Assembly: GCF_002761295.1 (NCBI RefSeq)
Contig: NZ_CP017881.1
Location: forward strand, 433,087 to 497,086
DNA: 64,000 bases
DNA from: Methanohalophilus portucalensis
GTDB lineage: Archaea; Halobacteriota; Methanosarcinia; Methanosarcinales; Methanosarcinaceae
Reading direction: 5' to 3'
The notes beneath the pieces were generated by a model. It saw nothing but the letters and a program-made list of their open reading frames with translations. It did not search any database and was not told where the DNA came from. The number at the start of each line of letters is the position of its first letter. Within the stretch, counting starts at the first letter, position 1. Shown one piece after another: positions 1-64,000 of the stretch. The translations under genes were made by a program, and so were the position numbers.

Positions 1-696
1 GGACCTTACGTTACAGTTGGTGGAGATGTTGTATGGACTTACAATGTCACAAACACCGGTAATTCGAATCTGACTGACATCGTGGTCCAGGATAATGTCA
101 CGGGTGTAACTCCAGCATACGTAAGTGGAGATACAAATGATGACGATACTCTCGAACCTGGTGAAGTCTGGATGTACAATGCCACAGGTGTGGCAGAAGA
201 AGGTCAGTATGCCAATATCGGTAATGTTACAGGAACTGATCCAACCGATGCCGAGGTTACCGATGCAGATCCAAGCCACTACTTCGGTGTGAATTCCTCA
301 ATCGATATTGAGAAAGCAACCAATGGAGTAGATGCTGATGATCCAACCGGACCTTACGTTACAGTTGGTGGAGATGTTGTATGGACTTACAATGTCACAA
401 ACACCGGTAATTCGAATCTGACTGACATCGTGGTCCAGGATAATGTCACGGGTGTAACTCCAGCATACGTAAGTGGAGATACAAATGATGACGATACTCT
501 CGAACCTGGTGAAGTCTGGATGTACAATGCCACAGGTGTGGCAGAAGAAGGTCAGTATGCCAATATCGGTAATGTTACAGGAACTGATCCAACTGATGCC
601 GAGGTTACCGATGAAGATCCAAGCCACTACTTCGGTTTGAATTCCTCAATCGATATTGAGAAAGCAACCAATGGAGTAGATGCCGATGATCCAACC
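1..696 (+). repeat. Two tandem near-identical 348-bp coding repeats
   Basis: Bases 1-348 and 349-696 are almost identical. I see only a handful of substitutions, for example near 246/594 and 266/614. The unit is 116 codons, one surface-protein domain. Downstream domains of the same family (from about 700 and 1345) are clearly diverged, so this pair was duplicated or homogenised recently. More copies may lie upstream of the window. Confidence 0.95.
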
Positions 697-1767
697 GGAC
701 CAACCATTGATGAAGGCAATACCGTGAACTGGGAATACGTTGTTACCAACACTGGTAATGTGAATCTTACCAATATTATCGTAACAGATGATCAGGGTGA
801 GATTCCGGAATTCCAGGGCAGTAATATCAATGACGACAATATTCTCGAACCTGGTGAAGTATGGACATACACTGCCACCGGTACAGCTGGAATTGGCCAG
901 TACGCCAATATTGGTAACGTTACAGGAGAACATAATGGGGATACTGTCACAGATGAGGATCCAAGTCACTACTTCGGTGAAGAACCACCCCGGTCAACTC
1001 TTGGTAACTATGTCTGGGAAGATCTTGATAGGGATGGTATCCAGGATGAAACCGACACTGGAATATCCGATGTAACAGTCAATCTCTATACAGGAGGGGG
1101 GGTGCTTGTAGGCAGTACAACCACCAATGAAACAGGGTACTACCTATTTACAGGCCTTGCTGCAGGAGATTACTTTGTCGAGTTCGTACTGCCGGATGAT
1201 TATGAATTCACTACTGCTGATCAGGGAACTGACGACACAGTAGATAGTGATGCCAATGTAGCAAACGGAAGGACTACCACAACTTCACTGTTTGCAGGTG
1301 AAGTAGACCTTACATGGGACGCTGGAATGTATCTGCCGATTTCAATCGACATCGAAAAGTCGACAAATGGACAAGACGCAGATGATCCACAAGGCCCTAA
1401 GGTTGATGTTGGATCAACGGTTGAGTGGGAATATGTTGTTACAAACACTGGAAGTGCCAACCTGACTAACATCAATGTAATGGATGATCAGGGTGTAATT
1501 CCTGTATTCCAGGGTAGTGATCTCAACAATGACAGTATTCTAGAACCCGGAGAAACGTGGACCTACACAGCTAATGGAACAGCAGAATTCGGTCAGTATG
1601 TAAACAATGCAACTGCAACAGGTGAATACGAGGGAGAAATCGTTGAAGACGAGGATCCCAGTCACTACTACGGAGAGGAGAAAGATGTGCCTACTGCGCA
1701 TCCGCTGCTAACAGTATCTCTCATTGGAGTAGGAATCGTATTATTCCTGAGAAGAAAAGACGAGTGA
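1..1767 (+). CDS. Surface repeat protein with VPXXXP-CTERM tail (5' end outside window)
   Basis: The frame is open from base 1, so the N-terminus and signal peptide lie upstream; 588 residues are visible. They form beta-sandwich repeats of about 116 residues resembling the DUF11 family. Each begins near SIDIEK and ends near DPSHYFG. A Cna-B/SdrD-like domain at about 1000-1335, with an aspartate-rich DLDRDGIQDETD stretch that may bind calcium, interrupts them, and one more repeat follows (about 1345-1674). The C-terminus has VPTAHP (1687-1704), a hydrophobic segment and RRKDE, which fits the VPXXXP-CTERM sorting signal. It is probably an S-layer-associated protein processed by the archaeosortase encoded at 3579. 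The composition is very acidic with many N-glycosylation-like NxT/S sites. Confidence 0.85.
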   Translation, partial: GPYVTVGGDVVWTYNVTNTGNSNLTDIVVQDNVTGVTPAYVSGDTNDDDTLEPGEVWMYNATGVAEEGQYANIGNVTGTDPTDAEVTDADPSHYFGVNSSIDIEKATNGVDADDPTGPYVTVGGDVVWTYNVTNTGNSNLTDIVVQDNVTGVTPAYVSGDTNDDDTLEPGEVWMYNATGVAEEGQYANIGNVTGTDPTDAEVTDEDPSHYFGLNSSIDIEKATNGVDADDPTGPTIDEGNTVNWEYVVTNTGNVNLTNIIVTDDQGEIPEFQGSNINDDNILEPGEVWTYTATGTAGIGQYANIGNVTGEHNGDTVTDEDPSHYFGEEPPRSTLGNYVWEDLDRDGIQDETDTGISDVTVNLYTGGGVLVGSTTTNETGYYLFTGLAAGDYFVEFVLPDDYEFTTADQGTDDTVDSDANVANGRTTTTSLFAGEVDLTWDAGMYLPISIDIEKSTNGQDADDPQGPKVDVGSTVEWEYVVTNTGSANLTNINVMDDQGVIPVFQGSDLNNDSILEPGETWTYTANGTAEFGQYVNNATATGEYEGEIVEDEDPSHYYGEEKDVPTAHPLLTVSLIGVGIVLFLRRKDE

Positions 1768-1806
1768 GAATGGATTTATAAAAAATTCATTCTTTATTTT
1801 TTTTAT
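1768..1806 (+). terminator. Hairpin plus T-tract after surface protein gene
   Basis: GAATG (1768-1772) pairs with CATTC (1788-1792) and a T-rich run of about 15 nt follows directly. This is the usual form of an archaeal U-tract terminator. Confidence 0.6.
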
Positions 1807-2259
1807 TGGTAAATTATAGATATGGAAAATTCAATAAGATTTTTTAAGTTGAAATGACTACAATGTTATTATTTGCATGTGCATAACATAATCTTGTATG
1901 ATATATGGATTTTAAACTTCTTTTTGCATCTAACAAAAATCAGTAATTGTATTTAGAAACTAGGCTTTTATAACTGACTTAATCATCAATGTAAAAAACC
2001 GCTGAAAATAAGCTATACTTCAAAATACCTTTAATATGGCAGAAATACTATAGCAAATTCTAACTAATAAAAAGATAATTAATATTGACAATCATTGTTT
2101 GAATTATCTCTTTACTACCCATTTTTTACCTTCAAATTTTTGTTTAGAAACAAAGTATACGGCTAGTTAGAAACTAAGTTTACTACAGAACTATAAATCA
2201 TCCACTTCATAGTTTATAGTATCCTACTACAATATGGTGGTATAAATGGAGTGGATACG
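1807..2259. other. AT-rich intergenic region with promoter of the next surface gene
   Basis: There is no convincing ORF. A TATA-like element ACTATAAAT lies at about 2190-2198, and a Shine-Dalgarno GGAG at 2248-2251 lies 8 nt before the ATG at 2260. A short motif TTAGAAACTA occurs near 1950 and near 2167; its role is unknown. Confidence 0.5.
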
Positions 2260-3495
2260 ATGAAGCAAATGAGGATAGTGCTGGCTATGTGCGCAGCATT
2301 GATGTTAATGATAACAATTCCCGCAGCCTCGGCTATAACGGTGGATGGGGTAATTGAGGACAATGAATGGAACGATAATTGGGCTTTTGGCCAAACCAAT
2401 AATGCTACTGCAGCTTCTGAATATGATATATATGATGTTGGAGATAGATTAGAAGTCAGGCAAGGTGGCTTTGGTCAGGATACTACAATATGGAATGCAG
2501 AAGATCCAAAGGCAGATGCTGGAACAGCTCCTGATTTTGGTGATGATATAGCACAGGCAGGAGATTCAAGTGGAATGGACCTGCTAAGGGTATATGGTCA
2601 CTACAATGTAACTGTAGATACTTTTTACGGACTTGCTACAGTTTATGGAATTCCTGGAGATTCTGATGGTGATGGAAACCTTGATGAGAACTGCTCAAAT
2701 TGGAATGATTGTAATGGTACTGCAGGTCCTGCAAGTGCCCATCCTGACCAGATAGGAATTGGTCCTGAGGAGGTCTGGAGAATCAGAATAAGTCAGGTAG
2801 GAAGTCCAACTGCACAAATTGAAGTAAGTAACAACAATTGGACTGAAATCAATGGTGTATTGGATTATAATGACATAGATGCACGGTTCAATCCAATAGA
2901 GGGCGGTGTTTATGAAATTGCAGTAACAGGTATCAGAGACAGATGGGACATTGGCCCATGTCAGGAACCCATAAAAATAGAGGTACAGGGTTCAGTAGAG
3001 GGTGATGGTCCTGGGGAAGACACAGCAACTGCTTTTATACGTTTCCCCTGTCCTGATATCATGATCAAGAAGTATGTGTCACCGGACAACTCAACCTGGT
3101 ATGATGCCCAAACACAAGCATCAGGGCCAATATTTGACAACTCTAGTGATGTTTACTGGAGATACAATGTAACCAACATAGGAGATGAACCACTCGTCGA
3201 TGTGAATGTCACAGACAACAAGGAAGGCTTTATTTGTGATATCGGCGACCTGGCAGTATCTGAAACAGAGGTCTGCTACTACAGTGGTACTGTTCCAGAC
3301 CCATGTGTACCTTACTCAAATGTGGGTACTACCAATGGAATCGGATTGGTATCCGGTGTTCCAGTGGATGATACTGACCCGGCTCACTACAATTGTGAAG
3401 AACAGCCTCCAAATGGTGTTCCTACAATGACACCGGTTGGTCTGGTTGCCCTTATTGGCATGCTTGGATTTGTCGCGCTGAGACGCCGTGACTGA
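2260..3495 (+). CDS. Secreted surface protein with VPXXXP-CTERM sorting tail
   Basis: 411 residues. A signal peptide (positive MKQMR, hydrophobic core, cleavage near PAASA|ITVDG) is followed by a probable beta-rich domain to about residue 265. A DUF11-like domain follows, ending DPAHYNC. The C-terminus carries VPTMTP (3418-3435), a transmembrane helix and RRRD. I chose ATG 2260 over GTG 2251 because GGAG at 2248-2251 is correctly placed for it. The tail matches that of the preceding gene, and the archaeosortase follows 84 nt downstream, so both are probable substrates. Paired cysteines in the C-terminal domain suggest disulfides outside the cell. The function of the N-terminal domain is not recognised. 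Confidence 0.85.
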   Translation: MKQMRIVLAMCAALMLMITIPAASAITVDGVIEDNEWNDNWAFGQTNNATAASEYDIYDVGDRLEVRQGGFGQDTTIWNAEDPKADAGTAPDFGDDIAQAGDSSGMDLLRVYGHYNVTVDTFYGLATVYGIPGDSDGDGNLDENCSNWNDCNGTAGPASAHPDQIGIGPEEVWRIRISQVGSPTAQIEVSNNNWTEINGVLDYNDIDARFNPIEGGVYEIAVTGIRDRWDIGPCQEPIKIEVQGSVEGDGPGEDTATAFIRFPCPDIMIKKYVSPDNSTWYDAQTQASGPIFDNSSDVYWRYNVTNIGDEPLVDVNVTDNKEGFICDIGDLAVSETEVCYYSGTVPDPCVPYSNVGTTNGIGLVSGVPVDDTDPAHYNCEEQPPNGVPTMTPVGLVALIGMLGFVALRRRD

Positions 3496-3496
3496 T

Positions 3497-3518
3497 CCTT
3501 TTCCTTTTTCTTTTTTTG
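3497..3518 (+). terminator. Pyrimidine/T-rich terminator
   Basis: A run of T with scattered C follows the stop codon directly and has no clear stem, the form of many archaeal U-tract terminators. Confidence 0.5.
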
Positions 3519-3578
3519 ACACTAATTATAAATAACGTAAAAGCATTCTTTTTATGGGGAATTCCGGGGGAATAAAAT

Positions 3579-4112
3579 ATAAGCCGCAAAAAAGATTCCA
3601 AATCACTGAAATATAAAATAAAAGAACTTGCGGATAATCGGGTAGCAAGGTTTGTCGCTCTCTACCTGTTTTATATAGGGCTTTTCACAGCCATGTATCT
3701 TTTCTTCAAAGAAGATCTGGGATTTTTGAGGAACCTGACCGCAGAAGTCTTCTCGTTTAGCATGAGCCTTCTGGGAGTCACAAATTCGGTTAATGAAAAT
3801 GTATTACATTTTACCAATGGAATAACAGCAATGAAAGTCGTGGACGAATGTACCGGCATCTACGAGGTACTTGTATATTCTGGCTGTGTGCTGGCATATT
3901 CCACAACTTATCAAAAAAAACTTATGGGAATAGCCTTTGGTGTACCAGCAATACTTGGTATTAACATGGTGAGGTTGGTATGTCTTGGATTTGTAGGCCT
4001 GTGGTTTCCTGAAATATTTGACTATGTCCATTATTATTTCTGGCAGGTAACGTTGATTATAATTATAGTACTGGTTGTTCTGATATGGATCGAGAAAATA
4101 GTGAAACGATGA
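3579..4112 (+). CDS. Archaeosortase (probably VPXXXP-CTERM-specific, ArtB-like)
   Basis: Integral membrane cysteine transpeptidase of the exosortase/archaeosortase family. The family triad is visible: Cys91 in DECTG, Arg132 in NMVRL and His151 in VHYYFW (numbering from 3579). Several transmembrane helices are present. It follows two proteins with VPXXXP tails, so it probably cleaves and anchors them. The start is odd. The first ATG in frame is 3693, which would remove the first helix, and a TAA lies at 3573. Between them no ATG, GTG or TTG is in frame. ATA at 3579 lies 8 nt after GGGGG (3566-3570) and gives a 177-residue protein starting MSRKKDSK. Alternatively, ATG 3554 with one base less in the A-run at 3588-3593 would restore the frame. 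Confidence 0.85.
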   Translation: MSRKKDSKSLKYKIKELADNRVARFVALYLFYIGLFTAMYLFFKEDLGFLRNLTAEVFSFSMSLLGVTNSVNENVLHFTNGITAMKVVDECTGIYEVLVYSGCVLAYSTTYQKKLMGIAFGVPAILGINMVRLVCLGFVGLWFPEIFDYVHYYFWQVTLIIIIVLVVLIWIEKIVKR

Positions 4113-4492
4113 GGATTTCAATATTTCTAGGCAAGTTCCTGTTATACCTGACAATTTTGTTCATCCTGGGCATACCGGCAATCCGGGCGTACCTCGCCTC
4201 CCCGAGCCATGCTCTGAACGCATTTGATTTTATCACATTCTATCTGCCTCTGAATCTTGTGCCTTTTATTGCACTTATCATGGCTACTCCGATAGATAAT
4301 AAAAGAAGGCTGAAACTTATCGTTGGGGGATCGTTTTTGATCCTCTTATTTACTCTGGTGGTTATAGTACTGCAATTTAATTTCATCTCTGTAGCCGGAG
4401 AACTGTTCTACATTTATGCTATCGGCAGGACAGCGTTTCCCTTTTTGTTGTGGTTTGCATTTGTATACAAGGATTTGAACTTTGAACTATGA
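4109..4492 (+). CDS. Small membrane protein coupled to the archaeosortase
   Basis: 127 residues with about four hydrophobic segments and no recognised family. The start ATG 4109 overlaps the archaeosortase stop (ATGA), so the two are translationally coupled. An upstream in-frame ATG at 4085 is possible but would overlap more. Position and topology suggest a partner of the archaeosortase, for example in anchoring or lipid attachment. That is inference from context only. Confidence 0.7.
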   Translation: MRISIFLGKFLLYLTILFILGIPAIRAYLASPSHALNAFDFITFYLPLNLVPFIALIMATPIDNKRRLKLIVGGSFLILLFTLVVIVLQFNFISVAGELFYIYAIGRTAFPFLLWFAFVYKDLNFEL

Positions 4493-4658
4493 CCAAACTC
4501 CTCTGGAAGGAAAGGCAAATTGAGATAAAAAAGTAATTTTCTGTAATAATTCTCAGAAACATTTTTATTCAAATGCCGACATTAAGAGGATGGCTCGATG
4601 ATTAATTATATATGATAGTTACGGTAACATATTGCATTCACATTTACGAGGAAGTGTT

Positions 4659-5762
4659 ATGGAGAATATAAAGATCGCAATTGCAGGGATTGGCAACTGC
4701 GCTAGCTCTCTCATTCAGGGTCTGGATTACTACAGGGATAAAACCGAGACAGATGCTATCGGTCTAATGCATTGGACCATTGGAGGATACGAACCCTCTG
4801 ATATTGAGGTTGTAGCTGCGTTTGATATTGATGAAAGAAAAGTAGGGAAAGACATATCAGAAGCCATCTTTGCAGAACCAAATTGCACTGCTGTATTCTG
4901 TCCGGACATTCCCGAAAAAGGCATAAAAGTTACAATGGGCAGCATCCTTGATGGTGTTTCTGAACACATGACAGATTATGAAGATAAGTATAAATTCATA
5001 ATAAGTGATGAAAGCGAGTCCACCAAAGAGGATATCGTTAAGGTTCTGAAAGATTCCGGTGCTGAAATGCTCTTGAATTTCATGCCTGTAGGTTCAGAAA
5101 AAGCTGCACGCTTTTATGCAGACTGTGCCTTGGAAGCAGGGATTGGTTTCATTAACAACATGCCGGTTTTCATTGCCAGTAACCCCGAATGGGCTCAAAG
5201 GTTCGAAGAGAAAAACCTGCCTATAATTGGTGATGACATAAAGGCCCAGCTTGGAGCCACTATCACTCACAGGACACTGGCAGACCTTTTCAGCAAACGT
5301 GGGGTCAAACTGGAAAAAACCTACCAGTTAAACACCGGTGGCAATACCGATTTCCTTAATATGCTCAATCGCAGCAGGTTGTCCTCCAAGAAAACATCCA
5401 AGACCGAGGCTGTACAATCCGTACTCAAAGACCGGCTGGATGATGAAAATATACATGTCGGTCCAAGTGACTATGTACCCTGGCAAAAGGACAACAAAGT
5501 ATGTTTCCTGAGAATGGAAGGGAAACTGTTCGGCGATGTTCCCATGAATATAGAACTACGTCTTTCAGTTGAAGATTCTCCTAATTCTGCAGGTGTTGTA
5601 ATTGATGCCATACGCTGTTGCAAACTTGCACTTGAAAGGGAAACCGGTGGAATTCTGTATTCCCCTGCATCTTATTTCATGAAGCATCCACCTAAACAAT
5701 ACAACGATGATGAAGCCTTCCTCATGACAAATGCTTTCATCGAAGGCAACAGGGATAACTGA
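4659..5762 (+). CDS. ino1: Inositol-3-phosphate synthase
   Basis: 367 residues of the NAD-dependent myo-inositol-1-phosphate synthase family. The enzyme converts glucose 6-phosphate to inositol 1-phosphate for archaeal inositol phospholipids and inositol-based solutes. The Rossmann motif AGIGNCASSL is near residue 10. Catalytic-core signatures LNTGGNTDFLNML and SKKTSKT are near residues 225-250. The length matches the short prokaryotic form. I chose ATG 4659 rather than 4632 because GAGGAAG lies just upstream. A TATA-like stretch lies near 4600-4614. The DUF429 gene follows after 8 nt. Confidence 0.9.
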   Translation: MENIKIAIAGIGNCASSLIQGLDYYRDKTETDAIGLMHWTIGGYEPSDIEVVAAFDIDERKVGKDISEAIFAEPNCTAVFCPDIPEKGIKVTMGSILDGVSEHMTDYEDKYKFIISDESESTKEDIVKVLKDSGAEMLLNFMPVGSEKAARFYADCALEAGIGFINNMPVFIASNPEWAQRFEEKNLPIIGDDIKAQLGATITHRTLADLFSKRGVKLEKTYQLNTGGNTDFLNMLNRSRLSSKKTSKTEAVQSVLKDRLDDENIHVGPSDYVPWQKDNKVCFLRMEGKLFGDVPMNIELRLSVEDSPNSAGVVIDAIRCCKLALERETGGILYSPASYFMKHPPKQYNDDEAFLMTNAFIEGNRDN

Positions 5763-5770
5763 AACTTAAG

Positions 5771-6574
5771 ATGCCTTATCAAATAAGGAAAATATTTGGT
5801 GTGGATTTTAGCGGCTCTAAAAAAGCCTGCTATAAAATATGGGTAAGTGAAGGCAGCGTTCACGATAAATCTCTCAGAATCCACACCTGTCATCCTGCTC
5901 ACTTTTTTTCTGAAAACCATAATACTCAGAGCTGTATTGCTGCTCTTTATGGCATGATCTCCAGAGAAAAATATGCTATTTTTGGATTGGATTTTCCTTT
6001 TGCACTACCATCTTCCCTTACAGAAGAAAACAACTGGAAGGATTTTATAATCAATTTCCCTCTTAAACATGCGTCTGCAGAAAGTTTCAGGGATTATTAT
6101 CGCCAGAAAACAGATGGAAAAGAATTCAAACGTAAAAAGGAAAATGAAAAAGGTGCACCATTTGCTGCATACAATCTCTGGCTGTACAAACAGACCTTTC
6201 ATGGTATCTCAAGAGTAATTAATCCACTTGTAAGGAATAACCTTGCCTGTATTCTTCCTATGCAAACTCCGAATCCTGAAAAACCCTGGGTAATTGAGAT
6301 ATGTCCGGCCTGCACCCTTAAAGAAAAAGGTCTATATGTGCCGTATAAAGGAAAAAAGAGTGACAGAGAATCTAATAGAAAAATGATTGTGGATAAGCTG
6401 GAAGAATTCAATGTTATACTTGATGATGAAATAAAAGATATATGTATTTCAAACACTCAAGGAGATGCTCTGGACAGTATTCTGGCAGCATATGGCGTAT
6501 TTAGGAATATGCAAATCCTGGAAGGAAAAAATCCGGATGAACTTGAAAAAAGAGAAGGGGATGTTTATTATTAA
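5771..6574 (+). CDS. DUF429 family protein (predicted RNase H-like nuclease)
   Basis: 267 residues. The N-terminal GVDFSGSKKACYKIW is the acidic first strand of the DUF429 family, which has an RNase H-like fold and is predicted to be a nuclease. A second acidic motif is DALDSILAAYG near residue 232. The substrate is unknown. It starts 8 nt after ino1 and is probably cotranscribed. Its end overlaps the convergent flavoprotein gene by 4 nt (6571-6574). Confidence 0.7.
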   Translation: MPYQIRKIFGVDFSGSKKACYKIWVSEGSVHDKSLRIHTCHPAHFFSENHNTQSCIAALYGMISREKYAIFGLDFPFALPSSLTEENNWKDFIINFPLKHASAESFRDYYRQKTDGKEFKRKKENEKGAPFAAYNLWLYKQTFHGISRVINPLVRNNLACILPMQTPNPEKPWVIEICPACTLKEKGLYVPYKGKKSDRESNRKMIVDKLEEFNVILDDEIKDICISNTQGDALDSILAAYGVFRNMQILEGKNPDELEKREGDVYY

Positions 6575-7122
6575 TCCCCTTTTGGTTCTATATTCAACAG
6601 TTCATAAATATCATCAGGTTTTGTCAATATGTGTATGTTTTCCATTTCAGCCAGTTTTTCTGAATTGGTAACATCAATGTCTCGCATCTTCAGTTTCATT
6701 TTTCTTCCACTGGGTGCATAGGTTGTAACATCGCCACGTACCTGATCAACAGGCAGGACATAAATTGGTGTTTGCCCCTTTGCTGTCTGGGCCACCACAT
6801 TTGTTACAAGAGTATCGGCAATACCGTGTGCTATCTTGGCAACAGAATTGGCTGTGGCTGGTGCGATTATTAAAGCATCATAATGGCCAACCTGCAGTGG
6901 GCCGGCAATAAAAGGCGAGTTGGGGCCCGAATCTGTTTTGAAGTTGGGGAAATCATTTTGTATGTTATCCCACATGCGATACCACTTCATTACAGTTTCC
7001 CCTTCTCTTGAAAGGAATACCATAAACTCAATATCGGTTTTTTTCTTAATGTCTACCATTATGTCATACGTCTCTTTTATAAGGTCACCTGAGCCTGTAA
7101 TGCCCCATGCGATTCTTTTCAT
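6571..7122 (-). CDS. afpA: Archaeoflavoprotein, AfpA / DmrX-like
   Basis: 183-residue FMN flavoprotein of the archaeoflavoprotein AF1518 type, related to dihydromethanopterin reductase (acceptor) DmrX. Visible are AWGITGSGD at the N-terminus and the flavin-site motif IIAPATANSVAKIAHGIADTLV near residue 85. In Archaeoglobus the homologue accepts electrons from ferredoxin and can pass them to iron-sulfur flavoprotein. Both partner types are encoded just upstream, which supports a small electron-transfer chain. It is the last gene of the redox operon. Whether it reduces dihydromethanopterin or serves general redox transfer cannot be decided here. Confidence 0.75.
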   Translation of the reverse strand: MKRIAWGITGSGDLIKETYDIMVDIKKKTDIEFMVFLSREGETVMKWYRMWDNIQNDFPNFKTDSGPNSPFIAGPLQVGHYDALIIAPATANSVAKIAHGIADTLVTNVVAQTAKGQTPIYVLPVDQVRGDVTTYAPSGRKMKLKMRDIDVTNSEKLAEMENIHILTKPDDIYELLNIEPKGD

Positions 7123-7139
7123 ATTATCACTCCTTTAAG

Positions 7140-7838
7140 TTAATAACCTGTAAATAGTTCATATTTGACTTTTGCTTTATCGATAGCCATTTCAGATAGG
7201 ATTTTTCTGACAGCCTTTACCATTGGAGGGGGCCCACATAAGTAGAACATACGGTCCCTGTAATCCGGAATTTCACGCAATATCATGCTTTCACAGACAC
7301 GCTCCCTGCAACCTGCCCAATCATTGGAAGCCCTGGTTAATGTATGTACAACTTTCAGGTTAGGATTGTGTTTTTGCATAATTTCCAGTTCATCTTCAAA
7401 GGCAATATCCTGCTCTGTTTTGTTACTGGATATCATTACAATATCTGTATCCATGCCTTTATCTGTACAATAACTTGAAATACTAATCATCGGAGTAATG
7501 CCAATACCTCCACTTATAAGGGCAATTTTGTCATACTCTCCTGAATAGGTCATTTTACCGAAGGGGCCTTCAATGCCTATCGTGTCACCGGGTTGAAGTA
7601 AAGATAGTGCATTGGAAAATTCATGGCCTGTCAATTTCTTGGTGAATTCTATATATTCCTTATTGGAGGGGGCACTTGAGATGGTAAAGGGCTTGCGTAC
7701 CTTATTGCCGTTGATTTCCAGTTCTACCATAATGTACTGGCCTGCAAGATACTCAAAACCATCAGGCCGGGGAAAAAGGAAACTTAGCACGTCTTCCGTT
7801 CTGGGAATAGTTTCCATCAGCCTTGCATCAAATTGCAA
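7140..7838 (-). CDS. FAD/NAD(P)H-dependent oxidoreductase, ferredoxin reductase type
   Basis: 232 residues of the ferredoxin-NADP+ reductase superfamily. The FAD motif RKPFTISSAP is at about 48-57, the nucleotide-binding GGIGITPM at about 110, and CGPPPMV near 205. There is no fused iron-sulfur domain. It may pass electrons between NAD(P)H and the ferredoxin or flavoproteins encoded beside it. The start is TTG 7838, with GGAG 8 nt upstream. It lies 13 nt after the iron-sulfur flavoprotein gene and 17 nt before afpA. Confidence 0.8.
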   Translation of the reverse strand: MQFDARLMETIPRTEDVLSFLFPRPDGFEYLAGQYIMVELEINGNKVRKPFTISSAPSNKEYIEFTKKLTGHEFSNALSLLQPGDTIGIEGPFGKMTYSGEYDKIALISGGIGITPMISISSYCTDKGMDTDIVMISSNKTEQDIAFEDELEIMQKHNPNLKVVHTLTRASNDWAGCRERVCESMILREIPDYRDRMFYLCGPPPMVKAVRKILSEMAIDKAKVKYELFTGY

Positions 7839-7851
7839 TCTGTGGTCTCCT

Positions 7852-8475
7852 TTATTGTTCCAGTGTTTTCATTTGCCTGGATGTCTCAATAAGTTTTTTC
7901 ATTGTACGGCGCAGACTGCGTAGGCCTTCCTCGTCCTCATCTATACCATCTGAACCTTTATCCTTTGACCAGAGGGTACCTCCCAGATTTGACCCGAAAG
8001 ATCCTCCGGCAACAGGGAACATCTCACTGATTACATAAAAATTCAATATGGTCTGGAGGGCAGGCTCCTGGCCCCCAACACGGTCCCCTCCATCTGCCAG
8101 TGCGGCACCAACCTTATTTTGGAATGCTTTGGGATTTGCCGCTACAACCGCCCTGCACCTGTCCATTATGGTTTTGGTCTGTGCACTGAGATTTCCCTGG
8201 TATACCGGTGTCCCTATTATCCAGGCATCCGCCCACAACATTTTCTCATACAGGTCTGAGATGTCATCTTTGTGTATACATCCCTGTTTGGTCCTTATGC
8301 AATGATCGCAATGGATGCAGAATTTCAATTCTTTCCCGCTTGCAGAAAAATACTCCACTTCAGCATTGTATTTTTCCTTTGCATAATCCAGTGCATATTG
8401 CACGGCACGGGCTGTTGCTTTTTTGCGAGGACTGCCCGATATTCCAAGTATTTTAACAATGTCCGTGTCGGACAT
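7852..8475 (-). CDS. Iron-sulfur flavoprotein / NADPH-dependent FMN reductase family
   Basis: 207 residues. GISGSPRKKATA near the N-terminus is the FMN phosphate-binding loop. CIHCDHCIRTKQGC near residues 52-65 is the compact cysteine motif of Isf-type proteins, which hold a 4Fe-4S cluster. Isf of Methanosarcina uses ferredoxin electrons and can reduce O2 or H2O2. Start ATG 8475 (TTG 8478 is also possible) follows AGGAG. It stands between the ferredoxin and the FAD oxidoreductase genes. Confidence 0.8.
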   Translation of the reverse strand: MSDTDIVKILGISGSPRKKATARAVQYALDYAKEKYNAEVEYFSASGKELKFCIHCDHCIRTKQGCIHKDDISDLYEKMLWADAWIIGTPVYQGNLSAQTKTIMDRCRAVVAANPKAFQNKVGAALADGGDRVGGQEPALQTILNFYVISEMFPVAGGSFGSNLGGTLWSKDKGSDGIDEDEEGLRSLRRTMKKLIETSRQMKTLEQ

Positions 8476-8490
8476 CAATTCACACTCCTT

Positions 8491-8682
8491 TCACTCAAGT
8501 ACAATGGCATCAGCCGGACAGGCATCCACACACAGCTCACATTCTATGCAGTCATCAGGCCGTGAAACTACTGACTTTGTATCCCCGTTTGAATCTTCTT
8601 TCAGATCAAAAACTTCTGTGGGACATACCTCGGCACATTCACCGCTTCCTATACATTTATCTTTGTCTACAACTGGTGGCAT
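8491..8682 (-). CDS. 2[4Fe-4S] ferredoxin
   Basis: 63 residues with two cysteine clusters. The first is CIGSGECAEVCP, where the second cysteine position of CxxCxxC is altered. The second is the canonical CIECELCVDACP. The first cluster may therefore be a 3Fe-4S or a modified 4Fe-4S. It is cytoplasmic and lies 11 nt after the cytochrome gene in the redox operon, as a likely electron carrier for Isf and AfpA. Confidence 0.85.
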   Translation of the reverse strand: MPPVVDKDKCIGSGECAEVCPTEVFDLKEDSNGDTKSVVSRPDDCIECELCVDACPADAIVLE

Positions 8683-8693
8683 ATTCTTCCTCC

Positions 8694-10064
8694 TTACATA
8701 TTCCTTCTAAACAAATAAATTGTAAATAATGCAATCAATCCAACAACACTTCCAAATCCGGGTGTTCCTTCAGACTCTACTTCACCGTTTATTCCGCCTT
8801 TAACGGACTCCATCTCTACAATCGGAACTTCATATTCTCCTCCAAATAGTTCATCTATAAGTGACTGGGGAGCAGATCTGTAGAGCAATTTCGTATCCAC
8901 AATAATGGGGTCGACTACACCTTCTGGTAAAGTAAAATTGTGCACTTCAATGGCAGTTGATTCAGGCGCAATCCTGTTATCAGATATCACATCTGTAACT
9001 TCCCATAATTTCATAGTAGGATTGCCGTCAGCATCGGAATATACGGCCCAGTAAATAGTTCCATTCTCGATATTGCCATCCTTATCCAGATTCCCTGAAC
9101 TGTAAATCTCGCGTCCCTGGCTGTCTTTTATATCCACCTGGGTCCACATTTGCCTGGCTTCAGTAAGTCCTGTAGGCAAATTATGACCTGCCCCGGAATT
9201 CGTAATCGACACTTCAATGGCAACTTCTTCGCCTGATTGCGCATTTTCGGGAATGTTTACCTCTAGTGTAGCCGCTTCCTGAAGTCTTTCGATTGCCATT
9301 TCTTTATGATCATCCTCGCCCAGTATCCCTGTAACAAAAACATTGGCTCCTGCGAAGTTGTGCACCGATATATGGTCTCTTTTGGGTGCACCAGATCCAG
9401 CACGCCCGGGATTTGCCTCAAATTCAGTAATTCCAGGTGTCATGTGGCAATCCTGGCATTGAACCTCTTCTTCAGCATAAGGGCCTTCGCTCCATGCCTG
9501 ATAGGTGTCATCCAGCACTACACCGGATGTTGGATGGGTGATCTGGTGACACATTCCGCAATACTCTGATTTTGTATAGAATTCACTGTACTGGGATTCA
9601 TGGAAAGTAGATTCGGAATCATCGAAAGGGCCATATTTGGTTTCAGAAGGGGCTACAGCATAACCTCCGTTGCCGATCTCAGAGGATTCCTTTACACTGT
9701 GGCAAAAATCACAGCCCACCCCTTCATCAGCCTCTTCACTTATATTTGGGTTATCTATAGGGGGGACCTGCCCTGAAACCACGCCGACAGGTATGTGACA
9801 GCGTGTACAGAACTCATCAAGGGAGCCATTCGACTCTTTACTTGCAAGTTTTAGTTCTTCCTGATAAAAAGGGTCATCAAAAGCATGGTAATGCATGCTG
9901 CCTTCCCACTGGCTCGTTGTGATAGCATGGCATCTGCTGCAGGTAGAATATGAAGTAAACTCTTCATGCGATAAGGTATCTGCTTCAGTGGGAGATGCAT
10001 CTGCTATACCTCCGGCACAGGCAAAAACTAATGTAAAAATAATAAATATGGTTATAATTCTCAC
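8694..10064 (-). CDS. Multiheme c-type cytochrome with PGF-CTERM anchor
   Basis: 456 residues. A signal peptide (MRIITIFIIFTLVFACAGG) is followed by five CxxCH heme motifs (CSRCH, CTRCH, CDFCH, CGMCH, CQDCH) in the first half. A beta-rich domain without heme motifs follows. The C-terminus TPGFGSVVGLIALF plus RRNM is a PGF-CTERM signal, known in archaea to be processed by archaeosortase A and linked to the surface lipid. The protein should face the outside of the cell. Start GTG 10064 follows AGGAGGG by 6 nt; the nearby ATG is followed at once by TAG. It resembles the multiheme c/nitrite-reductase-like group, but the substrate is not clear. Confidence 0.85.
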   Translation of the reverse strand: MRIITIFIIFTLVFACAGGIADASPTEADTLSHEEFTSYSTCSRCHAITTSQWEGSMHYHAFDDPFYQEELKLASKESNGSLDEFCTRCHIPVGVVSGQVPPIDNPNISEEADEGVGCDFCHSVKESSEIGNGGYAVAPSETKYGPFDDSESTFHESQYSEFYTKSEYCGMCHQITHPTSGVVLDDTYQAWSEGPYAEEEVQCQDCHMTPGITEFEANPGRAGSGAPKRDHISVHNFAGANVFVTGILGEDDHKEMAIERLQEAATLEVNIPENAQSGEEVAIEVSITNSGAGHNLPTGLTEARQMWTQVDIKDSQGREIYSSGNLDKDGNIENGTIYWAVYSDADGNPTMKLWEVTDVISDNRIAPESTAIEVHNFTLPEGVVDPIIVDTKLLYRSAPQSLIDELFGGEYEVPIVEMESVKGGINGEVESEGTPGFGSVVGLIALFTIYLFRRNM

Positions 10065-10126
10065 TACATACCCTCCTGAGATCCCCCAATATTAATCAGA
10101 AGGAGGCTTGTATGCCTCCTACTGTC

Positions 10127-10477
10127 TTACTCCTGCAGTAACTTAAGTGCCTCCCTGCATGCTGCAACTGCAGGTGCACCTGAAGTGATAGAGATCACTT
10201 CCATAGTTTCCATTATTTCCTCTGCTGTGGCGCCATTTTTCAGAGCGCTCTTCATCTGGGAGACTGTACAGGCCTCACACTGTTTGGAGGCAACGACTGC
10301 CAGTGCCATAAGTATCTTGTACTTGGCAGGCATTGCACCGTCTGACAACAGTTTGTCATGACATCTCCTGTACTTATTAACGAAGTTGGGATCGATTTCC
10401 TTCAGTGTGTGGAGAATATTCGGGGCAAACCCCATCTTATTCTCTATATCCTGTACTACTTTCTCATGTTCTGTCAT
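10127..10477 (-). CDS. Carboxymuconolactone decarboxylase / AhpD-like protein
   Basis: 116 residues of the AhpD-like fold. The family redox motif is CEACTVSQ, with CxxC and no downstream histidine in the usual spacing. AhpD-like proteins are small disulfide reductases or peroxidase partners. AAGGAGGT lies 7 nt before ATG 10477, so I prefer this start to the upstream in-frame ATG at 10516. It fits the oxidative-stress flavour of the operon. Confidence 0.75.
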
Positions 10478-10496
10478 CTTTAGTACCTCCTTTACA

Positions 10497-10712
10497 TCAT
10501 ACACATGCATCTTCAACAGTATTTTCGAGACAATAATTGCACATGAAATGGGGCAATCCTTTGTGCAGGTGCTTCACATTTGGTGGTTTGCCTACAGAAA
10601 CCTGGAGGGGCATCTCCTTTGCATGGGCAGAACACAGGCCTTTCCCACAAACAATACATACAACTGATGCTTCTTCCGTTTTACCTTCTTCCGCACAATC
10701 ATAACATTTCAT
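10497..10712 (-). CDS. DUF2180 zinc-finger-like protein, copy 2
   Basis: 71 residues, Cys-rich: [10 protein letters not shown], then [12 protein letters not shown] and FMCNYC. Spacing suggests one or two zinc sites. It is a paralogue of the next upstream gene and of the archaeal DUF2180 family, whose function is unknown. Start ATG 10712 or 10715 follows AAGGTGATC. Confidence 0.7.
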
Positions 10713-10725
10713 CATATTGATCACC

Positions 10726-10962
10726 TTAGGAATTTTCTGTCAGGGCTTCATGGCAGGGATTGCATATTATTTTCAGAAGAGGCTGCATGTCGTCAATTTC
10801 ACATGCATCTCCCATACATTTGAGACGGATTTCATATTCTCCTTCCCATACGGGGACCTTTTCCCTTACATAATGTTCTTCACAGATGCCTCTGCCACAG
10901 ATAATACAAATTCCAATTGTATCTGTTTTCTTGTTTTCTTTTTCACATTCAAAACATTTCAT
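10726..10962 (-). CDS. DUF2180 zinc-finger-like protein, copy 1
   Basis: 78 residues: MKCFECEKEN, CIICGRGICEEH and IICNPCHE. It shares the cysteine pattern of the gene after it, so the pair is a tandem duplication that has diverged. SD GGGAG precedes the ATG. The role is unknown; a redox or metal-sensing adaptor is possible. Confidence 0.7.
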   Translation of the reverse strand: MKCFECEKENKKTDTIGICIICGRGICEEHYVREKVPVWEGEYEIRLKCMGDACEIDDMQPLLKIICNPCHEALTENS

Positions 10963-11011
10963 TATTGGTTCACTCCCTTATTGATTCTGAAATAATACAT
11001 TAACAGGATGA

Positions 11012-11134
11012 TTATTCCATAAGTTCCATTTCTTCCCCACAGCAAATAAGTACTCCGCCGCCAACTTCAGTGACTTCAACTTCGTTGCCACAGATATTAC
11101 AAATGTATTTTTCACCTACTTTTTGAACTCCCAT
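11012..11134 (-). CDS. Desulforedoxin-like mini-protein
   Basis: 40 residues that read [20 protein letters not shown], then [20 protein letters not shown]. CxxC followed by CC is the iron site of desulforedoxin and of the N-terminal domain of desulfoferrodoxin; the iron is bound by four cysteines. The start ATG at 11134 has AAGGAG upstream. It is the first gene of the redox operon. Superoxide or electron-carrier roles are known for the larger relatives, but for the stand-alone mini-protein the role is inference. Confidence 0.85.
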
Positions 11135-11263
11135 AGATTCAACTCCTTGTATTTATTTGCATAATAAAAGAGGATAGATGATTATTTATGCATATCGGTG
11201 GCTGGGAAAATATAGCAGCCTGTATTATATCAGTGCCCTTCGGGATAAGCCTGGTAGATGACT

Positions 11264-11273
11264 GATATATAAG
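11264..11273 (+). promoter_or_regulatory. TATA box for mer operon
   Basis: GATATATAAG in the 232-nt region between the divergent redox operon and mer. The distance to the mer start implies a leader of about 70 nt. Confidence 0.5.
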
Positions 11274-11312
11274 CAAACAGGAATATGCCGTTCAAAATCA
11301 ATAAGGTTTTAA

Positions 11313-12352
<1,040 letters not shown>

Positions 12353-12353
<1 letters not shown>

Positions 12354-13381
12354 TGGTTCATCCGAAGATACTAGAGGTCATTGATTATGACGTCTGTACC
12401 GCTTGCGGGGCATGTGTTTCAGCATGTCCTGCCGGTGCCATCGTCATGAACAAAAAGGCCGAAGTAAGAGATCCGGACAATTTGGAGTTGTTCACTAAAG
12501 GTGCTGCCCCAAATGTCTGTGAAGGTTGCTATACCTGTGGACGCATCTGTCCCGTAGTGGATGGTTATGTCGAGGATGAATTTGCAAATGTCAGGAGTTT
12601 CTTTGGTGCAAAAAGTGACATCGAAGGACAGGACGGTGGTGCAACAACTGCAATTGCAAGCAAACTGCTTGAATTGGGAGAAGTGGACTGCTTTGTGGGA
12701 ATTACCCGCAATGACAACTGGGAAACCCAACTTGAAGTATTCACCGATCCAGAACAAATCAAGAGGGCCAAAGGAACCAAATACACATATGATTCCGTAC
12801 TCTCTGCTCTGAGGGACCCCTTCGAACAATATGATAAAATCGGTGTAATCGGTGTACCCTGCCAGGCTCACGGTGCACGCTTGATATCCGAAAATGTCAA
12901 TGACAAGATCGTGGTTATTATAGGGCTTCTTTGTATGGAAAGTTTTTATCATGATGTAATGTCTGATAAAATCATCAAAGAGATAATGGAACTCAATCCT
13001 GAAGATGTTGTAAAGTTCGACTTCGCAAAGGGTAAGTTCTGGGCATACACAAAGGATGGCGAAAGTCACAGTGTCAAGATCCCACAAGTTGGTCCGCATG
13101 CCAGGAATCCCTGCCACCACTGCTGTGATTACACATCAGTTTCAGCAGATATATCAATAGGTTCTGTAGGTGCACCGGATGGATGGAACAGTGTTCTGAT
13201 CCGTACAGACGAAGGTGAAAAATACTTCAAGATGGCTGAAGATGAACTTGAGATAATGGAAGATCCAAAACCGGGAATGGACCTTGTCAAGAAACTGGCA
13301 ACAATGAAACACACCAACAATTCACAACATTATCTTGAAGTTTGCGAGAAATTCAGCTTCGACGAATGTGGCATCAGATAA
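12353..13381 (+). CDS. fpoF: F420H2 dehydrogenase subunit F
   Basis: 342 residues of the FrhB/FpoF family. Two ferredoxin-type cysteine clusters stand at the N-terminus: CTACGACVSACP and CEGCYTCGRICP. An FAD/F420-binding domain follows, with the conserved GVPCQAHGARL. The protein oxidises F420H2 and feeds electrons to the Fpo membrane complex and also to ferredoxin. Other fpo genes are not in this window, as in Methanosarcina, where fpoF stands beside mer. TGATG overlap with mer. Confidence 0.92.
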
Positions 13382-13384
13382 AAC

Positions 13385-13906
13385 ATGAATCTTAAAAGGG
13401 CATTCTATATAGGGCGCTTCCAGCCATTCCACAAAGGCCACTATTCGGTCATAAAAACGATTGGAAAAGATATTGATGAACTCGTAATAGGTGTCGGAAG
13501 CGCTCAAAGAAGCCATGAAACACCGAATCCCTTTACTGCCGGTGAACGCATAATGATGATTCGTCATTCTCTTGCAGATACGGACATCAAACATTATGCA
13601 GTCCCCATTGATGACATCCAGCAAAACGCAGTTTGGGTTTCCTATGTCACCGCACGGACACCTCCTTTTGACATAGTTTATTCCAATAATCCTCTAATCC
13701 TCGAGCTTTTCGAAGAAGCAGGCATAGAAACAAAGCAACCTCCCATGTACCACCGGGATAAGTATTCAGGCACCCAAATCCGTGAAAAGATGATTGCCGG
13801 TGAAAAATGGGAGCAACTAGTCCCCGAATCAGTTACAGAAGTTATTGAAGAGATTGATGGTGTCAGGAGATTAAAACATGTCTCCGGAAGCGATCAAACT
13901 TTCTGA
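13385..13906 (+). CDS. nadM: Nicotinamide-nucleotide adenylyltransferase, archaeal type
   Basis: 173 residues. GRFQPFHKGHYSVI is the nucleotidyltransferase HxGH-type loop and YSGTQIREKM is the second ATP-binding motif. It makes NAD from NMN and ATP. It starts 3 nt after fpoF and probably belongs to the same transcript. It ends in TGA, directly followed by a TAG that is not used. Confidence 0.92.
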   Translation: MNLKRAFYIGRFQPFHKGHYSVIKTIGKDIDELVIGVGSAQRSHETPNPFTAGERIMMIRHSLADTDIKHYAVPIDDIQQNAVWVSYVTARTPPFDIVYSNNPLILELFEEAGIETKQPPMYHRDKYSGTQIREKMIAGEKWEQLVPESVTEVIEEIDGVRRLKHVSGSDQTF

Positions 13907-13982
13907 TAGACTCCTGTCCTTAATTTTTTATATTACGTCCGTTGAATATTATATAGTGTAAGGAATATACAGGGGGCATCTA

Positions 13983-14183
13983 ATGACTGATAAAGCACCG
14001 GTATTTTGTGAAAAATATTGTATTGTATGCAGGGGAGCAAGAGCTGGAAATCCTATCTGTAAGGCAATCCAGAATCTTGAACTCAAGATATTTGGTAAGG
14101 AAGGTTGCATATGGGGAAAAGCAAGGACCAGATATTACGGCGTAACACCTGATGAGGAAATACCTCCGGAAAAGAAAGAGTGA
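13983..14183 (+). CDS. Small Cys-containing hypothetical protein
   Basis: 66 residues with FCEKYCIVCRGARAGNPIC and a later single cysteine in GCIWGKARTRYYGV. I do not recognise a named family, but the pattern looks conserved and metal-binding. AGGGGG lies shortly before the ATG at 13983. It ends next to the convergent adenylate kinase gene. Confidence 0.6.
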   Translation: MTDKAPVFCEKYCIVCRGARAGNPICKAIQNLELKIFGKEGCIWGKARTRYYGVTPDEEIPPEKKE

Positions 14184-14738
14184 TCAGAATATTTCCCCGC
14201 TCCAATCAAAAGCACCGGGTTTGAATTTATCAAGGGGCGGATGTCCTGAGGATATGCCTTCGATTATCTCTCTTACATCCCCCGCAACTTCACTCATACT
14301 TCGACCTGTGGTATCAACTTCAAATACCATTTCACAGTTTTCAACTGATTCTACAAGTATTACATCGAGGCATTCTGCTTCTATATTCTCGTCAACTTTT
14401 GCAGGTTTGTATCCCCTTTCCCCAAGCCTTTTTTTGAGTTCGTCGGGAGCCGTACGTAGGACGATGGAAACATCTGCAATCAGATGGGCCATGTGGCTGT
14501 CAATGATTACAGGCTTTTCAGATTCTTCTATGGCTGACAGCCGCTTTTGTACCACATCAATGTCAGTAACTACACAGTCGCGTTGCTCATCTTCTTCCAA
14601 GAAAAGATTCTCGGATTTTATGAGTTCGTTCAGATGAACTACTCGATATCCAAATTCATTCTCAAGCAGCCCGGATATAGATGTTTTCCCGCATCCGGGG
14701 GTGCCGGTTAAAGCAATAAACATATGTCCCGAATACAA
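14184..14738 (-). CDS. Archaeal adenylate kinase, AK6/Fap7 type
   Basis: About 180 residues. The P-loop TGTPGCGKTS is near residue 11, the NMP-binding region is HLNELIKSE and the LID-like segment is near ERGYKPAK. Family members interconvert adenine nucleotides and in eukaryotes and archaea act in small ribosomal subunit maturation (Fap7). The start is either TTG 14738 or ATG 14723. It follows trpG in the same orientation after 19 nt and may be the last gene of the trp transcript. Confidence 0.8.
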   Translation of the reverse strand: MYSGHMFIALTGTPGCGKTSISGLLENEFGYRVVHLNELIKSENLFLEEDEQRDCVVTDIDVVQKRLSAIEESEKPVIIDSHMAHLIADVSIVLRTAPDELKKRLGERGYKPAKVDENIEAECLDVILVESVENCEMVFEVDTTGRSMSEVAGDVREIIEGISSGHPPLDKFKPGAFDWSGEIF

Positions 14739-14757
14739 TTGCCTCTACTATTAAGGA

Positions 14758-15342
14758 TTAATCCTCCTGTATGCCCAGAGCCAGAAAATTTTCAATAATT
14801 TTTAAACCATCACTCATAAGGACTGATTCAGGATGGAACTGGATGCCATAGACCAGGTGTTCCTTATGCTTTATCGCCATTATTGAGCCATCTTTTGTAT
14901 GGGCAATGGATTCCAGGGAAGGGGCAAGTTCTTTAATTTCCAGTGAATGATATCTTCCTCCTTCAAAAGGATTGGAAAATCCCGCAAAAAGAAGCGAATC
15001 ACTGTGAATTATTGATGAAGCCTTTCCGTGGACGGGCCCCTTTTCACATCTGCCCGTACTGCCTCCGTAAGCCCGATTTATAGCCTGATGGCCAAGGCAA
15101 ACTCCCAGTATAGGGGTATTTGGGCCGTATTCCTTAATAATTTGGAGGCAGTTGCCGATATCCTCGGGTCTTTCAGGAATGCCGGGGCCGGGTGATATGA
15201 CAATGGCGTCTGGTTTTATATTCCTGACTTCTTCTATTTTTACAGTATTTGGAACAACTACGGTTTCAACACCCAATACGGAAAAGGCATCCACAAGGTT
15301 CCATACAAAGGAATCCCGGTTGTTTACAAACAGTACTTTCAT
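14758..15342 (-). CDS. trpG: Anthranilate synthase component II (glutamine amidotransferase)
   Basis: 194 residues, class I glutaminase. The catalytic cysteine is in GVCLGHQAI near residue 78, with His and Glu in QFHPESVL near 168. It supplies ammonia to TrpE. Start ATG 15342 with AGAGGTGA just upstream; an in-frame GTG at 15351 is the alternative. It follows trpE with only a 2-nt offset, so the two are coupled. Confidence 0.95.
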   Translation of the reverse strand: MKVLFVNNRDSFVWNLVDAFSVLGVETVVVPNTVKIEEVRNIKPDAIVISPGPGIPERPEDIGNCLQIIKEYGPNTPILGVCLGHQAINRAYGGSTGRCEKGPVHGKASSIIHSDSLLFAGFSNPFEGGRYHSLEIKELAPSLESIAHTKDGSIMAIKHKEHLVYGIQFHPESVLMSDGLKIIENFLALGIQED

Positions 15343-15343
15343 A

Positions 15344-16909
15344 TCATTCACCTCTTACCGCTTTGAGCATGGCAGCCATTTTGCGCTCGGTTTCCTCATA
15401 TTCTTTCGAAGGTACTGAATCTGCAACTATACCGGCACCTGCCTGAATCATTACATGTCCCTCTCTCATAACAACCGTACGTATTGCAATTGCAAAGTCC
15501 GCATCCCCGTTCCAGGAAAAGTAACCGATTCCTCCGCCGTAGACACCCCTGCCGATTCCTTCAAGTTTTCTTATGATCTCCATTGCCCGTATCTTGGGTG
15601 CACCTGAAAGGGTCCCTGCAGGAAGAAGTGCCTTGATGGCATCGAACTGGTCGCATTCAGGTCTTAATTTACCTTCCACCGTGCTTTCGATATGCTGTAC
15701 ATGAGAATAACGTACCACTTTCATGAAATCGGATACTTCTACAGAACCGCCTTCACAAACCATACGTACATCGTTGCGGGACAGATCAACAAGCATCACA
15801 TGTTCTGCCCTTTCTTTTTCATCATGTAGCATTATTTCGGCATACCTGCAATCTTCAGTTTCGCTTTCACCCCTGGGGCATGTCCCTGCGATAGGATTGG
15901 TTATCACATGCCCATTATCCACAGTCATCAGGGTTTCAGGACTGGCACCCACCACGGCCATATCCTTAAACGAAAGCAGATACATGTAAGGACTCGGATT
16001 AATAGAGCGTAGTTTCCTGTATAGGTAAAGAGGACTATTGTGGTAGGGTAATTCATAGCGCCTTGAAAGGACTACCTGGAAAATATCACCGTCCAGAATA
16101 TGTTCCTTAGCCTTGCTTACTGCATCTTCATATTCTGCCCGGTCCATTGTGCAGGAAATATTCTCACTTTTCGCACTTCTCGCAGATTCATTTTCCTTGA
16201 TCAATGATGATCGGTTAAGTACTACCTGCATGCTGCGGGCTTCTTCAAGTACATCATCATAGACCTGTGCTGCATTTGAGGAATTTGCAAGTGGAGTTTT
16301 CACGTAATAAGTCCTCTTTTCAAGATGGTCAAAAACAAAGGTACTTGTAGTGAACATAAACTGCATGTCCGGTTCATCTGCGCCTTTTGGAATTTCCTGT
16401 TTTAACCAGCAGTCATAGATAATGTCATATCCGGCATATCCCATTGCTCCACCCAGGAAAGTCTGCCTGTCAAATCGATTTGCATTGAGAAGGGGGAGTG
16501 ACTCATCGGCCACGAATACTTTCCTGAGGGCGTCTAAGACTTCATATCCTGTTTTTATGGTTCCTTCAAAATGACAGGATTTGGATTCAAGAGAATCGCA
16601 TACCTCTCCCAGTCTTTTTTCCATCAGAGCTGTCAGGGCTGATTCATGTGACATTGTCAGACAAACACGTCTGCCTTTGACAGAAAATAATGCAAGGGGG
16701 TCTGCACCTACAAAAGAAAAACGTGCGTGCCTGCTCTCTTTTTCTACAGATTCAAGAATATAGGAGTAATCAAAATGATTCTCCAGAAGAGTGTATAGGT
16801 CAAGTGGGGAAAGGGATGTTTCCACCTCGGCTACCAGCTGTACAAGGGCCGGATTGTCCTCTTTATTAACAAGTGAAATGAAATCATCTCTTCCAATATC
16901 AAATTCCAT
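15344..16909 (-). CDS. trpE: Anthranilate synthase component I
   Basis: 521 residues. The N-terminal domain carries LLENHFDYSYILESVEK, where LLES-like residues normally form the tryptophan feedback site. The C-terminal chorismate-binding domain has PIAGTCPRGESETED, LVDLSRNDVRMV and GTLSGAPKIRAMEII. It makes anthranilate from chorismate with TrpG. Start ATG 16909 overlaps the trpF stop (TGATG). The order trpD-trpF-trpE-trpG; trpC, trpB and trpA are not in this window. Confidence 0.95.
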   Translation of the reverse strand: MEFDIGRDDFISLVNKEDNPALVQLVAEVETSLSPLDLYTLLENHFDYSYILESVEKESRHARFSFVGADPLALFSVKGRRVCLTMSHESALTALMEKRLGEVCDSLESKSCHFEGTIKTGYEVLDALRKVFVADESLPLLNANRFDRQTFLGGAMGYAGYDIIYDCWLKQEIPKGADEPDMQFMFTTSTFVFDHLEKRTYYVKTPLANSSNAAQVYDDVLEEARSMQVVLNRSSLIKENESARSAKSENISCTMDRAEYEDAVSKAKEHILDGDIFQVVLSRRYELPYHNSPLYLYRKLRSINPSPYMYLLSFKDMAVVGASPETLMTVDNGHVITNPIAGTCPRGESETEDCRYAEIMLHDEKERAEHVMLVDLSRNDVRMVCEGGSVEVSDFMKVVRYSHVQHIESTVEGKLRPECDQFDAIKALLPAGTLSGAPKIRAMEIIRKLEGIGRGVYGGGIGYFSWNGDADFAIAIRTVVMREGHVMIQAGAGIVADSVPSKEYEETERKMAAMLKAVRGE

Positions 16910-17574
16910 CAATTACTACACCTCACAGATTCTATAAAATCACAAACAAGATTCAAATCTTTTTTACCATTCAATTCAACCCCGGAGGAAACATCCACTC
17001 CATATGGGGATACGATATCCACACATTCGCCTACATTCTTTGGGTTTAGGCCTCCTGCCACAATCAAAGGGACAGGGATGTTTTTTGCAACTTCACTGCT
17101 TATCTTCCAGTCATGGGTCAGACCACTGCCTCCGCCGCCACCGCTACAGGCAGTATCCAGAATTACTGCATCAATCAGGTTACATTCTGCGAGATCATTG
17201 ATGATTTTAATCGTTTCCTGTATCTTTGTTTCATCAGAAATCGAAAATTTCTGGATTATCCTGACATGCATTGACTGCAGTGCAGTGAGTAATCCTCTGT
17301 CAGCAGTGGAATGTACCTGCACCATGTCCGGTCTAGCATTGCTTACAAGTTTCCTGGCATGTGTGATCGACTCTGGCATTATTACCATCACCGTAGTGAC
17401 AAAAGGAGGAGTGGCTTTTATAAGCTCAATGCTTAATTTCATATCCAGATTGCGAGGCGTATCCACCGGCACTTCTGTTATAAAACCTACCGCATCAGCA
17501 CCACAATTTACTGCAATACCTATATCATCCACAGACTTCATTCCGCAGATTTTCACCCTTGTGGCAGGTTGCAT
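16909..17574 (-). CDS. trpF: Phosphoribosylanthranilate isomerase
   Basis: 221 residues, TIM barrel. VKICGMKSVDDI at the N-terminus holds the catalytic cysteine, and VILDTACSGGGGGSG has the catalytic aspartate. IVAGGLNPKNV is the phosphate loop. Start ATG 17574 has AGGGGATCAA upstream; a longer reading from 17604 has no ribosome site. It overlaps the end of trpD by about 50 nt. Confidence 0.93.
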   Translation of the reverse strand: MQPATRVKICGMKSVDDIGIAVNCGADAVGFITEVPVDTPRNLDMKLSIELIKATPPFVTTVMVIMPESITHARKLVSNARPDMVQVHSTADRGLLTALQSMHVRIIQKFSISDETKIQETIKIINDLAECNLIDAVILDTACSGGGGGSGLTHDWKISSEVAKNIPVPLIVAGGLNPKNVGECVDIVSPYGVDVSSGVELNGKKDLNLVCDFIESVRCSN

Positions 17575-18586
17575 TTGATCCCCTGGAATTTGTGAATTGT
17601 GCAAGTTCTTCTAGCTTTTCAAGAGCTTTGCCATTGTCGATTACCTTTTCAGCAATTCTTGCGGCTTCATTGAGAGACGGGGCCTTATCTGCAACATAGA
17701 TAGCAGCGGCAGCGTTAGCCACCACTATATCCCTTTTGGGTCCCTTTTCACCCTGCAGGATATAATGTATGTCCGTTGCATTTTCTTCTGGAGTCCCGCC
17801 GACAACATCAGGTGCAGATGCTCTTTTAAAACCAAGATCTTCAGGTTTAATCTCGTAGGTAGTGATTAATCCGTCCTTTAGTTCTGCTACGTATGTTTCC
17901 GAGAGGGTGGATATTTCATCCATGCCATCACCATGGACCACCAGTACTCTTTCTTTTCCAAGTTTCCTGAGGACCTGCGCAAAGGGTTTGCAGAGGGCTT
18001 TATCGTATACTCCCACAACCTGTCTGGAAGCAAGTGTCGGATTTGAAAGCGGGCCCAGGAGATTAAAGATTGACCGGAATCCGAGTTCTTTCCTGATTGG
18101 AGCAACCCTCTTCATGGCAGGATGGAAATATGGCGCAAAGAGAAAACCGATTCCTACGGACTCCATACATCTTTTCACTTCTGCCGGAGAACAGTTCAGG
18201 TCAATACCGAGAGATTCAAGCACATCGGCACTTCCCGAAAGAGACGTCACGGCACGATTCCCATGTTTTGCGATTGGTACATCTGCAGCTGCAGCTATAA
18301 TGGCTGCTGAGGTGGAAATATTGATTGTGTTATGGCGGTCTCCGCCCGTCCCAACAATATCTACAAGTGGTCCGGCAATTGCTGGTTTTATTATGACAGC
18401 TTCATCAAGCATTCCTTCTACAAAACCACTTATTTCTTCCACACTTTCCCCTTTTATAGTCAAAGCTCCAAGAAAAGCTCCTATCTGGGCATCTGTTGCC
18501 TCCTGTAGGATATATTTCAGAGTTTTCTTTGCTTCAGTAGCATTCAGGTCTTCTCCGTTTACTATTTTTTGCAGGCACCGTTGCAT
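17525..18586 (-). CDS. trpD: Anthranilate phosphoribosyltransferase
   Basis: 353 residues. DIVGTGGDRHNTINISTSAA near residue 80 binds the phosphoribosyl diphosphate, and KHGNRAVTSLSGSADVLE follows. It attaches the ribose phosphate to anthranilate. First gene of the trp cluster. The start is uncertain: ATG 18586 (MQRCLQK) fits the family best, while ATGs at 18601 and 18640 are in frame. Confidence 0.93.
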   Translation of the reverse strand: MQRCLQKIVNGEDLNATEAKKTLKYILQEATDAQIGAFLGALTIKGESVEEISGFVEGMLDEAVIIKPAIAGPLVDIVGTGGDRHNTINISTSAAIIAAAADVPIAKHGNRAVTSLSGSADVLESLGIDLNCSPAEVKRCMESVGIGFLFAPYFHPAMKRVAPIRKELGFRSIFNLLGPLSNPTLASRQVVGVYDKALCKPFAQVLRKLGKERVLVVHGDGMDEISTLSETYVAELKDGLITTYEIKPEDLGFKRASAPDVVGGTPEENATDIHYILQGEKGPKRDIVVANAAAAIYVADKAPSLNEAARIAEKVIDNGKALEKLEELAQFTNSRGSNATCHKGENLRNEVCG

Positions 18587-18719
18587 ATAATCACCATACA
18601 TGAATGTATTAAGTTGTACAATTATGTACAGGTTTTCCATAGTATAAAAATATATCTCTCATAATGCAACACCCAAAATAAAAATACAATAAAACGAATA
18701 ATAAAGAGAGGAGCAATGA

Positions 18720-19787
18720 GTGAGAGATTACAATTCTGAATTGTCCATAAAGGCAGGAATGGACCCCGGCACATTGATCCATGTTGGGGACAAAAAGGTA
18801 AAACAACCTAAACTGACATTGATAGAGTACGATGAAAAATATCTGGAAGTACATGTTAATCCTGTCATCGACATAATTAAAAATCTTAAAGTTGCAGAAG
18901 ACAGGAAAATATGGATCAATGTAGATGGTCTGCACCAAACAGAACTAATTGAAAGTCTTGGACAGGTATTTGGGGTTCATCCTCTTGTGCTGGAAGATAT
19001 CCTGGATACCACCCAGCGGCCCAAAACTGAATCCTATGACGATTATATCTATATTACGATTCGAACTATGTTTTACGAACGTCTGGAAAACGCAGTAGAT
19101 TCAGACCAGATAAGCATAATACTGGGAAATAATTTCATACTTTCATTTCAGGAAATGGAGACTGATCTATTCAAGAAGATCAGACAGAGAATGGAAAGAC
19201 CTGCAGGCAACATTCGCAAAAAGGGAGTAGACTATCTTACCTATTCCCTCATAGATTCGATTGTGGATAATTATTACCTGCTGCTGGAAGATATCGGAGA
19301 AGAAATTGAGAGGCTGGAAGATGAATTGATAAAAGAGCCAGCTCCTGCAACCTTACAAAGCATCCATGAGCTAAAAAGGGAAATGATCATTTTACGCAGG
19401 TCCCTCTGGCCACTCAGGGAAATAATTGCATCCCTTCAACGTGATGAATCCGGTTTGATCAGGGAAAGTACTGGCATATATTTGCGTGATCTTTATGACC
19501 ACTCAATCCAGGTCATCGAAACCGTGGAAACTTACAGGGAAATGTTATCCGGCATGCTGGACCTTTATATTTCAACGGTCAGTAACCGGATGAATGAAGT
19601 GATGAAAGTACTGACAATAATTGCTACCATCTTTATTCCTCTTACTTTTATTGCAGGTATCTATGGAATGAACTTCGAGTACATGCCCGAATTGAAATGG
19701 GAATGGGGTTATCCTGCAGTTATGATCTTTATGGCTACTATATCTGTAATTATGCTGTATTATTTCAAAAAAAAGACCTGGCTATAA
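18720..19787 (+). CDS. corA: CorA-type magnesium/cobalt transporter
   Basis: 355 residues. A long cytoplasmic domain with coiled helices is followed by two C-terminal transmembrane segments. YGMNF at the end of the first helix is the CorA signature (GMN). It is probably a Mg2+ channel; Co2+ transport would matter for corrinoids but cannot be shown. GTG 18720 is the start, with GAGAGGAG 6 nt upstream; the nearby ATG (18716 region) leads to an early stop. It is divergent from trpD. Confidence 0.9.
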   Translation: MRDYNSELSIKAGMDPGTLIHVGDKKVKQPKLTLIEYDEKYLEVHVNPVIDIIKNLKVAEDRKIWINVDGLHQTELIESLGQVFGVHPLVLEDILDTTQRPKTESYDDYIYITIRTMFYERLENAVDSDQISIILGNNFILSFQEMETDLFKKIRQRMERPAGNIRKKGVDYLTYSLIDSIVDNYYLLLEDIGEEIERLEDELIKEPAPATLQSIHELKREMIILRRSLWPLREIIASLQRDESGLIRESTGIYLRDLYDHSIQVIETVETYREMLSGMLDLYISTVSNRMNEVMKVLTIIATIFIPLTFIAGIYGMNFEYMPELKWEWGYPAVMIFMATISVIMLYYFKKKTWL

Positions 19788-19909
19788 ACCTCTGAAGAAT
19801 TCACATATAAATATGCATGTCAAATAATACTAAATAGAACATATATCAATATATATCAAATAAAATTCATTGAAAATATTTTATTAATTGTTTAGATGGG
19901 GCATTTATC

Positions 19910-22180
19910 ATAAAGTGGGCAAACATAAATCTTGAAACCAAACTGATACTTCTGATTACAATCGGAACTATAATTGTTTTACTTGGTGCCACGCTGGCTA
20001 CCACTTCCACTGTTACGGATCAGGAAAAGGAACTTGCATACGACAAATCGATCAAGACTGCAGAAACTTATGCCAGTCAGTTTAATACGGATATGCAGTC
20101 AAGTATGTCCATTGCGCGTACCCTTGCGAGTAGCCTGGAAAAATACGATACAAGAAATCGGACTGAAGCCAATGCTATGCTGGAACAAATACTGCGGGAT
20201 AACCCAGATTTAATAGGTAGCTACGTCTGTTTTGAACCAAATGCCTTTGATGGGGTGGATGCAACATATATAAACACAACCGGCCACGATGAAACCGGTC
20301 GCTTCATTCCGTACTGGAATACAATTGGGGGTGAGGTGAAACTTGATCCACTTGTAGATTATCAAACTTCCTCATACTATCAGTTGCCCAAAAGACTAAA
20401 AAAAGACGTAGTTACGGAACCCTATCTATATGAAGGGGCATTGATTGTAAGTTTTGTCTCGCCAATAATGAAAGAAGAAAACTTTCAGGGAATCGTTGGT
20501 GTGGATGTTTCTTTAAATTATATTGATGATATTGTCAGTGATATAGAAATATTCGATACAGGTTATGCTTCCGTGGTGAGCAGGACAGGAATCCTGATGT
20601 CCCATCCCACCGAAAAGGAATGGATTGGCCACAAATCATTGAACTCATTTGACATACCAAACATACAGAAATTGAAAGTGGATGTATATAACGGAAGAAG
20701 CGGTTATATTGAAACTCTTGATCCTATTACCGGAAAAGAAGTAACTATTTTCTATGAACCTGTAGAAACAGGCAAATTCTCATTTTTGCTGATAGTCCCT
20801 AAAGAAGAAATGCTAGCGGGAGTAACTACTCTCCAAAAACAACTTGCAGGCATTTCCTTTGTAGCAATCTGTTTTATGGGGGGTGGTGCATTATTAATAG
20901 CCCGCTCCATAACAAAGCCAATAAAGCGAATTGTTGGCAATTTCAATAAGATATCTGATGAAGCAATTAAAGGGAAACTGGACACACGGGCAAATACTGA
21001 TGTAGATATTGATTTCCGGAAAATTCCGGAAGGTTTAAACAGTATACTTGAGGCCCTTGAGGAATCAAATGCTTCGATCCAGGAAATGAAGACAGTTATA
21101 GACAGCAGCCCGGCTATTGTTTTCAAATGGAAAGCTACACCCAACTGGCCGGTAGAGCTTGTATCCAATAATATCAATTTGCTGGGATATTCACCAGAAG
21201 AATTTGATTCAGGGCATTTGTGGTATGGTGACATAGTACATCCGGAAGACCTCGATAGGGTTCAGAAAAATCTGGATAAACAGATGGCAGAAGGACAGAA
21301 TGATTTCACACAGGAGTACAGGATAATCACCAAATCCGGGGATATCAAGTGGGTTGATGAAAGGACACTCATTAAGAGAGATAAAAAAGGTAACATAACA
21401 TATCTGCAGGGAATCATTCTTGACATCACTGAAAAGAAGGAAGCTGAAAAAGCAATTATTGAAGCAAAAATGATTGCAGAGGCGGCAAACCAGACTAAAA
21501 GCCAGTTTCTGGCGAATATGAGCCATGAATTGCGCACACCCTTAAATTCTATAATTGGTTTTTCAGATGTGCTATTAGAGGGTGCTTTCGGAAAATTAAA
21601 TGAAAAACAAAAGAAATATGCTCATAACATAAACAATAGTGGGGAACATCTTCTTGAAATCATCAATGATATACTGGACCTTTCCAAAATTGAAGCTGGA
21701 AAAATGGAATTAAAACCTGAACACTTCGGCCTCGAAGCAATAATTGTCGAATTAAAAAATTCACTGGAACCTCTGGTCAAGAAGAAACAACTAATTTTGG
21801 ATGTAGATACCAATCAGGAATATCCTGTTTATGCGGATAAGTTGAAGATCAAACAGGTACTGTATAATATACTTAGTAATGCCATCAAATTTACGCCTGA
21901 AAAAGGAAAGATTGCAATTGAAATTAATTACGGAGATCAAGAAATCACGATTAGTGTGTCTGATAGCGGGATTGGTATTCCTTCCGAAGAACAGGACAAA
22001 CTTTTCAAACCCTTCAGACAACTTGATTCAAATTCCAACCGGAAATATCAGGGTACGGGTCTGGGATTGGCTCTGGTAAGGAATATTATAGATATGCACG
22101 GTGGTCAGATATGGGTTGAAAGTGAAGCCGGGAAGGGAAGCACCTTCATATTCACCCTTCCCCGACAAAATGGGTTTTAA
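19910..22180 (+). CDS. Membrane sensor histidine kinase (dCache-HAMP-PAS-HisKA-HATPase)
   Basis: 756 residues if read from ATA 19910. One transmembrane helix lies near residues 10-32, an extracellular dCache-type sensor follows, then a second helix near 311-330, HAMP, PAS (about 395-510), HisKA with phospho-acceptor His539 in MSHELRTPLNS, and HATPase with DSGIGIPSEEQDKLFKPF and GTGLGLALV. The start is odd. The first ATG is 20093, which would cut off the first helix. No ATG, GTG or TTG is in frame between the TGA near 19871 and 20093. ATA 19910 is 8 nt after GGGG (19898-19901) and gives MKWANINLETKLILLIT. ATG 19896 with one extra G in the run is the alternative. The ligand is unknown. Confidence 0.88.
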   Translation: MKWANINLETKLILLITIGTIIVLLGATLATTSTVTDQEKELAYDKSIKTAETYASQFNTDMQSSMSIARTLASSLEKYDTRNRTEANAMLEQILRDNPDLIGSYVCFEPNAFDGVDATYINTTGHDETGRFIPYWNTIGGEVKLDPLVDYQTSSYYQLPKRLKKDVVTEPYLYEGALIVSFVSPIMKEENFQGIVGVDVSLNYIDDIVSDIEIFDTGYASVVSRTGILMSHPTEKEWIGHKSLNSFDIPNIQKLKVDVYNGRSGYIETLDPITGKEVTIFYEPVETGKFSFLLIVPKEEMLAGVTTLQKQLAGISFVAICFMGGGALLIARSITKPIKRIVGNFNKISDEAIKGKLDTRANTDVDIDFRKIPEGLNSILEALEESNASIQEMKTVIDSSPAIVFKWKATPNWPVELVSNNINLLGYSPEEFDSGHLWYGDIVHPEDLDRVQKNLDKQMAEGQNDFTQEYRIITKSGDIKWVDERTLIKRDKKGNITYLQGIILDITEKKEAEKAIIEAKMIAEAANQTKSQFLANMSHELRTPLNSIIGFSDVLLEGAFGKLNEKQKKYAHNINNSGEHLLEIINDILDLSKIEAGKMELKPEHFGLEAIIVELKNSLEPLVKKKQLILDVDTNQEYPVYADKLKIKQVLYNILSNAIKFTPEKGKIAIEINYGDQEITISVSDSGIGIPSEEQDKLFKPFRQLDSNSNRKYQGTGLGLALVRNIIDMHGGQIWVESEAGKGSTFIFTLPRQNGF

Positions 22181-23091
22181 GCAGCTACACCCATACCTGT
22201 TGCAACTATCAGCAGTCCTCCCAGTATTATAAACTGGCCATCTGCCATGAGATCACACAGTGAATTATTTCCTGTGATCCTCCCAAAGAAAATAACATAG
22301 CATAGTGCATAAATAACCCCTGCTGCCAGCACTAACAAAGATGCAATACCTAATTGTTGCATACCCGTATTTATCATGAAATAACCTGCTAGAAGTGTCA
22401 GGCAGATTAATAGTATGCGGGTTTTTTCTGCACCAAGCAGTACTGGTATAGTGTCAATTCCTGAAATACTGTCACCTTCGATGTCTCTCATATCAAAAAT
22501 TACGGTATTTACAAATACCAGAGAGAAAAAGTAAATAAAGGTTACAAATACCAGATCTCCCATTGGCTGTCCATATACAAGTGAAGGGAGAAAGGCAGGA
22601 GTTGATGCCCATGCCGTTGCTATTACCAGGTTTTTTACAGATGGTATTTCCTTAAGCCGACGATAACGAAAACCTGAGGGAAGCCATGCAAAACTGTAAA
22701 GCAAGCCACTGAAAAGAGGTATAGCAGTAACAAGAAGAGCTTTTAATCCGTAGGGATAAGCAAGCAGGAAAGCAAAAATATAAGCAAGAATTGAAGATAG
22801 AAACAAGAATTTTTCATATTTCTTGGTAAACGAATAACGTTGTGAGTGGTTTATGGAATCTTCATCCTCGTCTGCTTTACGATCTATATTATAGACAGAA
22901 TATGTGACAAAAAACATTATAGCCATCGTCTGCCAGGATAGGGCAAGACCCTGTAACTGACAGGCCATATATGCCATTACAGCTCCGGCTATCGAAAGAT
23001 AAACCGAACTGTAGGTAAGGAAATCAAGAATTCTTTTGACAACTGTACCATCTAGATTCACCCTGTATGCAAGAGATTTATATTCACCCAT
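22177..23091 (-). CDS. UbiA-family prenyltransferase
   Basis: 304 residues with eight to nine predicted membrane helices. The two aspartate motifs are NIDRKADEDED near residue 67 and DMRDIEGDSISG near residue 200, typical for prenyl transfer onto an aromatic or lipid acceptor. In methanogens these enzymes make archaeal ether lipids or methanophenazine; which applies is not clear. It converges on the sensor kinase gene, overlapping by 4 nt. It is divergent from the response-regulator gene. Confidence 0.85.
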   Translation of the reverse strand: MGEYKSLAYRVNLDGTVVKRILDFLTYSSVYLSIAGAVMAYMACQLQGLALSWQTMAIMFFVTYSVYNIDRKADEDEDSINHSQRYSFTKKYEKFLFLSSILAYIFAFLLAYPYGLKALLVTAIPLFSGLLYSFAWLPSGFRYRRLKEIPSVKNLVIATAWASTPAFLPSLVYGQPMGDLVFVTFIYFFSLVFVNTVIFDMRDIEGDSISGIDTIPVLLGAEKTRILLICLTLLAGYFMINTGMQQLGIASLLVLAAGVIYALCYVIFFGRITGNNSLCDLMADGQFIILGGLLIVATGMGVAA

Positions 23092-23135
23092 GCATGCAAT
23101 GTTTATAATAGGGGTAAACGTTAGTTGCGGTTCTT

Positions 23136-23160
23136 AAGATTAATCGATCTGATTAATCTT
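23136..23160. promoter_or_regulatory. Perfect inverted repeat between ubiA-like and response-regulator genes
   Basis: AAGATTAATC, a 5-nt spacer GATCT, and GATTAATCTT form a perfect 10-bp dyad. It lies in the divergent promoter region and may be an operator. Confidence 0.5.
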
Positions 23161-23284
23161 AGTCATAATAATATATGTATAGTTCTCAGCTTATATTGTA
23201 TTTCGTAGGTCAAAGTTCATCCGGGAGATTTACATTATGTAAACTTCCGGAGGTTCCTTCAAAAACGATAGGTGTGTAAAAGAC

Positions 23285-23707
23285 ATGCTAAAAGAAGATC
23301 CCAGAATTTTGATAATCGATGACGAACCCGACATAATCGAATTGCTGGAAATTTTTCTTGAAAATTTCAAGACAATGTCATCCCTTTCTCCATTAGAGGG
23401 ACTTGAGATTGCAAAAAATGAACATCCTGATCTAATTATACTTGATGTTATGATGCCTCAGATGAATGGTTATGAGCTATGCAGGGAGATTAAGCAGAAT
23501 TCCTCTACACAAAACATTCCGGTTTTTATGTACTCAGCTCTTTCTGATAGTTCTGATATTAAGAAAGGAATACAGGCCGGTGCAGATGAGTACCTGAAAA
23601 AACCAATCCATCCCTGTGAGCTTGAAACAAAGGTGAAGGAAACTCTGCTTAAAAAAAAAGCATTTGAATGTCAGAATCCTGTCACCAGGCCTATGCTACA
23701 AAGGTAA
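23285..23707 (+). CDS. Single-domain response regulator
   Basis: 140 residues with a receiver domain only and no output domain. The acidic pocket IDDEPD (Asp12, Asp13), phospho-acceptor Asp54 in LIILDVMMPQ, and the conserved Lys in EYLKKPIHP are present. It may receive phosphate from the sensor kinase about 1.1 kb away. SD is weak (AGGTG). It converges on the DUF1724 regulator gene. Confidence 0.88.
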   Translation: MLKEDPRILIIDDEPDIIELLEIFLENFKTMSSLSPLEGLEIAKNEHPDLIILDVMMPQMNGYELCREIKQNSSTQNIPVFMYSALSDSSDIKKGIQAGADEYLKKPIHPCELETKVKETLLKKKAFECQNPVTRPMLQR

Positions 23708-23712
23708 TACAG

Positions 23713-24528
23713 TTATATCAAATCCAATTCAACCGCATCTTCCATATAGTACTCAAACAATTTTTCACCCCATTTGATGGCAGTTTCATCATAACTGAAA
23801 AGGTCTGTTGTAGTATCATATGTAACTCCATCACTCTTGTACAAACCAAGAGAAAGACATTTATCAGTGACAGTAAATCCGAGATTTATATCATTATCGA
23901 CCATGAATACCTGAAAATTGGGCAATTTTTGAAGCTGGTGAATTTCCTCAATGTAGGGTTGTTGTCTTAATTCTTCAATTACACTTTTTGTGACTATTAA
24001 CTTTACAGGAATGCCTTCATGTATCCTTTTTCCAAGGATTTCAGCATGTCCGGAACTCATAATCGCAGTTATTCCATATATATGGCCTGCTTTTTTGATC
24101 ATATCCAGAAAGTGGTGGTACACATTGAAAATTTCCACATTAGTATCACTGACGATCTTCGAATCATAAAGACTGCCTATGGACTCGAGTAAGGGTTGTG
24201 GTATAGCCTCCATGTAATGGGACTTCCAGAATTCTTTATGTTCCAATACAGTACCCATGGTCATTACAGAATCTGCAACTCTGGCGGCTACAATTTTACC
24301 CTGGGGTGTTAGCCTGTATTCATGTTCCACACTTTCTATCAACTGATTGGATTCAAGAATTCTTATCTTTGGCAGCAGGGCCTGTGAAGTACTCCCTGTC
24401 ACTTGACGTAGTCTTGCCAGTGTGTTGTTGTCCTCATAGAGCGACAAAAGCATCTGTGCCTGCAATCTTGACCTGTAGATAGCCTGCACATCCTTTTGTA
24501 CATCCTCATATATATCGAGTATATCCAT
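23713..24528 (-). CDS. Transcriptional regulator, winged HTH plus DUF1724
   Basis: 271 residues. The N-terminal winged helix (about 20-90) reads LLSLYEDNNTLARLRQVTGS. The DUF1724 domain follows, with SGHAEILGKRIHEGIPVKLIVTKSVIEEL and ending YDETAIKWGEKLFEYYMEDA. In Methanosarcina such proteins include the Msr regulators of methyltransferase genes. The target here is unknown. It is paralogous to the regulator at 38649-39440. Confidence 0.8.
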   Translation of the reverse strand: MDILDIYEDVQKDVQAIYRSRLQAQMLLSLYEDNNTLARLRQVTGSTSQALLPKIRILESNQLIESVEHEYRLTPQGKIVAARVADSVMTMGTVLEHKEFWKSHYMEAIPQPLLESIGSLYDSKIVSDTNVEIFNVYHHFLDMIKKAGHIYGITAIMSSGHAEILGKRIHEGIPVKLIVTKSVIEELRQQPYIEEIHQLQKLPNFQVFMVDNDINLGFTVTDKCLSLGLYKSDGVTYDTTTDLFSYDETAIKWGEKLFEYYMEDAVELDLI

Positions 24529-24674
24529 CCGATCTCACTCTCTCTGGAAGATAGTGGTATTTAATCTATTTAATAATTTCATATTAGATAATTTTGGATA
24601 TTGCAGCCGCTTTTCATAGACAAATCCAAAAAAAAGAATATGGCAAACCAAAAGAGGCCTTTGTATATCTACAT

Positions 24675-26147
24675 TCAATTTTTTTTCAGGCCCAGGATGG
24701 AATATATTGTTTCCACATCCAGGGATTCTTCCATTAACTGTGCCAATTCTTCGTAAGGGTCATCTTCGAGGTCTTCCTCATTGTACTTGATTCCCCTTTT
24801 CTCCAGCAGATAGGATACAAAGGCTTTCCTTATGTTGGCGTTGGAAAACAAACCATGTAGATAGGTTCCCACTACCATTCCGCTTTCATCCACGCAACCA
24901 TCGTCACCAAATACAGGAACATTTGAACCAGTATCTCCCATGTGAATCTCATAACCACCTATGGTTTCACCTTCTATTGAATCAAAAAGGAGGCTTGCCC
25001 TGTTTACTTTCTTGGTTACCTGAAAGGTTTTTTTCTTATATGCATCAAATACGGTATGGATATCCAGGAGGCCAAGTCCTTCATATGTAGCATCTGCTTC
25101 ACCTTCAATTGCCGCATCTTCTATTTGTTTACCCAGCATCTGGTAGCCGCCACAAATGCCCAGGATAGGTACCTTCCCGTACAGGGATTTGATCTTTTCA
25201 GCCATGCCGCTATCAAGCAAATCCTGCAAATCACTTATGGTGTTCTTGGTACCGGGAATTATCACGGCATCAGGTATGCCTAATTTATCATCCAGGTCCA
25301 CATAGCGAAGATTTACAAGGCGCTCCAGGGGTTCAAAATCTGTAAAATTGGAAATTCTGGGAAGCCGGATCACAGCCACATCGACATCATATATCCCTGA
25401 TGGAGATGACTTATCTCCGATGGATACCGAATCCTCGGAAGGGATTCCGAGTTTTGAATAGGGCATGACTCCCAATACAGGAATACCGGTTATCTGTTCC
25501 AGCTCTTCTACACCAGCCTGAAGTATGGTGGGATCTCCCCTGAATTTATTAATTATCATTCCCCTGACATTTTGCCTGACATCTTCAGGCAGAAGCTGGA
25601 TAGTACCATAAAGACTAGCAAAGACACCACCTCTTTCGATGTCCCCGACGAGTATTATTGGCGCATTGGTGATCCTTGCAGTGCCCAGGTTTACAATATC
25701 CCTTTCATAAAGATTTATTTCAGCTGCTCCGCCTGCACCTTCCATTACAATTACTTCATAATCGTTTCCCAGTGTTTCAAGTGCCTGACGAAGTACACCA
25801 TGAGTTTCCTCTATTGAATCGTAGTAGGCACCTGCGCTTTTGTCGGCATAAGGTTTGCCCATAAGTATGACCTGTGAAACCCTGTCACCTTTTGGTTTCA
25901 AAAGCACGGGGTTCATCTCAGCTGTGGGTTCAACACCTGCAGCCATTGCCTGTATTGCCTGTGCGATTCCTATTTCCTTGCCATCCGTTGTAATCCACGA
26001 ATTCAAGCTCATGTTCTGTGCCTTAAACGGGGCAACCCTGTAGTTGCGGGAAAATATCCTGCAAAGTCCGGTGACTATCGCACTCTTGCCTACATGCGAT
26101 GCTGTACCCAGAACAAGTACACTTTTTGGAATAACATCTCTTTCCAT
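24675..26147 (-). CDS. cbiP: Cobyric acid synthase (glutamine-hydrolysing)
   Basis: 490 residues. The N-terminal P-loop-like GTASHVGKSAIVTGLCRIF and AQNMSLNS are the ATP-dependent synthetase part. The C-terminal glutaminase has Cys in GICGGYQMLG near residue 337 and His in GTYLHGLF near 435. It amidates adenosylcobyrinic acid side chains in cobalamin synthesis. It is divergent from the cbiT operon. Confidence 0.95.
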   Translation of the reverse strand: MERDVIPKSVLVLGTASHVGKSAIVTGLCRIFSRNYRVAPFKAQNMSLNSWITTDGKEIGIAQAIQAMAAGVEPTAEMNPVLLKPKGDRVSQVILMGKPYADKSAGAYYDSIEETHGVLRQALETLGNDYEVIVMEGAGGAAEINLYERDIVNLGTARITNAPIILVGDIERGGVFASLYGTIQLLPEDVRQNVRGMIINKFRGDPTILQAGVEELEQITGIPVLGVMPYSKLGIPSEDSVSIGDKSSPSGIYDVDVAVIRLPRISNFTDFEPLERLVNLRYVDLDDKLGIPDAVIIPGTKNTISDLQDLLDSGMAEKIKSLYGKVPILGICGGYQMLGKQIEDAAIEGEADATYEGLGLLDIHTVFDAYKKKTFQVTKKVNRASLLFDSIEGETIGGYEIHMGDTGSNVPVFGDDGCVDESGMVVGTYLHGLFSNANIRKAFVSYLLEKRGIKYNEEDLEDDPYEELAQLMEESLDVETIYSILGLKKN

Positions 26148-26173
26148 TTACAACAACCTTTTATGTAGCTAGT

Positions 26174-26195
26174 GATATTGTATAGGTACAATATC
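26174..26195. promoter_or_regulatory. Perfect palindrome between cbiP and cbiT
   Basis: GATATTGT, a 6-nt spacer ATAGGT, and ACAATATC form a perfect 8-bp inverted repeat in the short divergent promoter region. It is a plausible operator for both cobalamin units. No known archaeal cobalamin riboswitch structure was seen. Confidence 0.5.
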
Positions 26196-26229
26196 CAATC
26201 AATTCCAATAAACTTTACTTGGGAGAACA

Positions 26230-26805
26230 ATGTCTGAGCTACTACATATAAGCGGCGGGCCTACGAAACCCGAAATAATAGCTGTATCATTATCTAAACT
26301 TGACTTGAGTGAAGGATGCACCTTTTATGATATAGGATGTGGTACAGGTGCAGTTTCCATTGCTGCTTCAAAGTTGGCAAGGAATATAAAATTCACTGCC
26401 ATTGATGCGCGTCAGGAAGCCATTGAAGTTGCAGAAAAGAATTTCAAAAATTTCGGACTCGACTGTGTAAAGCTCATACACGGTGAATCATCGCAAGTTC
26501 TTGAACAACTTCCTCCCGAAGAAAAAATTGATTGTGCCTTTGTAGGCGGTACAAAGAATATTGATGCTATTCTCAAATCTCTGGTAAAACATAAAGCAGG
26601 AAGCATCATCGTCAATGCAGTAAGGATTGAAACTGTGGTTTCTGTAATGAACCAAATGAAAGAACTTGGAATTTTTGATACTATTACTAATATATCAATA
26701 TCAAGAGGATATCCAATTACCGGTGAAACTATGTTTAAACCAGAAAATCCCGTGTACATGATATCCGGAAAATACAGTAACATTCAAGGTGATAAAAAAT
26801 GTTGA
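26230..26805 (+). CDS. cbiT: Cobalt-precorrin-6B C15-methyltransferase (decarboxylating)
   Basis: 191 residues, Rossmann SAM methyltransferase with [19 protein letters not shown] near residue 35. It methylates C15 and decarboxylates the acetate chain in anaerobic cobalamin synthesis. First gene of the cbi operon. GGGAG lies 5 nt before the ATG. Its end overlaps cbiL by 7 nt. Confidence 0.93.
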
Positions 26806-27416
26806 TAGGAGTAGGACTTGGACCGGGTGACCCCGATCTTCTCACGCTTAAAGCTGTAAATGCACTTAAAGACAGTGACAAGGTATATGTGCCTGGCAAA
26901 ATGGCAGAGGAACTGGTAAAACCATATAATGATTCGGAAATACTGGATTTTCCGATGTTGCGTGATTATGATGTACTAAATGAAATATGGAAAAAGAATG
27001 CTGACATCATTGCCAATGAAGCAAGAAATGGAACAGTTGTATTCGGTCTGATCGGCGATCCTAACTTTTTCTCAACATTTACACATTTAAAGAGAGTCAT
27101 GCATAAATACTATCCGGACGTTGAAACTGCAACAGTGCCTGGTATTAGTTCAATTACTTCTTTTGCCTCACGTACCGATTCCGAAATCGATTCATCTTTT
27201 GAGGTATCTGATGGATCTGACAAAAAATCAAAGATTGTACTGAAAGCAAAACATACACAGGACATCATCCGCAACCTGACAGAAGAAGGATATGAGGATT
27301 TCATATTTGCAGAAAGATTATTCCTGGACCGGGAAAGAATTATTAAAGGTAAAGAGGACATTCCCGAGAAAGGCAACTATTTCAGTATTATCTATGCCGA
27401 AAAGGGAGAGAAATAA
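26799..27416 (+). CDS. cbiL: Cobalt-precorrin-2 C20-methyltransferase
   Basis: 205 residues of the class III tetrapyrrole methylase fold. The SAM loop is [17 protein letters not shown] at the N-terminus; [15 protein letters not shown] near residue 86 and [11 protein letters not shown] near 111 are family motifs. It overlaps cbiT. Confidence 0.92.
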
Positions 27417-27417
27417 C

Positions 27418-28146
27418 ATGGATGACAAAATTGCTTTTGTCGGTGCCGGTCCGGGAAACGCTAAATTGATCACCGTACTTGGCAAGGAAAAACTGGAAGA
27501 AGCTGATCTTGTGGTATATGCCGGTTCACTGGTAAACCCCGAAGTGCTTGAATACACAAAAGGGGAAAAAATAGACAGCTATGGAATGACCCTTGAAGAA
27601 ACTACCAAAGTTATGGTTGATGCACTTAATGAAGGCAAGAAAGTTGTCCGGCTCCACAGTGGAGACCCATCCCTTTATGGTTCTATCATCGAACAGATGG
27701 AAGAATTGAAAAAATACGATATTGAAGTCGAAAGGGTACCCGGAGTATCCTCTGTTTTTGCAGTTGCTTCAGCTCTTAACACCCAGCTGACATTAAACGG
27801 TGTTTCCGATTCCCTTATAATAACCCGTCCCGCAGGCAAAACACTTGGGGAAGATAAAATTCCTGCCCTTTCCAGACATGGTGAAACGATGGCAATCTTT
27901 TTGGGGACCCAGAAGATTGAACAGATAATGGAAAAAATGGAATGTCCTTCAGACACTCCGGTTGCTGTAATTTACCATGCATCCTGGGATGATGAACAGC
28001 TAATCTACGGAAACGTGGAAACAATTGCCCAAAAGGTCAAAGAAGCGGGAATCCAGCGCTCTGCCATGATTATTATCGGAGGTGTGGTGGATCCGAAAAA
28101 TTACAGGAGGTCACACCTATACGGAGTACACCAGCCACCGCTGTAA
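27418..28146 (+). CDS. cbiF: Cobalt-precorrin-4 C11-methyltransferase
   Basis: 242 residues. [20 protein letters not shown] and [19 protein letters not shown] are the class III methylase signatures, and [12 protein letters not shown] follows. It methylates C11. ATG 27418 directly after the cbiL stop with GGAGAG upstream; the longer reading from 27292 overlaps cbiL needlessly. The end of the gene supplies the Shine-Dalgarno for cbiG. Confidence 0.93.
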
Positions 28147-28655
28147 TAACCTTCAATCGTAATATTGACATTGCCCGCCAAATAGCAGAACATGTGGGAG
28201 CAGACCTGCTTATCTATAGCAAGGATATTTTCAAGGAAGCCTTTGAAAAATATGACCGGATAATTGCTGTTTTTGCTACAGGTATAGTTGTCCGGGATAT
28301 CGCTCCTCTCATAAAAGATAAGTGGACAGACCCGGCGATTGTGGTGGTGGATTCGAATCTCAATTTTGCAATCCCGGTCCTGGGGGGGCACCATGGAGGC
28401 AATGAACTGGTCCGAAAGATTGCTGAAATTGGTGCGACACCCGTAATAACAACGGCAACTGAAGTCCATAATCGCAACTCTGTCGAAGGTATTGCCAAAA
28501 AAATGGGATGCGACATAGTGAACAAGGAATCCACAAAGGATGTGAATTGTGCACTGCTGGAGCAGGATGTCGAGGTTTTGAAAATAAAGGGACCAAAAAT
28601 TGTGATCGTGGATAGTGATGTGTCCGTACTTAAAAAGGAACAGGAAGACACATGA
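28119..28655 (+). CDS. cbiG: Cobalt-precorrin-5A hydrolase CbiG, N-terminal and central domains
   Basis: 178 residues if read from ATA 28119. [17 protein letters not shown] is the first strand and helix of the family, and [19 protein letters not shown] plus [11 protein letters not shown]-like [17 protein letters not shown] is the active core, which opens the lactone of precorrin-5A. The first canonical start, GTG 28194, would delete the conserved first strand. ATA 28119 lies 8 nt after a strong Shine-Dalgarno GGAGG (28106-28110), so it is the likely start codon. The C-terminal domain is a separate gene (28652), coupled through an ATGA overlap. Confidence 0.85.
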
Positions 28656-29005
28656 TTATAGGAATTGGTGCCCGCAGGGGAGTCCGCGAGGAAGAAGTCC
28701 TCGAAGCCATCGCCCAGGCACTGGAAACAACAAATACCAGAAAGGAAGATATAGAAGCACTGGCCTCAGCCGAACTTAAAAAAGATGAACAGGGACTTAA
28801 AAGTGCAGCTGGAACTATAGGCGTACCTATTCACTTCCTGTCCCACTCCAGGATTAACGAAATCGATGTACCTTCTAAATCCAAGGCATCAAGATTTGGC
28901 CTCAAAGGTGTGGCAGAACCCTGTGCACTTGCACTTTCTACTAACAAGAATCTGATAATGAATAAAAAAGTATATGGAAGGATTACAATTGCAATCGCAG
29001 ACTGA
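28652..29005 (+). CDS. CbiG C-terminal domain / CobE-like protein, separate gene
   Basis: 117 residues. [16 protein letters not shown] at the start and SRFGLKGVAEPCALALS near residue 85 match the C-terminal domain of CbiG (CobE). In most organisms it is fused to the hydrolase. It overlaps the N-terminal gene by ATGA and is probably translated with it as a two-subunit CbiG. Confidence 0.88.
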   Translation: MIIGIGARRGVREEEVLEAIAQALETTNTRKEDIEALASAELKKDEQGLKSAAGTIGVPIHFLSHSRINEIDVPSKSKASRFGLKGVAEPCALALSTNKNLIMNKKVYGRITIAIAD

Positions 29006-29771
29006 TAAAAAAGGAAAACTCTATGTAATCGGGATTGGACCCGGTTCGGTGGAACAACTTACCATTGCATCCAGGGATGCTATCCTGAATTCTGATTATG
29101 TAATCGGCAATGGTACATACTTGGACCAGGTCAAGGAACTCCTCAATGACCAGGAAATTATCAGGAGTCATATGGGAAAGGAAGTTGACCGTGCCAAAAA
29201 GGCAGTGGAACTTGCAGAAGACAATGTTGTCTCAATGGTAAGTGGTGGCGATGCCAATGTATATGGTATGGCCGGCCTTGTGCTGGAAGTTGCCGAACAT
29301 CATGAGCTGGACGTGGATATTGAAGTTCTGCCTGGTGTTACCGCTATTACGGCGGGAGCAAGTGTACTTGGTGCACCCATTGTCAATGATTTTGCAGTGA
29401 TAAGCCTCAGTGACTTGTTAACTCCATGGGAACGTATCGAAAAAAGGCTCAGGGCTGCTTCAGAGGCGGATTTTATCATATCCCTCTACAATCCGAAGAG
29501 CAGGCAACGTAATTCCAACTTCAGAAGGGCCATTGAAATTATACAAAAAACAAGGGATGGATCATCTCCTGTGGGACTTGTGAAGAATGCACTGCGAGGG
29601 GATTCCCAGGAAATGAAGGTAACAACCCTTGGCAAGGTGCTGGATTTTGACGACTGGGTGGATATGAGGACTATGATATTGATCACAACCCCTGAATCCC
29701 GTATATGGGGCAAAAATGGCATGGAAAAGATAATAACCCCCAGGGGGTATCAGAGAAAATATGACTACTGA
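28974..29771 (+). CDS. cbiH: Cobalt-precorrin-3 C17-methyltransferase
   Basis: 265 residues. VIGIGPGSVEQLTIASRDA near residue 16 is the SAM loop. MVSGGDANVYGMAGLVLEV and VLPGVTAITAGASVLGAP follow, and SLYNPKSRQRNSN is the conserved late motif. It contracts the ring with C17 methylation. ATG 28974 overlaps the previous gene by 32 nt without a clear ribosome site; TTG 28989 has GGAAGG 7 nt upstream and may be the true start. Confidence 0.92.
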   Translation: MEGLQLQSQTDKKGKLYVIGIGPGSVEQLTIASRDAILNSDYVIGNGTYLDQVKELLNDQEIIRSHMGKEVDRAKKAVELAEDNVVSMVSGGDANVYGMAGLVLEVAEHHELDVDIEVLPGVTAITAGASVLGAPIVNDFAVISLSDLLTPWERIEKRLRAASEADFIISLYNPKSRQRNSNFRRAIEIIQKTRDGSSPVGLVKNALRGDSQEMKVTTLGKVLDFDDWVDMRTMILITTPESRIWGKNGMEKIITPRGYQRKYDY

Positions 29772-30474
29772 AGAACAAAAAGGTCAGGAACTTGACAACC
29801 TTGTGGAGATCACAATGGAAGCAGAACCTGAACTCGTGGAAATGTGCAGGGATATGGGCGCCCAGACAGAAGAAGCAAAGGCCATTTACATGACCAGCAG
29901 GCGTATTGCCAGCAAACTGGTTGGAGATGATTCTCCACAGGGACGTGTCAGGCAGAGGTGCATGATATCCACAGGAGATCCTGAAGTTGCCGAAATAATG
30001 CGCTTCAAGAATGATCCAATAAAGGCAGGGGTAGAAGCTATCAAAAATGGTGCTCCCATTTTTGTCGATATCAATATGGTCAAAGCCGGTGTTACCAAAA
30101 AAGGCCATGATTGTCCGGTAATCTGTGTCCTTGATGAGGACAAGGATGCACAAATCGCTCACAAATATGGCATTACAAGAACAGCAGCCGGATTTTTGAA
30201 TTGTCGTGACAGGCTTGAAGGAGCAATCGTAGCCATAGGAAACGCTCCTTCAGCTGCATTTGCAGTATGCCGCATGATCGACCATGGGATAAAACCTGCT
30301 CTTGTGATTGGAACGCCTGTAGGATTTGTCAATTCCGCTGAATCCAAGGAAGAGGTTCGCAAACGGGACATTCCTTCAATAACCTGTGTAGGTACGCGGG
30401 GCGGGACGCCTATAGCTGTAGCCTGTGTCAATGAAATTGTGGCGATCAAAAGAGATGAAGAAACCTGTGACTGA
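29761..30474 (+). CDS. cbiC: Cobalt-precorrin-8 methylmutase
   Basis: 237 residues. VRQRCMISTGDPEVAEIMRF near residue 61 and the late VGFVNSAESKEEV are CbiC signatures; the family catalytic His is not obvious from inspection. It moves the methyl group from C11 to C12. Last gene of the operon. cbiD, cbiE and cbiJ are not in the window. Confidence 0.93.
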   Translation: MTTEEQKGQELDNLVEITMEAEPELVEMCRDMGAQTEEAKAIYMTSRRIASKLVGDDSPQGRVRQRCMISTGDPEVAEIMRFKNDPIKAGVEAIKNGAPIFVDINMVKAGVTKKGHDCPVICVLDEDKDAQIAHKYGITRTAAGFLNCRDRLEGAIVAIGNAPSAAFAVCRMIDHGIKPALVIGTPVGFVNSAESKEEVRKRDIPSITCVGTRGGTPIAVACVNEIVAIKRDEETCD

Positions 30475-31116
30475 TCAGAAGGTCACAAAAGGGTTGATGC
30501 TGAGCATCCAGATACCTGCGATAATCAGCACCAATCCAGCTCCTTTTTTTATATAATTCTGATATTTTGCAACATTGCCATAATTACCCGTAAAATGGGC
30601 GGAATAGGCAACCAATAACATCGGTATCGCAAAGCCCAGGGAATAAATGGAAAGCATCGCTGCTCCGTAGTATATATTCCCTTCAACAGCTATCCTGGTG
30701 AGCACTGCGCCGAGAATCGGGCCGATACAGGGAAGCCACACAACCCCAAGAGACAGGCCCAGGAGCAATCCGCCGCTTACTCCCCGATTTACGCTGGCAG
30801 GTACAGGGATTTTTGAAAAGATATTGAATATTTCCACATTGATGACCATAATGATACCAAAAACAATAATGACAGCAGCAGCCAGGATATTCAGGTAGGT
30901 CAGGTAATCGCGCAGAGCATAACCAAATGCAGAAGTTACAATTCCCATCGAGACAAAGGATATGCACAATCCTATAACAATGGCAAGGGGTCTGAAACGA
31001 CCCCGGCCGGTGGATGAAGCAAACAGGGCGGGCAGCAGGGGAAATACACAGGGAGAAGCAATGCTAACAATACCTGCAACAAAGATCGCAATGGGAGTTA
31101 TGGCATCGGTAATCAT
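30475..31116 (-). CDS. ccdA: Cytochrome c biogenesis protein CcdA-like
   Basis: 213 residues with about six membrane helices. SIASPCVFPLLPALFAS near residue 18 and VVWLPCIGPILGAVL near residue 122 hold the two conserved cysteines that carry electrons across the membrane. It would keep thioredoxin-like proteins or apocytochrome c reduced outside the cell. The preceding gene encodes such a thioredoxin, and the window also holds a multiheme cytochrome. Confidence 0.88.
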   Translation of the reverse strand: MITDAITPIAIFVAGIVSIASPCVFPLLPALFASSTGRGRFRPLAIVIGLCISFVSMGIVTSAFGYALRDYLTYLNILAAAVIIVFGIIMVINVEIFNIFSKIPVPASVNRGVSGGLLLGLSLGVVWLPCIGPILGAVLTRIAVEGNIYYGAAMLSIYSLGFAIPMLLVAYSAHFTGNYGNVAKYQNYIKKGAGLVLIIAGIWMLSINPFVTF

Positions 31117-31134
31117 TTGTATACTGCCTTTATA

Positions 31135-31638
31135 TCATGATGTATCATTCTGTCTGTAGGCGATCGCATTGTCCAGTGCCTGCCTGAGGATATCACCATC
31201 CGTCAACCCCACATAACGTGTGGATCTCCGGTCAAAAGAAACATTGCCATCAGGTCCCATGAACAGATACCTATCATCCTTGATTCCTGCAATGATACTC
31301 ATGTCGGGTATTGAATACACTCCGAAGAACGAGGCTGCATCACGCTCTTCATTAATGTTGACCATGATCACAGAGGCCTCACCCTCATAATCATCTGCAA
31401 TAATATCCAGAATAATATCCTGGTCTCTACAGGGGGCACATGTCGGTGAACCGAACTTGATGAGCACAGGTTCCTCTTCCAATAAGGTGTTCAGTTGCTC
31501 GATATCTTTAGTGTTCGATTCCTGTACAATAGTTTCCTGTTGCTGGTTAACTTCAGGAGTTGTGCAGCCAGCAGCCATAAATGCCAGTAACATCACAATC
31601 AGCACAAATCCATACATAATTCTGTTACCTGCTATCAT
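31135..31638 (-). CDS. Thioredoxin-like lipoprotein
   Basis: 167 residues. A signal segment with lipobox-like AAGCTTPE near residue 24 suggests lipid anchoring outside the membrane. The thioredoxin fold has the redox motif CAPC near residue 73 and a cis-proline-like SIPDM near 110. It is a probable partner of CcdA, 18 nt downstream, in disulfide reduction for cytochrome c assembly. Confidence 0.82.
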   Translation of the reverse strand: MIAGNRIMYGFVLIVMLLAFMAAGCTTPEVNQQQETIVQESNTKDIEQLNTLLEEEPVLIKFGSPTCAPCRDQDIILDIIADDYEGEASVIMVNINEERDAASFFGVYSIPDMSIIAGIKDDRYLFMGPDGNVSFDRRSTRYVGLTDGDILRQALDNAIAYRQNDTS

Positions 31639-31718
31639 CTATTAAGAGAGTGGTACATTAAAATATAAGTGTTATGCATGGTATCCCCAAATTTATACAA
31701 AACCCGGATGTAAAAAAA

Positions 31719-32399
31719 TCAGGAATTTTTGAGTTTCCACTTCAACAGCACCCCATCCTCCATCTTTTCGGCACTTATAAGAGAACATGTTGGCATGTCG
31801 GCTTCGTCAAATCCATCACCGTCGATAAGAGTAGGAGCATTTGACCCTCCTATTATGAGATTTCCTATAAAAGAATATATTTCTTCCACAAGCCCGTTTT
31901 TGACAAGTCCCCAGTTAAGGCCGGCGCCACCCTCAACCATAAGACTCTTTATACCCATTTCATCCAGCACGGATAACAATTCGGGAAGATCCACCTGATC
32001 TCCGCCAGTCATTATGACCATAGCCTTTTTTCTCAGTGATTCCACCCTGTCAAAAGCTGCACTTTCAGAAACTGCAATTATTATTTTGCCAGCACCCTTC
32101 CTTAATATGTCAGCATCTGTTGGGATACGTGCTTTGCTGTCTACCACGATTCGTACGGGATTTTCATCAAGTCCTTTTGCAAGCCTTTTAGCCCGCTTTT
32201 CATCGGACTTGACAGTGAGGCTGGGGTCATCAGCAAGAACAGTTCCAATACCTACCATTACTGCATCAGAACTTGCTCGTAACTCGTCCATTCTTTCAAA
32301 ATCCACATCACCTGATATCCTTACCTGGCACCTCTGGCGGGTGGATATTTTCCCGTCAATGGACATTGCAGCATTTATATATGTAAAGGGAGTGGGCAT
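31719..32399 (-). CDS. 2,5-diamino-6-ribosylaminopyrimidinone 5'-phosphate reductase
   Basis: 226 residues of the RibD C-terminal reductase family, archaeal ArfC/Rib7 type. NAAMSIDGKISTRQRC at the N-terminus and LMVEGGAGLNWGLVKNGLV near residue 150 bind NADPH and substrate. It acts in archaeal riboflavin and F420-precursor synthesis. Confidence 0.9.
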   Translation of the reverse strand: MPTPFTYINAAMSIDGKISTRQRCQVRISGDVDFERMDELRASSDAVMVGIGTVLADDPSLTVKSDEKRAKRLAKGLDENPVRIVVDSKARIPTDADILRKGAGKIIIAVSESAAFDRVESLRKKAMVIMTGGDQVDLPELLSVLDEMGIKSLMVEGGAGLNWGLVKNGLVEEIYSFIGNLIIGGSNAPTLIDGDGFDEADMPTCSLISAEKMEDGVLLKWKLKNS

Positions 32400-32426
32400 G
32401 AAATCCCTTCATCTTCAATTATAAGA

Positions 32427-33284
32427 TCAGCTATCTATCAGTGCTTTCATGAGATAACGATCTCTCAACAGACCAATGAATGTACCGTTTGCATCCACCA
32501 CAGGAACCTGATCGACCCTGTTTCTTTTCATTTTAAGAGCACATTCACTAACACTCATATTACTGGACGCCTTGATCAGATCGGTGACCATCACTTCTTT
32601 TACAGGCACATCCGGAACTTTTATTCTGGATACGCTATAATATATGCTGAGAGTATCTCGCATGGATTCCCACGTCCATTCATCATCGTCAGAACCAGCA
32701 GACATATCCGACATTTCAAGGGAATCTTCTATGACACTTGCACTGATTATGTCACGATCAGATATTATACCTACAAGATCAAGTTCTGAATTAAGAACCG
32801 GAACTGCTTTTATATGTGCAAGTTCCATATTCCTGGCAACTAAGGGCAAAGGTGTTTCACACCATACCGGACCAATGCCTCTTCTGCCCAGATATTTACT
32901 TATTGGATCATCGAGTTGCAGAGAGGCCATACTTGCAACAATATCGGCAACTGTTATCATGCCTTCAAGTTTGCCGTCATCATCCACAACCGGCAACCTT
33001 CTGAAACCATAATCAATCAGGTATTGCGCAGCTTTTTTGATGTTATCTTCCGGTTTTACCTTTATGGGGTCCCGTGTCATAAGCAAAGCAATCTGTTCTT
33101 CTTCAGGATTGCTCAGAAGATTACTTCTACTTACGATACCAACCACCCGATTATCTTTGATCACCGGCACACCGGATACCTTTTTATCTTTCAGGATACT
33201 CAGTACTTCATCTCGTGAACCGGGCAGAGTGGCTGCGGCTACATTAGTCACCATGATGTCCTTAATAAGGGTTTTTTCTGGCAT
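32427..33284 (-). CDS. Four-CBS-domain protein
   Basis: 285 residues built of four CBS modules in two Bateman pairs. Each shows the pattern VMVTxxV ... GVPVIKDNRVVGIVS or PVVDANGTFIGLLR. CBS pairs bind adenine nucleotides. There is no catalytic domain, so it is probably a regulatory subunit with unknown partner. It is followed by and divergent from nothing obvious; Usp lies upstream. Confidence 0.85.
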   Translation of the reverse strand: MPEKTLIKDIMVTNVAAATLPGSRDEVLSILKDKKVSGVPVIKDNRVVGIVSRSNLLSNPEEEQIALLMTRDPIKVKPEDNIKKAAQYLIDYGFRRLPVVDDDGKLEGMITVADIVASMASLQLDDPISKYLGRRGIGPVWCETPLPLVARNMELAHIKAVPVLNSELDLVGIISDRDIISASVIEDSLEMSDMSAGSDDDEWTWESMRDTLSIYYSVSRIKVPDVPVKEVMVTDLIKASSNMSVSECALKMKRNRVDQVPVVDANGTFIGLLRDRYLMKALIDS

Positions 33285-33319
33285 TTTTAAATAACCTCAA
33301 TAAAATCTTTTATTGATTT

Positions 33320-33769
33320 TTATTCCTCTCCATTTCCCCTTACTACCATAACGGGGACATGTGAGTTGCGGGTGACCTTTTCTGCAACGCTTCCAAGAAG
33401 GAATCTGTCAAGTCCACTTTTACCGTGGGTACCCATGACTATAAGGTCAATTCCATTGTTTTCAGCAAAATCAATTATCTCATGACCTGGATGGCCTTCA
33501 AGCAACTTTGACTCTATTTCGATATCTTCTCCGGTGTCAGATATCACTTTATCGGTTATTTCTTTCCCTTCCTTTTCAAGAAGTTCATACATCATTTCCC
33601 ATCCGCCATCCATTGGAATGGAATCAAATGATGCGGTATCCACGACATACGTCACGTATACTCTGGCACCACTGAGTTTTGCCAGTTCAATTCCGTAAGA
33701 GACCGCTTTTTTGTTCTCTGTGGAACCATCGGTAGCGATCAGTATCTTTTTGTAGATTTCACTTGCCAT
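33320..33769 (-). CDS. Universal stress protein (UspA family)
   Basis: 149 residues. The fold starts KKILIATDGSTENKKAVSYG, and the ATP-binding loop is GTHGKSGLDRFLLGSVAEKV near residue 115. It is likely an ATP-binding stress protein. It lies 35 nt upstream of the CBS gene in the same orientation. Confidence 0.9.
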   Translation of the reverse strand: MASEIYKKILIATDGSTENKKAVSYGIELAKLSGARVYVTYVVDTASFDSIPMDGGWEMMYELLEKEGKEITDKVISDTGEDIEIESKLLEGHPGHEIIDFAENNGIDLIVMGTHGKSGLDRFLLGSVAEKVTRNSHVPVMVVRGNGEE

Positions 33770-33796
33770 GTTTGATCTCTCGAATAAATGAATAGA

Positions 33797-34897
33797 TTAA
33801 TGGATTATTGATAAAATATCGTCTGGCCTTGCCCGACGAACAAGACCACTTAATACATCCTGTATTCCTTTAAGATTATTTGACGTGCCATCCAATACCA
33901 TCAGGTTTGCCTTATACCCTTCCCGCAGAGGGCCTTTTCCCTCCAACTCCAATATTGATGCCCCATTAAGTGTGCACATTTTAAATACTTGTCTATCCTC
34001 AAGTCCAAAAACCTTTGAAAGGAACTCCATCTCAGAGAACATATTTACAGAATTCAGCATAACATTGTCAGTACCTACACCCACATTTATACCGGCTTTC
34101 AACATTTCAGCAACCGGTGCCATCCCCACTCCCGTAAGGAAATTGGATCTGGGACAGACAACCACCGGAATAGATGCATCGGCAATGTTTTTGAGGTCTG
34201 ACTGTACTGCCTGTGTCAGATGGACAAGGATATCCGGCTGCAGGGATAGTGCATCTTTAATATCGTGGCGGGATTTTTCACCGGCATGTATACAAAAAGG
34301 GTGTCTGGATTTGTGACAGGTATCTGCAATCTGTGCCAGTAGATTCAAATCCACATCATGTGCACCGCTCATACCTATACCATCGGCCTGGGAAAGAAGT
34401 AGGGATATCCCCTCATGCACATGCATACTGAACTCCCTGCTGTCGGGTCTTGCAAATATTCTGGAATCAATATCCATATCTTTTAATGCATCCTTCAGTG
34501 CCAGCACGCCTCTGGTTCCCCCTTCCCGGAAATCTGCAAAACAAGTGGTTCCGGTGGCAAGCATATCCCTGATGGAATATTTCATATATTCTACAAGTTC
34601 CCTATCAGAAGTTTTTGCAAGGATGCGATGTTTTAAGCCATCCGGTGGCCTGACCAGACTGTTCAGGTCTCTCTGTATCACAAAATCCTCAGCCGGGCCT
34701 ATAAAGGGGTCTTTACAAACCGAGTCTCCTATATGAGTGTGACAGTTGGTAAAACAAGGAGCAATAATATTTTCAGAAGATGTAGGCTCCTCACATACTT
34801 CATGTATGATACCGTCCTTGATACATACATAACCTTTCATCAAAGACAGATCATCCCCATAGAGGATATTGCCATAAATAACCTGTTCACGTGTCAT
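33797..34897 (-). CDS. Amidohydrolase/deaminase family protein
   Basis: About 366 residues. Metal ligands of the cytosine-deaminase/SAH-deaminase-like superfamily are visible: NCHTHIGDS near residue 52, CIHAGEKS near 208, CPRSNFL near 242 and GVGTDNVMLNS near 270. The substrate cannot be told; deaminases of S-adenosylhomocysteine, methylthioadenosine or 5'-deoxyadenosine are relatives. The start is uncertain (ATG 34897 or 34954). Confidence 0.75.
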   Translation of the reverse strand: MTREQVIYGNILYGDDLSLMKGYVCIKDGIIHEVCEEPTSSENIIAPCFTNCHTHIGDSVCKDPFIGPAEDFVIQRDLNSLVRPPDGLKHRILAKTSDRELVEYMKYSIRDMLATGTTCFADFREGGTRGVLALKDALKDMDIDSRIFARPDSREFSMHVHEGISLLLSQADGIGMSGAHDVDLNLLAQIADTCHKSRHPFCIHAGEKSRHDIKDALSLQPDILVHLTQAVQSDLKNIADASIPVVVCPRSNFLTGVGMAPVAEMLKAGINVGVGTDNVMLNSVNMFSEMEFLSKVFGLEDRQVFKMCTLNGASILELEGKGPLREGYKANLMVLDGTSNNLKGIQDVLSGLVRRARPDDILSIIH

Positions 34898-34961
34898 TGA
34901 AGACATAATCCTGTATTCATATGCATTAATAATTAAAAAATTAACGCTGGACATTTCCTAT

Positions 34962-35291
34962 TTAAATTTTACAGTTACATCCTTTTTTCCTGAGAGCGTC
35001 TTTTTGCTCATCGATGGATGTTATAAGAATGTCCTGTCTGGATTCCCCTGTTGCAAGGAGGGGATCTAGGGGACTGTTGTGGTTATACCCTCGTTTTTGC
35101 ATTTCGCTAACAAGGGTCTCATGGCGCAGGTACAGGGCGTGCAATTTACCTTTCCAGCGAAGAGTTTCAGGATGATTGGAATAAGCCTTTTTATTTTTAG
35201 TGATAATGGACCAGAGAGCATGCAATTCCCTGTGTTCTCCAAGCAGATGCTGTCTGCAAAGTTCCGATGGTGGCAAATCCCATATTCTCAT
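34962..35291 (-). CDS. Pyrimidine dimer DNA glycosylase/endonuclease V-like protein
   Basis: 109 residues. MRIWDLPPSELCRQHLLGEHRE is the N-terminal signature of the pyrimidine-dimer DNA glycosylase family (PF03013); HNSPLDP is near residue 70. It would incise UV-damaged DNA. It stands alone, 8 nt from the amidohydrolase's longer reading. Confidence 0.8.
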   Translation of the reverse strand: MRIWDLPPSELCRQHLLGEHRELHALWSIITKNKKAYSNHPETLRWKGKLHALYLRHETLVSEMQKRGYNHNSPLDPLLATGESRQDILITSIDEQKDALRKKGCNCKI

Positions 35292-35354
35292 GTAATATAG
35301 ATTGATTTATTCTTATTTGAAATTAACAATCTGTGATTCAGGCATCCAAAACAA

Positions 35355-35366
35355 AAAATATATTTA
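35355..35366 (+). promoter_or_regulatory. TATA box for hisS
   Basis: AAAATATATTTA lies about 60 nt upstream of the hisS start. Confidence 0.45.
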
Positions 35367-35427
35367 ACAATGATGTAACTTACTGAATCTTCAATTACAA
35401 TCATTAATTCATATCAGGTTAGATACA

Positions 35428-36669
35428 ATGAAAATCAGCAGACCAAGAGGAACAAGAGATTTCCTTCCTGAGAATACGCGATTGAGACGTTTTGTTGAAA
35501 ACAGGATGAGAGACGTAGTTTCCAGATGGGGATACAGCGAAATAATCACACCTACTTTTGAAAATCTCGAACTATTCACCCTCAAATCCGGAGAAGGGGT
35601 TACAGGGGAGATCTACAATTTTTCTGATAAGGGTGACAGGGAGCTTGCCCTGCGTCCGGAACTCACCGCACCTGTCATGCGTATGTATGTGAACGAAATG
35701 CAGGCAACCCCCCGTCCGCTAAAACTTTTCTATTTCGAGAATTGCTTCCGTTATGAGAGGCCCCAAAAGGGACGTTTCAGGGAATTCTGGCAATTTGGAG
35801 TTGAGACTATTGGCAGCAGCCGTCCTGACGCTGATGCCGAAGTAATAGCTCTTGCCGAAGAAATGATCGAATCTGTAGGTATCAAAGGAGACTTGCATGT
35901 AGGGCACCTGGGGATCATTCGTCATATACTTGAAGAACTCGAACCGGAGCAACAGACAAAAATCATGAGGCTTGTGGATAAAAAGGACGATACCGGCCTG
36001 GATGATTATCTTGAACAAATCAATGCATCAATAGAGCTTCGCAATGAGCTGTTTGAACTTGTAAGTATCACTGGAGATGATGCAATAGAAAAAGCAAGGC
36101 AAATTGTGGGGGATATTGAAGAACTCCAAATTTTTGAAGAACTGACACAAATCCTGGATGCCTATAATGTGGAATATTCCGTGGACTTTGGTATTGCCAG
36201 GGGTCTTGATTATTACACAGGCATGGTTTTTGAGATATATGCCAGCAATCTCGGTGCCCAGAACCAGATATGTGGAGGTGGCTCCTACCAGTTGATACAG
36301 CTTTTTGGTGGAGGGGATGTTCCTTCAACTGGATTTGGACTCGGGTTTGATCGTATAATGGAGATATGTGAACTTGAACCTGAGCAAAAAAAGGAAGTTG
36401 TGCTTGTGGCAACAGATGACACCCGGCTGGATGCAATAGGGATTGCGCGCGAATTACGTCGGAAGGTGCCTGTATATCTCGATATAATGAAACGAAACTT
36501 CAAGGGCCAGCTGTCTCACGCCAATAACATCGGTGCCAGGTATGTGGTGATAGTGGGAAAAAGGGAAATGGAGGCTGGCAAGGTTACCCTGAAGGATATG
36601 GAATCCGGTGAACAGCACCAGTTGACCGTTGAAGAGGCCAGAGAACATATTCTCAAAAGCGGAATGTAA
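35428..36669 (+). CDS. hisS: Histidyl-tRNA synthetase
   Basis: 413 residues, class II. Motif 1 is near [16 protein letters not shown] and motif 2 is [22 protein letters not shown]. The histidine loop is [13 protein letters not shown] near residue 255, and motif 3 is [13 protein letters not shown]-terminal anticodon-binding domain follows. It is full length and stands alone. Confidence 0.95.
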
Positions 36670-36985
36670 CGGATATCATCGAGTTAGGATAACAAATATA
36701 GTTTGTATATTGTCTAAATAATACTAATTCCATCAATTTCGAAGTATAATATGATGAGTTGTAAATATTGCAAATTACCTTATGGGAAATCTATAATTCA
36801 TAAAAAAGCAGGAATAGCAACCCATTAAGCAATCTTGCAAAACTGATAGTAAAAAAGCAAAATAATAAATAGCATGGAGTTCCAAGCTATTTTTCACACT
36901 GTTTATTATATAAGTGGGTTTTATGTATAGACAATAGGGCACAAAACATTTGTTCCTTACTAAATAACGCAGGAAAGAAAATACT
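36670..36985. other. Intergenic region at the left edge of the methyltransferase island
   Basis: The stretch is AT-rich. TTATTATATAAGTGG near 36903-36917 could be a promoter for the kinase. I see no RNA gene, repeat or attachment site. Confidence 0.4.
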
Positions 36986-38659
36986 ATGGCACAATTCGAA
37001 GAAAAGGCAGAATTAGAAAAGGTTATCAACAAGAGTCCTGCCATAGTATTTCTCTGTAAAACTGAACAGGATTGGCCTGTGGAATTTGTATCAGATAATG
37101 TTGTAAAGTTAGGCTACACCGTAGAAGATTTTGAGTCAGGTTCGGTAAAATATGCTGATATTGTACATCCACAGGACCTAAATTATGTCCGCTCTGAGGT
37201 CTTGAGGAATTCAGAAGAGGGAAATACAGAATATACCTAGGAATATAGAGTACTAACAAAATCTGGATATGTTCGATGGGTAGATGACAGGACATTTATC
37301 CGGCGTGATAATAGCAACAAGATTACGCATTACCAGGGAATCATACTTGATATTACAAAACGCAAAGAAGCAGAAGAAAATCTGTATCTTGACGAATCAC
37401 GGCTTGAAGCCCTTTTGAAACTAAATCAAATGACTGGTTCATCATTACAGGAAATTACGGATTTTGCCCATGAAGAGGCAGTCAAATTAACTAAAAGCAA
37501 GTTGGGGTATCTTGCCTTTATGAGTCCAGATGAAGGATCCCTTATCATGCATTCGTGGTCAACTCATGCAATGAAAGAATGTAATGTAAAAGACAGAAAA
37601 TTCATATATCCTATCGAGACCACCGGGCTTTGGGGAGAAGCTGTAAAGCAGAGAAAACCAATAATAACCAACAATTATCAGGAGGCAAATCCTCTTAAAA
37701 AAGGGTATCCAGAGGGACACGTGAAGTTGACAAGACACATGAATGTTCCAATATTTGATGGGAATCGGATTGTGGCTGTTGCGGGGGTAGGCAATAAAGA
37801 AGAAGATTATGATGAAGCAGACCTGAGACAATTGATTCTACTCATGCAGGAAATGTGGAGACTAATCCGACGTAAGCAAATGGAAGATGCTCTTCAGAAA
37901 AGTTCAACTGAACTTTCAAAAGCAGAAATGGAACTCAAATCTTTTGATAGAGTAAAAGCCGAATTCCTGTCAAACAAGGAAGAGACTCAACCTGCAACTG
38001 AACACGGAAAAATGATCGATGATGAAACCCTTGAGATTATTAATGACCTTGAAAAAAAAGCCATTGAAAATGTAATACATCATTCTCAAAGATTAAGGCG
38101 TATAGTAGATTCTTTCATTTACACGAGTATGGAAGAAGCGGGCAAGATAGAATATAATTTTAAACCAATTGATATTTCTGTTCCACTGGAAAATTCCCTT
38201 GTAGACACCATTTTCATGGTAGAAGAAAAAGAAATAGTATTGGAAAAAACAATACCAAAATCTCTTCCTTTAATTAATGGGGATGAAGAAAAACTGACTG
38301 ATATGTTTACAGTTTTGATGGATAGTGCTATCCGCTTTACTCCTTATAAAGGAAAAGTGGCCATAATTGTTGATGAAGAAGTGAATTATATTCATATTAT
38401 ACTGAAAGATAATGGGGCCGGTATTCCAGAAAAACTAATTCCCCATATGTTCCAGCGTTTTTATGAGATTGATTCCCAAACAAAAAACAATTCAGAAGGT
38501 ATAGAATCCGGTTTTTATATATGCAAAAAAATAGCTGATGCCCATAAAGGCAGCATAAAGATTGAGAGCAAAATAAATGTGGGGACAGAAGTTCACATCT
38601 GGATTCCAAAAATCGATTTCTCCTCAAAAAAACAATTGGGTGAAGAATATGAAATCTGA
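36986..38659 (+). CDS. PAS-GAF sensor kinase, MsmS-like, with in-frame UAG codon 85
   Basis: 557 residues if UAG 37238-37240 is read as an amino acid. Domains: PAS (about 10-130), GAF (about 150-300) with a single Cys199, degenerate DHp (about 330-390) and HATPase (about 420-550). The frame resumes after UAG with EYRVLTKSGYVRWVDDRTF. The paralogue at 19910 has Gln (CAG) at the UAG position. The DHp segment has FLSNKEETQ where SHELRTPL would be, so the phospho-acceptor His is absent. The G2 box reads SGFYICKK instead of GTGLGLY. Architecture and neighbours (regulator, fused methyltransferase) resemble MsmS of Methanosarcina, a heme-redox sensor; a heme on Cys199 is speculation. A decayed gene is the alternative. 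Confidence 0.75.
37238..37240 (+). other. In-frame UAG in the sensor kinase gene
   Basis: UAG stands between NTEYT and EYRVLTKSG, both inside the PAS domain. The homologous sequence at 21314-21316 reads CAG. No frame change is needed to continue. Candidate pyrrolysine or suppressed amber codon. Confidence 0.7.
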
Positions 38660-39440
38660 GTTATTAGGAACCCTCTTTCTATCAGAAAAAAGAAAAGATC
38701 TCCTTCTTTTGCTGGTAAAAAAACCCAGGGATATTGATGAGATAAAAGATATACTTGATGTGAATTCAAGTGCAATAATGACCCAAATCAAGATACTTTT
38801 AAGTCATGGTTTAATCATTCATGACGATGATGTATATAAATTATCAGGCATGGGAAGAGTAATAGTAAAAAAGATGCAACCACTGCTGGATGTATTATCA
38901 GTATATACGGATAATAAAAATTATTGGGAAAACCACAATCTCAATGCGATCCCGTCTTGCCTTTTAGAAAGAATTGAAGAAATGGGAAACTGTGAATTGT
39001 TCGAACCTGACCTTAATAGGATGTATGAGTTACCAGAAAAAATGGTAGAATATCTTTATCAATCGACTTATGTACACGAAGTTTCTTCATATTTTAGTCC
39101 AGCATACCCAAAAATCTATATTGAACTCGCAAAAAAAGGTATTGACGTTTCAGTAATAATAACAAAACCAGTATTTGAAAGACTTCAATCTGAATATCAG
39201 GAAGAAACAAAAGAATTTGTGAATTTGGAGTGTGGAAATCTTTTTGTTTTTGGAGACAAGATCGAAATCGCATCAAGTACTGTAACGGATAAATTCACAG
39301 CAATCTCACTCTTTTATAATACCGGAATATACCACAACCATGTAATCATGAGTTTTGATAATAGTGCTTTGAAATGGGGAGAAGATTTATTTAGATATTA
39401 TCTTAGTAATTCAACTCCAATCACAGACAAAGACATATAA
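38649..39440 (+). CDS. Transcriptional regulator, winged HTH plus DUF1724, Msr-like
   Basis: 263 residues from ATG 38649 (MKSELLGTLFLSEKRKDLLLLL). The winged helix occupies about 10-80 and the DUF1724 domain the rest, ending SALKWGEDLFRYYLSN. It starts inside the last codons of the sensor kinase gene, so the two are coupled. In Methanosarcina acetivorans, Msr-family regulators lie beside and control the mtsD, mtsF and mtsH methyltransferase genes. Here a fused methyltransferase gene follows after a 418-nt gap, so it is the likely target. The longer reading from 38577 is not supported. Confidence 0.85.
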   Translation: MKSELLGTLFLSEKRKDLLLLLVKKPRDIDEIKDILDVNSSAIMTQIKILLSHGLIIHDDDVYKLSGMGRVIVKKMQPLLDVLSVYTDNKNYWENHNLNAIPSCLLERIEEMGNCELFEPDLNRMYELPEKMVEYLYQSTYVHEVSSYFSPAYPKIYIELAKKGIDVSVIITKPVFERLQSEYQEETKEFVNLECGNLFVFGDKIEIASSTVTDKFTAISLFYNTGIYHNHVIMSFDNSALKWGEDLFRYYLSNSTPITDKDI

Positions 39441-39858
39441 ACTATCAGATTGTCATAAATCACCCCCACACATACTTTATTTGTAGATTAAATGTTCTAT
39501 TTCTTACTATTTAGGAATATGATTTACAATCAGGGTCAATATAGACTCAATGTTATCAGAGGCTTTGATTTGATTAAGGGTTTTGATATTCAGATAAGCA
39601 GTATTTCATGGTAACGCCGTTAACACAGTGATACTTCCGTTATAGGTTAACGCCGTTAACTAAACAGCTCATTCTCTTATAATTGGTGTGTATAATATAA
39701 TAATAGGTCTCTACTGATATCATTTTTGTAAATCTGATTTCACAGGTTATGTTATATGTTTCTGATCCCCATCTTTATCTGTGCAAATTGAGAAATGGAC
39801 ATAATTTGTCCACCATCTCAAAAACTACACAGCAACATAATGCTGGAGGAAACATTAG
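39441..39858. other. Regulatory region upstream of the fused methyltransferase gene
   Basis: 418 nt without an ORF. Besides the paired 13-bp element at 39612-39660 it holds a TATA-like stretch near 39685-39700 and a GGAGG 9 nt before the ATG at 39859. This implies a long leader of about 130 nt. Confidence 0.6.
39612..39660. promoter_or_regulatory. Paired operator-like elements TAACGCCGTTAAC
   Basis: The 13-bp word TAACGCCGTTAAC occurs at 39612-39624 and 39648-39660, 36 bp apart. Each contains the dyad TAACG-C-CGTTA. The second copy is extended to GTTAACGCCGTTAAC. Two equal dyads just upstream of a TATA-like stretch look like binding sites for the adjacent regulator. Confidence 0.6.
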
Positions 39859-41763
39859 ATGGCGCAAGACATATTAAAAGAATTAGCGGAAGCTGTGGTT
39901 TCTGGAAACAAAGACTTAACAGCAGAATTGTCCGAAAAGGCGTTAAAAGAAGGATTGGACCCACACGAAGCTATTATTGATGGATTAGCCAAAGGAATGG
40001 TAATTGTTAGCGACAACTATGAGAAAGGAACAGCTTTCGTTCCACATCTGTTGATCGCTTCGCAGGCAATGTATGCTGGAATGGATGTGCTAACACCCCA
40101 CATTGAAACAGAAGAATCATCCAAACCCGCAACTATGGTAATTGGTACTGTAGAAGGCGATGTGCATGACATTGGTAAAAATCTCGTCAAAACAATGATG
40201 TCAGCAGGAGGAATTGATACTATAGACCTTGGACATGATGTTCCTCTGGACAAATTCATTGAAACAGCAAGAGAAAATCAGGCCGATGTCATCTCTATGA
40301 GTGCACTGATGACAACTACAATGTCCGGAATGGAAAAAGTCATCGAAATGCTTCAGGAAGAAGGTCTCAGAGATTCCCTTATTGTAATGGTAGGAGGAGC
40401 ACCCGTATCTGAAGAATTTGCCGAGAATATTGGTGCAGATAAAACAGCACCTGATGCTTTGCATGCTTCAAACTGGGCAATAGATGCCGTAAGTAAACTT
40501 TCACCTTCAAAGGAAAGGTGGAGTGATGAAAAAATCAACCTTGCTAAGGTGAAATACAGGGAAATTCTGGCAAAGAAACAGGTCAAATCGAAGAAAGATA
40601 TTGGGCTTGAAACTGCAAAGAATATCATGGCAGAATTCGAAAGTGTTGGTGTCAAGACTAAAGAAAAAATGAGTCACGCTGACAGGACTCTTGCTGCTAT
40701 GGCTGACAAGAAAGTCGACCGCCTTCCCGTATATCCACTTGCATGTGGTGCTCTGAGAAAATTTGCAAATGCAACTTACAAGGAGTATGCAATAGATCCT
40801 CATAAGTTTGCAGAAAGTGCACTCCTTGGTTCTAAATACTTGGATCTTGACATGTTTGTAGGCTTGATAGACCTTTCAGCTACCTCGGCTGACTTTGGAT
40901 GTACCATAAAATATCCTGAAGAAGATACACCTTCATCAGAAGGACACCTTGAGGACTATGAAAGTATTGAAACACCGGAAGTCAAGGAAGGTACACGTGC
41001 CTATGAACTAATTGAAGCTTCAAAACTTGCCAAAGATAAGTTGAACAAGGAACTTGGCACCCCATTTGTTGGGTTCCATGAAGGTCCTCTTCTGACGTTG
41101 ACACAACTAATGGGTGCAGATCGTGTGCTTATGGACATGAAAACCAACCCCGATGTTGTTCTTGAGGCACTTCAGAAATGTACTGACTATGTATCCCAGG
41201 TTTCAGAGGCCTTCTTTGAAGAAGATGCATGTGATGCCCTTTGTGTTGACAACCTGTGGTCAAATAATATAATTATGGATGAAGAGGACTATTGGAAATT
41301 TGATGGGAAGTTTGTATACGACCAACAAATTCCAGTTTTCAAGAAGTATGATCAACCATACATCATCCACAATTGTGCTGATGCTGTTCATTACGAAACT
41401 CAGATCAAGAAATTCGGAACAGCTCTATACAGCTATGCATACTATGAAAATGGGAGGGATAAAGGCTCACAAAACTATGCAGACCTTATTCCAAAGTATG
41501 GTGACATTTGCTGTATGATGGGAGAAATTGATCCTATTGATATGATGGACAATTCCCCCGAAGGTATACAGAAAATTGAAAACGATACAGAAGAGCTACT
41601 GAAAGGTGTTCATGAAACCCTGAAGGAGAATGGTATGCAGTCTAAGTATGTCATGTCTACTGGATGTGAGGTACCTCCAGGAGGCCCATTGACAGGTGTC
41701 AAGGCAATGGTGGACAAAGTCAAGGAACTTGGTCCACAGTTTCAGAAAGACATAATAGGGTGA
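39859..41763 (+). CDS. Corrinoid protein-methyltransferase fusion, MtsD/F/H-like
   Basis: 634 residues. Residues 1-210 are a B12-binding corrinoid protein: helical cap, then GDVHDIGKNLV with cobalt ligand His103, and MVGGAP near 177. Residues 270-634 are a UroD/MtaA-type methyltransferase barrel with zinc ligands His504-x-Cys506 (HNC) and Cys603 (STGC). Such fusions in Methanosarcina transfer methyl groups between methylthiols or dimethyl sulfide and CoM. Substrate here is not proven. GGAGG lies 9 nt before the start. A hairpin terminator overlaps the stop codon, so the downstream genes may have their own promoter or depend on readthrough. Confidence 0.88.
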   Translation: MAQDILKELAEAVVSGNKDLTAELSEKALKEGLDPHEAIIDGLAKGMVIVSDNYEKGTAFVPHLLIASQAMYAGMDVLTPHIETEESSKPATMVIGTVEGDVHDIGKNLVKTMMSAGGIDTIDLGHDVPLDKFIETARENQADVISMSALMTTTMSGMEKVIEMLQEEGLRDSLIVMVGGAPVSEEFAENIGADKTAPDALHASNWAIDAVSKLSPSKERWSDEKINLAKVKYREILAKKQVKSKKDIGLETAKNIMAEFESVGVKTKEKMSHADRTLAAMADKKVDRLPVYPLACGALRKFANATYKEYAIDPHKFAESALLGSKYLDLDMFVGLIDLSATSADFGCTIKYPEEDTPSSEGHLEDYESIETPEVKEGTRAYELIEASKLAKDKLNKELGTPFVGFHEGPLLTLTQLMGADRVLMDMKTNPDVVLEALQKCTDYVSQVSEAFFEEDACDALCVDNLWSNNIIMDEEDYWKFDGKFVYDQQIPVFKKYDQPYIIHNCADAVHYETQIKKFGTALYSYAYYENGRDKGSQNYADLIPKYGDICCMMGEIDPIDMMDNSPEGIQKIENDTEELLKGVHETLKENGMQSKYVMSTGCEVPPGGPLTGVKAMVDKVKELGPQFQKDIIG

Positions 41764-41782
41764 TATCAAACCCTATTTTTTT
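41754..41782 (+). terminator. Hairpin terminator after the fusion gene
   Basis: AATAGGG (41754-41760) and CCCTATT (41771-41777) are a perfect 7-bp stem, followed by a 7-nt T tract. It includes the stop codon TGA at 41761. Confidence 0.7.
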
Positions 41783-41844
41783 AGAGACGATCAATTCGCG
41801 CAAATTATACGTTCAAATTAAATTATAACACAGGAGGTTATAAG

Positions 41845-43773
41845 ATGTACCTTGGACTTGGAATTGACACAGGAGGAACATATACTGATTCTATTATAAT
41901 GGACATATCATCCGGGAATGTAATGGATGCTTGCAAATCATTAACAACACACTCCAATCTAATACAGGGAATAGAGAATTCGATTGAAGGTCTCAATGCT
42001 AGTTATCTGGAAAATATAGAATTTGTATCCGTTTCAACCACTCTTGCAACCAATACTACGCTTGAAGAAAATGGGCACCCTGCTGCACTTATTCTTATCG
42101 GCCATTCAATTAACGGACCCCTTTCAACCGATCAAATCCTATCCATAAAAGGTGGCCATGATGCTGATGGCAATGTTGCAGAAAATCTTGATGATCCTGA
42201 ATTGATTGAAAATTTTGTAATGCAAAATAAAGATAAAGTCTCCTCTTTTGCAGTGTCCTCTTATTTTGGAGTAAGGAATCCTGAACATGAGATGACAGTA
42301 AAAGGTATTATTGGAAAACTGACTGATAAACCAGTTGTATGTGGACATGAACTTTCAATGAATCTTGGAGCTTATGAAAGAGCTGTCACAGCATTGTTAA
42401 ATGCACAATTAATCCCGGTAACTGATCAATTTATAAGATCTATTCTTTCAGTAATGGAAAAGAAGGGAATTGATGCAGATCTAATGATGATGAAATGTGA
42501 TGGTTCCCTTGTAAGAATAGAAGATGCACTGAAAAAACCCGTTGAGTCGATATTTTCAGGACCTGCAGCTAGCCTTGTTGGTGCGTCTCATCTTTCAAAT
42601 CTTAAGACCTGCCTGACTATGGATGTTGGTGGCACAAGCACTGATGTGTCAATGATATCCAATGGGATTCCCGAGATAAGTGAAAGTGGTGCTAAAGTTG
42701 GGGGATGGAGCACAATGGTAAAAGCCATAAAGATGGATACGTCTGCTCTTGGCGGTGACAGTCATGTATGGGTTCAGACGCGTACAACAATAGGATCGAA
42801 TAGGGTCATACCTCTCTGTCTTGCAGCATATAATCATCCTGCATTGATAGAAATACTTGGCAATGTCGATAAACCTAACGTACGCCTTATGGATAATATC
42901 ATACAGCCTACAACCTTCTTTATAAAAAGTGATTTGAATAAATATGAATCAGATAACTTTAAATTGGACTCTAATGAGAAACGAATCCTTGATGTGTTGG
43001 ATTCTGAACCTCTCTCCCTGTATGAGATATCGAATAAATTAGATGAACATATTTTGATGTTTTCCAGTCATCTTGAATCTCTTGTCAAGAAAAAATATGT
43101 CCAGCAGATTGGTTTTACTCCTACAGATGCCCTTCACGTTTTGAGGGATTATACCGGATATAATACAGAGGCATCAGATATCGGAGCTCAGCTACTAGGT
43201 GAATACGTGGGTATGAATAAAGATAGTTTTTGCTCACAAATAAAAGCACAAGTAGTAAAGAATATGTCAATGAATATAGTGTCTTATTTAGTAGAGGATA
43301 TTAAAAAAACAGACATAGAAAAGATGATTGAGTCTTCATCTTCTTTGAATTTCAAAGTAAACCAACCCATAGTTCTTGTTGGAGGACCTGTAAAAGCATA
43401 TCAGGAAGATATTTGCAAAATACTCAATGCTGACATAAGGGTTCCTAAGTATCATGAAGTTGGAAATGCAGTTGGTGCACTTCTCGGGGATGTTATCTAC
43501 AGAACTGAATCCATTGTAAGGATAGACAGTACTGGATCCAAACAATATGTTGTTTTTTCAGAAAATGGAAGAAATATTTTTGATGAGTACGAAGAATCTG
43601 TAAATTTTGCTCTTGATATAAGTAAAAAACTTGTAGAAGGATATATGGCAGGATATGGTCTGGATATGTCTAAAATAAATTTAGATGTAGCCAGAAATGA
43701 CATGAAAAACGGATATGGTGCGAAGCTTGAAACTAAAATTGTGGCAACAGGAATTGGAAATCCAAGGAGATAA
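41845..43773 (+). CDS. HyuA-like (hydantoinase/oxoprolinase family) ATPase with winged-helix insert
   Basis: 642 residues of the actin/Hsp70/sugar-kinase ATPase fold. GIDTGGTYTDSII at the start and TMDVGGTSTDVSMI near residue 258 are the two phosphate loops. An insert at about 374-434 looks like a winged helix (EKRILDVL ... YVQQIGFTPTDAL). Family members hydrolyse hydantoins or act as ATP-driven subunits. Here it lies between a corrinoid methyltransferase and a chaperonin, so a role in maturing or reactivating the corrinoid protein is an inference. GGAGG is 7 nt upstream. The stop is 5 nt before the chaperonin start. Confidence 0.78.
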   Translation: MYLGLGIDTGGTYTDSIIMDISSGNVMDACKSLTTHSNLIQGIENSIEGLNASYLENIEFVSVSTTLATNTTLEENGHPAALILIGHSINGPLSTDQILSIKGGHDADGNVAENLDDPELIENFVMQNKDKVSSFAVSSYFGVRNPEHEMTVKGIIGKLTDKPVVCGHELSMNLGAYERAVTALLNAQLIPVTDQFIRSILSVMEKKGIDADLMMMKCDGSLVRIEDALKKPVESIFSGPAASLVGASHLSNLKTCLTMDVGGTSTDVSMISNGIPEISESGAKVGGWSTMVKAIKMDTSALGGDSHVWVQTRTTIGSNRVIPLCLAAYNHPALIEILGNVDKPNVRLMDNIIQPTTFFIKSDLNKYESDNFKLDSNEKRILDVLDSEPLSLYEISNKLDEHILMFSSHLESLVKKKYVQQIGFTPTDALHVLRDYTGYNTEASDIGAQLLGEYVGMNKDSFCSQIKAQVVKNMSMNIVSYLVEDIKKTDIEKMIESSSSLNFKVNQPIVLVGGPVKAYQEDICKILNADIRVPKYHEVGNAVGALLGDVIYRTESIVRIDSTGSKQYVVFSENGRNIFDEYEESVNFALDISKKLVEGYMAGYGLDMSKINLDVARNDMKNGYGAKLETKIVATGIGNPRR

Positions 43774-43778
43774 TTTTG

Positions 43779-45389
43779 ATGAACTCAGCTGTAAATAATA
43801 TCGGTCAACAACAGAACAATGCAGACGACATGTATCAACTTATGCAGAATGCTTACAAAAAAATCGGTCTGAAAAGTGATGTAGAGGACAAAGAACTTAT
43901 CGATCATCTTGAAAGGGCATCGGTTGAGGTAAAAGAATTGTTGAGTACTTCATTTGGCCCCTGGGGCCTAAATAAATTAATTACAAATCATGTTGGTGAC
44001 GTGTATTTAACCAACGATGGAAAAACCATAATTAAAGAGATGGATGTATTGCATCCTATAGTTACTTCTTTGAATGATCTTTCAAAATCAATGGATAGAT
44101 CATGTGGTGACGGTACAAAAACCGCAGTTATACTGGCATCTGGTCTTATCGTAAATGCAATTAAACTTATAAAAATAGGTGTGCACCCTACCACCATCAT
44201 AAAGGGCTATAAGCTTGCTCTTAATAAGGCATATGAACTTATCGAATTCAACAGTATAACTGCCAAATCATACGATGAGACCTACGCCGCAATCCTCAGT
44301 GCATCATTTGCCAAGGGTATAGAACTTGATCAAGCAAAGAAACTTTCAACTATGGTTGTTGATGTGATCGAACATTTAACAACAATATCCTCGGATGGTT
44401 ATCTAGATCTCGAGGAAAATATAAAAATAATGAAGAAAGTTGGTGGGCCTGACATATTACATCTTAATGGTGTTATTCTTGATGAAACACCCGCAAGATT
44501 TGATATGCCAGAATCAGTCTCCGATCCAAATATTCTCATTTTAAACTATGATTTGAAAGTTAAAAGTGAATTTATAAATTCAAAACGTAACATCAGTATG
44601 GATGGCATTGAAACTGCTCATATGTTCAATGAAGAGAATAAAAAAATACTTGATGGCTTTGCTGATAAAATAATAAATTGTAACGCTAATGTTGTGTTTT
44701 GTGAAGGTGATGTGGACCCCCGAATAGAAGCACGCCTTGTGGAAAATAACATATTAATGTTCAAGAAACTTAAAAATAAAGACCTGGAGAATATTTCAAA
44801 GGCAACTGGTACCCAAATCATGTCCATAAAGGACAATCTGGAACCTAATCATCTTGGAAAAGCAAATGGTGTTGAAGTTACAAAGAAATGTGGTGAACAT
44901 TTTGCTTTCATAAATGTCGAAAATCAAATGATTTCGACGATCTTGATATGGGAACCTTTCAACTATGCTCTTGAAAAGGTAGAAGAAGCTGCAGACGATG
45001 CATTGAACACTGCAGCATTTATCCTCAGGAATAAGAAATTAGTAACCGGAGGAGGCGGAGTCGAATTTGTAGTTTCTCAGATGCTAAAGAACTATGCAAC
45101 TACAATAGAAGGAAAGGAGCAGCTTGCGGTTATCGAGTATGCTAATGCACTTGAAGAAATTCCCAGAATACTGGCAAGTAATGAAGGAATGAATGTTATA
45201 GATTCAATGGCAAAAATGTCAAATTTTTATAAAAAAGGATTGAATCCAAGAATTGATACTTCCAGATTTGTCACAGAGAATAATCCTTTAGTCTATGATT
45301 CAGCTAGCATAAAGAAATTAGCGGTCATTTCTGCCACTGAAACTGCAACCAGTGTGCTGAGAATTGATAAAATATTGTTGAAGAAATGA
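43779..45389 (+). CDS. Divergent group II chaperonin (Hsp60/thermosome-like)
   Basis: 536 residues, the usual length. Recognisable are GPWGLNKLI near residue 61, NDGKTIIKEMDVLHP, GDGTKTAVILASG (Asp111; thermosomes have GDGTTT) and GGGGVEFVV near 427. ATPase residues seem kept, but the rest is strongly diverged from the housekeeping thermosome subunits. A dedicated, non-canonical Hsp60 in a methyltransferase operon suggests folding of a specific client. Non-canonical extra Hsp60 proteins are known in Methanosarcina acetivorans. Start ATG 43779 (or TTG 43776) follows AAGGAG. Confidence 0.8.
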   Translation: MNSAVNNIGQQQNNADDMYQLMQNAYKKIGLKSDVEDKELIDHLERASVEVKELLSTSFGPWGLNKLITNHVGDVYLTNDGKTIIKEMDVLHPIVTSLNDLSKSMDRSCGDGTKTAVILASGLIVNAIKLIKIGVHPTTIIKGYKLALNKAYELIEFNSITAKSYDETYAAILSASFAKGIELDQAKKLSTMVVDVIEHLTTISSDGYLDLEENIKIMKKVGGPDILHLNGVILDETPARFDMPESVSDPNILILNYDLKVKSEFINSKRNISMDGIETAHMFNEENKKILDGFADKIINCNANVVFCEGDVDPRIEARLVENNILMFKKLKNKDLENISKATGTQIMSIKDNLEPNHLGKANGVEVTKKCGEHFAFINVENQMISTILIWEPFNYALEKVEEAADDALNTAAFILRNKKLVTGGGGVEFVVSQMLKNYATTIEGKEQLAVIEYANALEEIPRILASNEGMNVIDSMAKMSNFYKKGLNPRIDTSRFVTENNPLVYDSASIKKLAVISATETATSVLRIDKILLKK

Positions 45390-45507
45390 CACGATATAAG
45401 TTATGATAACATGGTAAATTATGGATTAATATAATTTTGCACAAATACAATAATCATGGCAAAGCTAAGTGGTAAATTGGAAACAATTCTAAAAGTGAGG
45501 ATTCATT

Positions 45508-46569
45508 ATGAGTGGTTTAAACTTTAAAGAAAGGTTGTTGAATACTTTAAAAGGCAAACCTGTGGATAGAGTTCCTGTGATATCCATAACACAAACAGGC
45601 ATTATTGAACTAATGGATGCAACAGGTGCTTCATGGCCAGAAGCACATAGTGATCCTGAGAAGATGGCAGAATTAGCCTTTGCAGCTTACGACCTCACAA
45701 GATTAGAAGCTGTGAGATATCCATATTGCTCAACAGTTCTTGCTGAAGCAATGGGTTGTAAAGTTAACCTCGGTTCAAAATGTATTCAACCTTATGTAAT
45801 ATCTCATCCTTTTTCAGAAGACACTGATAATATACAGTTTCCAAAGAATCTTCTTGAAAAAGCGAGAATTCCTGCTGTTTTAAAAGCTACAGATTTATTG
45901 AAGGAAAAGGTGGGTGAAAATGTGCCTATAATAGCAGGAATTGAAGGGCCATTAACCCTTTTTTCCCATCTTACGGGTGTGGACAGTTACATGAAATGGT
46001 CCACACTAAACCCTGAATATGCTACACAATGTTTGAACATTGCCACAAGTGCATGTATTGAGTATTCGAATGAACTAATCAAACATGGAGCTGATGTTAT
46101 TTGTGTTTCAGAAGGTATTGTTTGTCCTGATTTATCATATCCAAAAATATTCGAATCTGTTGTAAAACCGGAATATCATAGATTTTGTGAAAACACAACA
46201 GGTATAAAAATCATATATATTTGTGAAAATTCAAACCCAATGTTAGAATCTTTGGCAGAATGCGGATTTGAAGGTATAAGTATTGAAGAAAAAGTCAAAG
46301 AATTCCAGGCTACTAAAAAAATGATTGGCGAAAAATCCTGTCTTATTGGGAATGTTTCAACTTCTCTGACAATGTAGAATGGAAGTTATGACCAGGTGAA
46401 AAGGGAGGCGAAAAAATGTCTGGCAGGTGAAATCGGTGTACTTTCTCCAGGAAGTGGAATTAATCCTAAAACTCCTTTTGAGAATGTAAAGGCACTTGTT
46501 CGAGCAAGAGATGAGTACTATGCCAAAAAATCCCATCAAAAATATAGACAAACAACCCAATTACAATAA
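45508..46569 (+). CDS. MtaA/UroD-type methyltransferase homologue with in-frame UAG and lost zinc ligands
   Basis: 353 residues if UAG 46375-46377 (codon 290) is read. The sequence resumes after it with NGSYDQVKREAKKCLAGEI and ends DEYYAKKSHQ, as MtaA homologues do, so the frame is conserved to TAA 46569. MtaA and MtbA move methyl from corrinoid to CoM using zinc held by His-x-Cys and a late Cys. Here the positions read Tyr237-Ile-Cys239 and Ser316 (PGSG instead of PGCG). So two of three ligands are gone. It may have changed function, may be a structural partner, or may be decaying. AAGTGAGG precedes the ATG. Confidence 0.75.
46375..46377 (+). other. In-frame UAG in the MtaA homologue
   Basis: UAG stands between STSLTM and NGSYDQVKREAKKC. 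Homologues have a hydrophobic residue near here (TLLPG-like). The following 63 sense codons align with the family's C-terminus without a frame change. Confidence 0.7.
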
Positions 46570-46637
46570 TTTGTGGCCATTAATAATAGCAGTTTTTTAT
46601 GAAATTCTATTGCTCTATTTGTGAGGAGGAAGATCAG

Positions 46638-46952
46638 ATGACAGAATTAAGCGTAAGATCAAATGTCTGTGATTTTACCCATAAGGTATGTGGAAAGATA
46701 GATGGTGATAAGATCATCATCGATATAGACACGCCCTGTGAAAAGGTCAAGAAGATGTCCCATCTGGAAGTTCCTATGATGGACCTGTTCGATATAAAGG
46801 ACAACTGTGTAATACAAAAAGCCCAGGAAGCAAAATGCAGTGTTACATGCCTTGTTCCCTGTGCTGTCCTCCATGTGTGCTGCCTGGAAGCAGGCATGCT
46901 GTCGAAATCTTTGGTCCAGAAGGCAGGGGATGTTCGTATAGAGTTTGAATGA
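46638..46952 (+). CDS. Cys-rich small protein of the methyltransferase island
   Basis: 104 residues from ATG 46638, with GAGGAGG 8 nt upstream; the upstream ATG 46599 has no such site. Nine to ten cysteines: VCDF, VCGK, PCEK, DNCV, KCSVTCLVPCAVLHVCC. It resembles a family often seen beside UroD-type methyltransferases, perhaps DUF6951, but I am not sure of the name. The cysteines could bind zinc or an Fe-S cluster. It stands between two methyltransferase homologues and precedes the second by 45 nt. Confidence 0.7.
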   Translation: MTELSVRSNVCDFTHKVCGKIDGDKIIIDIDTPCEKVKKMSHLEVPMMDLFDIKDNCVIQKAQEAKCSVTCLVPCAVLHVCCLEAGMLSKSLVQKAGDVRIEFE

Positions 46953-46997
46953 TCTTTGGAATAGGGAATTAATACGAATAATCCGGGGAGTAATATA

Positions 46998-48095
46998 TTG
47001 TCAGAAGAAATGACGTCCAGAGAGCGGTTTGTTAATGCTCTTGAGATGAAGGATGTGGATAGGATGCCTTATGGGTATCTGTGGTTCGGGGCAGGCAACG
47101 GTGTCCTGGAGCGCATGAACGCCAGCATGAGTGATGTCTACTATTCTGCAGAGGGGATCGCCAGGGCACAGATACTTGCAAGACAGATGTATCATCATGA
47201 CAATGTTATGTCTCCCTGGGGGTGTTTGCTAGTTGAAGCAGAAGCACTAGGCACCCGGCTGAACATCAAGGATAATAGGTATCCCACGATAGCCGGGTAT
47301 CCATTAAGTTCTGCTAATGAATATGATCAGATTGATCCACTGGACATTGAAAGGTCCCACAGGATAGATACTGTTGTAAATTCTATAGGGATCCTCAAAA
47401 AGGAGCTCAAGGATGAGGTCTTCATCACAGGGGCCATGCTTTCCCCTTTGATGCTTGCTTCTCAGGTACTTGAGGCCAGCAGTCTTTGCATAGAAATGCT
47501 CTCTGAAAAAGAGAAGGTTCATGAGTTACTTGAAAGACTAACACAAAGCTGTATCCTTTATGCTGACCGGCTTATTGAAGAAGGGGTTGACGGCATCTTC
47601 GTTGAGAACGGGGAGAACACGGCAGACCTTTTCAGTCCTGATATGGCTGAGGAATTCATGCTCCCTTATACAAAACAGCTCTATGCACACATCCAGGATA
47701 ATGGCATTTATGTAATCTCCCATAACTGTGCTGAACATGCCTTCCACGAGATGGAAGCATCTTTAAGACCAGATGCCCTGAACTTCGCTTTCGGGGATGT
47801 TAACACTCTGGGCAAGAAGTATGGTATCGAATGTACTAAGATCCATAAGAAGGCCGGATGCAGTCCAAGATATTGCTTTAAGGAACTTGAAGAACACGGT
47901 ATCTGCCTTATGGGTAACATCAATCCCAATGTTTTCTGCAGGGATTCTTTAGATGATATTGAGCACGAGGTAAAAAGTTGTATGTACTGTGCTCCAGAAA
48001 AGGGTTTTATTCTCTCGACAGGTTGTGAGATCCCTCTTAGCACATCGATCGAGGAAATGGAAACCCTCTGGAGATCAATAAGTTCTCGCTTTTAA
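46998..48095 (+). CDS. UroD/MtaA-type methyltransferase
   Basis: 365 residues. The barrel has complete zinc ligands: His242-x-Cys244 (SHNC) and Cys343 (STGCEIP), the same pattern as the fused protein's C-terminal half. TSRERFVNALEMKDVDRMPYG at the N-terminus is typical of the family. It would take or give methyl groups from a corrinoid protein; substrate unknown. TTG 46998 has GGGGAG 7 nt upstream; ATG 47010 is the alternative. Its zinc site is intact while that of its neighbour at 45508 is not. Confidence 0.82.
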   Translation: MSEEMTSRERFVNALEMKDVDRMPYGYLWFGAGNGVLERMNASMSDVYYSAEGIARAQILARQMYHHDNVMSPWGCLLVEAEALGTRLNIKDNRYPTIAGYPLSSANEYDQIDPLDIERSHRIDTVVNSIGILKKELKDEVFITGAMLSPLMLASQVLEASSLCIEMLSEKEKVHELLERLTQSCILYADRLIEEGVDGIFVENGENTADLFSPDMAEEFMLPYTKQLYAHIQDNGIYVISHNCAEHAFHEMEASLRPDALNFAFGDVNTLGKKYGIECTKIHKKAGCSPRYCFKELEEHGICLMGNINPNVFCRDSLDDIEHEVKSCMYCAPEKGFILSTGCEIPLSTSIEEMETLWRSISSRF

Positions 48096-48167
48096 TGTTA
48101 TTTATTTTATAGTCAATTTGTCAATCACATTAAGTAAGACGAGAATCCCAATCCAAAAAGTGATTGC

Positions 48168-48848
48168 ATGGAACCAAAAGAAGTTTATCCAGATGAAAGG
48201 CTATTGAATAAGCAAAAATATCACTGGGAAAATGTATTTTTAAATTACAGTTCTAAATTCGGCTATGAACCAAGCGAATCTGCTAAAAGAGCAGTCAATT
48301 TTTTTAATAATAGAGGACTTACAAAAATACTCGAACTTGGAGCCGGTCAGGGCAGAGATTCCCTTTATTTTGCAAAAAAAGGGTTGGAGGTTTTTTCTGT
48401 TGACTATTCTAAACAAGGACTTAAGTGTATTTAGCAAGAGGCACTGAAAACTAATCTGTCTGGAAGAATAAATCTTTTGCAACATGATGTTAGGTATCCT
48501 CTGCCATTTGAAGATTCATCCTTCGATGCATGTTATTCACATATGCTCTATTGCATGCCAATTAGGTTTTCTGAATTGGCTGCAATGTCTAAAGAAATCA
48601 GAAGAGTTCTTAAACCCAGTGGATTGAATATATACACTGCAAGGCATGTAGGTGACCCGCAATATAAAACAGGAATCCACAGGCTTGAAGATATGTGGGA
48701 GATAAAAGGAGGATTCATCGTTCATTTCCTGAACAGAGAAAAGATTGGTTATCTTTCAGAAGGATATAAGATCATTGACATAAAGGAATTTGAAGAAGGT
48801 CAACTTCCCAAAAAGATGTATATGGTATCCCTTGAGAAAGAGAGGTAA
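48168..48848 (+). CDS. SAM-dependent methyltransferase with in-frame UAG codon 89
   Basis: 226 residues if UAG 48432-48434 is read. ILELGAGQGRDSLYFAKKGL near residue 58 is the SAM loop and SVDYS the acidic residue on strand 2. After UAG the same frame continues with QEALKTNLSGRINLLQHDV and PLPFEDSSFDACYSHML, motifs II and III of class I methyltransferases. UAG replaces a position that is usually Lys or polar in the helix after strand 2. A truncated 88-residue product would lack half of the fold. Its substrate is unknown. It is the last gene of the island. Confidence 0.78.
48432..48434 (+). other. In-frame UAG in the SAM methyltransferase gene
   Basis: UAG stands between KQGLKCI and QEALKTNLSG in an amphipathic helix. 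AAG or CAG would give UAG by one substitution. Confidence 0.7.
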
Positions 48849-49240
48849 GAAAGTTAATCGTAAACGATTTCCTAGAAACTAAATATAATAATTCTAAAAA
48901 GCTCACTCTTATCGACAATAAATACGAAACTATCCACAAATTGTATAAAAAATAATTTATCTACATTTTCTTGTTTTATCAATGTGCTAGCCTATAATTA
49001 TAATATAGATTATTTTATAGAAAATTTTCATCTTGGAGATAGGCGGATATTTATCTAAATAGAAAGAATATCTGAATATAATTGGATATTTTCCATGCAT
49101 ATGGCTGTAATGGCACAAAATATATAACCCATGTGCCTTTAATTAGCACCACTTCGCCACTACAGGGAATCTCCCAACGTTCATACCTGTAACTTTATCG
49201 CCACTTTAAATTCAAATCAAAATAATAAGGAGTAATCATA
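48849..49240. other. Intergenic region with rpsO promoter
   Basis: 392 nt, AT-rich, no ORF. It holds the rpsO promoter (TATA at 49117-49127) and a leader of about 90 nt. I see no RNA gene or repeat. Confidence 0.5.
49117..49127 (+). promoter_or_regulatory. TATA box for rpsO
   Basis: AAAATATATAA, preceded by GCAC, fits an archaeal BRE/TATA promoter. Confidence 0.6.
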
Positions 49241-49699
49241 ATGGCAAAAATGCACACTCGCAGAAAAGGCCAGGCAGGGTCCACAAAACCCATTCGTACA
49301 GAAGTACCCGCATGGTCTTTGCAGGATGCAGAAGAGATCGAAAAGGTGGTTCTTGACTTGTGGAAGCAAGGCAACCCCACCAGTGTCATCGGAATGAAGT
49401 TGAGAGATAATTATGGAGTTCCTGATGTCAAACTCGCTACAGGAAAGAAGCTCACTGCAATCCTGAAAGAAAATGAAGTAGCACCTGGTGTTCCTGAAGA
49501 CCTGTACAATCTTATCGTAAAAGCTATTGGCCTGAGAAAACATGTTGCAGCCAATAACAAAGATGTACATAACAAACGTCCTCTTCAGCTTACTGAATCC
49601 AAAATTCGCAGACTGGTTAAATATTATAAGGCAAACAAAGTCCTTCCAGCCGAATGGAAATACAAACCAGAAACCGCAGAAATGCTTATTACTAAGTAA
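49241..49699 (+). CDS. rps15: 30S ribosomal protein uS15 (archaeal)
   Basis: 152 residues of the archaeal/eukaryotic S15 form. [14 protein letters not shown] at the start, an N-terminal extension of about 60 residues, and the core helices ending [14 protein letters not shown]. Binds 16S rRNA in the small subunit. GGAG lies 8 nt before ATG. Confidence 0.97.
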
Positions 49700-49701
49700 A
49701 C

Positions 49702-49731
49702 GAGGATTTGCATAAATCCTCAACCTTTTTT
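49702..49731 (+). terminator. Hairpin terminator after rps15
   Basis: GAGGATTT, loop GCAT and AAATCCTC form a perfect 8-bp stem, with a T-rich run (49725-49731) after it. Confidence 0.75.
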
Positions 49732-49910
49732 GAATTTAGTTCTGTTTTTTTCCTGCTGTATATCTTCGGTTAATTGCCATTTATTAAAGGCAATGTGAAG
49801 ATAAAACCACACAAATCAATAGAAGTATAAATGTGTGCTGCATAATGCGTCCTGTAATATCAAAATACTCCATTTATAATTAGCATATGTGGACTGGCAG
49901 GTGAAAGTTT

Positions 49911-51233
49911 TTGGAAAAATTGCGACCCATTGCAAAACGGGCATCTGAAAAAATCAGTGAATACTCACGTGTAAGGCTCATATCCCATAATGATGCAGAC
50001 GGGATTACCGCAGCAGCTGTAATGTGCCATGCCCTGCTGAGGGAAGATATAGTTTTCCATGCAAGCATTGTAAGCCGGCTAGATGAAAATGTTGTGGAAA
50101 CAGTTAACAATAGCACTGATGATGGTGATCTCGTACTTTTCTGTGACATGGGAAGCGGCCAGCCTGAATTGATTGAAAAAGTCAAAAATGACACCCTTAT
50201 AATAGACCACCACGCACCCGTGGGTGACACAACGGCACACATAATGGTAAACCCTCATCTTGCAGACATAGATGGTGCTTACTATATGTGCGCCTCAACC
50301 ACTGCTTATGTTGTCGCAACAGAACTTAATCCCGAAAATAAAGAGCTTGCAGGGCTTGCAATTGCAGGTGCCATAGGGGATAAGCAACTTTTTGACAGGG
50401 AGAATGGCCTGATCCTGAAAGAAGGAATTGAACATGGCTCTGTTTCCATAAGAAAAGGATTAAAGATCGGAGATGGTGATCTGGCAGAAGTGCTGGAAAG
50501 AACACCTGAACCCTACCTTGATATAACAGGTGAAAAAGAAAAGATCGCAAACTTCCTTAATATTCTGGGTATCAGCGGCCCAATCGAGGAACTTGATGAA
50601 AACCAGATGAAAAAACTTACTTCTGCCGTGGCACTTAAACTGACAAAAACAGCCAGTCCTGAAGCGATTGATGCCAGTATCGGTGAAGTCTGCATTCTCA
50701 ATCATGAGACTATACCAAATGTCTACGATATGGTTACCCTGCTCAATTGCTGTGGCAAACTTGAACGTGGGGGTCTTGCCCTTACTGCCTGTCTGAGAGA
50801 TGAAAAGGCTGCAGAAGAAGGCTGGAAGATTGCGGAACAATACCAGCAAGTTTTGATGGGACAAATCAAAAAGGCAGAAAAGAAGATTCAAAAACGGCAG
50901 CATCTCAGGTATATTCAGGGAGAAGACATGGAAGCCACCGGTATGATCGCAGGTGTTGTCATCAGGTACATTCACCCAGATCTGCCCTTCATTGCCCTGA
51001 ACAAAGTTGATGATGTTGTTAAAATTTCAGGAAGAGGAACCCGCAAACTTGTAGACAACGGACTGGATCTTGCAGTTGCCTTAAGAGAGGCAGCCTCCGG
51101 AGTAGGAGGTAGCGGAGGGGGACATAACATAGCATCCGGTGCGGCCATTCCTCCGGGAAGTGAAGATGAATTCCTGAAAGCCCTGGATTCCATTATCGCA
51201 AAACAGATGGGAAACAATGCAGATGAAAATTAA
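49911..51233 (+). CDS. RecJ-like DHH phosphoesterase / ssDNA exonuclease
   Basis: 440 residues. ISHNDADGITAAAVM near residue 26, LFCDMGSGQPELI near 78 and IDHHAPVGD near 95 are the DHH metal motifs. GGSGGGHNIASGAAIP near 400 is the DHHA1 motif. Archaeal RecJ-like proteins (GAN) act with the replication fork. TTG 49911 is the start. It overlaps pcc1 by 17 nt. Confidence 0.85.
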   Translation: MEKLRPIAKRASEKISEYSRVRLISHNDADGITAAAVMCHALLREDIVFHASIVSRLDENVVETVNNSTDDGDLVLFCDMGSGQPELIEKVKNDTLIIDHHAPVGDTTAHIMVNPHLADIDGAYYMCASTTAYVVATELNPENKELAGLAIAGAIGDKQLFDRENGLILKEGIEHGSVSIRKGLKIGDGDLAEVLERTPEPYLDITGEKEKIANFLNILGISGPIEELDENQMKKLTSAVALKLTKTASPEAIDASIGEVCILNHETIPNVYDMVTLLNCCGKLERGGLALTACLRDEKAAEEGWKIAEQYQQVLMGQIKKAEKKIQKRQHLRYIQGEDMEATGMIAGVVIRYIHPDLPFIALNKVDDVVKISGRGTRKLVDNGLDLAVALREAASGVGGSGGGHNIASGAAIPPGSEDEFLKALDSIIAKQMGNNADEN

Positions 51234-51453
51234 AAGCACTCTTAAACTGCCTGTAGGTCAAAGGGGCAAAACAATTATTGAGTCATTAAAGCCGGACAAT
51301 CTTGCGAACATGGAAAGTAAAACCCTCTCCGATGAAAATTCCATAACTTTGAGGACAGAAAAACTTTCCTCTCTGATATCTGTTACGGACGATCTCCTTA
51401 TGAATGCTAAAATTGCCGAAGACCTGGATTTCAGTGGAGCAAAAAATGATTAA
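51217..51453 (+). CDS. pcc1: KEOPS complex subunit Pcc1
   Basis: 78 residues. ESKTLSDENSITLRTEKLSSLISVTDDLLMNAKIAED matches the Pcc1 fold. It is the dimerisation subunit of the KEOPS complex, which makes the t6A tRNA base. It overlaps the RecJ-like gene and the downstream glycosylase gene. Confidence 0.75.
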   Translation: MQMKIKSTLKLPVGQRGKTIIESLKPDNLANMESKTLSDENSITLRTEKLSSLISVTDDLLMNAKIAEDLDFSGAKND

Positions 51454-51982
51454 TTCATTCGAAGATTTAGAGGAGCAAATAAATTCGTGTACTGCATGCC
51501 AACTCCATGAATCTGCAATCCACAAAGTAATAATGAAGGGTGGGAAAAATCCAAAAGTACTTTTCATAGGTGAAGCCCCCGGCAAGAATGAGGATGCAAG
51601 CGGAATACCTTTCTGTGGCAGGGCTGGCAAAATACTGGATGATATGATAGAAGATATGGATATTCAGCAGGATGATTGGGCGGTGATCAATACAGTCAAA
51701 TGCAGACCTCCTGATAACCGCAGGCCCCGTAAAGGAGAACTTGCCTCATGCAGGTCTTTTTTTGAAAGGCAAATCGAAATGCTTGATCCTGATGTGATTA
51801 TTCTGCTCGGAAATACTGCTGAGGAAGCTTTTTTGGGAAACAGGCAACTTCAATGGGGTGAATGCAGGGAAATATACGGGAAAAATGTGGTGAAATTTTA
51901 TCATCCTGCAGCCCTCATCTATACTAAAAGTCGCCAGCCTGAACAGCAAGAGTTTATAGAAAAAAACAGTGCATTATGGTAA
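51449..51982 (+). CDS. Family 4 uracil-DNA glycosylase
   Basis: 177 residues. CTACQLHE near the N-terminus and later cysteines (VKC, ASC) are the 4Fe-4S ligands. VLFIGEAPGKNEDASGIPF is the catalytic loop and YHPAALI the DNA-binding one. It removes uracil from DNA. ATG 51449 follows the GGAG at 51436; the longer reading from 51404 overlaps pcc1. Confidence 0.88.
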   Translation: MNSFEDLEEQINSCTACQLHESAIHKVIMKGGKNPKVLFIGEAPGKNEDASGIPFCGRAGKILDDMIEDMDIQQDDWAVINTVKCRPPDNRRPRKGELASCRSFFERQIEMLDPDVIILLGNTAEEAFLGNRQLQWGECREIYGKNVVKFYHPAALIYTKSRQPEQQEFIEKNSALW

Positions 51983-52104
51983 GTCCGTTCTTTTTCCAAC
52001 ATGCTGGTTTGTGCCATCAGGTAAAACTTATAATAATTAGTAACAATAACTGAGTCGCTGTAAGGACTTTATTAATCATTATTTAATCATTTCGAGGAAA
52101 TATA

Positions 52105-53613
52105 ATGGATCTGGAATTCAGATTAAAAGCTGCCTTCAAAACTAGCGGGGACCCCGCACCCGCCGTAGATGCTATTCAGGAGTTTCTTGAGGGAGAAGCC
52201 CCAAAGGTACTCGCCAAAGGAGCACCAGAAGGGGAAGAAGCAAAAATTAAGAGCTGGAATGTAAAGGATAACCGGATAGACATTGAGATAGTCTCCGGCC
52301 GTTATGTCCGATCCCATGATGCAATTATCAGGCTGCGCAAGCCTCTTGCTGGCAAAATAGGAAAGGAATACCATCTGGGCATCCGGGGTATTGATGTTGA
52401 TGAGTTTGTCATAAAAATGGCTTCCGAAAAATCAGTCGGAGAGCTGAAGATACCACATGTCAGTTCAATGGATTATGATGGGGAATACATCACAATCAAT
52501 CTGGATGTTGGAGAAGCAGAACTTGAAAACCGTGTTCCTGACAGAATACTTACCCTTATGGAAGACAAGATAAGGGAAAAGGTCTATGGCGGCAAGACTG
52601 AACACTGGAACCTTCTATGGCAGAGTGAAAAAAAGGCACACCCATTTGAGAAGGATCCTACTCAGGAAATGCTAGAAAAAGGGTGGATTAAAAGAGGAGC
52701 CAGCAGAGGACAATGGATCCACGGCCCACAGTCCACGAAATTATTCCGAACTTTTGAAAAGATCGTTCTTGAGGAACTTCTTGAACCCCTGGGATACGGG
52801 GAAATGATATTCCCGAAACTTGTACCGTGGGATGTATGGAAAAAATCCGGACATGCCAAAGGGGTCTATCCCGAAATCTACTATGTATGCCCCCCGAAGA
52901 CCCGTGATCCGGAATACTGGGAAGAGGTTGCTGATCACTACAAGGTTACAAAAGAAGTGCCTACAGAACTAATCAAGGAGAAGATAGGCGATCCTATAGG
53001 CGGCCTGTGCTATGCCCAGTGTCCCCCCTTCTGGATGTATTTACAGGGTGAAACTATACCAACAGAATCCTTCCCCCTGAAAGTCTTTGACCGCTCCGGG
53101 ACATCCCACAGGTACGAAAGTGGTGGCATCCACGGCATGGAACGTGTTGATGAGTTCCATCGTATCGAGATTGTCTGGCTGGGTACAAAGGAACAGGTAG
53201 TCAAAGCCTCAGAAGAGCTCCACGAACGCTATATGCATATCTTCAATGAAATCCTGGATCTTGAATGGAGAAAAGCCTGGGTCACACCATGGTTCATGGC
53301 ACAGGAGGGGCTTGCAGGTGTATCGGATGAGCAAAGTGCCGGTACTACAGACTATGAGGCGCCCCTGCCGTACAGGGGAGATGACGGCGAATGGCTTGAG
53401 TTCCAGAACGTGAGTGTCAACGGGGATAAATATCCTTCCGGTTTTAATGTGAAAAGTCAGTCGGGAGAGGAACTCTGGTCCGGATGTTCGGGTGTTGGGC
53501 TGGAAAGGTGGACCTCGGCTTTCCTTGCACAGAAAGGCCTGGATCCGGAAAACTGGCCGGAAGAATTCCGTAAGCGTTTTGGAGAAATGCCTGAAGGAAT
53601 AAGGTTCTTCTAA
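52105..53613 (+). CDS. serS: Seryl-tRNA synthetase, methanogen type (SerS2)
   Basis: 502 residues. The methanogenic type has a different N-terminal domain and a zinc-dependent active site. Recognisable are [18 protein letters not shown] near residue 236, [11 protein letters not shown] (Cys ligand), [11 protein letters not shown] near 307, and [10 protein letters not shown] near 465 (motif 3). GAGG precedes the ATG. It is full length. Confidence 0.95.
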
Positions 53614-53648
53614 ACTGGATAACCGATTTGTTTATATATGGACATGTC

Positions 53649-53679
53649 TAGTATAGAGGGCCACTAATAGCCTATACTA
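53649..53679 (+). promoter_or_regulatory. Leader hairpin upstream of rps3ae
   Basis: TAGTATAG (53649-53656) and CTATACTA (53672-53679) are perfect 8-bp arms around a 15-nt loop, between a TATA-like TTTATATA near 53630 and the start codon. It would be in the leader RNA and may regulate translation. Confidence 0.45.
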
Positions 53680-53743
53680 TAGAATTTATTAATTACATTG
53701 ATCATCGAAAGAGAAATATCACACTAACACTGGAGGAAATTTA

Positions 53744-54346
53744 TTGGCAAGAAAAGTACAGAGAAAACTGGATAAATGGAAGAACAAAACCTGGTATAAC
53801 ATTGAGACTCCTGAATTTATTGGCAGGACCGTTATTGGGACAACCACTACTGATGAGAGTGAGAAACTGGTTGGAAGGACGATCGAAACCACTGTAGGAG
53901 ACATTACCAATGACTTCTCAAAGCAGAACATCAAACTACGTCTGGCTATCGACAGCGTAACCGGTGACACTGCAAATACTGCTTTCATTGGTCACGAGAT
54001 CACTACAGATTACCTTCGTTCAATTGTAAAACGCCAGACATCCCGTATAGACAACAACCTTGAGGTAACAACCAAGGACGGACGTAAGCTTCGCATCAAG
54101 CCCATTGCATTTACTGTAAAGAGGGCAAGAAGCAGCCAGATAAGAGCAATCCGGGAAATTATGGCAAAAATCGTCCTTGAAAGATCTGCAGAACTTGACT
54201 TTGAACACATTGTCGAGGAAATCGTAACCGGTAAACTTGCAGCCAATATTTACAGGAATGCAAAAACCATCTATCCAATCAGAAGGGTAGAAATACGCAA
54301 GACCGAAGTTCTTCCTGTAAAGGCTAATGCTTCCGCAGCAGCCTGA
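53744..54346 (+). CDS. rps3ae: 30S ribosomal protein eS1 (S3Ae)
   Basis: 200 residues. ARKVQRKLDKWKNKTWYNI at the N-terminus and RSIVKRQTSRIDNN near residue 88 are typical for archaeal/eukaryotic eS1. Start TTG 53744 with GGAGG 7 nt upstream. Confidence 0.95.
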   Translation: MARKVQRKLDKWKNKTWYNIETPEFIGRTVIGTTTTDESEKLVGRTIETTVGDITNDFSKQNIKLRLAIDSVTGDTANTAFIGHEITTDYLRSIVKRQTSRIDNNLEVTTKDGRKLRIKPIAFTVKRARSSQIRAIREIMAKIVLERSAELDFEHIVEEIVTGKLAANIYRNAKTIYPIRRVEIRKTEVLPVKANASAAA

Positions 54347-54364
54347 AATTTGAAAAAATAAAAA

Positions 54365-54398
54365 AGTAGCCTTTCACTTATGAGTGAAATAGGCTACT
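54365..54398. terminator. Bidirectional hairpin terminator between rps3ae and gltX
   Basis: AGTAGCCT and TTCACT on the left pair with AGTGAA and AGGCTACT on the right, with a loop TATG and a 2-nt bulge. It overlaps the end of gltX. A pyrimidine-rich stretch follows on the plus strand and an A-rich one precedes it, so it may end both genes. Confidence 0.65.
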
Positions 54399-56086
54399 AC
54401 TCTCTTTTCTTTTACATCATCTATCCTGCAGAACCCAAAGCGCTCAAACTGCACAACTTTATCTATCTCATTTGCAATTTGTAATTCTCCCAATCCTGTG
54501 AATCTACCTTCAGGAGACAGAACTTCCACTTCCAGATTGTCCTCAGCTACCCACTGGACGATAGGTGGACGTTTTTCCCTGACCTCATCCATTGAATCAC
54601 CAGTATGTTTTGCCTGGAGGGGTTGGGTTGATACAATTTCAATGTTATACAGGTCCTTGAGTCTTAATAGAGACCCGGAAGATAGTTCTTTTGCATCCTC
54701 GCCACTAATATAAACAATATTATCCACTTCTATACTCCTGTTTCCCAGATTTTCCACGGGATGCAGAGGTGGGGTGGCAACAGTGTGTTTTCCGTCTATA
54801 ATCTCAATTTTTTGAGGGTCGGGGACAAAGAAGAAACGCTTTGACTTTGAGTCAATAAGTTTTCGGTTTTCAGAATAAAGGGAATCCATGCTTATACTGA
54901 CATCGGTTTCCCCTACACCCATATCTACCATAAATTTACGCAGGGCCTCTGGTTTGATTCCACGCCTGCGGATTGCCCTGATTGTTGGAAGCCGTGGGTC
55001 ATCCCAGCCGGTGTATTCGCCTTCTTCTATAGATTTCCTCAGTGCACTGGTGCTGAATTTTCCGAATTCATGCATTTTAATGCGGCCCCAGTGTGTTGTT
55101 TTGGGATATTCCCATCCCAGGTAATCATAAATATACTTCTGGCGTTTCTCACTGTCCATCAAATCTTTGCCCCGAATAATATGGGTCATGCCAAGTTCAT
55201 GGTCCTCGATGGCTCCCTCAAAGTCAAGAAGGGGCCATACTACGTATTTATCACCCACTTCCGGGCGGGGGTGTGTAGCTTTTACAATCCTGAAAGCACC
55301 AAAATCCCTTAGTGCAGGGTCCTTATGGTCGATCTCTGTCTTGATACGCAATACAGCAGATTTTTCTTCGTAATCACCCTCAATCATCTTGTGCCAGTAT
55401 TCCAGATTCTTGGCAGGGTCCCTGTCACGATCTGGACAGGAGGTACATGAATCTTTATACTTCTTGAAATCAGCCCCCTCACAGAAGCAGACATAAGCAT
55501 GTCCCATTTCGATAAGTTTGCGGGCATATTCGTAGTAAAGGGTTATTCTGTCTGAGGCCTTTACCACACTGTAAGGCTCGATACCCAGCCACTGACAGTC
55601 ATCCAGGTACCATTCATAGGCTTCAATTAGGGGGCGCTTGGTCTGGGGGTCGGTATCGTCAAAACGTATTATGAAATCCCCTCCATACATTTTGACATAT
55701 TCGGAGTTGATTACCATACCTCTTGCACTACCCAGGGTAGCGGGCCCGTTGGGATTGGGCGCAAAACGCATAACAACCTTTTCCCCTTCTGCAACATCAA
55801 GGGGTTTGAGGCCTTTTTCAGGTTCTTTCTTTGTATTGAGTTCTTCAATAAGTTCAGGTGCGACCTCCTCAAGTCTCTGCTGCCATACATCCGGGTTGCC
55901 TTCTGCGACCTGGTTTATAACTTTCTGTACTTCTGCCGTAACGTCTTTGGCCATGGGACGCAGGTGGGGACACTGTCCCATTACACGACCCATGACAGCG
56001 CCAACCTGGGGAGGTTGTCCGTATTTTACAGCATTTTGCAATGCAAATTTCTCAATCGTTTTTATATCTTCATCCTCTAATGTCAT
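54374..56086 (-). CDS. gltX: Glutamyl-tRNA synthetase, archaeal type
   Basis: 570 residues. FAPNPNGPATLGSARG near residue 112 is the HIGH loop, and KFSTSALRKSIEEGEYTGW near residue 347 is the KMSKS region. C-terminal beta-barrel anticodon domains follow, as in archaeal GluRS and GlnRS. It charges tRNA-Glu and, for the tRNA-dependent route, supplies hemA downstream in metabolism. Confidence 0.95.
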   Translation of the reverse strand: MTLEDEDIKTIEKFALQNAVKYGQPPQVGAVMGRVMGQCPHLRPMAKDVTAEVQKVINQVAEGNPDVWQQRLEEVAPELIEELNTKKEPEKGLKPLDVAEGEKVVMRFAPNPNGPATLGSARGMVINSEYVKMYGGDFIIRFDDTDPQTKRPLIEAYEWYLDDCQWLGIEPYSVVKASDRITLYYEYARKLIEMGHAYVCFCEGADFKKYKDSCTSCPDRDRDPAKNLEYWHKMIEGDYEEKSAVLRIKTEIDHKDPALRDFGAFRIVKATHPRPEVGDKYVVWPLLDFEGAIEDHELGMTHIIRGKDLMDSEKRQKYIYDYLGWEYPKTTHWGRIKMHEFGKFSTSALRKSIEEGEYTGWDDPRLPTIRAIRRRGIKPEALRKFMVDMGVGETDVSISMDSLYSENRKLIDSKSKRFFFVPDPQKIEIIDGKHTVATPPLHPVENLGNRSIEVDNIVYISGEDAKELSSGSLLRLKDLYNIEIVSTQPLQAKHTGDSMDEVREKRPPIVQWVAEDNLEVEVLSPEGRFTGLGELQIANEIDKVVQFERFGFCRIDDVKEKRVVAYFTHK

Positions 56087-56127
56087 CTGGCTGACCTCTA
56101 TAAAATTAAAAACTGATGCAAATACAA

Positions 56128-56427
56128 TTAAATTGAATTTCTTATCTGCTGAATATGAGATGCTTTTGCGATGATGTCGGATATTTGTCCGTCAAAATCT
56201 TCAAGGAATTTTTCCGTATTCTCACCGGCAACTGCTCCGTGTGATGAAGGCCTGATGAGATGTTCCTGTTCAAGTACTCGCAATGAATATCTTACTTTAT
56301 GGGTTGGCATCCCGGTTTCATCCGAAAGTTTAAGGATGCCGATCGGACCTTCCTCAATAACCTTCCTGAGAACGATAAGATGTCTTTCAGTTAATTCAAG
56401 TTCCCTGTAAATTTGATCAAAAAGCAT
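56128..56427 (-). CDS. Winged-helix transcriptional regulator
   Basis: 99 residues. TERHLIVLRKVIEEGPIGILKLSDETGMPTHKVRYSLRVLEQEHLI is a complete winged helix. The target is unknown. The start overlaps the stop of the FAH-family gene (TAATG), so the two are coupled; the regulator may control this pair. Confidence 0.75.
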   Translation of the reverse strand: MLFDQIYRELELTERHLIVLRKVIEEGPIGILKLSDETGMPTHKVRYSLRVLEQEHLIRPSSHGAVAGENTEKFLEDFDGQISDIIAKASHIQQIRNSI

Positions 56428-57152
56428 TATGATACCTCATTGGATAATGTGCCTATACCCTCAATGGTTACGTCTACGGAATCACCGGAATTAAGTTCAC
56501 CTACACCCGGAGGGGTACCAGTGGCAATTACGTCTCCCTTTTCAAGGGTCATTACGGAGGATATGAATTCTATCAGAAAATCAACATCGAATATCAATCT
56601 GGAAGTTGATGAATTCTGTCTGGTCATGCCATTAACACTGCACTTAATGTTTGCTGCAGAAGCATTGAATTCTTCCACAGGAGTTATGAATGGGCCAATC
56701 GGGGAAAAAGTATCAAAACCTTTTGCCCTGGTCCACTGCCCGTCCTTTTGCTGAAGATCACGGGCTGTTACATCATTAAAACATGTGTATCCTTCGATGA
56801 AACTTTGTGCTTTTTCAGCATGAATACCGTGGCATTGCTGTCCTATGACAACAGCAAGTTCTGCTTCATAATCAACACGATTACTGCAGGAAGGATAGAT
56901 AATATTTGCACCATGGCCGGTTACAGAAGATGGGGGTTTCATGAAAATTATTGGTTCATCCGGGATGTCCATGTCCAGTTCTTTGGCGTGATCAATATAA
57001 TTTAACCCCACACAGATAATTTTGGAAGGACTTGAAGGCGCAAGTATATCAAGTGAATTAACATCATAAACATCTCCTCCGGGAGATATTACTCTTTCAC
57101 CCTGTACATTACCCTCAAATATCTCATTACCGTGTTTGAATTTTCCGATCAT
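56427..57152 (-). CDS. Fumarylacetoacetate hydrolase family protein
   Basis: 241 residues. DYEAELAVVIGQ near residue 100 and FMKPPSSVTGHG near 68 are the metal and substrate site of the family, and FVDFLIEFISSVMTLEKGDVIATGTPPGVG is the late signature. Members act on oxaloacetate, acylpyruvates or hydroxypentenedioate. The substrate is unknown. ATG 57152 chosen with AAGTGGAT just upstream; GTG 57161 is also in frame. Confidence 0.82.
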   Translation of the reverse strand: MIGKFKHGNEIFEGNVQGERVISPGGDVYDVNSLDILAPSSPSKIICVGLNYIDHAKELDMDIPDEPIIFMKPPSSVTGHGANIIYPSCSNRVDYEAELAVVIGQQCHGIHAEKAQSFIEGYTCFNDVTARDLQQKDGQWTRAKGFDTFSPIGPFITPVEEFNASAANIKCSVNGMTRQNSSTSRLIFDVDFLIEFISSVMTLEKGDVIATGTPPGVGELNSGDSVDVTIEGIGTLSNEVS

Positions 57153-57274
57153 GTTATCCACTTGCTAATAATAAAGAGGTGCATTGTCCTAGCAGACAAA
57201 TTATGAAGATATGGTATAAATATAAATCCTTTTTCTTATCAATTCCGGCAAATGAGCGCCGGTTTGGCCAGAGT

Positions 57275-57661
57275 ATGACCAATAAGGAAAACTTATTTGA
57301 CTGTTTGGAAAGAATACTTTATTGGGGAGTGGATATGAACGATCTTTACTGCACAGAAGAAATAAACCATGTACTCAGGTATGTGAATAACATCCCGATT
57401 TCGGGTAGATATCGGACAGAACTGGTACGATGGATAAATACCTATCTTGATGAAGAAAATGTCGAAAAAAGCCTTATAAGTAAAAAGGATACATTTGACA
57501 TGTCGGTAAAACAGGCAGCGCAAAGGGATCTTGAACTAACCATCCTTTTTGCCAAAAAAGAAGACAGGACCAATTCAGGAATAATTTTTCTGGAAGGGGA
57601 ATTGCTTTTTCTGTTTAACCTGCTCTATGAAAAGGTGAAGGCACAAAAACTTGCTGCCTGA
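57275..57661 (+). CDS. Small hypothetical protein
   Basis: 128 residues if started at ATG 57275. No family recognised. It looks soluble and helical, with LFDCLERILYWGVDMNDLYC at the start and EGELLFLFNLLYEKVK at the end. ATG 57335 has GGGGAG nearby and is an alternative start; ATG 57179 and 57203 are also in frame. A TATA-like TATAAATATAAA lies at 57214-57225. Confidence 0.6.
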   Translation: MTNKENLFDCLERILYWGVDMNDLYCTEEINHVLRYVNNIPISGRYRTELVRWINTYLDEENVEKSLISKKDTFDMSVKQAAQRDLELTILFAKKEDRTNSGIIFLEGELLFLFNLLYEKVKAQKLAA

Positions 57662-57664
57662 TAA

Positions 57665-58441
57665 TTAAAAATGGCACTTGCGACCTGAAGAATCACGTTC
57701 ATAATGTCCGAATTCAGATCCTTCAAGTTCACCGCCATTGAATACAGGACCGTCCCTGCAGACACACAGCCCTTCAGGATCCATACTGCAGGCTCCGCAA
57801 ACTCCTATACCGCATTTGAAATACCGGTGCAGGCTGAACTCTGTCTTTACGTGAACATTGCGTGCTTTCAAAATTTCAAAGACCTTATACATCATAATCT
57901 CCGGGCCGCACACATATATCCTGTCATAATCAGAGGTGTCCATTTCTGCCAGCTGGTCGGTCACAAAACCGCCCCTTCCTTCGGAACCGTCATCAGTGGT
58001 AATATCCACCCTGCCACAGTCAAAGCGTTCCCTGAACAAAAGTTCATCACAGCATCTGGAACCCAGAATTGTGCGGCCTTCAATTCCTCTTGCCTTTACA
58101 ATATCTGCAAGGGGTGCAATCGGTGCGGCTCCTACTCCTCCTGCAATGAAAAGTACGTTTTCACCATTTCCGGGAATGGTGAAACCTCTGCCAAAAGGCC
58201 CCCTGAGTCCCATATGGTCACCTATTCCAAGTTCGAACATACGGGATGTTGCATCCCCTACTTTCTGGACAGTAATGGAATTCTTGCCGGATAGGGTCAT
58301 AGGGACCTCATCGGTGCCATGTACCCAGACCATTACGAACTGGCCGGGAATGGCTGCTTCAAATTGTGTGTCAAAGAAAAAAGTACGCACATTGGGTGAT
58401 TCTTCGATGATTTCGGTGATTTTTGAATGAATGGGACGCAT
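57665..58441 (-). CDS. pyrK: Dihydroorotate dehydrogenase electron-transfer subunit
   Basis: 258 residues. FAD and NAD-binding domains of the ferredoxin-reductase fold with [16 protein letters not shown] near residue 107. The 2Fe-2S cluster is [19 protein letters not shown] near residue 216. It carries electrons from dihydroorotate to NAD+ together with PyrD. The start overlaps the pyrD stop by 1 nt. Confidence 0.93.
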
Positions 58442-59340
58442 CAGATCATCTCGTGTGATAGGCCTGTTATGTCTTCTGTGTATGAATAACCGTACTTTTG
58501 CAGATATGTATCAATACCTTTGTTTACTTTTTCAAAGATTTGTGTATCGTCATGTACAGCAGATCCGATCTCAACAGCACTTGCGCCAGCCAGCATCATT
58601 TCAATTGCGTCTTCCGGGCACGTAATACCTCCCACACCGATCACGGGTACATCAAGTGCTTCATACAGGTCATAAACACATTTTACAGCCACCGGCTTTA
58701 CTGCAGGACCGGATAGTCCTCCAAAACGGTTGCCAAGTATCGGATACCCGGAATGGATATCAATGGCCATGCCCCGCACTGTATTGATAGCAACGACTGC
58801 CGATGCACCTGCAGATTCGGCTGCCCTACCAATGGAAGTAATATCCGTGACATTGGGTGTGAGTTTCACCCATACGGGTACATCCACAGCATCAACCACC
58901 GAGGCCGTGATTTCATGTACAAGATCAGGCTCAGTTCCCACCGAGGCCCCATAACCTTCAGCATGAGGGCAGCTGACATTAAGTTCAAAGCAATCAGGCT
59001 TTGATGAAAGCAACCCTTTCGCAACTTCAGTAAATTCTGTAGCGTTCCCGCCGAATATGCTGGCAATTAACGGTGCATCCGTTTTGCTTTTCGCAATTCC
59101 GATTTCCTCACAGAAACCCGTATAGGAAGGATTGGGCAATCCCATCGCGTTAATGTATCCGCATTCCAGCTCCACCATTGAAGGGTTATTATGGCCTTTT
59201 TTGGGAACCGGGCCAATTGACTTGGTTACCACTGCACCAGCACCGTTGCGGCTCATTCTTACAAGGGCTGCTCCTGTGGTTCCCATTATGCCTGAAGCCA
59301 GGATTGTAGGATTTTTGAGTTCTATGCCTGCTATCTTCAT
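58441..59340 (-). CDS. pyrD: Dihydroorotate dehydrogenase, catalytic subunit (class 1B)
   Basis: 299 residues, TIM barrel with FMN. The catalytic base is Cys in [13 protein letters not shown] near residue 128, which marks class 1[26 protein letters not shown] is the FMN phosphate site. It makes orotate in pyrimidine synthesis. It lies 6 nt after hemC. Confidence 0.95.
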
Positions 59341-59346
59341 GAATGA

Positions 59347-60273
59347 TCAATTATTTTTTTGGGACAACTGCGAGATGGCTTCTTTTACCAGCTCTTTTCC
59401 GCCCATAGCAACAAGTTTTTGACCCAGCTCTTTAGCATGCTCACGATAATTCTCTACCGGGATCATTTCATCCAGGCGGATGTCCCTCTTTCCGTCAAGG
59501 GATAATATCTCGGCACGTATATGTATCGTGTTGCCGTTGTCCACAAATTCTGCAAATGAACCAACCGGTACAATACATCCGCCTTCCACATCCCTGATAA
59601 CTAGTCTCTCGACCTCTGTAGCGATGCGGGATTCGGCATGATCGATCTGGGAGCAGAGTAATTCCGCTTCACCGCCTGCCAGGGTAACCACTGCAATGGT
59701 TCCCTGATTGGCCGAGGGGCAGAAACCATCGGCGTCCAGCCGGTGACATTCGATGTCCCATCCCATGCGTTGTAAACCCGCTTCTGCCAGTATAATTGCG
59801 TCATACATACCGGATTCAAGTTTTTTAAGACGGGTATTTATATTACCACGCAGATCCTGAACATCCAGATCCGGACGGTAGCGCAAAAACTGTGCCCGCC
59901 TGCGCATGGATGTTGTCCCTACAATCGCTCTGTCGGGCAATTCGTCAAGGGTTGAACCATCATTCGTGAGAAGTACATCATGAGGGGAATCACGTTCGAT
60001 CACTGCTGCGATGGAAAGTTCTGCGGGTCTTTCAGTGGGTAGATCCTTCATCGAATGGACTGCAATATCGATCTCCCCGGAAAACATCCGGTCATCCAGT
60101 TCCCTCACAAAGGCACCAACACCCTCCACCTCGTGGAGGGGGCGGTCAGTGAAGGTATCACCGCTTGTCTTTATGATCTTGCGGGTAGTGGGGAAACCCC
60201 GGCTATCCAGGAGGCCCCCAACGGTCTTTGCCTGTGCAAGAGCCAAGTCACTTCCCCTTGTACCAATTATCAA
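59347..60273 (-). CDS. hemC: Porphobilinogen deaminase (hydroxymethylbilane synthase)
   Basis: 308 residues. GTRGSDLALAQAKTV at the N-terminus, HSMKDLPTE near residue 76, TSMRRRAQ near 125 and the dipyrromethane-cofactor Cys in EGGCIVPVGSFAEF near 231. It makes hydroxymethylbilane for siroheme, heme, F430 and cobalamin. Confidence 0.96.
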   Translation of the reverse strand: MIIGTRGSDLALAQAKTVGGLLDSRGFPTTRKIIKTSGDTFTDRPLHEVEGVGAFVRELDDRMFSGEIDIAVHSMKDLPTERPAELSIAAVIERDSPHDVLLTNDGSTLDELPDRAIVGTTSMRRRAQFLRYRPDLDVQDLRGNINTRLKKLESGMYDAIILAEAGLQRMGWDIECHRLDADGFCPSANQGTIAVVTLAGGEAELLCSQIDHAESRIATEVERLVIRDVEGGCIVPVGSFAEFVDNGNTIHIRAEILSLDGKRDIRLDEMIPVENYREHAKELGQKLVAMGGKELVKEAISQLSQKNN

Positions 60274-60287
60274 ATCAACACATCCTA

Positions 60288-61550
60288 TTAAAGGCAGGAT
60301 TCATAAGCTTCAAAGGTCGTTTCCAGATCATCTTCGGTATGTGCCAGAGAGAGGAAATTTGTCTCAAACTGGGAAGGGGGTATAAAAATTCCCTGGTCCA
60401 GCATTTTATGGAAGAAATTAAAATAGCCTTCTTTGTCACATTTGAGTACATCCTGATAATTTGCTGGCATATCCCCAAAGAAGATCTTGAACATGGAACC
60501 AATACCTGAGACACTGTAATCCAGTCCTTTATCAGTGACCATCTCGGAAAGTCTGCTGCGTACATTTTGACCCATTGTATTGAGTTTCTCATGAGCATTT
60601 TCTTTCTCAAGCACATCAAGCACTGCATGTCCTGCAGCAACAGATGCCGGATGACCGCTAAAAGTCCCTGCCTGATATACCGAACCGGAAGGTGCTATCA
60701 TTTCGATGATATCTTTCCTGCCTCCGAAAACCCCTATGGGCATTCCTCCGCCGATAATTTTGCCCAGCGTTGTCAGGTCAGGTGTCACACCATAATACTC
60801 CTGTGCACCGCCCATTGCAAGTCTGAAGCCGGTTATGACTTCATCGAATATGAGCAGGGTATCATATTCCTTTGTAAGTTTCCTTATCTCTTCCAGATAA
60901 CCTTCCTGTGGCAATATCGGCCCGACATTACCCATTACCGGTTCCATGATGACAGCTGCTATATCATCACTTGATTCAAGCAGGTCTGTCATGGCTTCGA
61001 TATCATTATAGGGTGCCTGAAGAGTATGTTTGGTGAAATCCTGTGGTACACCCAGAGAGTCGGGTTTACCTAATGTGGAAGCACCTGAGCCAGCTTTGAC
61101 AAGTACTGAATCGTGAGCACCGTGGAATCCGCCTTCGATTTTTACAAATTTGTTCTTTCCTGTATAACCACGTGCTGCACGCAGGGCACTCATTGTGGCC
61201 TCGGTACCTGTGGATACAAAACGAAGCATATCGATGCCTGGATAGGCGGCTGCAATCCTTTCGGCCAGTTTGAATTCGGATTCTGTGGGGGTTCCATAGA
61301 GCCATCCCTTTTCAAGTTGATCACTTATTGCTTGCTTGACCACGGGATTTGCATGACCCAGCATATTGGGGCCGTAACCGAGGCAGTAATCGATGTATTC
61401 ATTACCGTCAACATCTGTAATACGGCATCCGGAAGCTTTCTCGGTGTAGAAAGGATGGGGTTTGATTGCTCGTACCGGACTGCTAACACCACCAGGGAGA
61501 TACTCCTTGGCCTTTTCAAACATTTCTTTTGATTTTTCCAGATTGACCAT
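60288..61550 (-). CDS. hemL: Glutamate-1-semialdehyde 2,1-aminomutase
   Basis: 420 residues, PLP enzyme. [17 protein letters not shown] has the PLP-binding Lys near residue 266. [21 protein letters not shown] near 116 binds the cofactor. It makes 5-aminolevulinate by the C5 route. It stands between hemC and hemB. Confidence 0.96.
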
Positions 61551-61569
61551 ATAATCACATCAGTAAATC

Positions 61570-62547
61570 TTATTCATTCAGTAATTGTGCCATTTCCTTG
61601 GCAAAGTAAGTAATTATCATGTCCGCTCCAGCTCTTTTTATTGACATCAGGGATTCGTACATGACCCTTTTCTCATCCAGCCAACCCTGCTGGGCGGCAG
61701 CCTTGAGCATGGAATATTCTCCGCTGACATTGTAAGCCGCAGTTGGCATACCAAACTCCTGTTTTATCCGGTAGATTATATCAAGGTACGGAAGAGCCGG
61801 TTTTACCATGACTATGTCGGCACCTTCCATGATATCCAGTTCTACTTCTCTCAGGGCCTCATCCGAATTTGCAGGGTCCATCTGGTATGTAGAGCGATCT
61901 CCGAAACAATAGCATGAATCAGCAGCATCCCTGAAGGGGCCGTAAAATGCGGAACAGTATTTTGCAGCATAGGACATAATTGGCACATCATTGAAATTTT
62001 CCTGATCCAGGGCTTGCCTGATTGAACCCACCATGCCGTCCATCATACCTGAAGGGGCTACCATATCTGCTCCTGCTCGGGCATGGCTTGCTGCAATCTC
62101 GCCCAAAATGGGTAAAGTTTCATCATTAATCACATCATGGGTTTCATTATCAATAATGCCGCAATGGCCATGGGATGTGTATTCACACATGCAGACATCT
62201 GTAATCACAATCATGTCTTCACCAAGTTCTTCCTTGATAGCACGCGTGGCCTGCTGGACAATATCTTCATCCCCGCAAGCACTGCTTCCCTTTTCATCCT
62301 TGTCCGAAGGAATGCCGAAAAGCATCAAAGAACTGATACCCAGGTCTGCCACATTCCTGGCCTCATTGACAACCTCGGAAAGGGGCAGTCTCAGGACACC
62401 TTCCATGGAAGGTACTTCAACTATGGATTCAGCAGTTTCGTCAACAAACATCGGGTATATGAGGTCATCAACCCCAAGGGAAGTTTCACGTATAAGATTA
62501 CCTATCTTTCCGTTCCTGAGCCTGCGCATTCGAATATTTGGGTACAT
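61570..62547 (-). CDS. hemB: Porphobilinogen synthase
   Basis: 325 residues. Schiff-base lysines in SYAAKYCSAFYGPFRDAADS near residue 198 and VMVKPALPYLDII near 250. TDVCMCEYTSHGHCG near residue 120 is the metal site with Cys ligands. Start ATG 62547 (GTG 62556 is the alternative). It follows hemA after 15 nt. Confidence 0.96.
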   Translation of the reverse strand: MYPNIRMRRLRNGKIGNLIRETSLGVDDLIYPMFVDETAESIVEVPSMEGVLRLPLSEVVNEARNVADLGISSLMLFGIPSDKDEKGSSACGDEDIVQQATRAIKEELGEDMIVITDVCMCEYTSHGHCGIIDNETHDVINDETLPILGEIAASHARAGADMVAPSGMMDGMVGSIRQALDQENFNDVPIMSYAAKYCSAFYGPFRDAADSCYCFGDRSTYQMDPANSDEALREVELDIMEGADIVMVKPALPYLDIIYRIKQEFGMPTAAYNVSGEYSMLKAAAQQGWLDEKRVMYESLMSIKRAGADMIITYFAKEMAQLLNE

Positions 62548-62562
62548 TGGTATCACAAGTCC

Positions 62563-63834
62563 TTATTTGCAATTTTCCTTTTCTTTTTTAGCATAGGGTT
62601 TGATGTTAAAAAGCTTGCAGGCAGAATCAAGAAAAGCTTCATCATTGTATTCAGCTGCATTACGCAACACTTTGGTAGGTTCTGCCAGGACCTTGTTTGC
62701 TATGGCCCTTGTCAGGTCATCCAGGACCTCGCATTCCACATCCCCAATTGTGTGATAAGCTCCCAACCTGTTCACAGCCCTATCCATTTCATGCTTTCGC
62801 AGAGTATATATCTGGCTGTAAAGTTCGGACAAAAGAGCATCTGCCTTCTGTCTTTTGTACTGGTTAATGAGCATTTTGTATTCTTCATCAATTATAGTTT
62901 CAACTTTCTTTGCCTCTTCCATTCTCATCTGGAGATTACGCTCATTAATTACCCTTAAGTTATCGATATTACGCAGGATAACTCCGGGAAGGCTTTCAAC
63001 TTCGGGATCTATGTCCCGGGGGCTGGCGATATCTATCAGCAGAAGATTATCGTTCCTGTTCTTAAGAGATTTTTCCACAGTTGCTTTCTTCAGGACATAA
63101 TGGGGAGCAGATGTAGCACTGATTATGACATCGGCCTGCTGTGTATAGCGATTAAGGCTCATGAAATCCACGGCCTCACCTCCCAACTCATCTGCAAGTA
63201 CTTTTGCCTTTTCATATGTGCGGTTTGCCAGATACACAACATTCATATCCCTGTGCGATAATGCCCGGGTCACAAGAGTGCCCATCTCACCGGTGCCAAT
63301 AACAAGTATATTACGTCCTTGCAGGCCTTTTAACATTTCATCGGCAAGATCGACTGCAGCAGATGCAATAGATACAGAACCTCTGTTGATGTTGGTTTCT
63401 GTACGGGCTCTTTTACCTACCTGGATTGCCTTGCTAAAAGCGGTCTCCAGGATTTTGCCCATGGTGCCTGCATTTTTAGAGATGGTGTACAAATCCTTTA
63501 TCTGTCCCAGGATCTGATCTTCTCCTATTATCATGGATTCAAGGCCACAGGAGAGTTTTAAAAGATGATATAAGGATTCTTCATGGTCATAGAATTCGAC
63601 AATGCGGGAAGAAACACCCATCTTTTTTGCAAAATGGAAAAGGACACTGCTTCCTCTGGGGGATACTACATACATTTCCAGTCGGTTGCATGTCTTAAGG
63701 ACTGCGCATTCGTACACGAGCTCATGGGAACTTAGCTGGGAAAGTATATCCTCGATTTCACCCTGCCAGGCATCTTCCATTTCCTCCACTGTTGCCTTTG
63801 CATGGGAAATAACCATGCTAGATATTTCAGTCAA
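62563..63834 (-). CDS. hemA: Glutamyl-tRNA reductase
   Basis: 423 residues. The catalytic Cys is in LKTCNRLEMYVV near residue 50. GEDQILGQIKDLY near residue 103 and the Rossmann motif GTGEMGTLVTRAL near 180 follow; a long C-terminal helix is the dimerisation part. It reduces glutamyl-tRNA to the semialdehyde. TTG 63834 is the start and overlaps the stop TGA of the upstream gene; ATG at MVISHAK is a later option. Confidence 0.96.
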   Translation of the reverse strand: MTEISSMVISHAKATVEEMEDAWQGEIEDILSQLSSHELVYECAVLKTCNRLEMYVVSPRGSSVLFHFAKKMGVSSRIVEFYDHEESLYHLLKLSCGLESMIIGEDQILGQIKDLYTISKNAGTMGKILETAFSKAIQVGKRARTETNINRGSVSIASAAVDLADEMLKGLQGRNILVIGTGEMGTLVTRALSHRDMNVVYLANRTYEKAKVLADELGGEAVDFMSLNRYTQQADVIISATSAPHYVLKKATVEKSLKNRNDNLLLIDIASPRDIDPEVESLPGVILRNIDNLRVINERNLQMRMEEAKKVETIIDEEYKMLINQYKRQKADALLSELYSQIYTLRKHEMDRAVNRLGAYHTIGDVECEVLDDLTRAIANKVLAEPTKVLRNAAEYNDEAFLDSACKLFNIKPYAKKEKENCK

Positions 63835-64000
63835 TGTTGTCCTCCGTTATTCGAGCAATGATCCAGATGTTCTTTTGAATTTTCATTTCCACTATTCTCG
63901 ATCTGCTCCAACATTATATCGTATGCTATATTATACGCTTTTTCATATGACTCTTCAAAAGCATCCCATATTCTATCATCTTCAAGCACATCCCACAGAA
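63831..64000 (-). CDS. Siroheme synthase / precorrin-2 dehydrogenase-like, C-terminal part
   Basis: Only the last 56 codons are visible; the rest is beyond the window. The sequence LWDVLEDDRIWDAFEESYEK, then AYNIAYDIMLEQI, resembles the C-terminal helix of archaeal Met8-like precorrin-2 dehydrogenases, which commonly precede hemA in methanogens. Its stop TGA overlaps the hemA start. Called mainly from this position and tail; the catalytic domain cannot be seen. Confidence 0.6.
   Translation of the reverse strand, partial: LWDVLEDDRIWDAFEESYEKAYNIAYDIMLEQIENSGNENSKEHLDHCSNNGGQH

Follow-up and report, generated by a model that had tools for sequence, protein, structure and literature searches.

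The core of the gene island in the 64,000-nt window, i.e., the whole stretch of DNA analysed here, is best read as an MtsD-like corrinoid/methyltransferase fusion with a client-dedicated chaperonin and an accessory ATPase, both serving to produce or maintain it. We assign this reading a probability of about 0.6. A dedicated chaperonin is the best-supported interpretation because the genes stay together in relatives and the chaperonin follows the fusion across the phylum. The usual view of chaperonins is that they are generalists. In this case, a deep lineage of them is tied by genome evidence to a single metabolic enzyme, which becomes the candidate client. The chaperonin gene is nearly always beside the fusion gene and is absent from the sampled fusion-less relatives; hence, its product is a candidate one-client chaperonin. 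With the HyuA-like ATPase and RamA, it would form a candidate biogenesis set for dimethylsulfide methanogenesis, which may matter for the expression of Mts enzymes in other hosts.

The earlier note had listed a run of plus-strand genes bounded by hisS and rps15. The gene identities, positions, strand, and bounds were borne out by profile matches and coordinates, with hisS and rps15 outside the island. The members were right; the kinase and regulator upstream had been left out. The sensor kinase and the Msr/FilR1-type regulator are members of the island and are conserved along with it. The features are as follows.

36986..38659, plus strand: PAS-GAF sensor kinase with an in-frame TAG at codon 85; syntenic kinase in relatives.
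37238..37240, plus strand: in-frame TAG in the PAS domain of the kinase, probable pyrrolysine; aligned-codon conservation and TAG in mttB/mtbB-like genes.
38649..39440, plus strand: Msr/FilR1-type transcriptional regulator; PF08350 FilR1_middle, 1.6e-38, and conserved position.
39555..39569, no strand: palindrome ATCAGAGGCTTTGAT, candidate operator; similar sites upstream of the fusion in relatives.
39610..39660, no strand: GTTAACGCCGTTAAC-like palindrome present twice, candidate operator; enrichment in the window and relatives.
39859..41763, plus strand: MtsD-like corrinoid/methyltransferase fusion; B12-binding_2, B12-binding, and URO-D.
41845..43773, plus strand: HyuA-like ASKHA ATPase with a winged-helix-like insert; PF05378, PF01968, model and Foldseek, own clade.
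43779..45389 (ATG 43779, TTG 43776), plus strand: divergent group II chaperonin; PF00118, 7.3e-118, clade and motif.
45508..46569, plus strand: MtaA homologue lacking zinc ligands, with an in-frame TAG at codon 290; probably in decay or repurposed.
46638..46952, plus strand: Cys-rich DUF6951 protein; PF22263.
46998..48095, plus strand: second UroD/MtaA-superfamily methyltransferase with an intact HNC...GC zinc motif; orthologues in Methanolobus and other islands.
48168..48848, plus strand: SAM-dependent methyltransferase (MduS-like) with an in-frame TAG at codon 89; profile match and read-through.

In 21 of 31 loci, the 450 bp preceding the fusion gene include a ATCAGAGGCTTTGAT-like site with at most two mismatches. 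The GTTAACGCCGTTAAC-like palindrome matched three times in the window (0.01 expected) and precedes the fusion in 15 of the 31 loci.

The fusion contains PF02607, PF02310, and PF01208 in that order, i.e., a B12-binding cap, a B12 domain, and a UroD-type methyltransferase. The corrinoid motif DVHDIG is at residue 101, and the zinc motifs HNC and GC are at 504 and 602. This architecture, of about 630 aa, is that of MtsD, MtsF, and MtsH of Methanosarcina acetivorans (PMC7374477, PMC10762971), which have the same two parts and full-length homology to the window fusion; MtsF/CmtA activity is reported in PMC7374477. Identity was 74% to the MtsD locus and 56% to the MtsF locus of G061, a genome taken as M. 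acetivorans. By architecture, the window fusion is MtsD-like, and methylthiol/dimethylsulfide:CoM methyl transfer is its predicted role. An Msr-type regulator and a sensor kinase alongside the fusion are common to the window and the M. acetivorans mts loci, whereas a linked ATPase and chaperonin are not described in the two M. acetivorans Mts papers (PMC7374477, PMC10762971). The statement that standard methylsulfide loci hold only the fusion, a regulator, and sometimes a sensor proved wrong; the ATPase and chaperonin are standard in the MtsD-type locus.

The order kinase, Msr-type regulator, fusion, HyuA-like ATPase, and chaperonin is also seen in eight further Methanosarcinaceae genera. MtsD-like fusions were defined by at least 60% identity in the sample of this family (n = 27). 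By coordinates, the ATPase lies directly behind 25 of these 27, and the chaperonin follows the fusion across the phylum; the genes are thus not apart in most relatives, the outcome that would have refuted the earlier note's proposal. In the phylum sample of 345 genomes, the linked chaperonin was present in 24, all 24 of which had the fusion, and in none of 316 fusion-less genomes (Fisher 2e-32, the genomes not being independent). In the family sample, the fusion was present in 25/25 chaperonin genomes, and the chaperonin in 0/34 fusion-less ones. In three of the five remaining fusion genomes of the phylum, the contig ends close to the chaperonin position. The other two belong to another family; there, a more distant chaperonin follows the fusion by 9-13 bp, and RamA also lies beside the fusion. 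Distribution within genera is patchy (2/7 sampled genomes of the window's genus), and chaperonin and fusion are patchy together. The scan of genome contigs by organism name yielded only five Methanolobus loci.

Some loci count against a client-dedicated reading. No chaperonin was present near the MtsH-like fusion of genome G011, in G068 and G076 the chaperonin beside one fusion is broken and an intact one lies elsewhere, and F-type fusions are without an adjacent ATPase.

We propose that the island core is one functional unit, consisting of an MtsD-type fusion and the factors that would build and maintain it. The apo-fusion would carry a helical cap, a B12 domain, and a TIM barrel on one chain. 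The chaperonin, which probably forms its own ring, may fold, assemble, or hold this large protein until its cobamide and zinc have been inserted. EutA, DdrA, and GlmL are reactivases for other B12 enzymes. By analogy with them, the HyuA-like ATPase most likely assists the corrinoid domain in an ATP-driven way, through cofactor loading or exchange. It would be complementary to RamA, which this genome must encode outside the island.

The ATPase contains Hydant_A_N (PF05378) and Hydantoinase_A (PF01968), shares domains and fold with HyuA/oxoprolinase-type ATPases (Foldseek E 6e-26), and forms its own clade. The winged-helix-like insert claimed earlier is supported by the AlphaFold model (pLDDT 86.6), in which a compact helix-helix-helix-strand unit at about 370-423 lies between the two ASKHA halves; Pfam winged-helix matches were weak. 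The closest solved relatives by sequence and fold are N-methylhydantoinase, caprolactamase, and acetone and acetophenone carboxylase subunits, and one paralogue adjoins metV-metF. Both observations would suit a metabolic ATP-dependent amidase or kinase of HyuA/oxoprolinase type acting on a methylated substrate or C1 cofactor. That role concerns the ATPase only, is compatible with the chaperonin reading, and is a tentative possibility. It is opposed by three differences from HyuA/oxoprolinase: no HyuB-type partner among the island's genes, the insert within the HyuA core, and a family of many paralogues (up to 12 per genome in Methanosarcinaceae) spread beside corrinoid genes at loci for different substrates. 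Outside mts islands, a corrinoid gene lies within 10 kb of 18/28 HyuA-like loci (2.0 expected; 0/5000 shifts). The family is flagged as probable corrinoid-enzyme accessories. In the window genome, four of the six HyuA-like genes are not near corrinoid genes, which counts against the client-dedicated reading.

Corrinoid proteins have a known Fe-S reductive activase, RamA. Like the window ATPase, RamA/RACE proteins (TIGR04270) are ASKHA ATPases; they serve corrinoid methyltransferases, and RamA genes occur in many islands. RamA/RACE has a C-terminal Fe-S domain, whereas the window ATPase has neither that domain nor a TIGR04270 match. A RamA-type reductive activase was rejected on these grounds and because RamA shares the island in several genera. 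The earlier note's proposal of the ATPase as the reactivation factor is not supported as it stood, and the label "reactivating ATPase" is uncertain.

The chaperonin matches Cpn60_TCP1 over the whole profile (7.3e-118), its lid-helix region aligns, and the solved structures closest to it are those of an ancestral group II chaperonin (9rwp) and of thermosomes. Identity to the genome's three other thermosomes is 30-33%, in agreement with the earlier description as divergent. In contrast to thermosome/CCT, to which it has about 30% identity, it has an extended N-terminus and linkage to one locus. Fusion-linked chaperonins, present in ten genera of Methanosarcinaceae, form one clade (100/100) separate from conventional alpha, beta, and gamma thermosome subunits. 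The other-family chaperonin joins this clade at 100/100, and its grouping with that family's own thermosomes was rejected (AU p 5e-47). By the tree, the linked clade has a single origin. Chaperonins beside two fusion types are 95-99.6% identical, while those fusions are 54-55% identical, as expected if one chaperonin serves both. Dedication to the fusion is thus best supported, through linkage; the folding role that the earlier note attached to it would be an extension of this.

The nucleotide motif is GDGTT in 14/14 conventional chaperonins, GDGTK in 40/40 linked Methanosarcinaceae copies, and GDGVK in 2/2 other-family ones, so that Lys replaces the conserved second Thr in all linked chaperonins. 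The other-family chaperonin is also without Asp in TNDG, Thr in GDGT, and Asp in the DAL motif; these Asp residues are expected for hydrolysis, and their loss counts against a client-dedicated folding factor. GGM-type C-terminal tails are absent from linked copies. These changes could point to a structural compartment or holdase for the fusion, or a cob(I)amide shield, with little or no ATP hydrolysis. We consider this rather unlikely, as the catalytic Asp residues of TNDG, GDGT, and DDAL are kept in 40/40 Methanosarcinaceae copies and the lid-helix region aligns, consistent with an ATP-driven cycle. A broader proposal, which we regard as doubtful, joins these elements. A group II lineage would have evolved for the Mts fusion alone before the carrier families split; its altered nucleotide site would make a slow or non-hydrolysing cage for loading, shielding, or scaffolding the enzyme rather than for general folding, and HyuA-like paralogues would be an unrecognised corrinoid-protein maintenance class across methylotrophic methanogens.

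A general role of chaperonin and ATPase in protecting cells when methanethiol or dimethylsulfide causes thiol, sulfide, or solvent stress is improbable. Both genes do occur only where the methylsulfide pathway does, behind a sensor kinase and an Msr-type regulator. However, the chaperonin is immediately behind the fusion in the other family too and is gained and lost with it, and stress leaves unexplained why ATPases of this family accompany corrinoid genes for other substrates. Chance neighbourhood, an accident of lineage, found no support and is negligible given the order in eight other genera and the co-occurrence (24/24 against 0/316).

MtsF/CmtA of M. acetivorans has reportedly been produced in E. 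coli and reconstituted to activity, so the linked chaperonin would not be absolutely needed; this counts against the client-dedicated reading. Maeder (2005), according to PMC6420498 and PMC5220055, described the fourth and fifth group II chaperonin subunits of M. acetivorans. In the relevant passages of PMC6420498, five group II subunits are attributed to M. acetivorans only, subunits 4 and 5 cluster with human CCT6, and no client is proposed for them. Of the five group II genes in G061, exactly two belong to the Mts-linked clade, each adjoining an Mts fusion; their inferred numbers in M. acetivorans are MA0857 and MA4386. These two are very probably the unexplained fourth and fifth chaperonins, and the linked clade offers an explanation for the five. 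MA4384-MA4394, which rise jointly on HdrED depletion (PMC11619418), should include the F-linked chaperonin, judged by gene order. No literature joining a chaperonin with mts genes was found among openly licensed papers.

Three island genes have an in-frame TAG, the kinase (codon 85), the MtaA copy (codon 290), and the SAM methyltransferase (codon 89). The genome very probably decodes UAG as pyrrolysine, because its mttB- and mtbB-like genes have the classic single TAG each. ARAGORN detected no tRNA either across the window or within five regions of methylamine type, and tRNA-Pyl was thus not located there. At the aligned kinase codon, 13 more island loci from other genomes also have TAG, and the MtaA TAG is kept in the nearest relative. 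Plain pseudogenes were rejected on this conservation and on the TAG of the mttB- and mtbB-like genes; the codon is probably pyrrolysine in all three island genes.

Two MtaA/UroD homologues had been proposed as working parts; the first is degenerate. Although its NCBIfam score is above the cut-off, two of the three expected zinc ligands are lost (Y237 for His, S315 for Cys), the motifs HxC and GCG reading YIC and GSG here. It evolves faster than its neighbours (dN/dS 0.37 vs. about 0.1) and is probably decaying or repurposed. The DUF6951 gene is present in many islands; a structure search gave no PDB match below E 0.7 (moderate model, pLDDT 75). The full SAM methyltransferase gene spans 48168-48848, a start at 48477 delimiting its second part only, and among the sampled islands it occurs only in the window and its nearest relative.

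The genome that holds the window is complete (2.08 Mb) and belongs to the family Methanosarcinaceae, which includes Methanolobus. The genes between hisS and rps15 are all on the plus strand. The first three encode a sensor kinase with PAS and GAF domains, a regulator of the Msr/FilR1 type, and the MtsD-like corrinoid/methyltransferase fusion; next come the HyuA-like ATPase and the group II chaperonin, and after them an MtaA homologue, the Cys-rich protein DUF6951, another member of the UroD superfamily, and a SAM methyltransferase. This gene content bears out the bounds, the plus-strand arrangement, and the contents given in the earlier note; some of its gene ends had to be corrected, since one in-frame TAG is read through in each of the genes for the kinase, MtaA, and the SAM methyltransferase.

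35428-36669, hisS, one edge of the island
37238-37240, plus strand, in-frame TAG within the part of the mts sensor kinase gene that encodes the PAS domain (aligned-codon comparison)
45508-46569, plus strand, MtaA homologue that has lost two zinc ligands; codon 290 is TAG
48168-48848, plus strand, SAM methyltransferase similar to the selenoprotein MduS; codon 89 is an in-frame TAG
49241-49699, rps15, the opposite edge

Relatives' loci were collected around the ATPase and then compared with the window's proteins. The kinase-regulator-fusion-ATPase-chaperonin order and strand were kept in the closest relative, Methanolobus species, and further genera, nine in total. Because most loci had been fetched via the ATPase, the fusion search supplied the unbiased count of linkage: in the family sample, the ATPase lay, by coordinates, directly 3' of 25 of the 27 fusions whose identity to that of the window is 60% or higher. 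The conserved neighbourhood that the earlier note proposed to look for in other methanogens is therefore present. The other two fusions were an MtsH-like one in G011, with no chaperonin nearby and two same-clade ATPases 6-10 kb upstream, and the second copy of G024, for which the sequence covered did not include the region downstream. Every D-type (MtsD-resembling) locus with at least 4 kb of downstream sequence contained the chaperonin. F-type (MtsF-resembling) fusions, about 55% identical, had the chaperonin and no ATPase close behind; in two genomes (G071 and G081) the chaperonin was upstream of the fusion.

In the family sample (61 genomes; chaperonin E<=1e-100, fusion E<=1e-90), the chaperonin was found in 25 genomes and the fusion in 27; in the two with the fusion only (G021 and G040), the contig stops at or before the chaperonin. 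In the phylum sample (345 genomes; chaperonin E<=1e-90, full-length fusions counted), all 24 genomes with the chaperonin were among the 29 with the fusion. Of the remaining five, G021, G040, and G078 have contig ends, and G234 and G365 belong to another family, in which a more distant chaperonin begins 9-13 bp after the fusion (loci L178 and L179) and a gene for RamA, the known Fe-S reductive activase of corrinoid proteins, lies close to the pair on the opposite strand. Fisher's test of co-occurrence gave 2e-32, although the genomes are related to one another; the joint gain and loss of chaperonin and fusion within single genera is the stronger argument.

Chaperonin trees were built both with a GroEL outgroup and without one. 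In them, the Methanosarcinaceae linked chaperonins formed one clade (support 100/99), which those of the other family joined at 100/100, and all conventional thermosomes, including the other family's own, fell outside. The chaperonin is linked to the fusion, and the linked chaperonins have a single origin. A topology that joined the linked chaperonins of the other family to that family's thermosomes was rejected (log-likelihood 95 lower, with long branches as a caveat). At one position of the GDGTT motif, 42/42 linked chaperonins carried Lys, whereas 14/14 conventional ones carried Thr; the residue in front of the motif was Cys in 41/42 linked chaperonins, which also have a longer N-terminus and no GGM-type C-terminal tail. 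Methanosarcinaceae linked chaperonins retain the Asp of TNDG, of GDGT, and of DDAL; in L178 and L179, the ATP-site Asp of TNDG and of DDAL is gone. In three genomes, linked chaperonin copies were 95-99.6% identical, whereas the adjoining fusions were only 54-55% identical, which points to concerted evolution and to a role in common.

Of the five group II chaperonins encoded by G061, which we take to be M. acetivorans C2A, exactly two adjoin Mts fusions. The gene order mtsF ... mtaCB2 ... hydantoinase of M. acetivorans (PMC11619418) supports this assignment, and from gene order the two linked chaperonins should be MA0857 and MA4386. In another paper, chaperonin subunits 4 and 5 are set apart as a pair that cluster with each other (PMC6420498). 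A CobW-like GTPase gene follows both linked chaperonin genes in G061 (L177:12075-13178 and L176:7529-8632); it recurs in other islands, is absent from that of the window, and encodes a possible metal-delivery partner.

The predicted ATPase model (pLDDT 86.6) matches the fold of HyuA-type ATPases, such as acetone carboxylase and N-methylhydantoinase, and the winged-helix-like insert noticed earlier forms a unit at about 370-423. The ATPases linked to mts fusions fall into a group of their own (SH-aLRT 95). Most family genomes hold several HyuA-like paralogues (up to 12 matches); among the paralogue loci listed outside mts islands, 18/28 lay within 10 kb of a corrinoid gene, against 2.0 expected. 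In the window's genome, one paralogue immediately precedes metV-metF (methylene-tetrahydrofolate reductase) and thiC (L021:8195-13062). The earlier note had cast the ATPase as a possible reactivation factor. For reductive activation this did not hold up: RamA homologues occur inside the same islands in several genera, so that task probably falls to RamA, and the HyuA-like protein probably has a different one. The window's island has no RamA homologue; the genome's RamA genes are at 246827 and 953724. Weak Pfam similarity of the window ATPase to MutL/GlmL, and of one paralogue to EutA, suggests a possible role like that of B12-enzyme reactivases.

The simplest explanation of these sequence patterns is that the fusion is the candidate client of the linked chaperonin. 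That the chaperonin is devoted to the fusion and, with the ATPase as an accessory, serves to make or maintain it has, in our estimate, a probability of about 0.6. MtsF/CmtA expressed in E. coli is reportedly active, which argues against a strict need for the chaperonin. No earlier statement of the chaperonin-mts link was found in the openly licensed literature; priority is not certain because the search covered such papers only.

The mttB-like and mtbB-like genes of this genome, identified from their N-termini, carry a single in-frame TAG each, which makes the TAGs of the kinase, MtaA, and SAM methyltransferase probable pyrrolysine codons. In the kinase, the same aligned codon is TAG in 13 further island loci (the nearest relative and three other genera), and the remaining PAS copies mostly have CAG at this position; the codon is a candidate for a pyrrolysine conserved in a sensor kinase. 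MtaA codon 290 is also TAG in the nearest relative, and this copy evolves fast (dN/dS 0.37). The nearest relative's SAM methyltransferase, only 62% identical, has GAT at the position of codon 89. DUF6951 is present in many of the islands, and structure comparison of its predicted model gave no usable fold match. Two palindromes lie upstream of the fusion and recur in related loci:

39555-39569, palindrome ATCAAAGGCTTTGAT
39610-39660, palindrome GTTAACGNCGTTAAC

At a similar distance 5' of the mts fusion, ATCAAAGGCTTTGAT was found in 21/31 loci and GTTAACGNCGTTAAC in 15/31, an enrichment that is descriptive, the motifs having been discovered in the data in which they were counted. Both are likely regulator sites.
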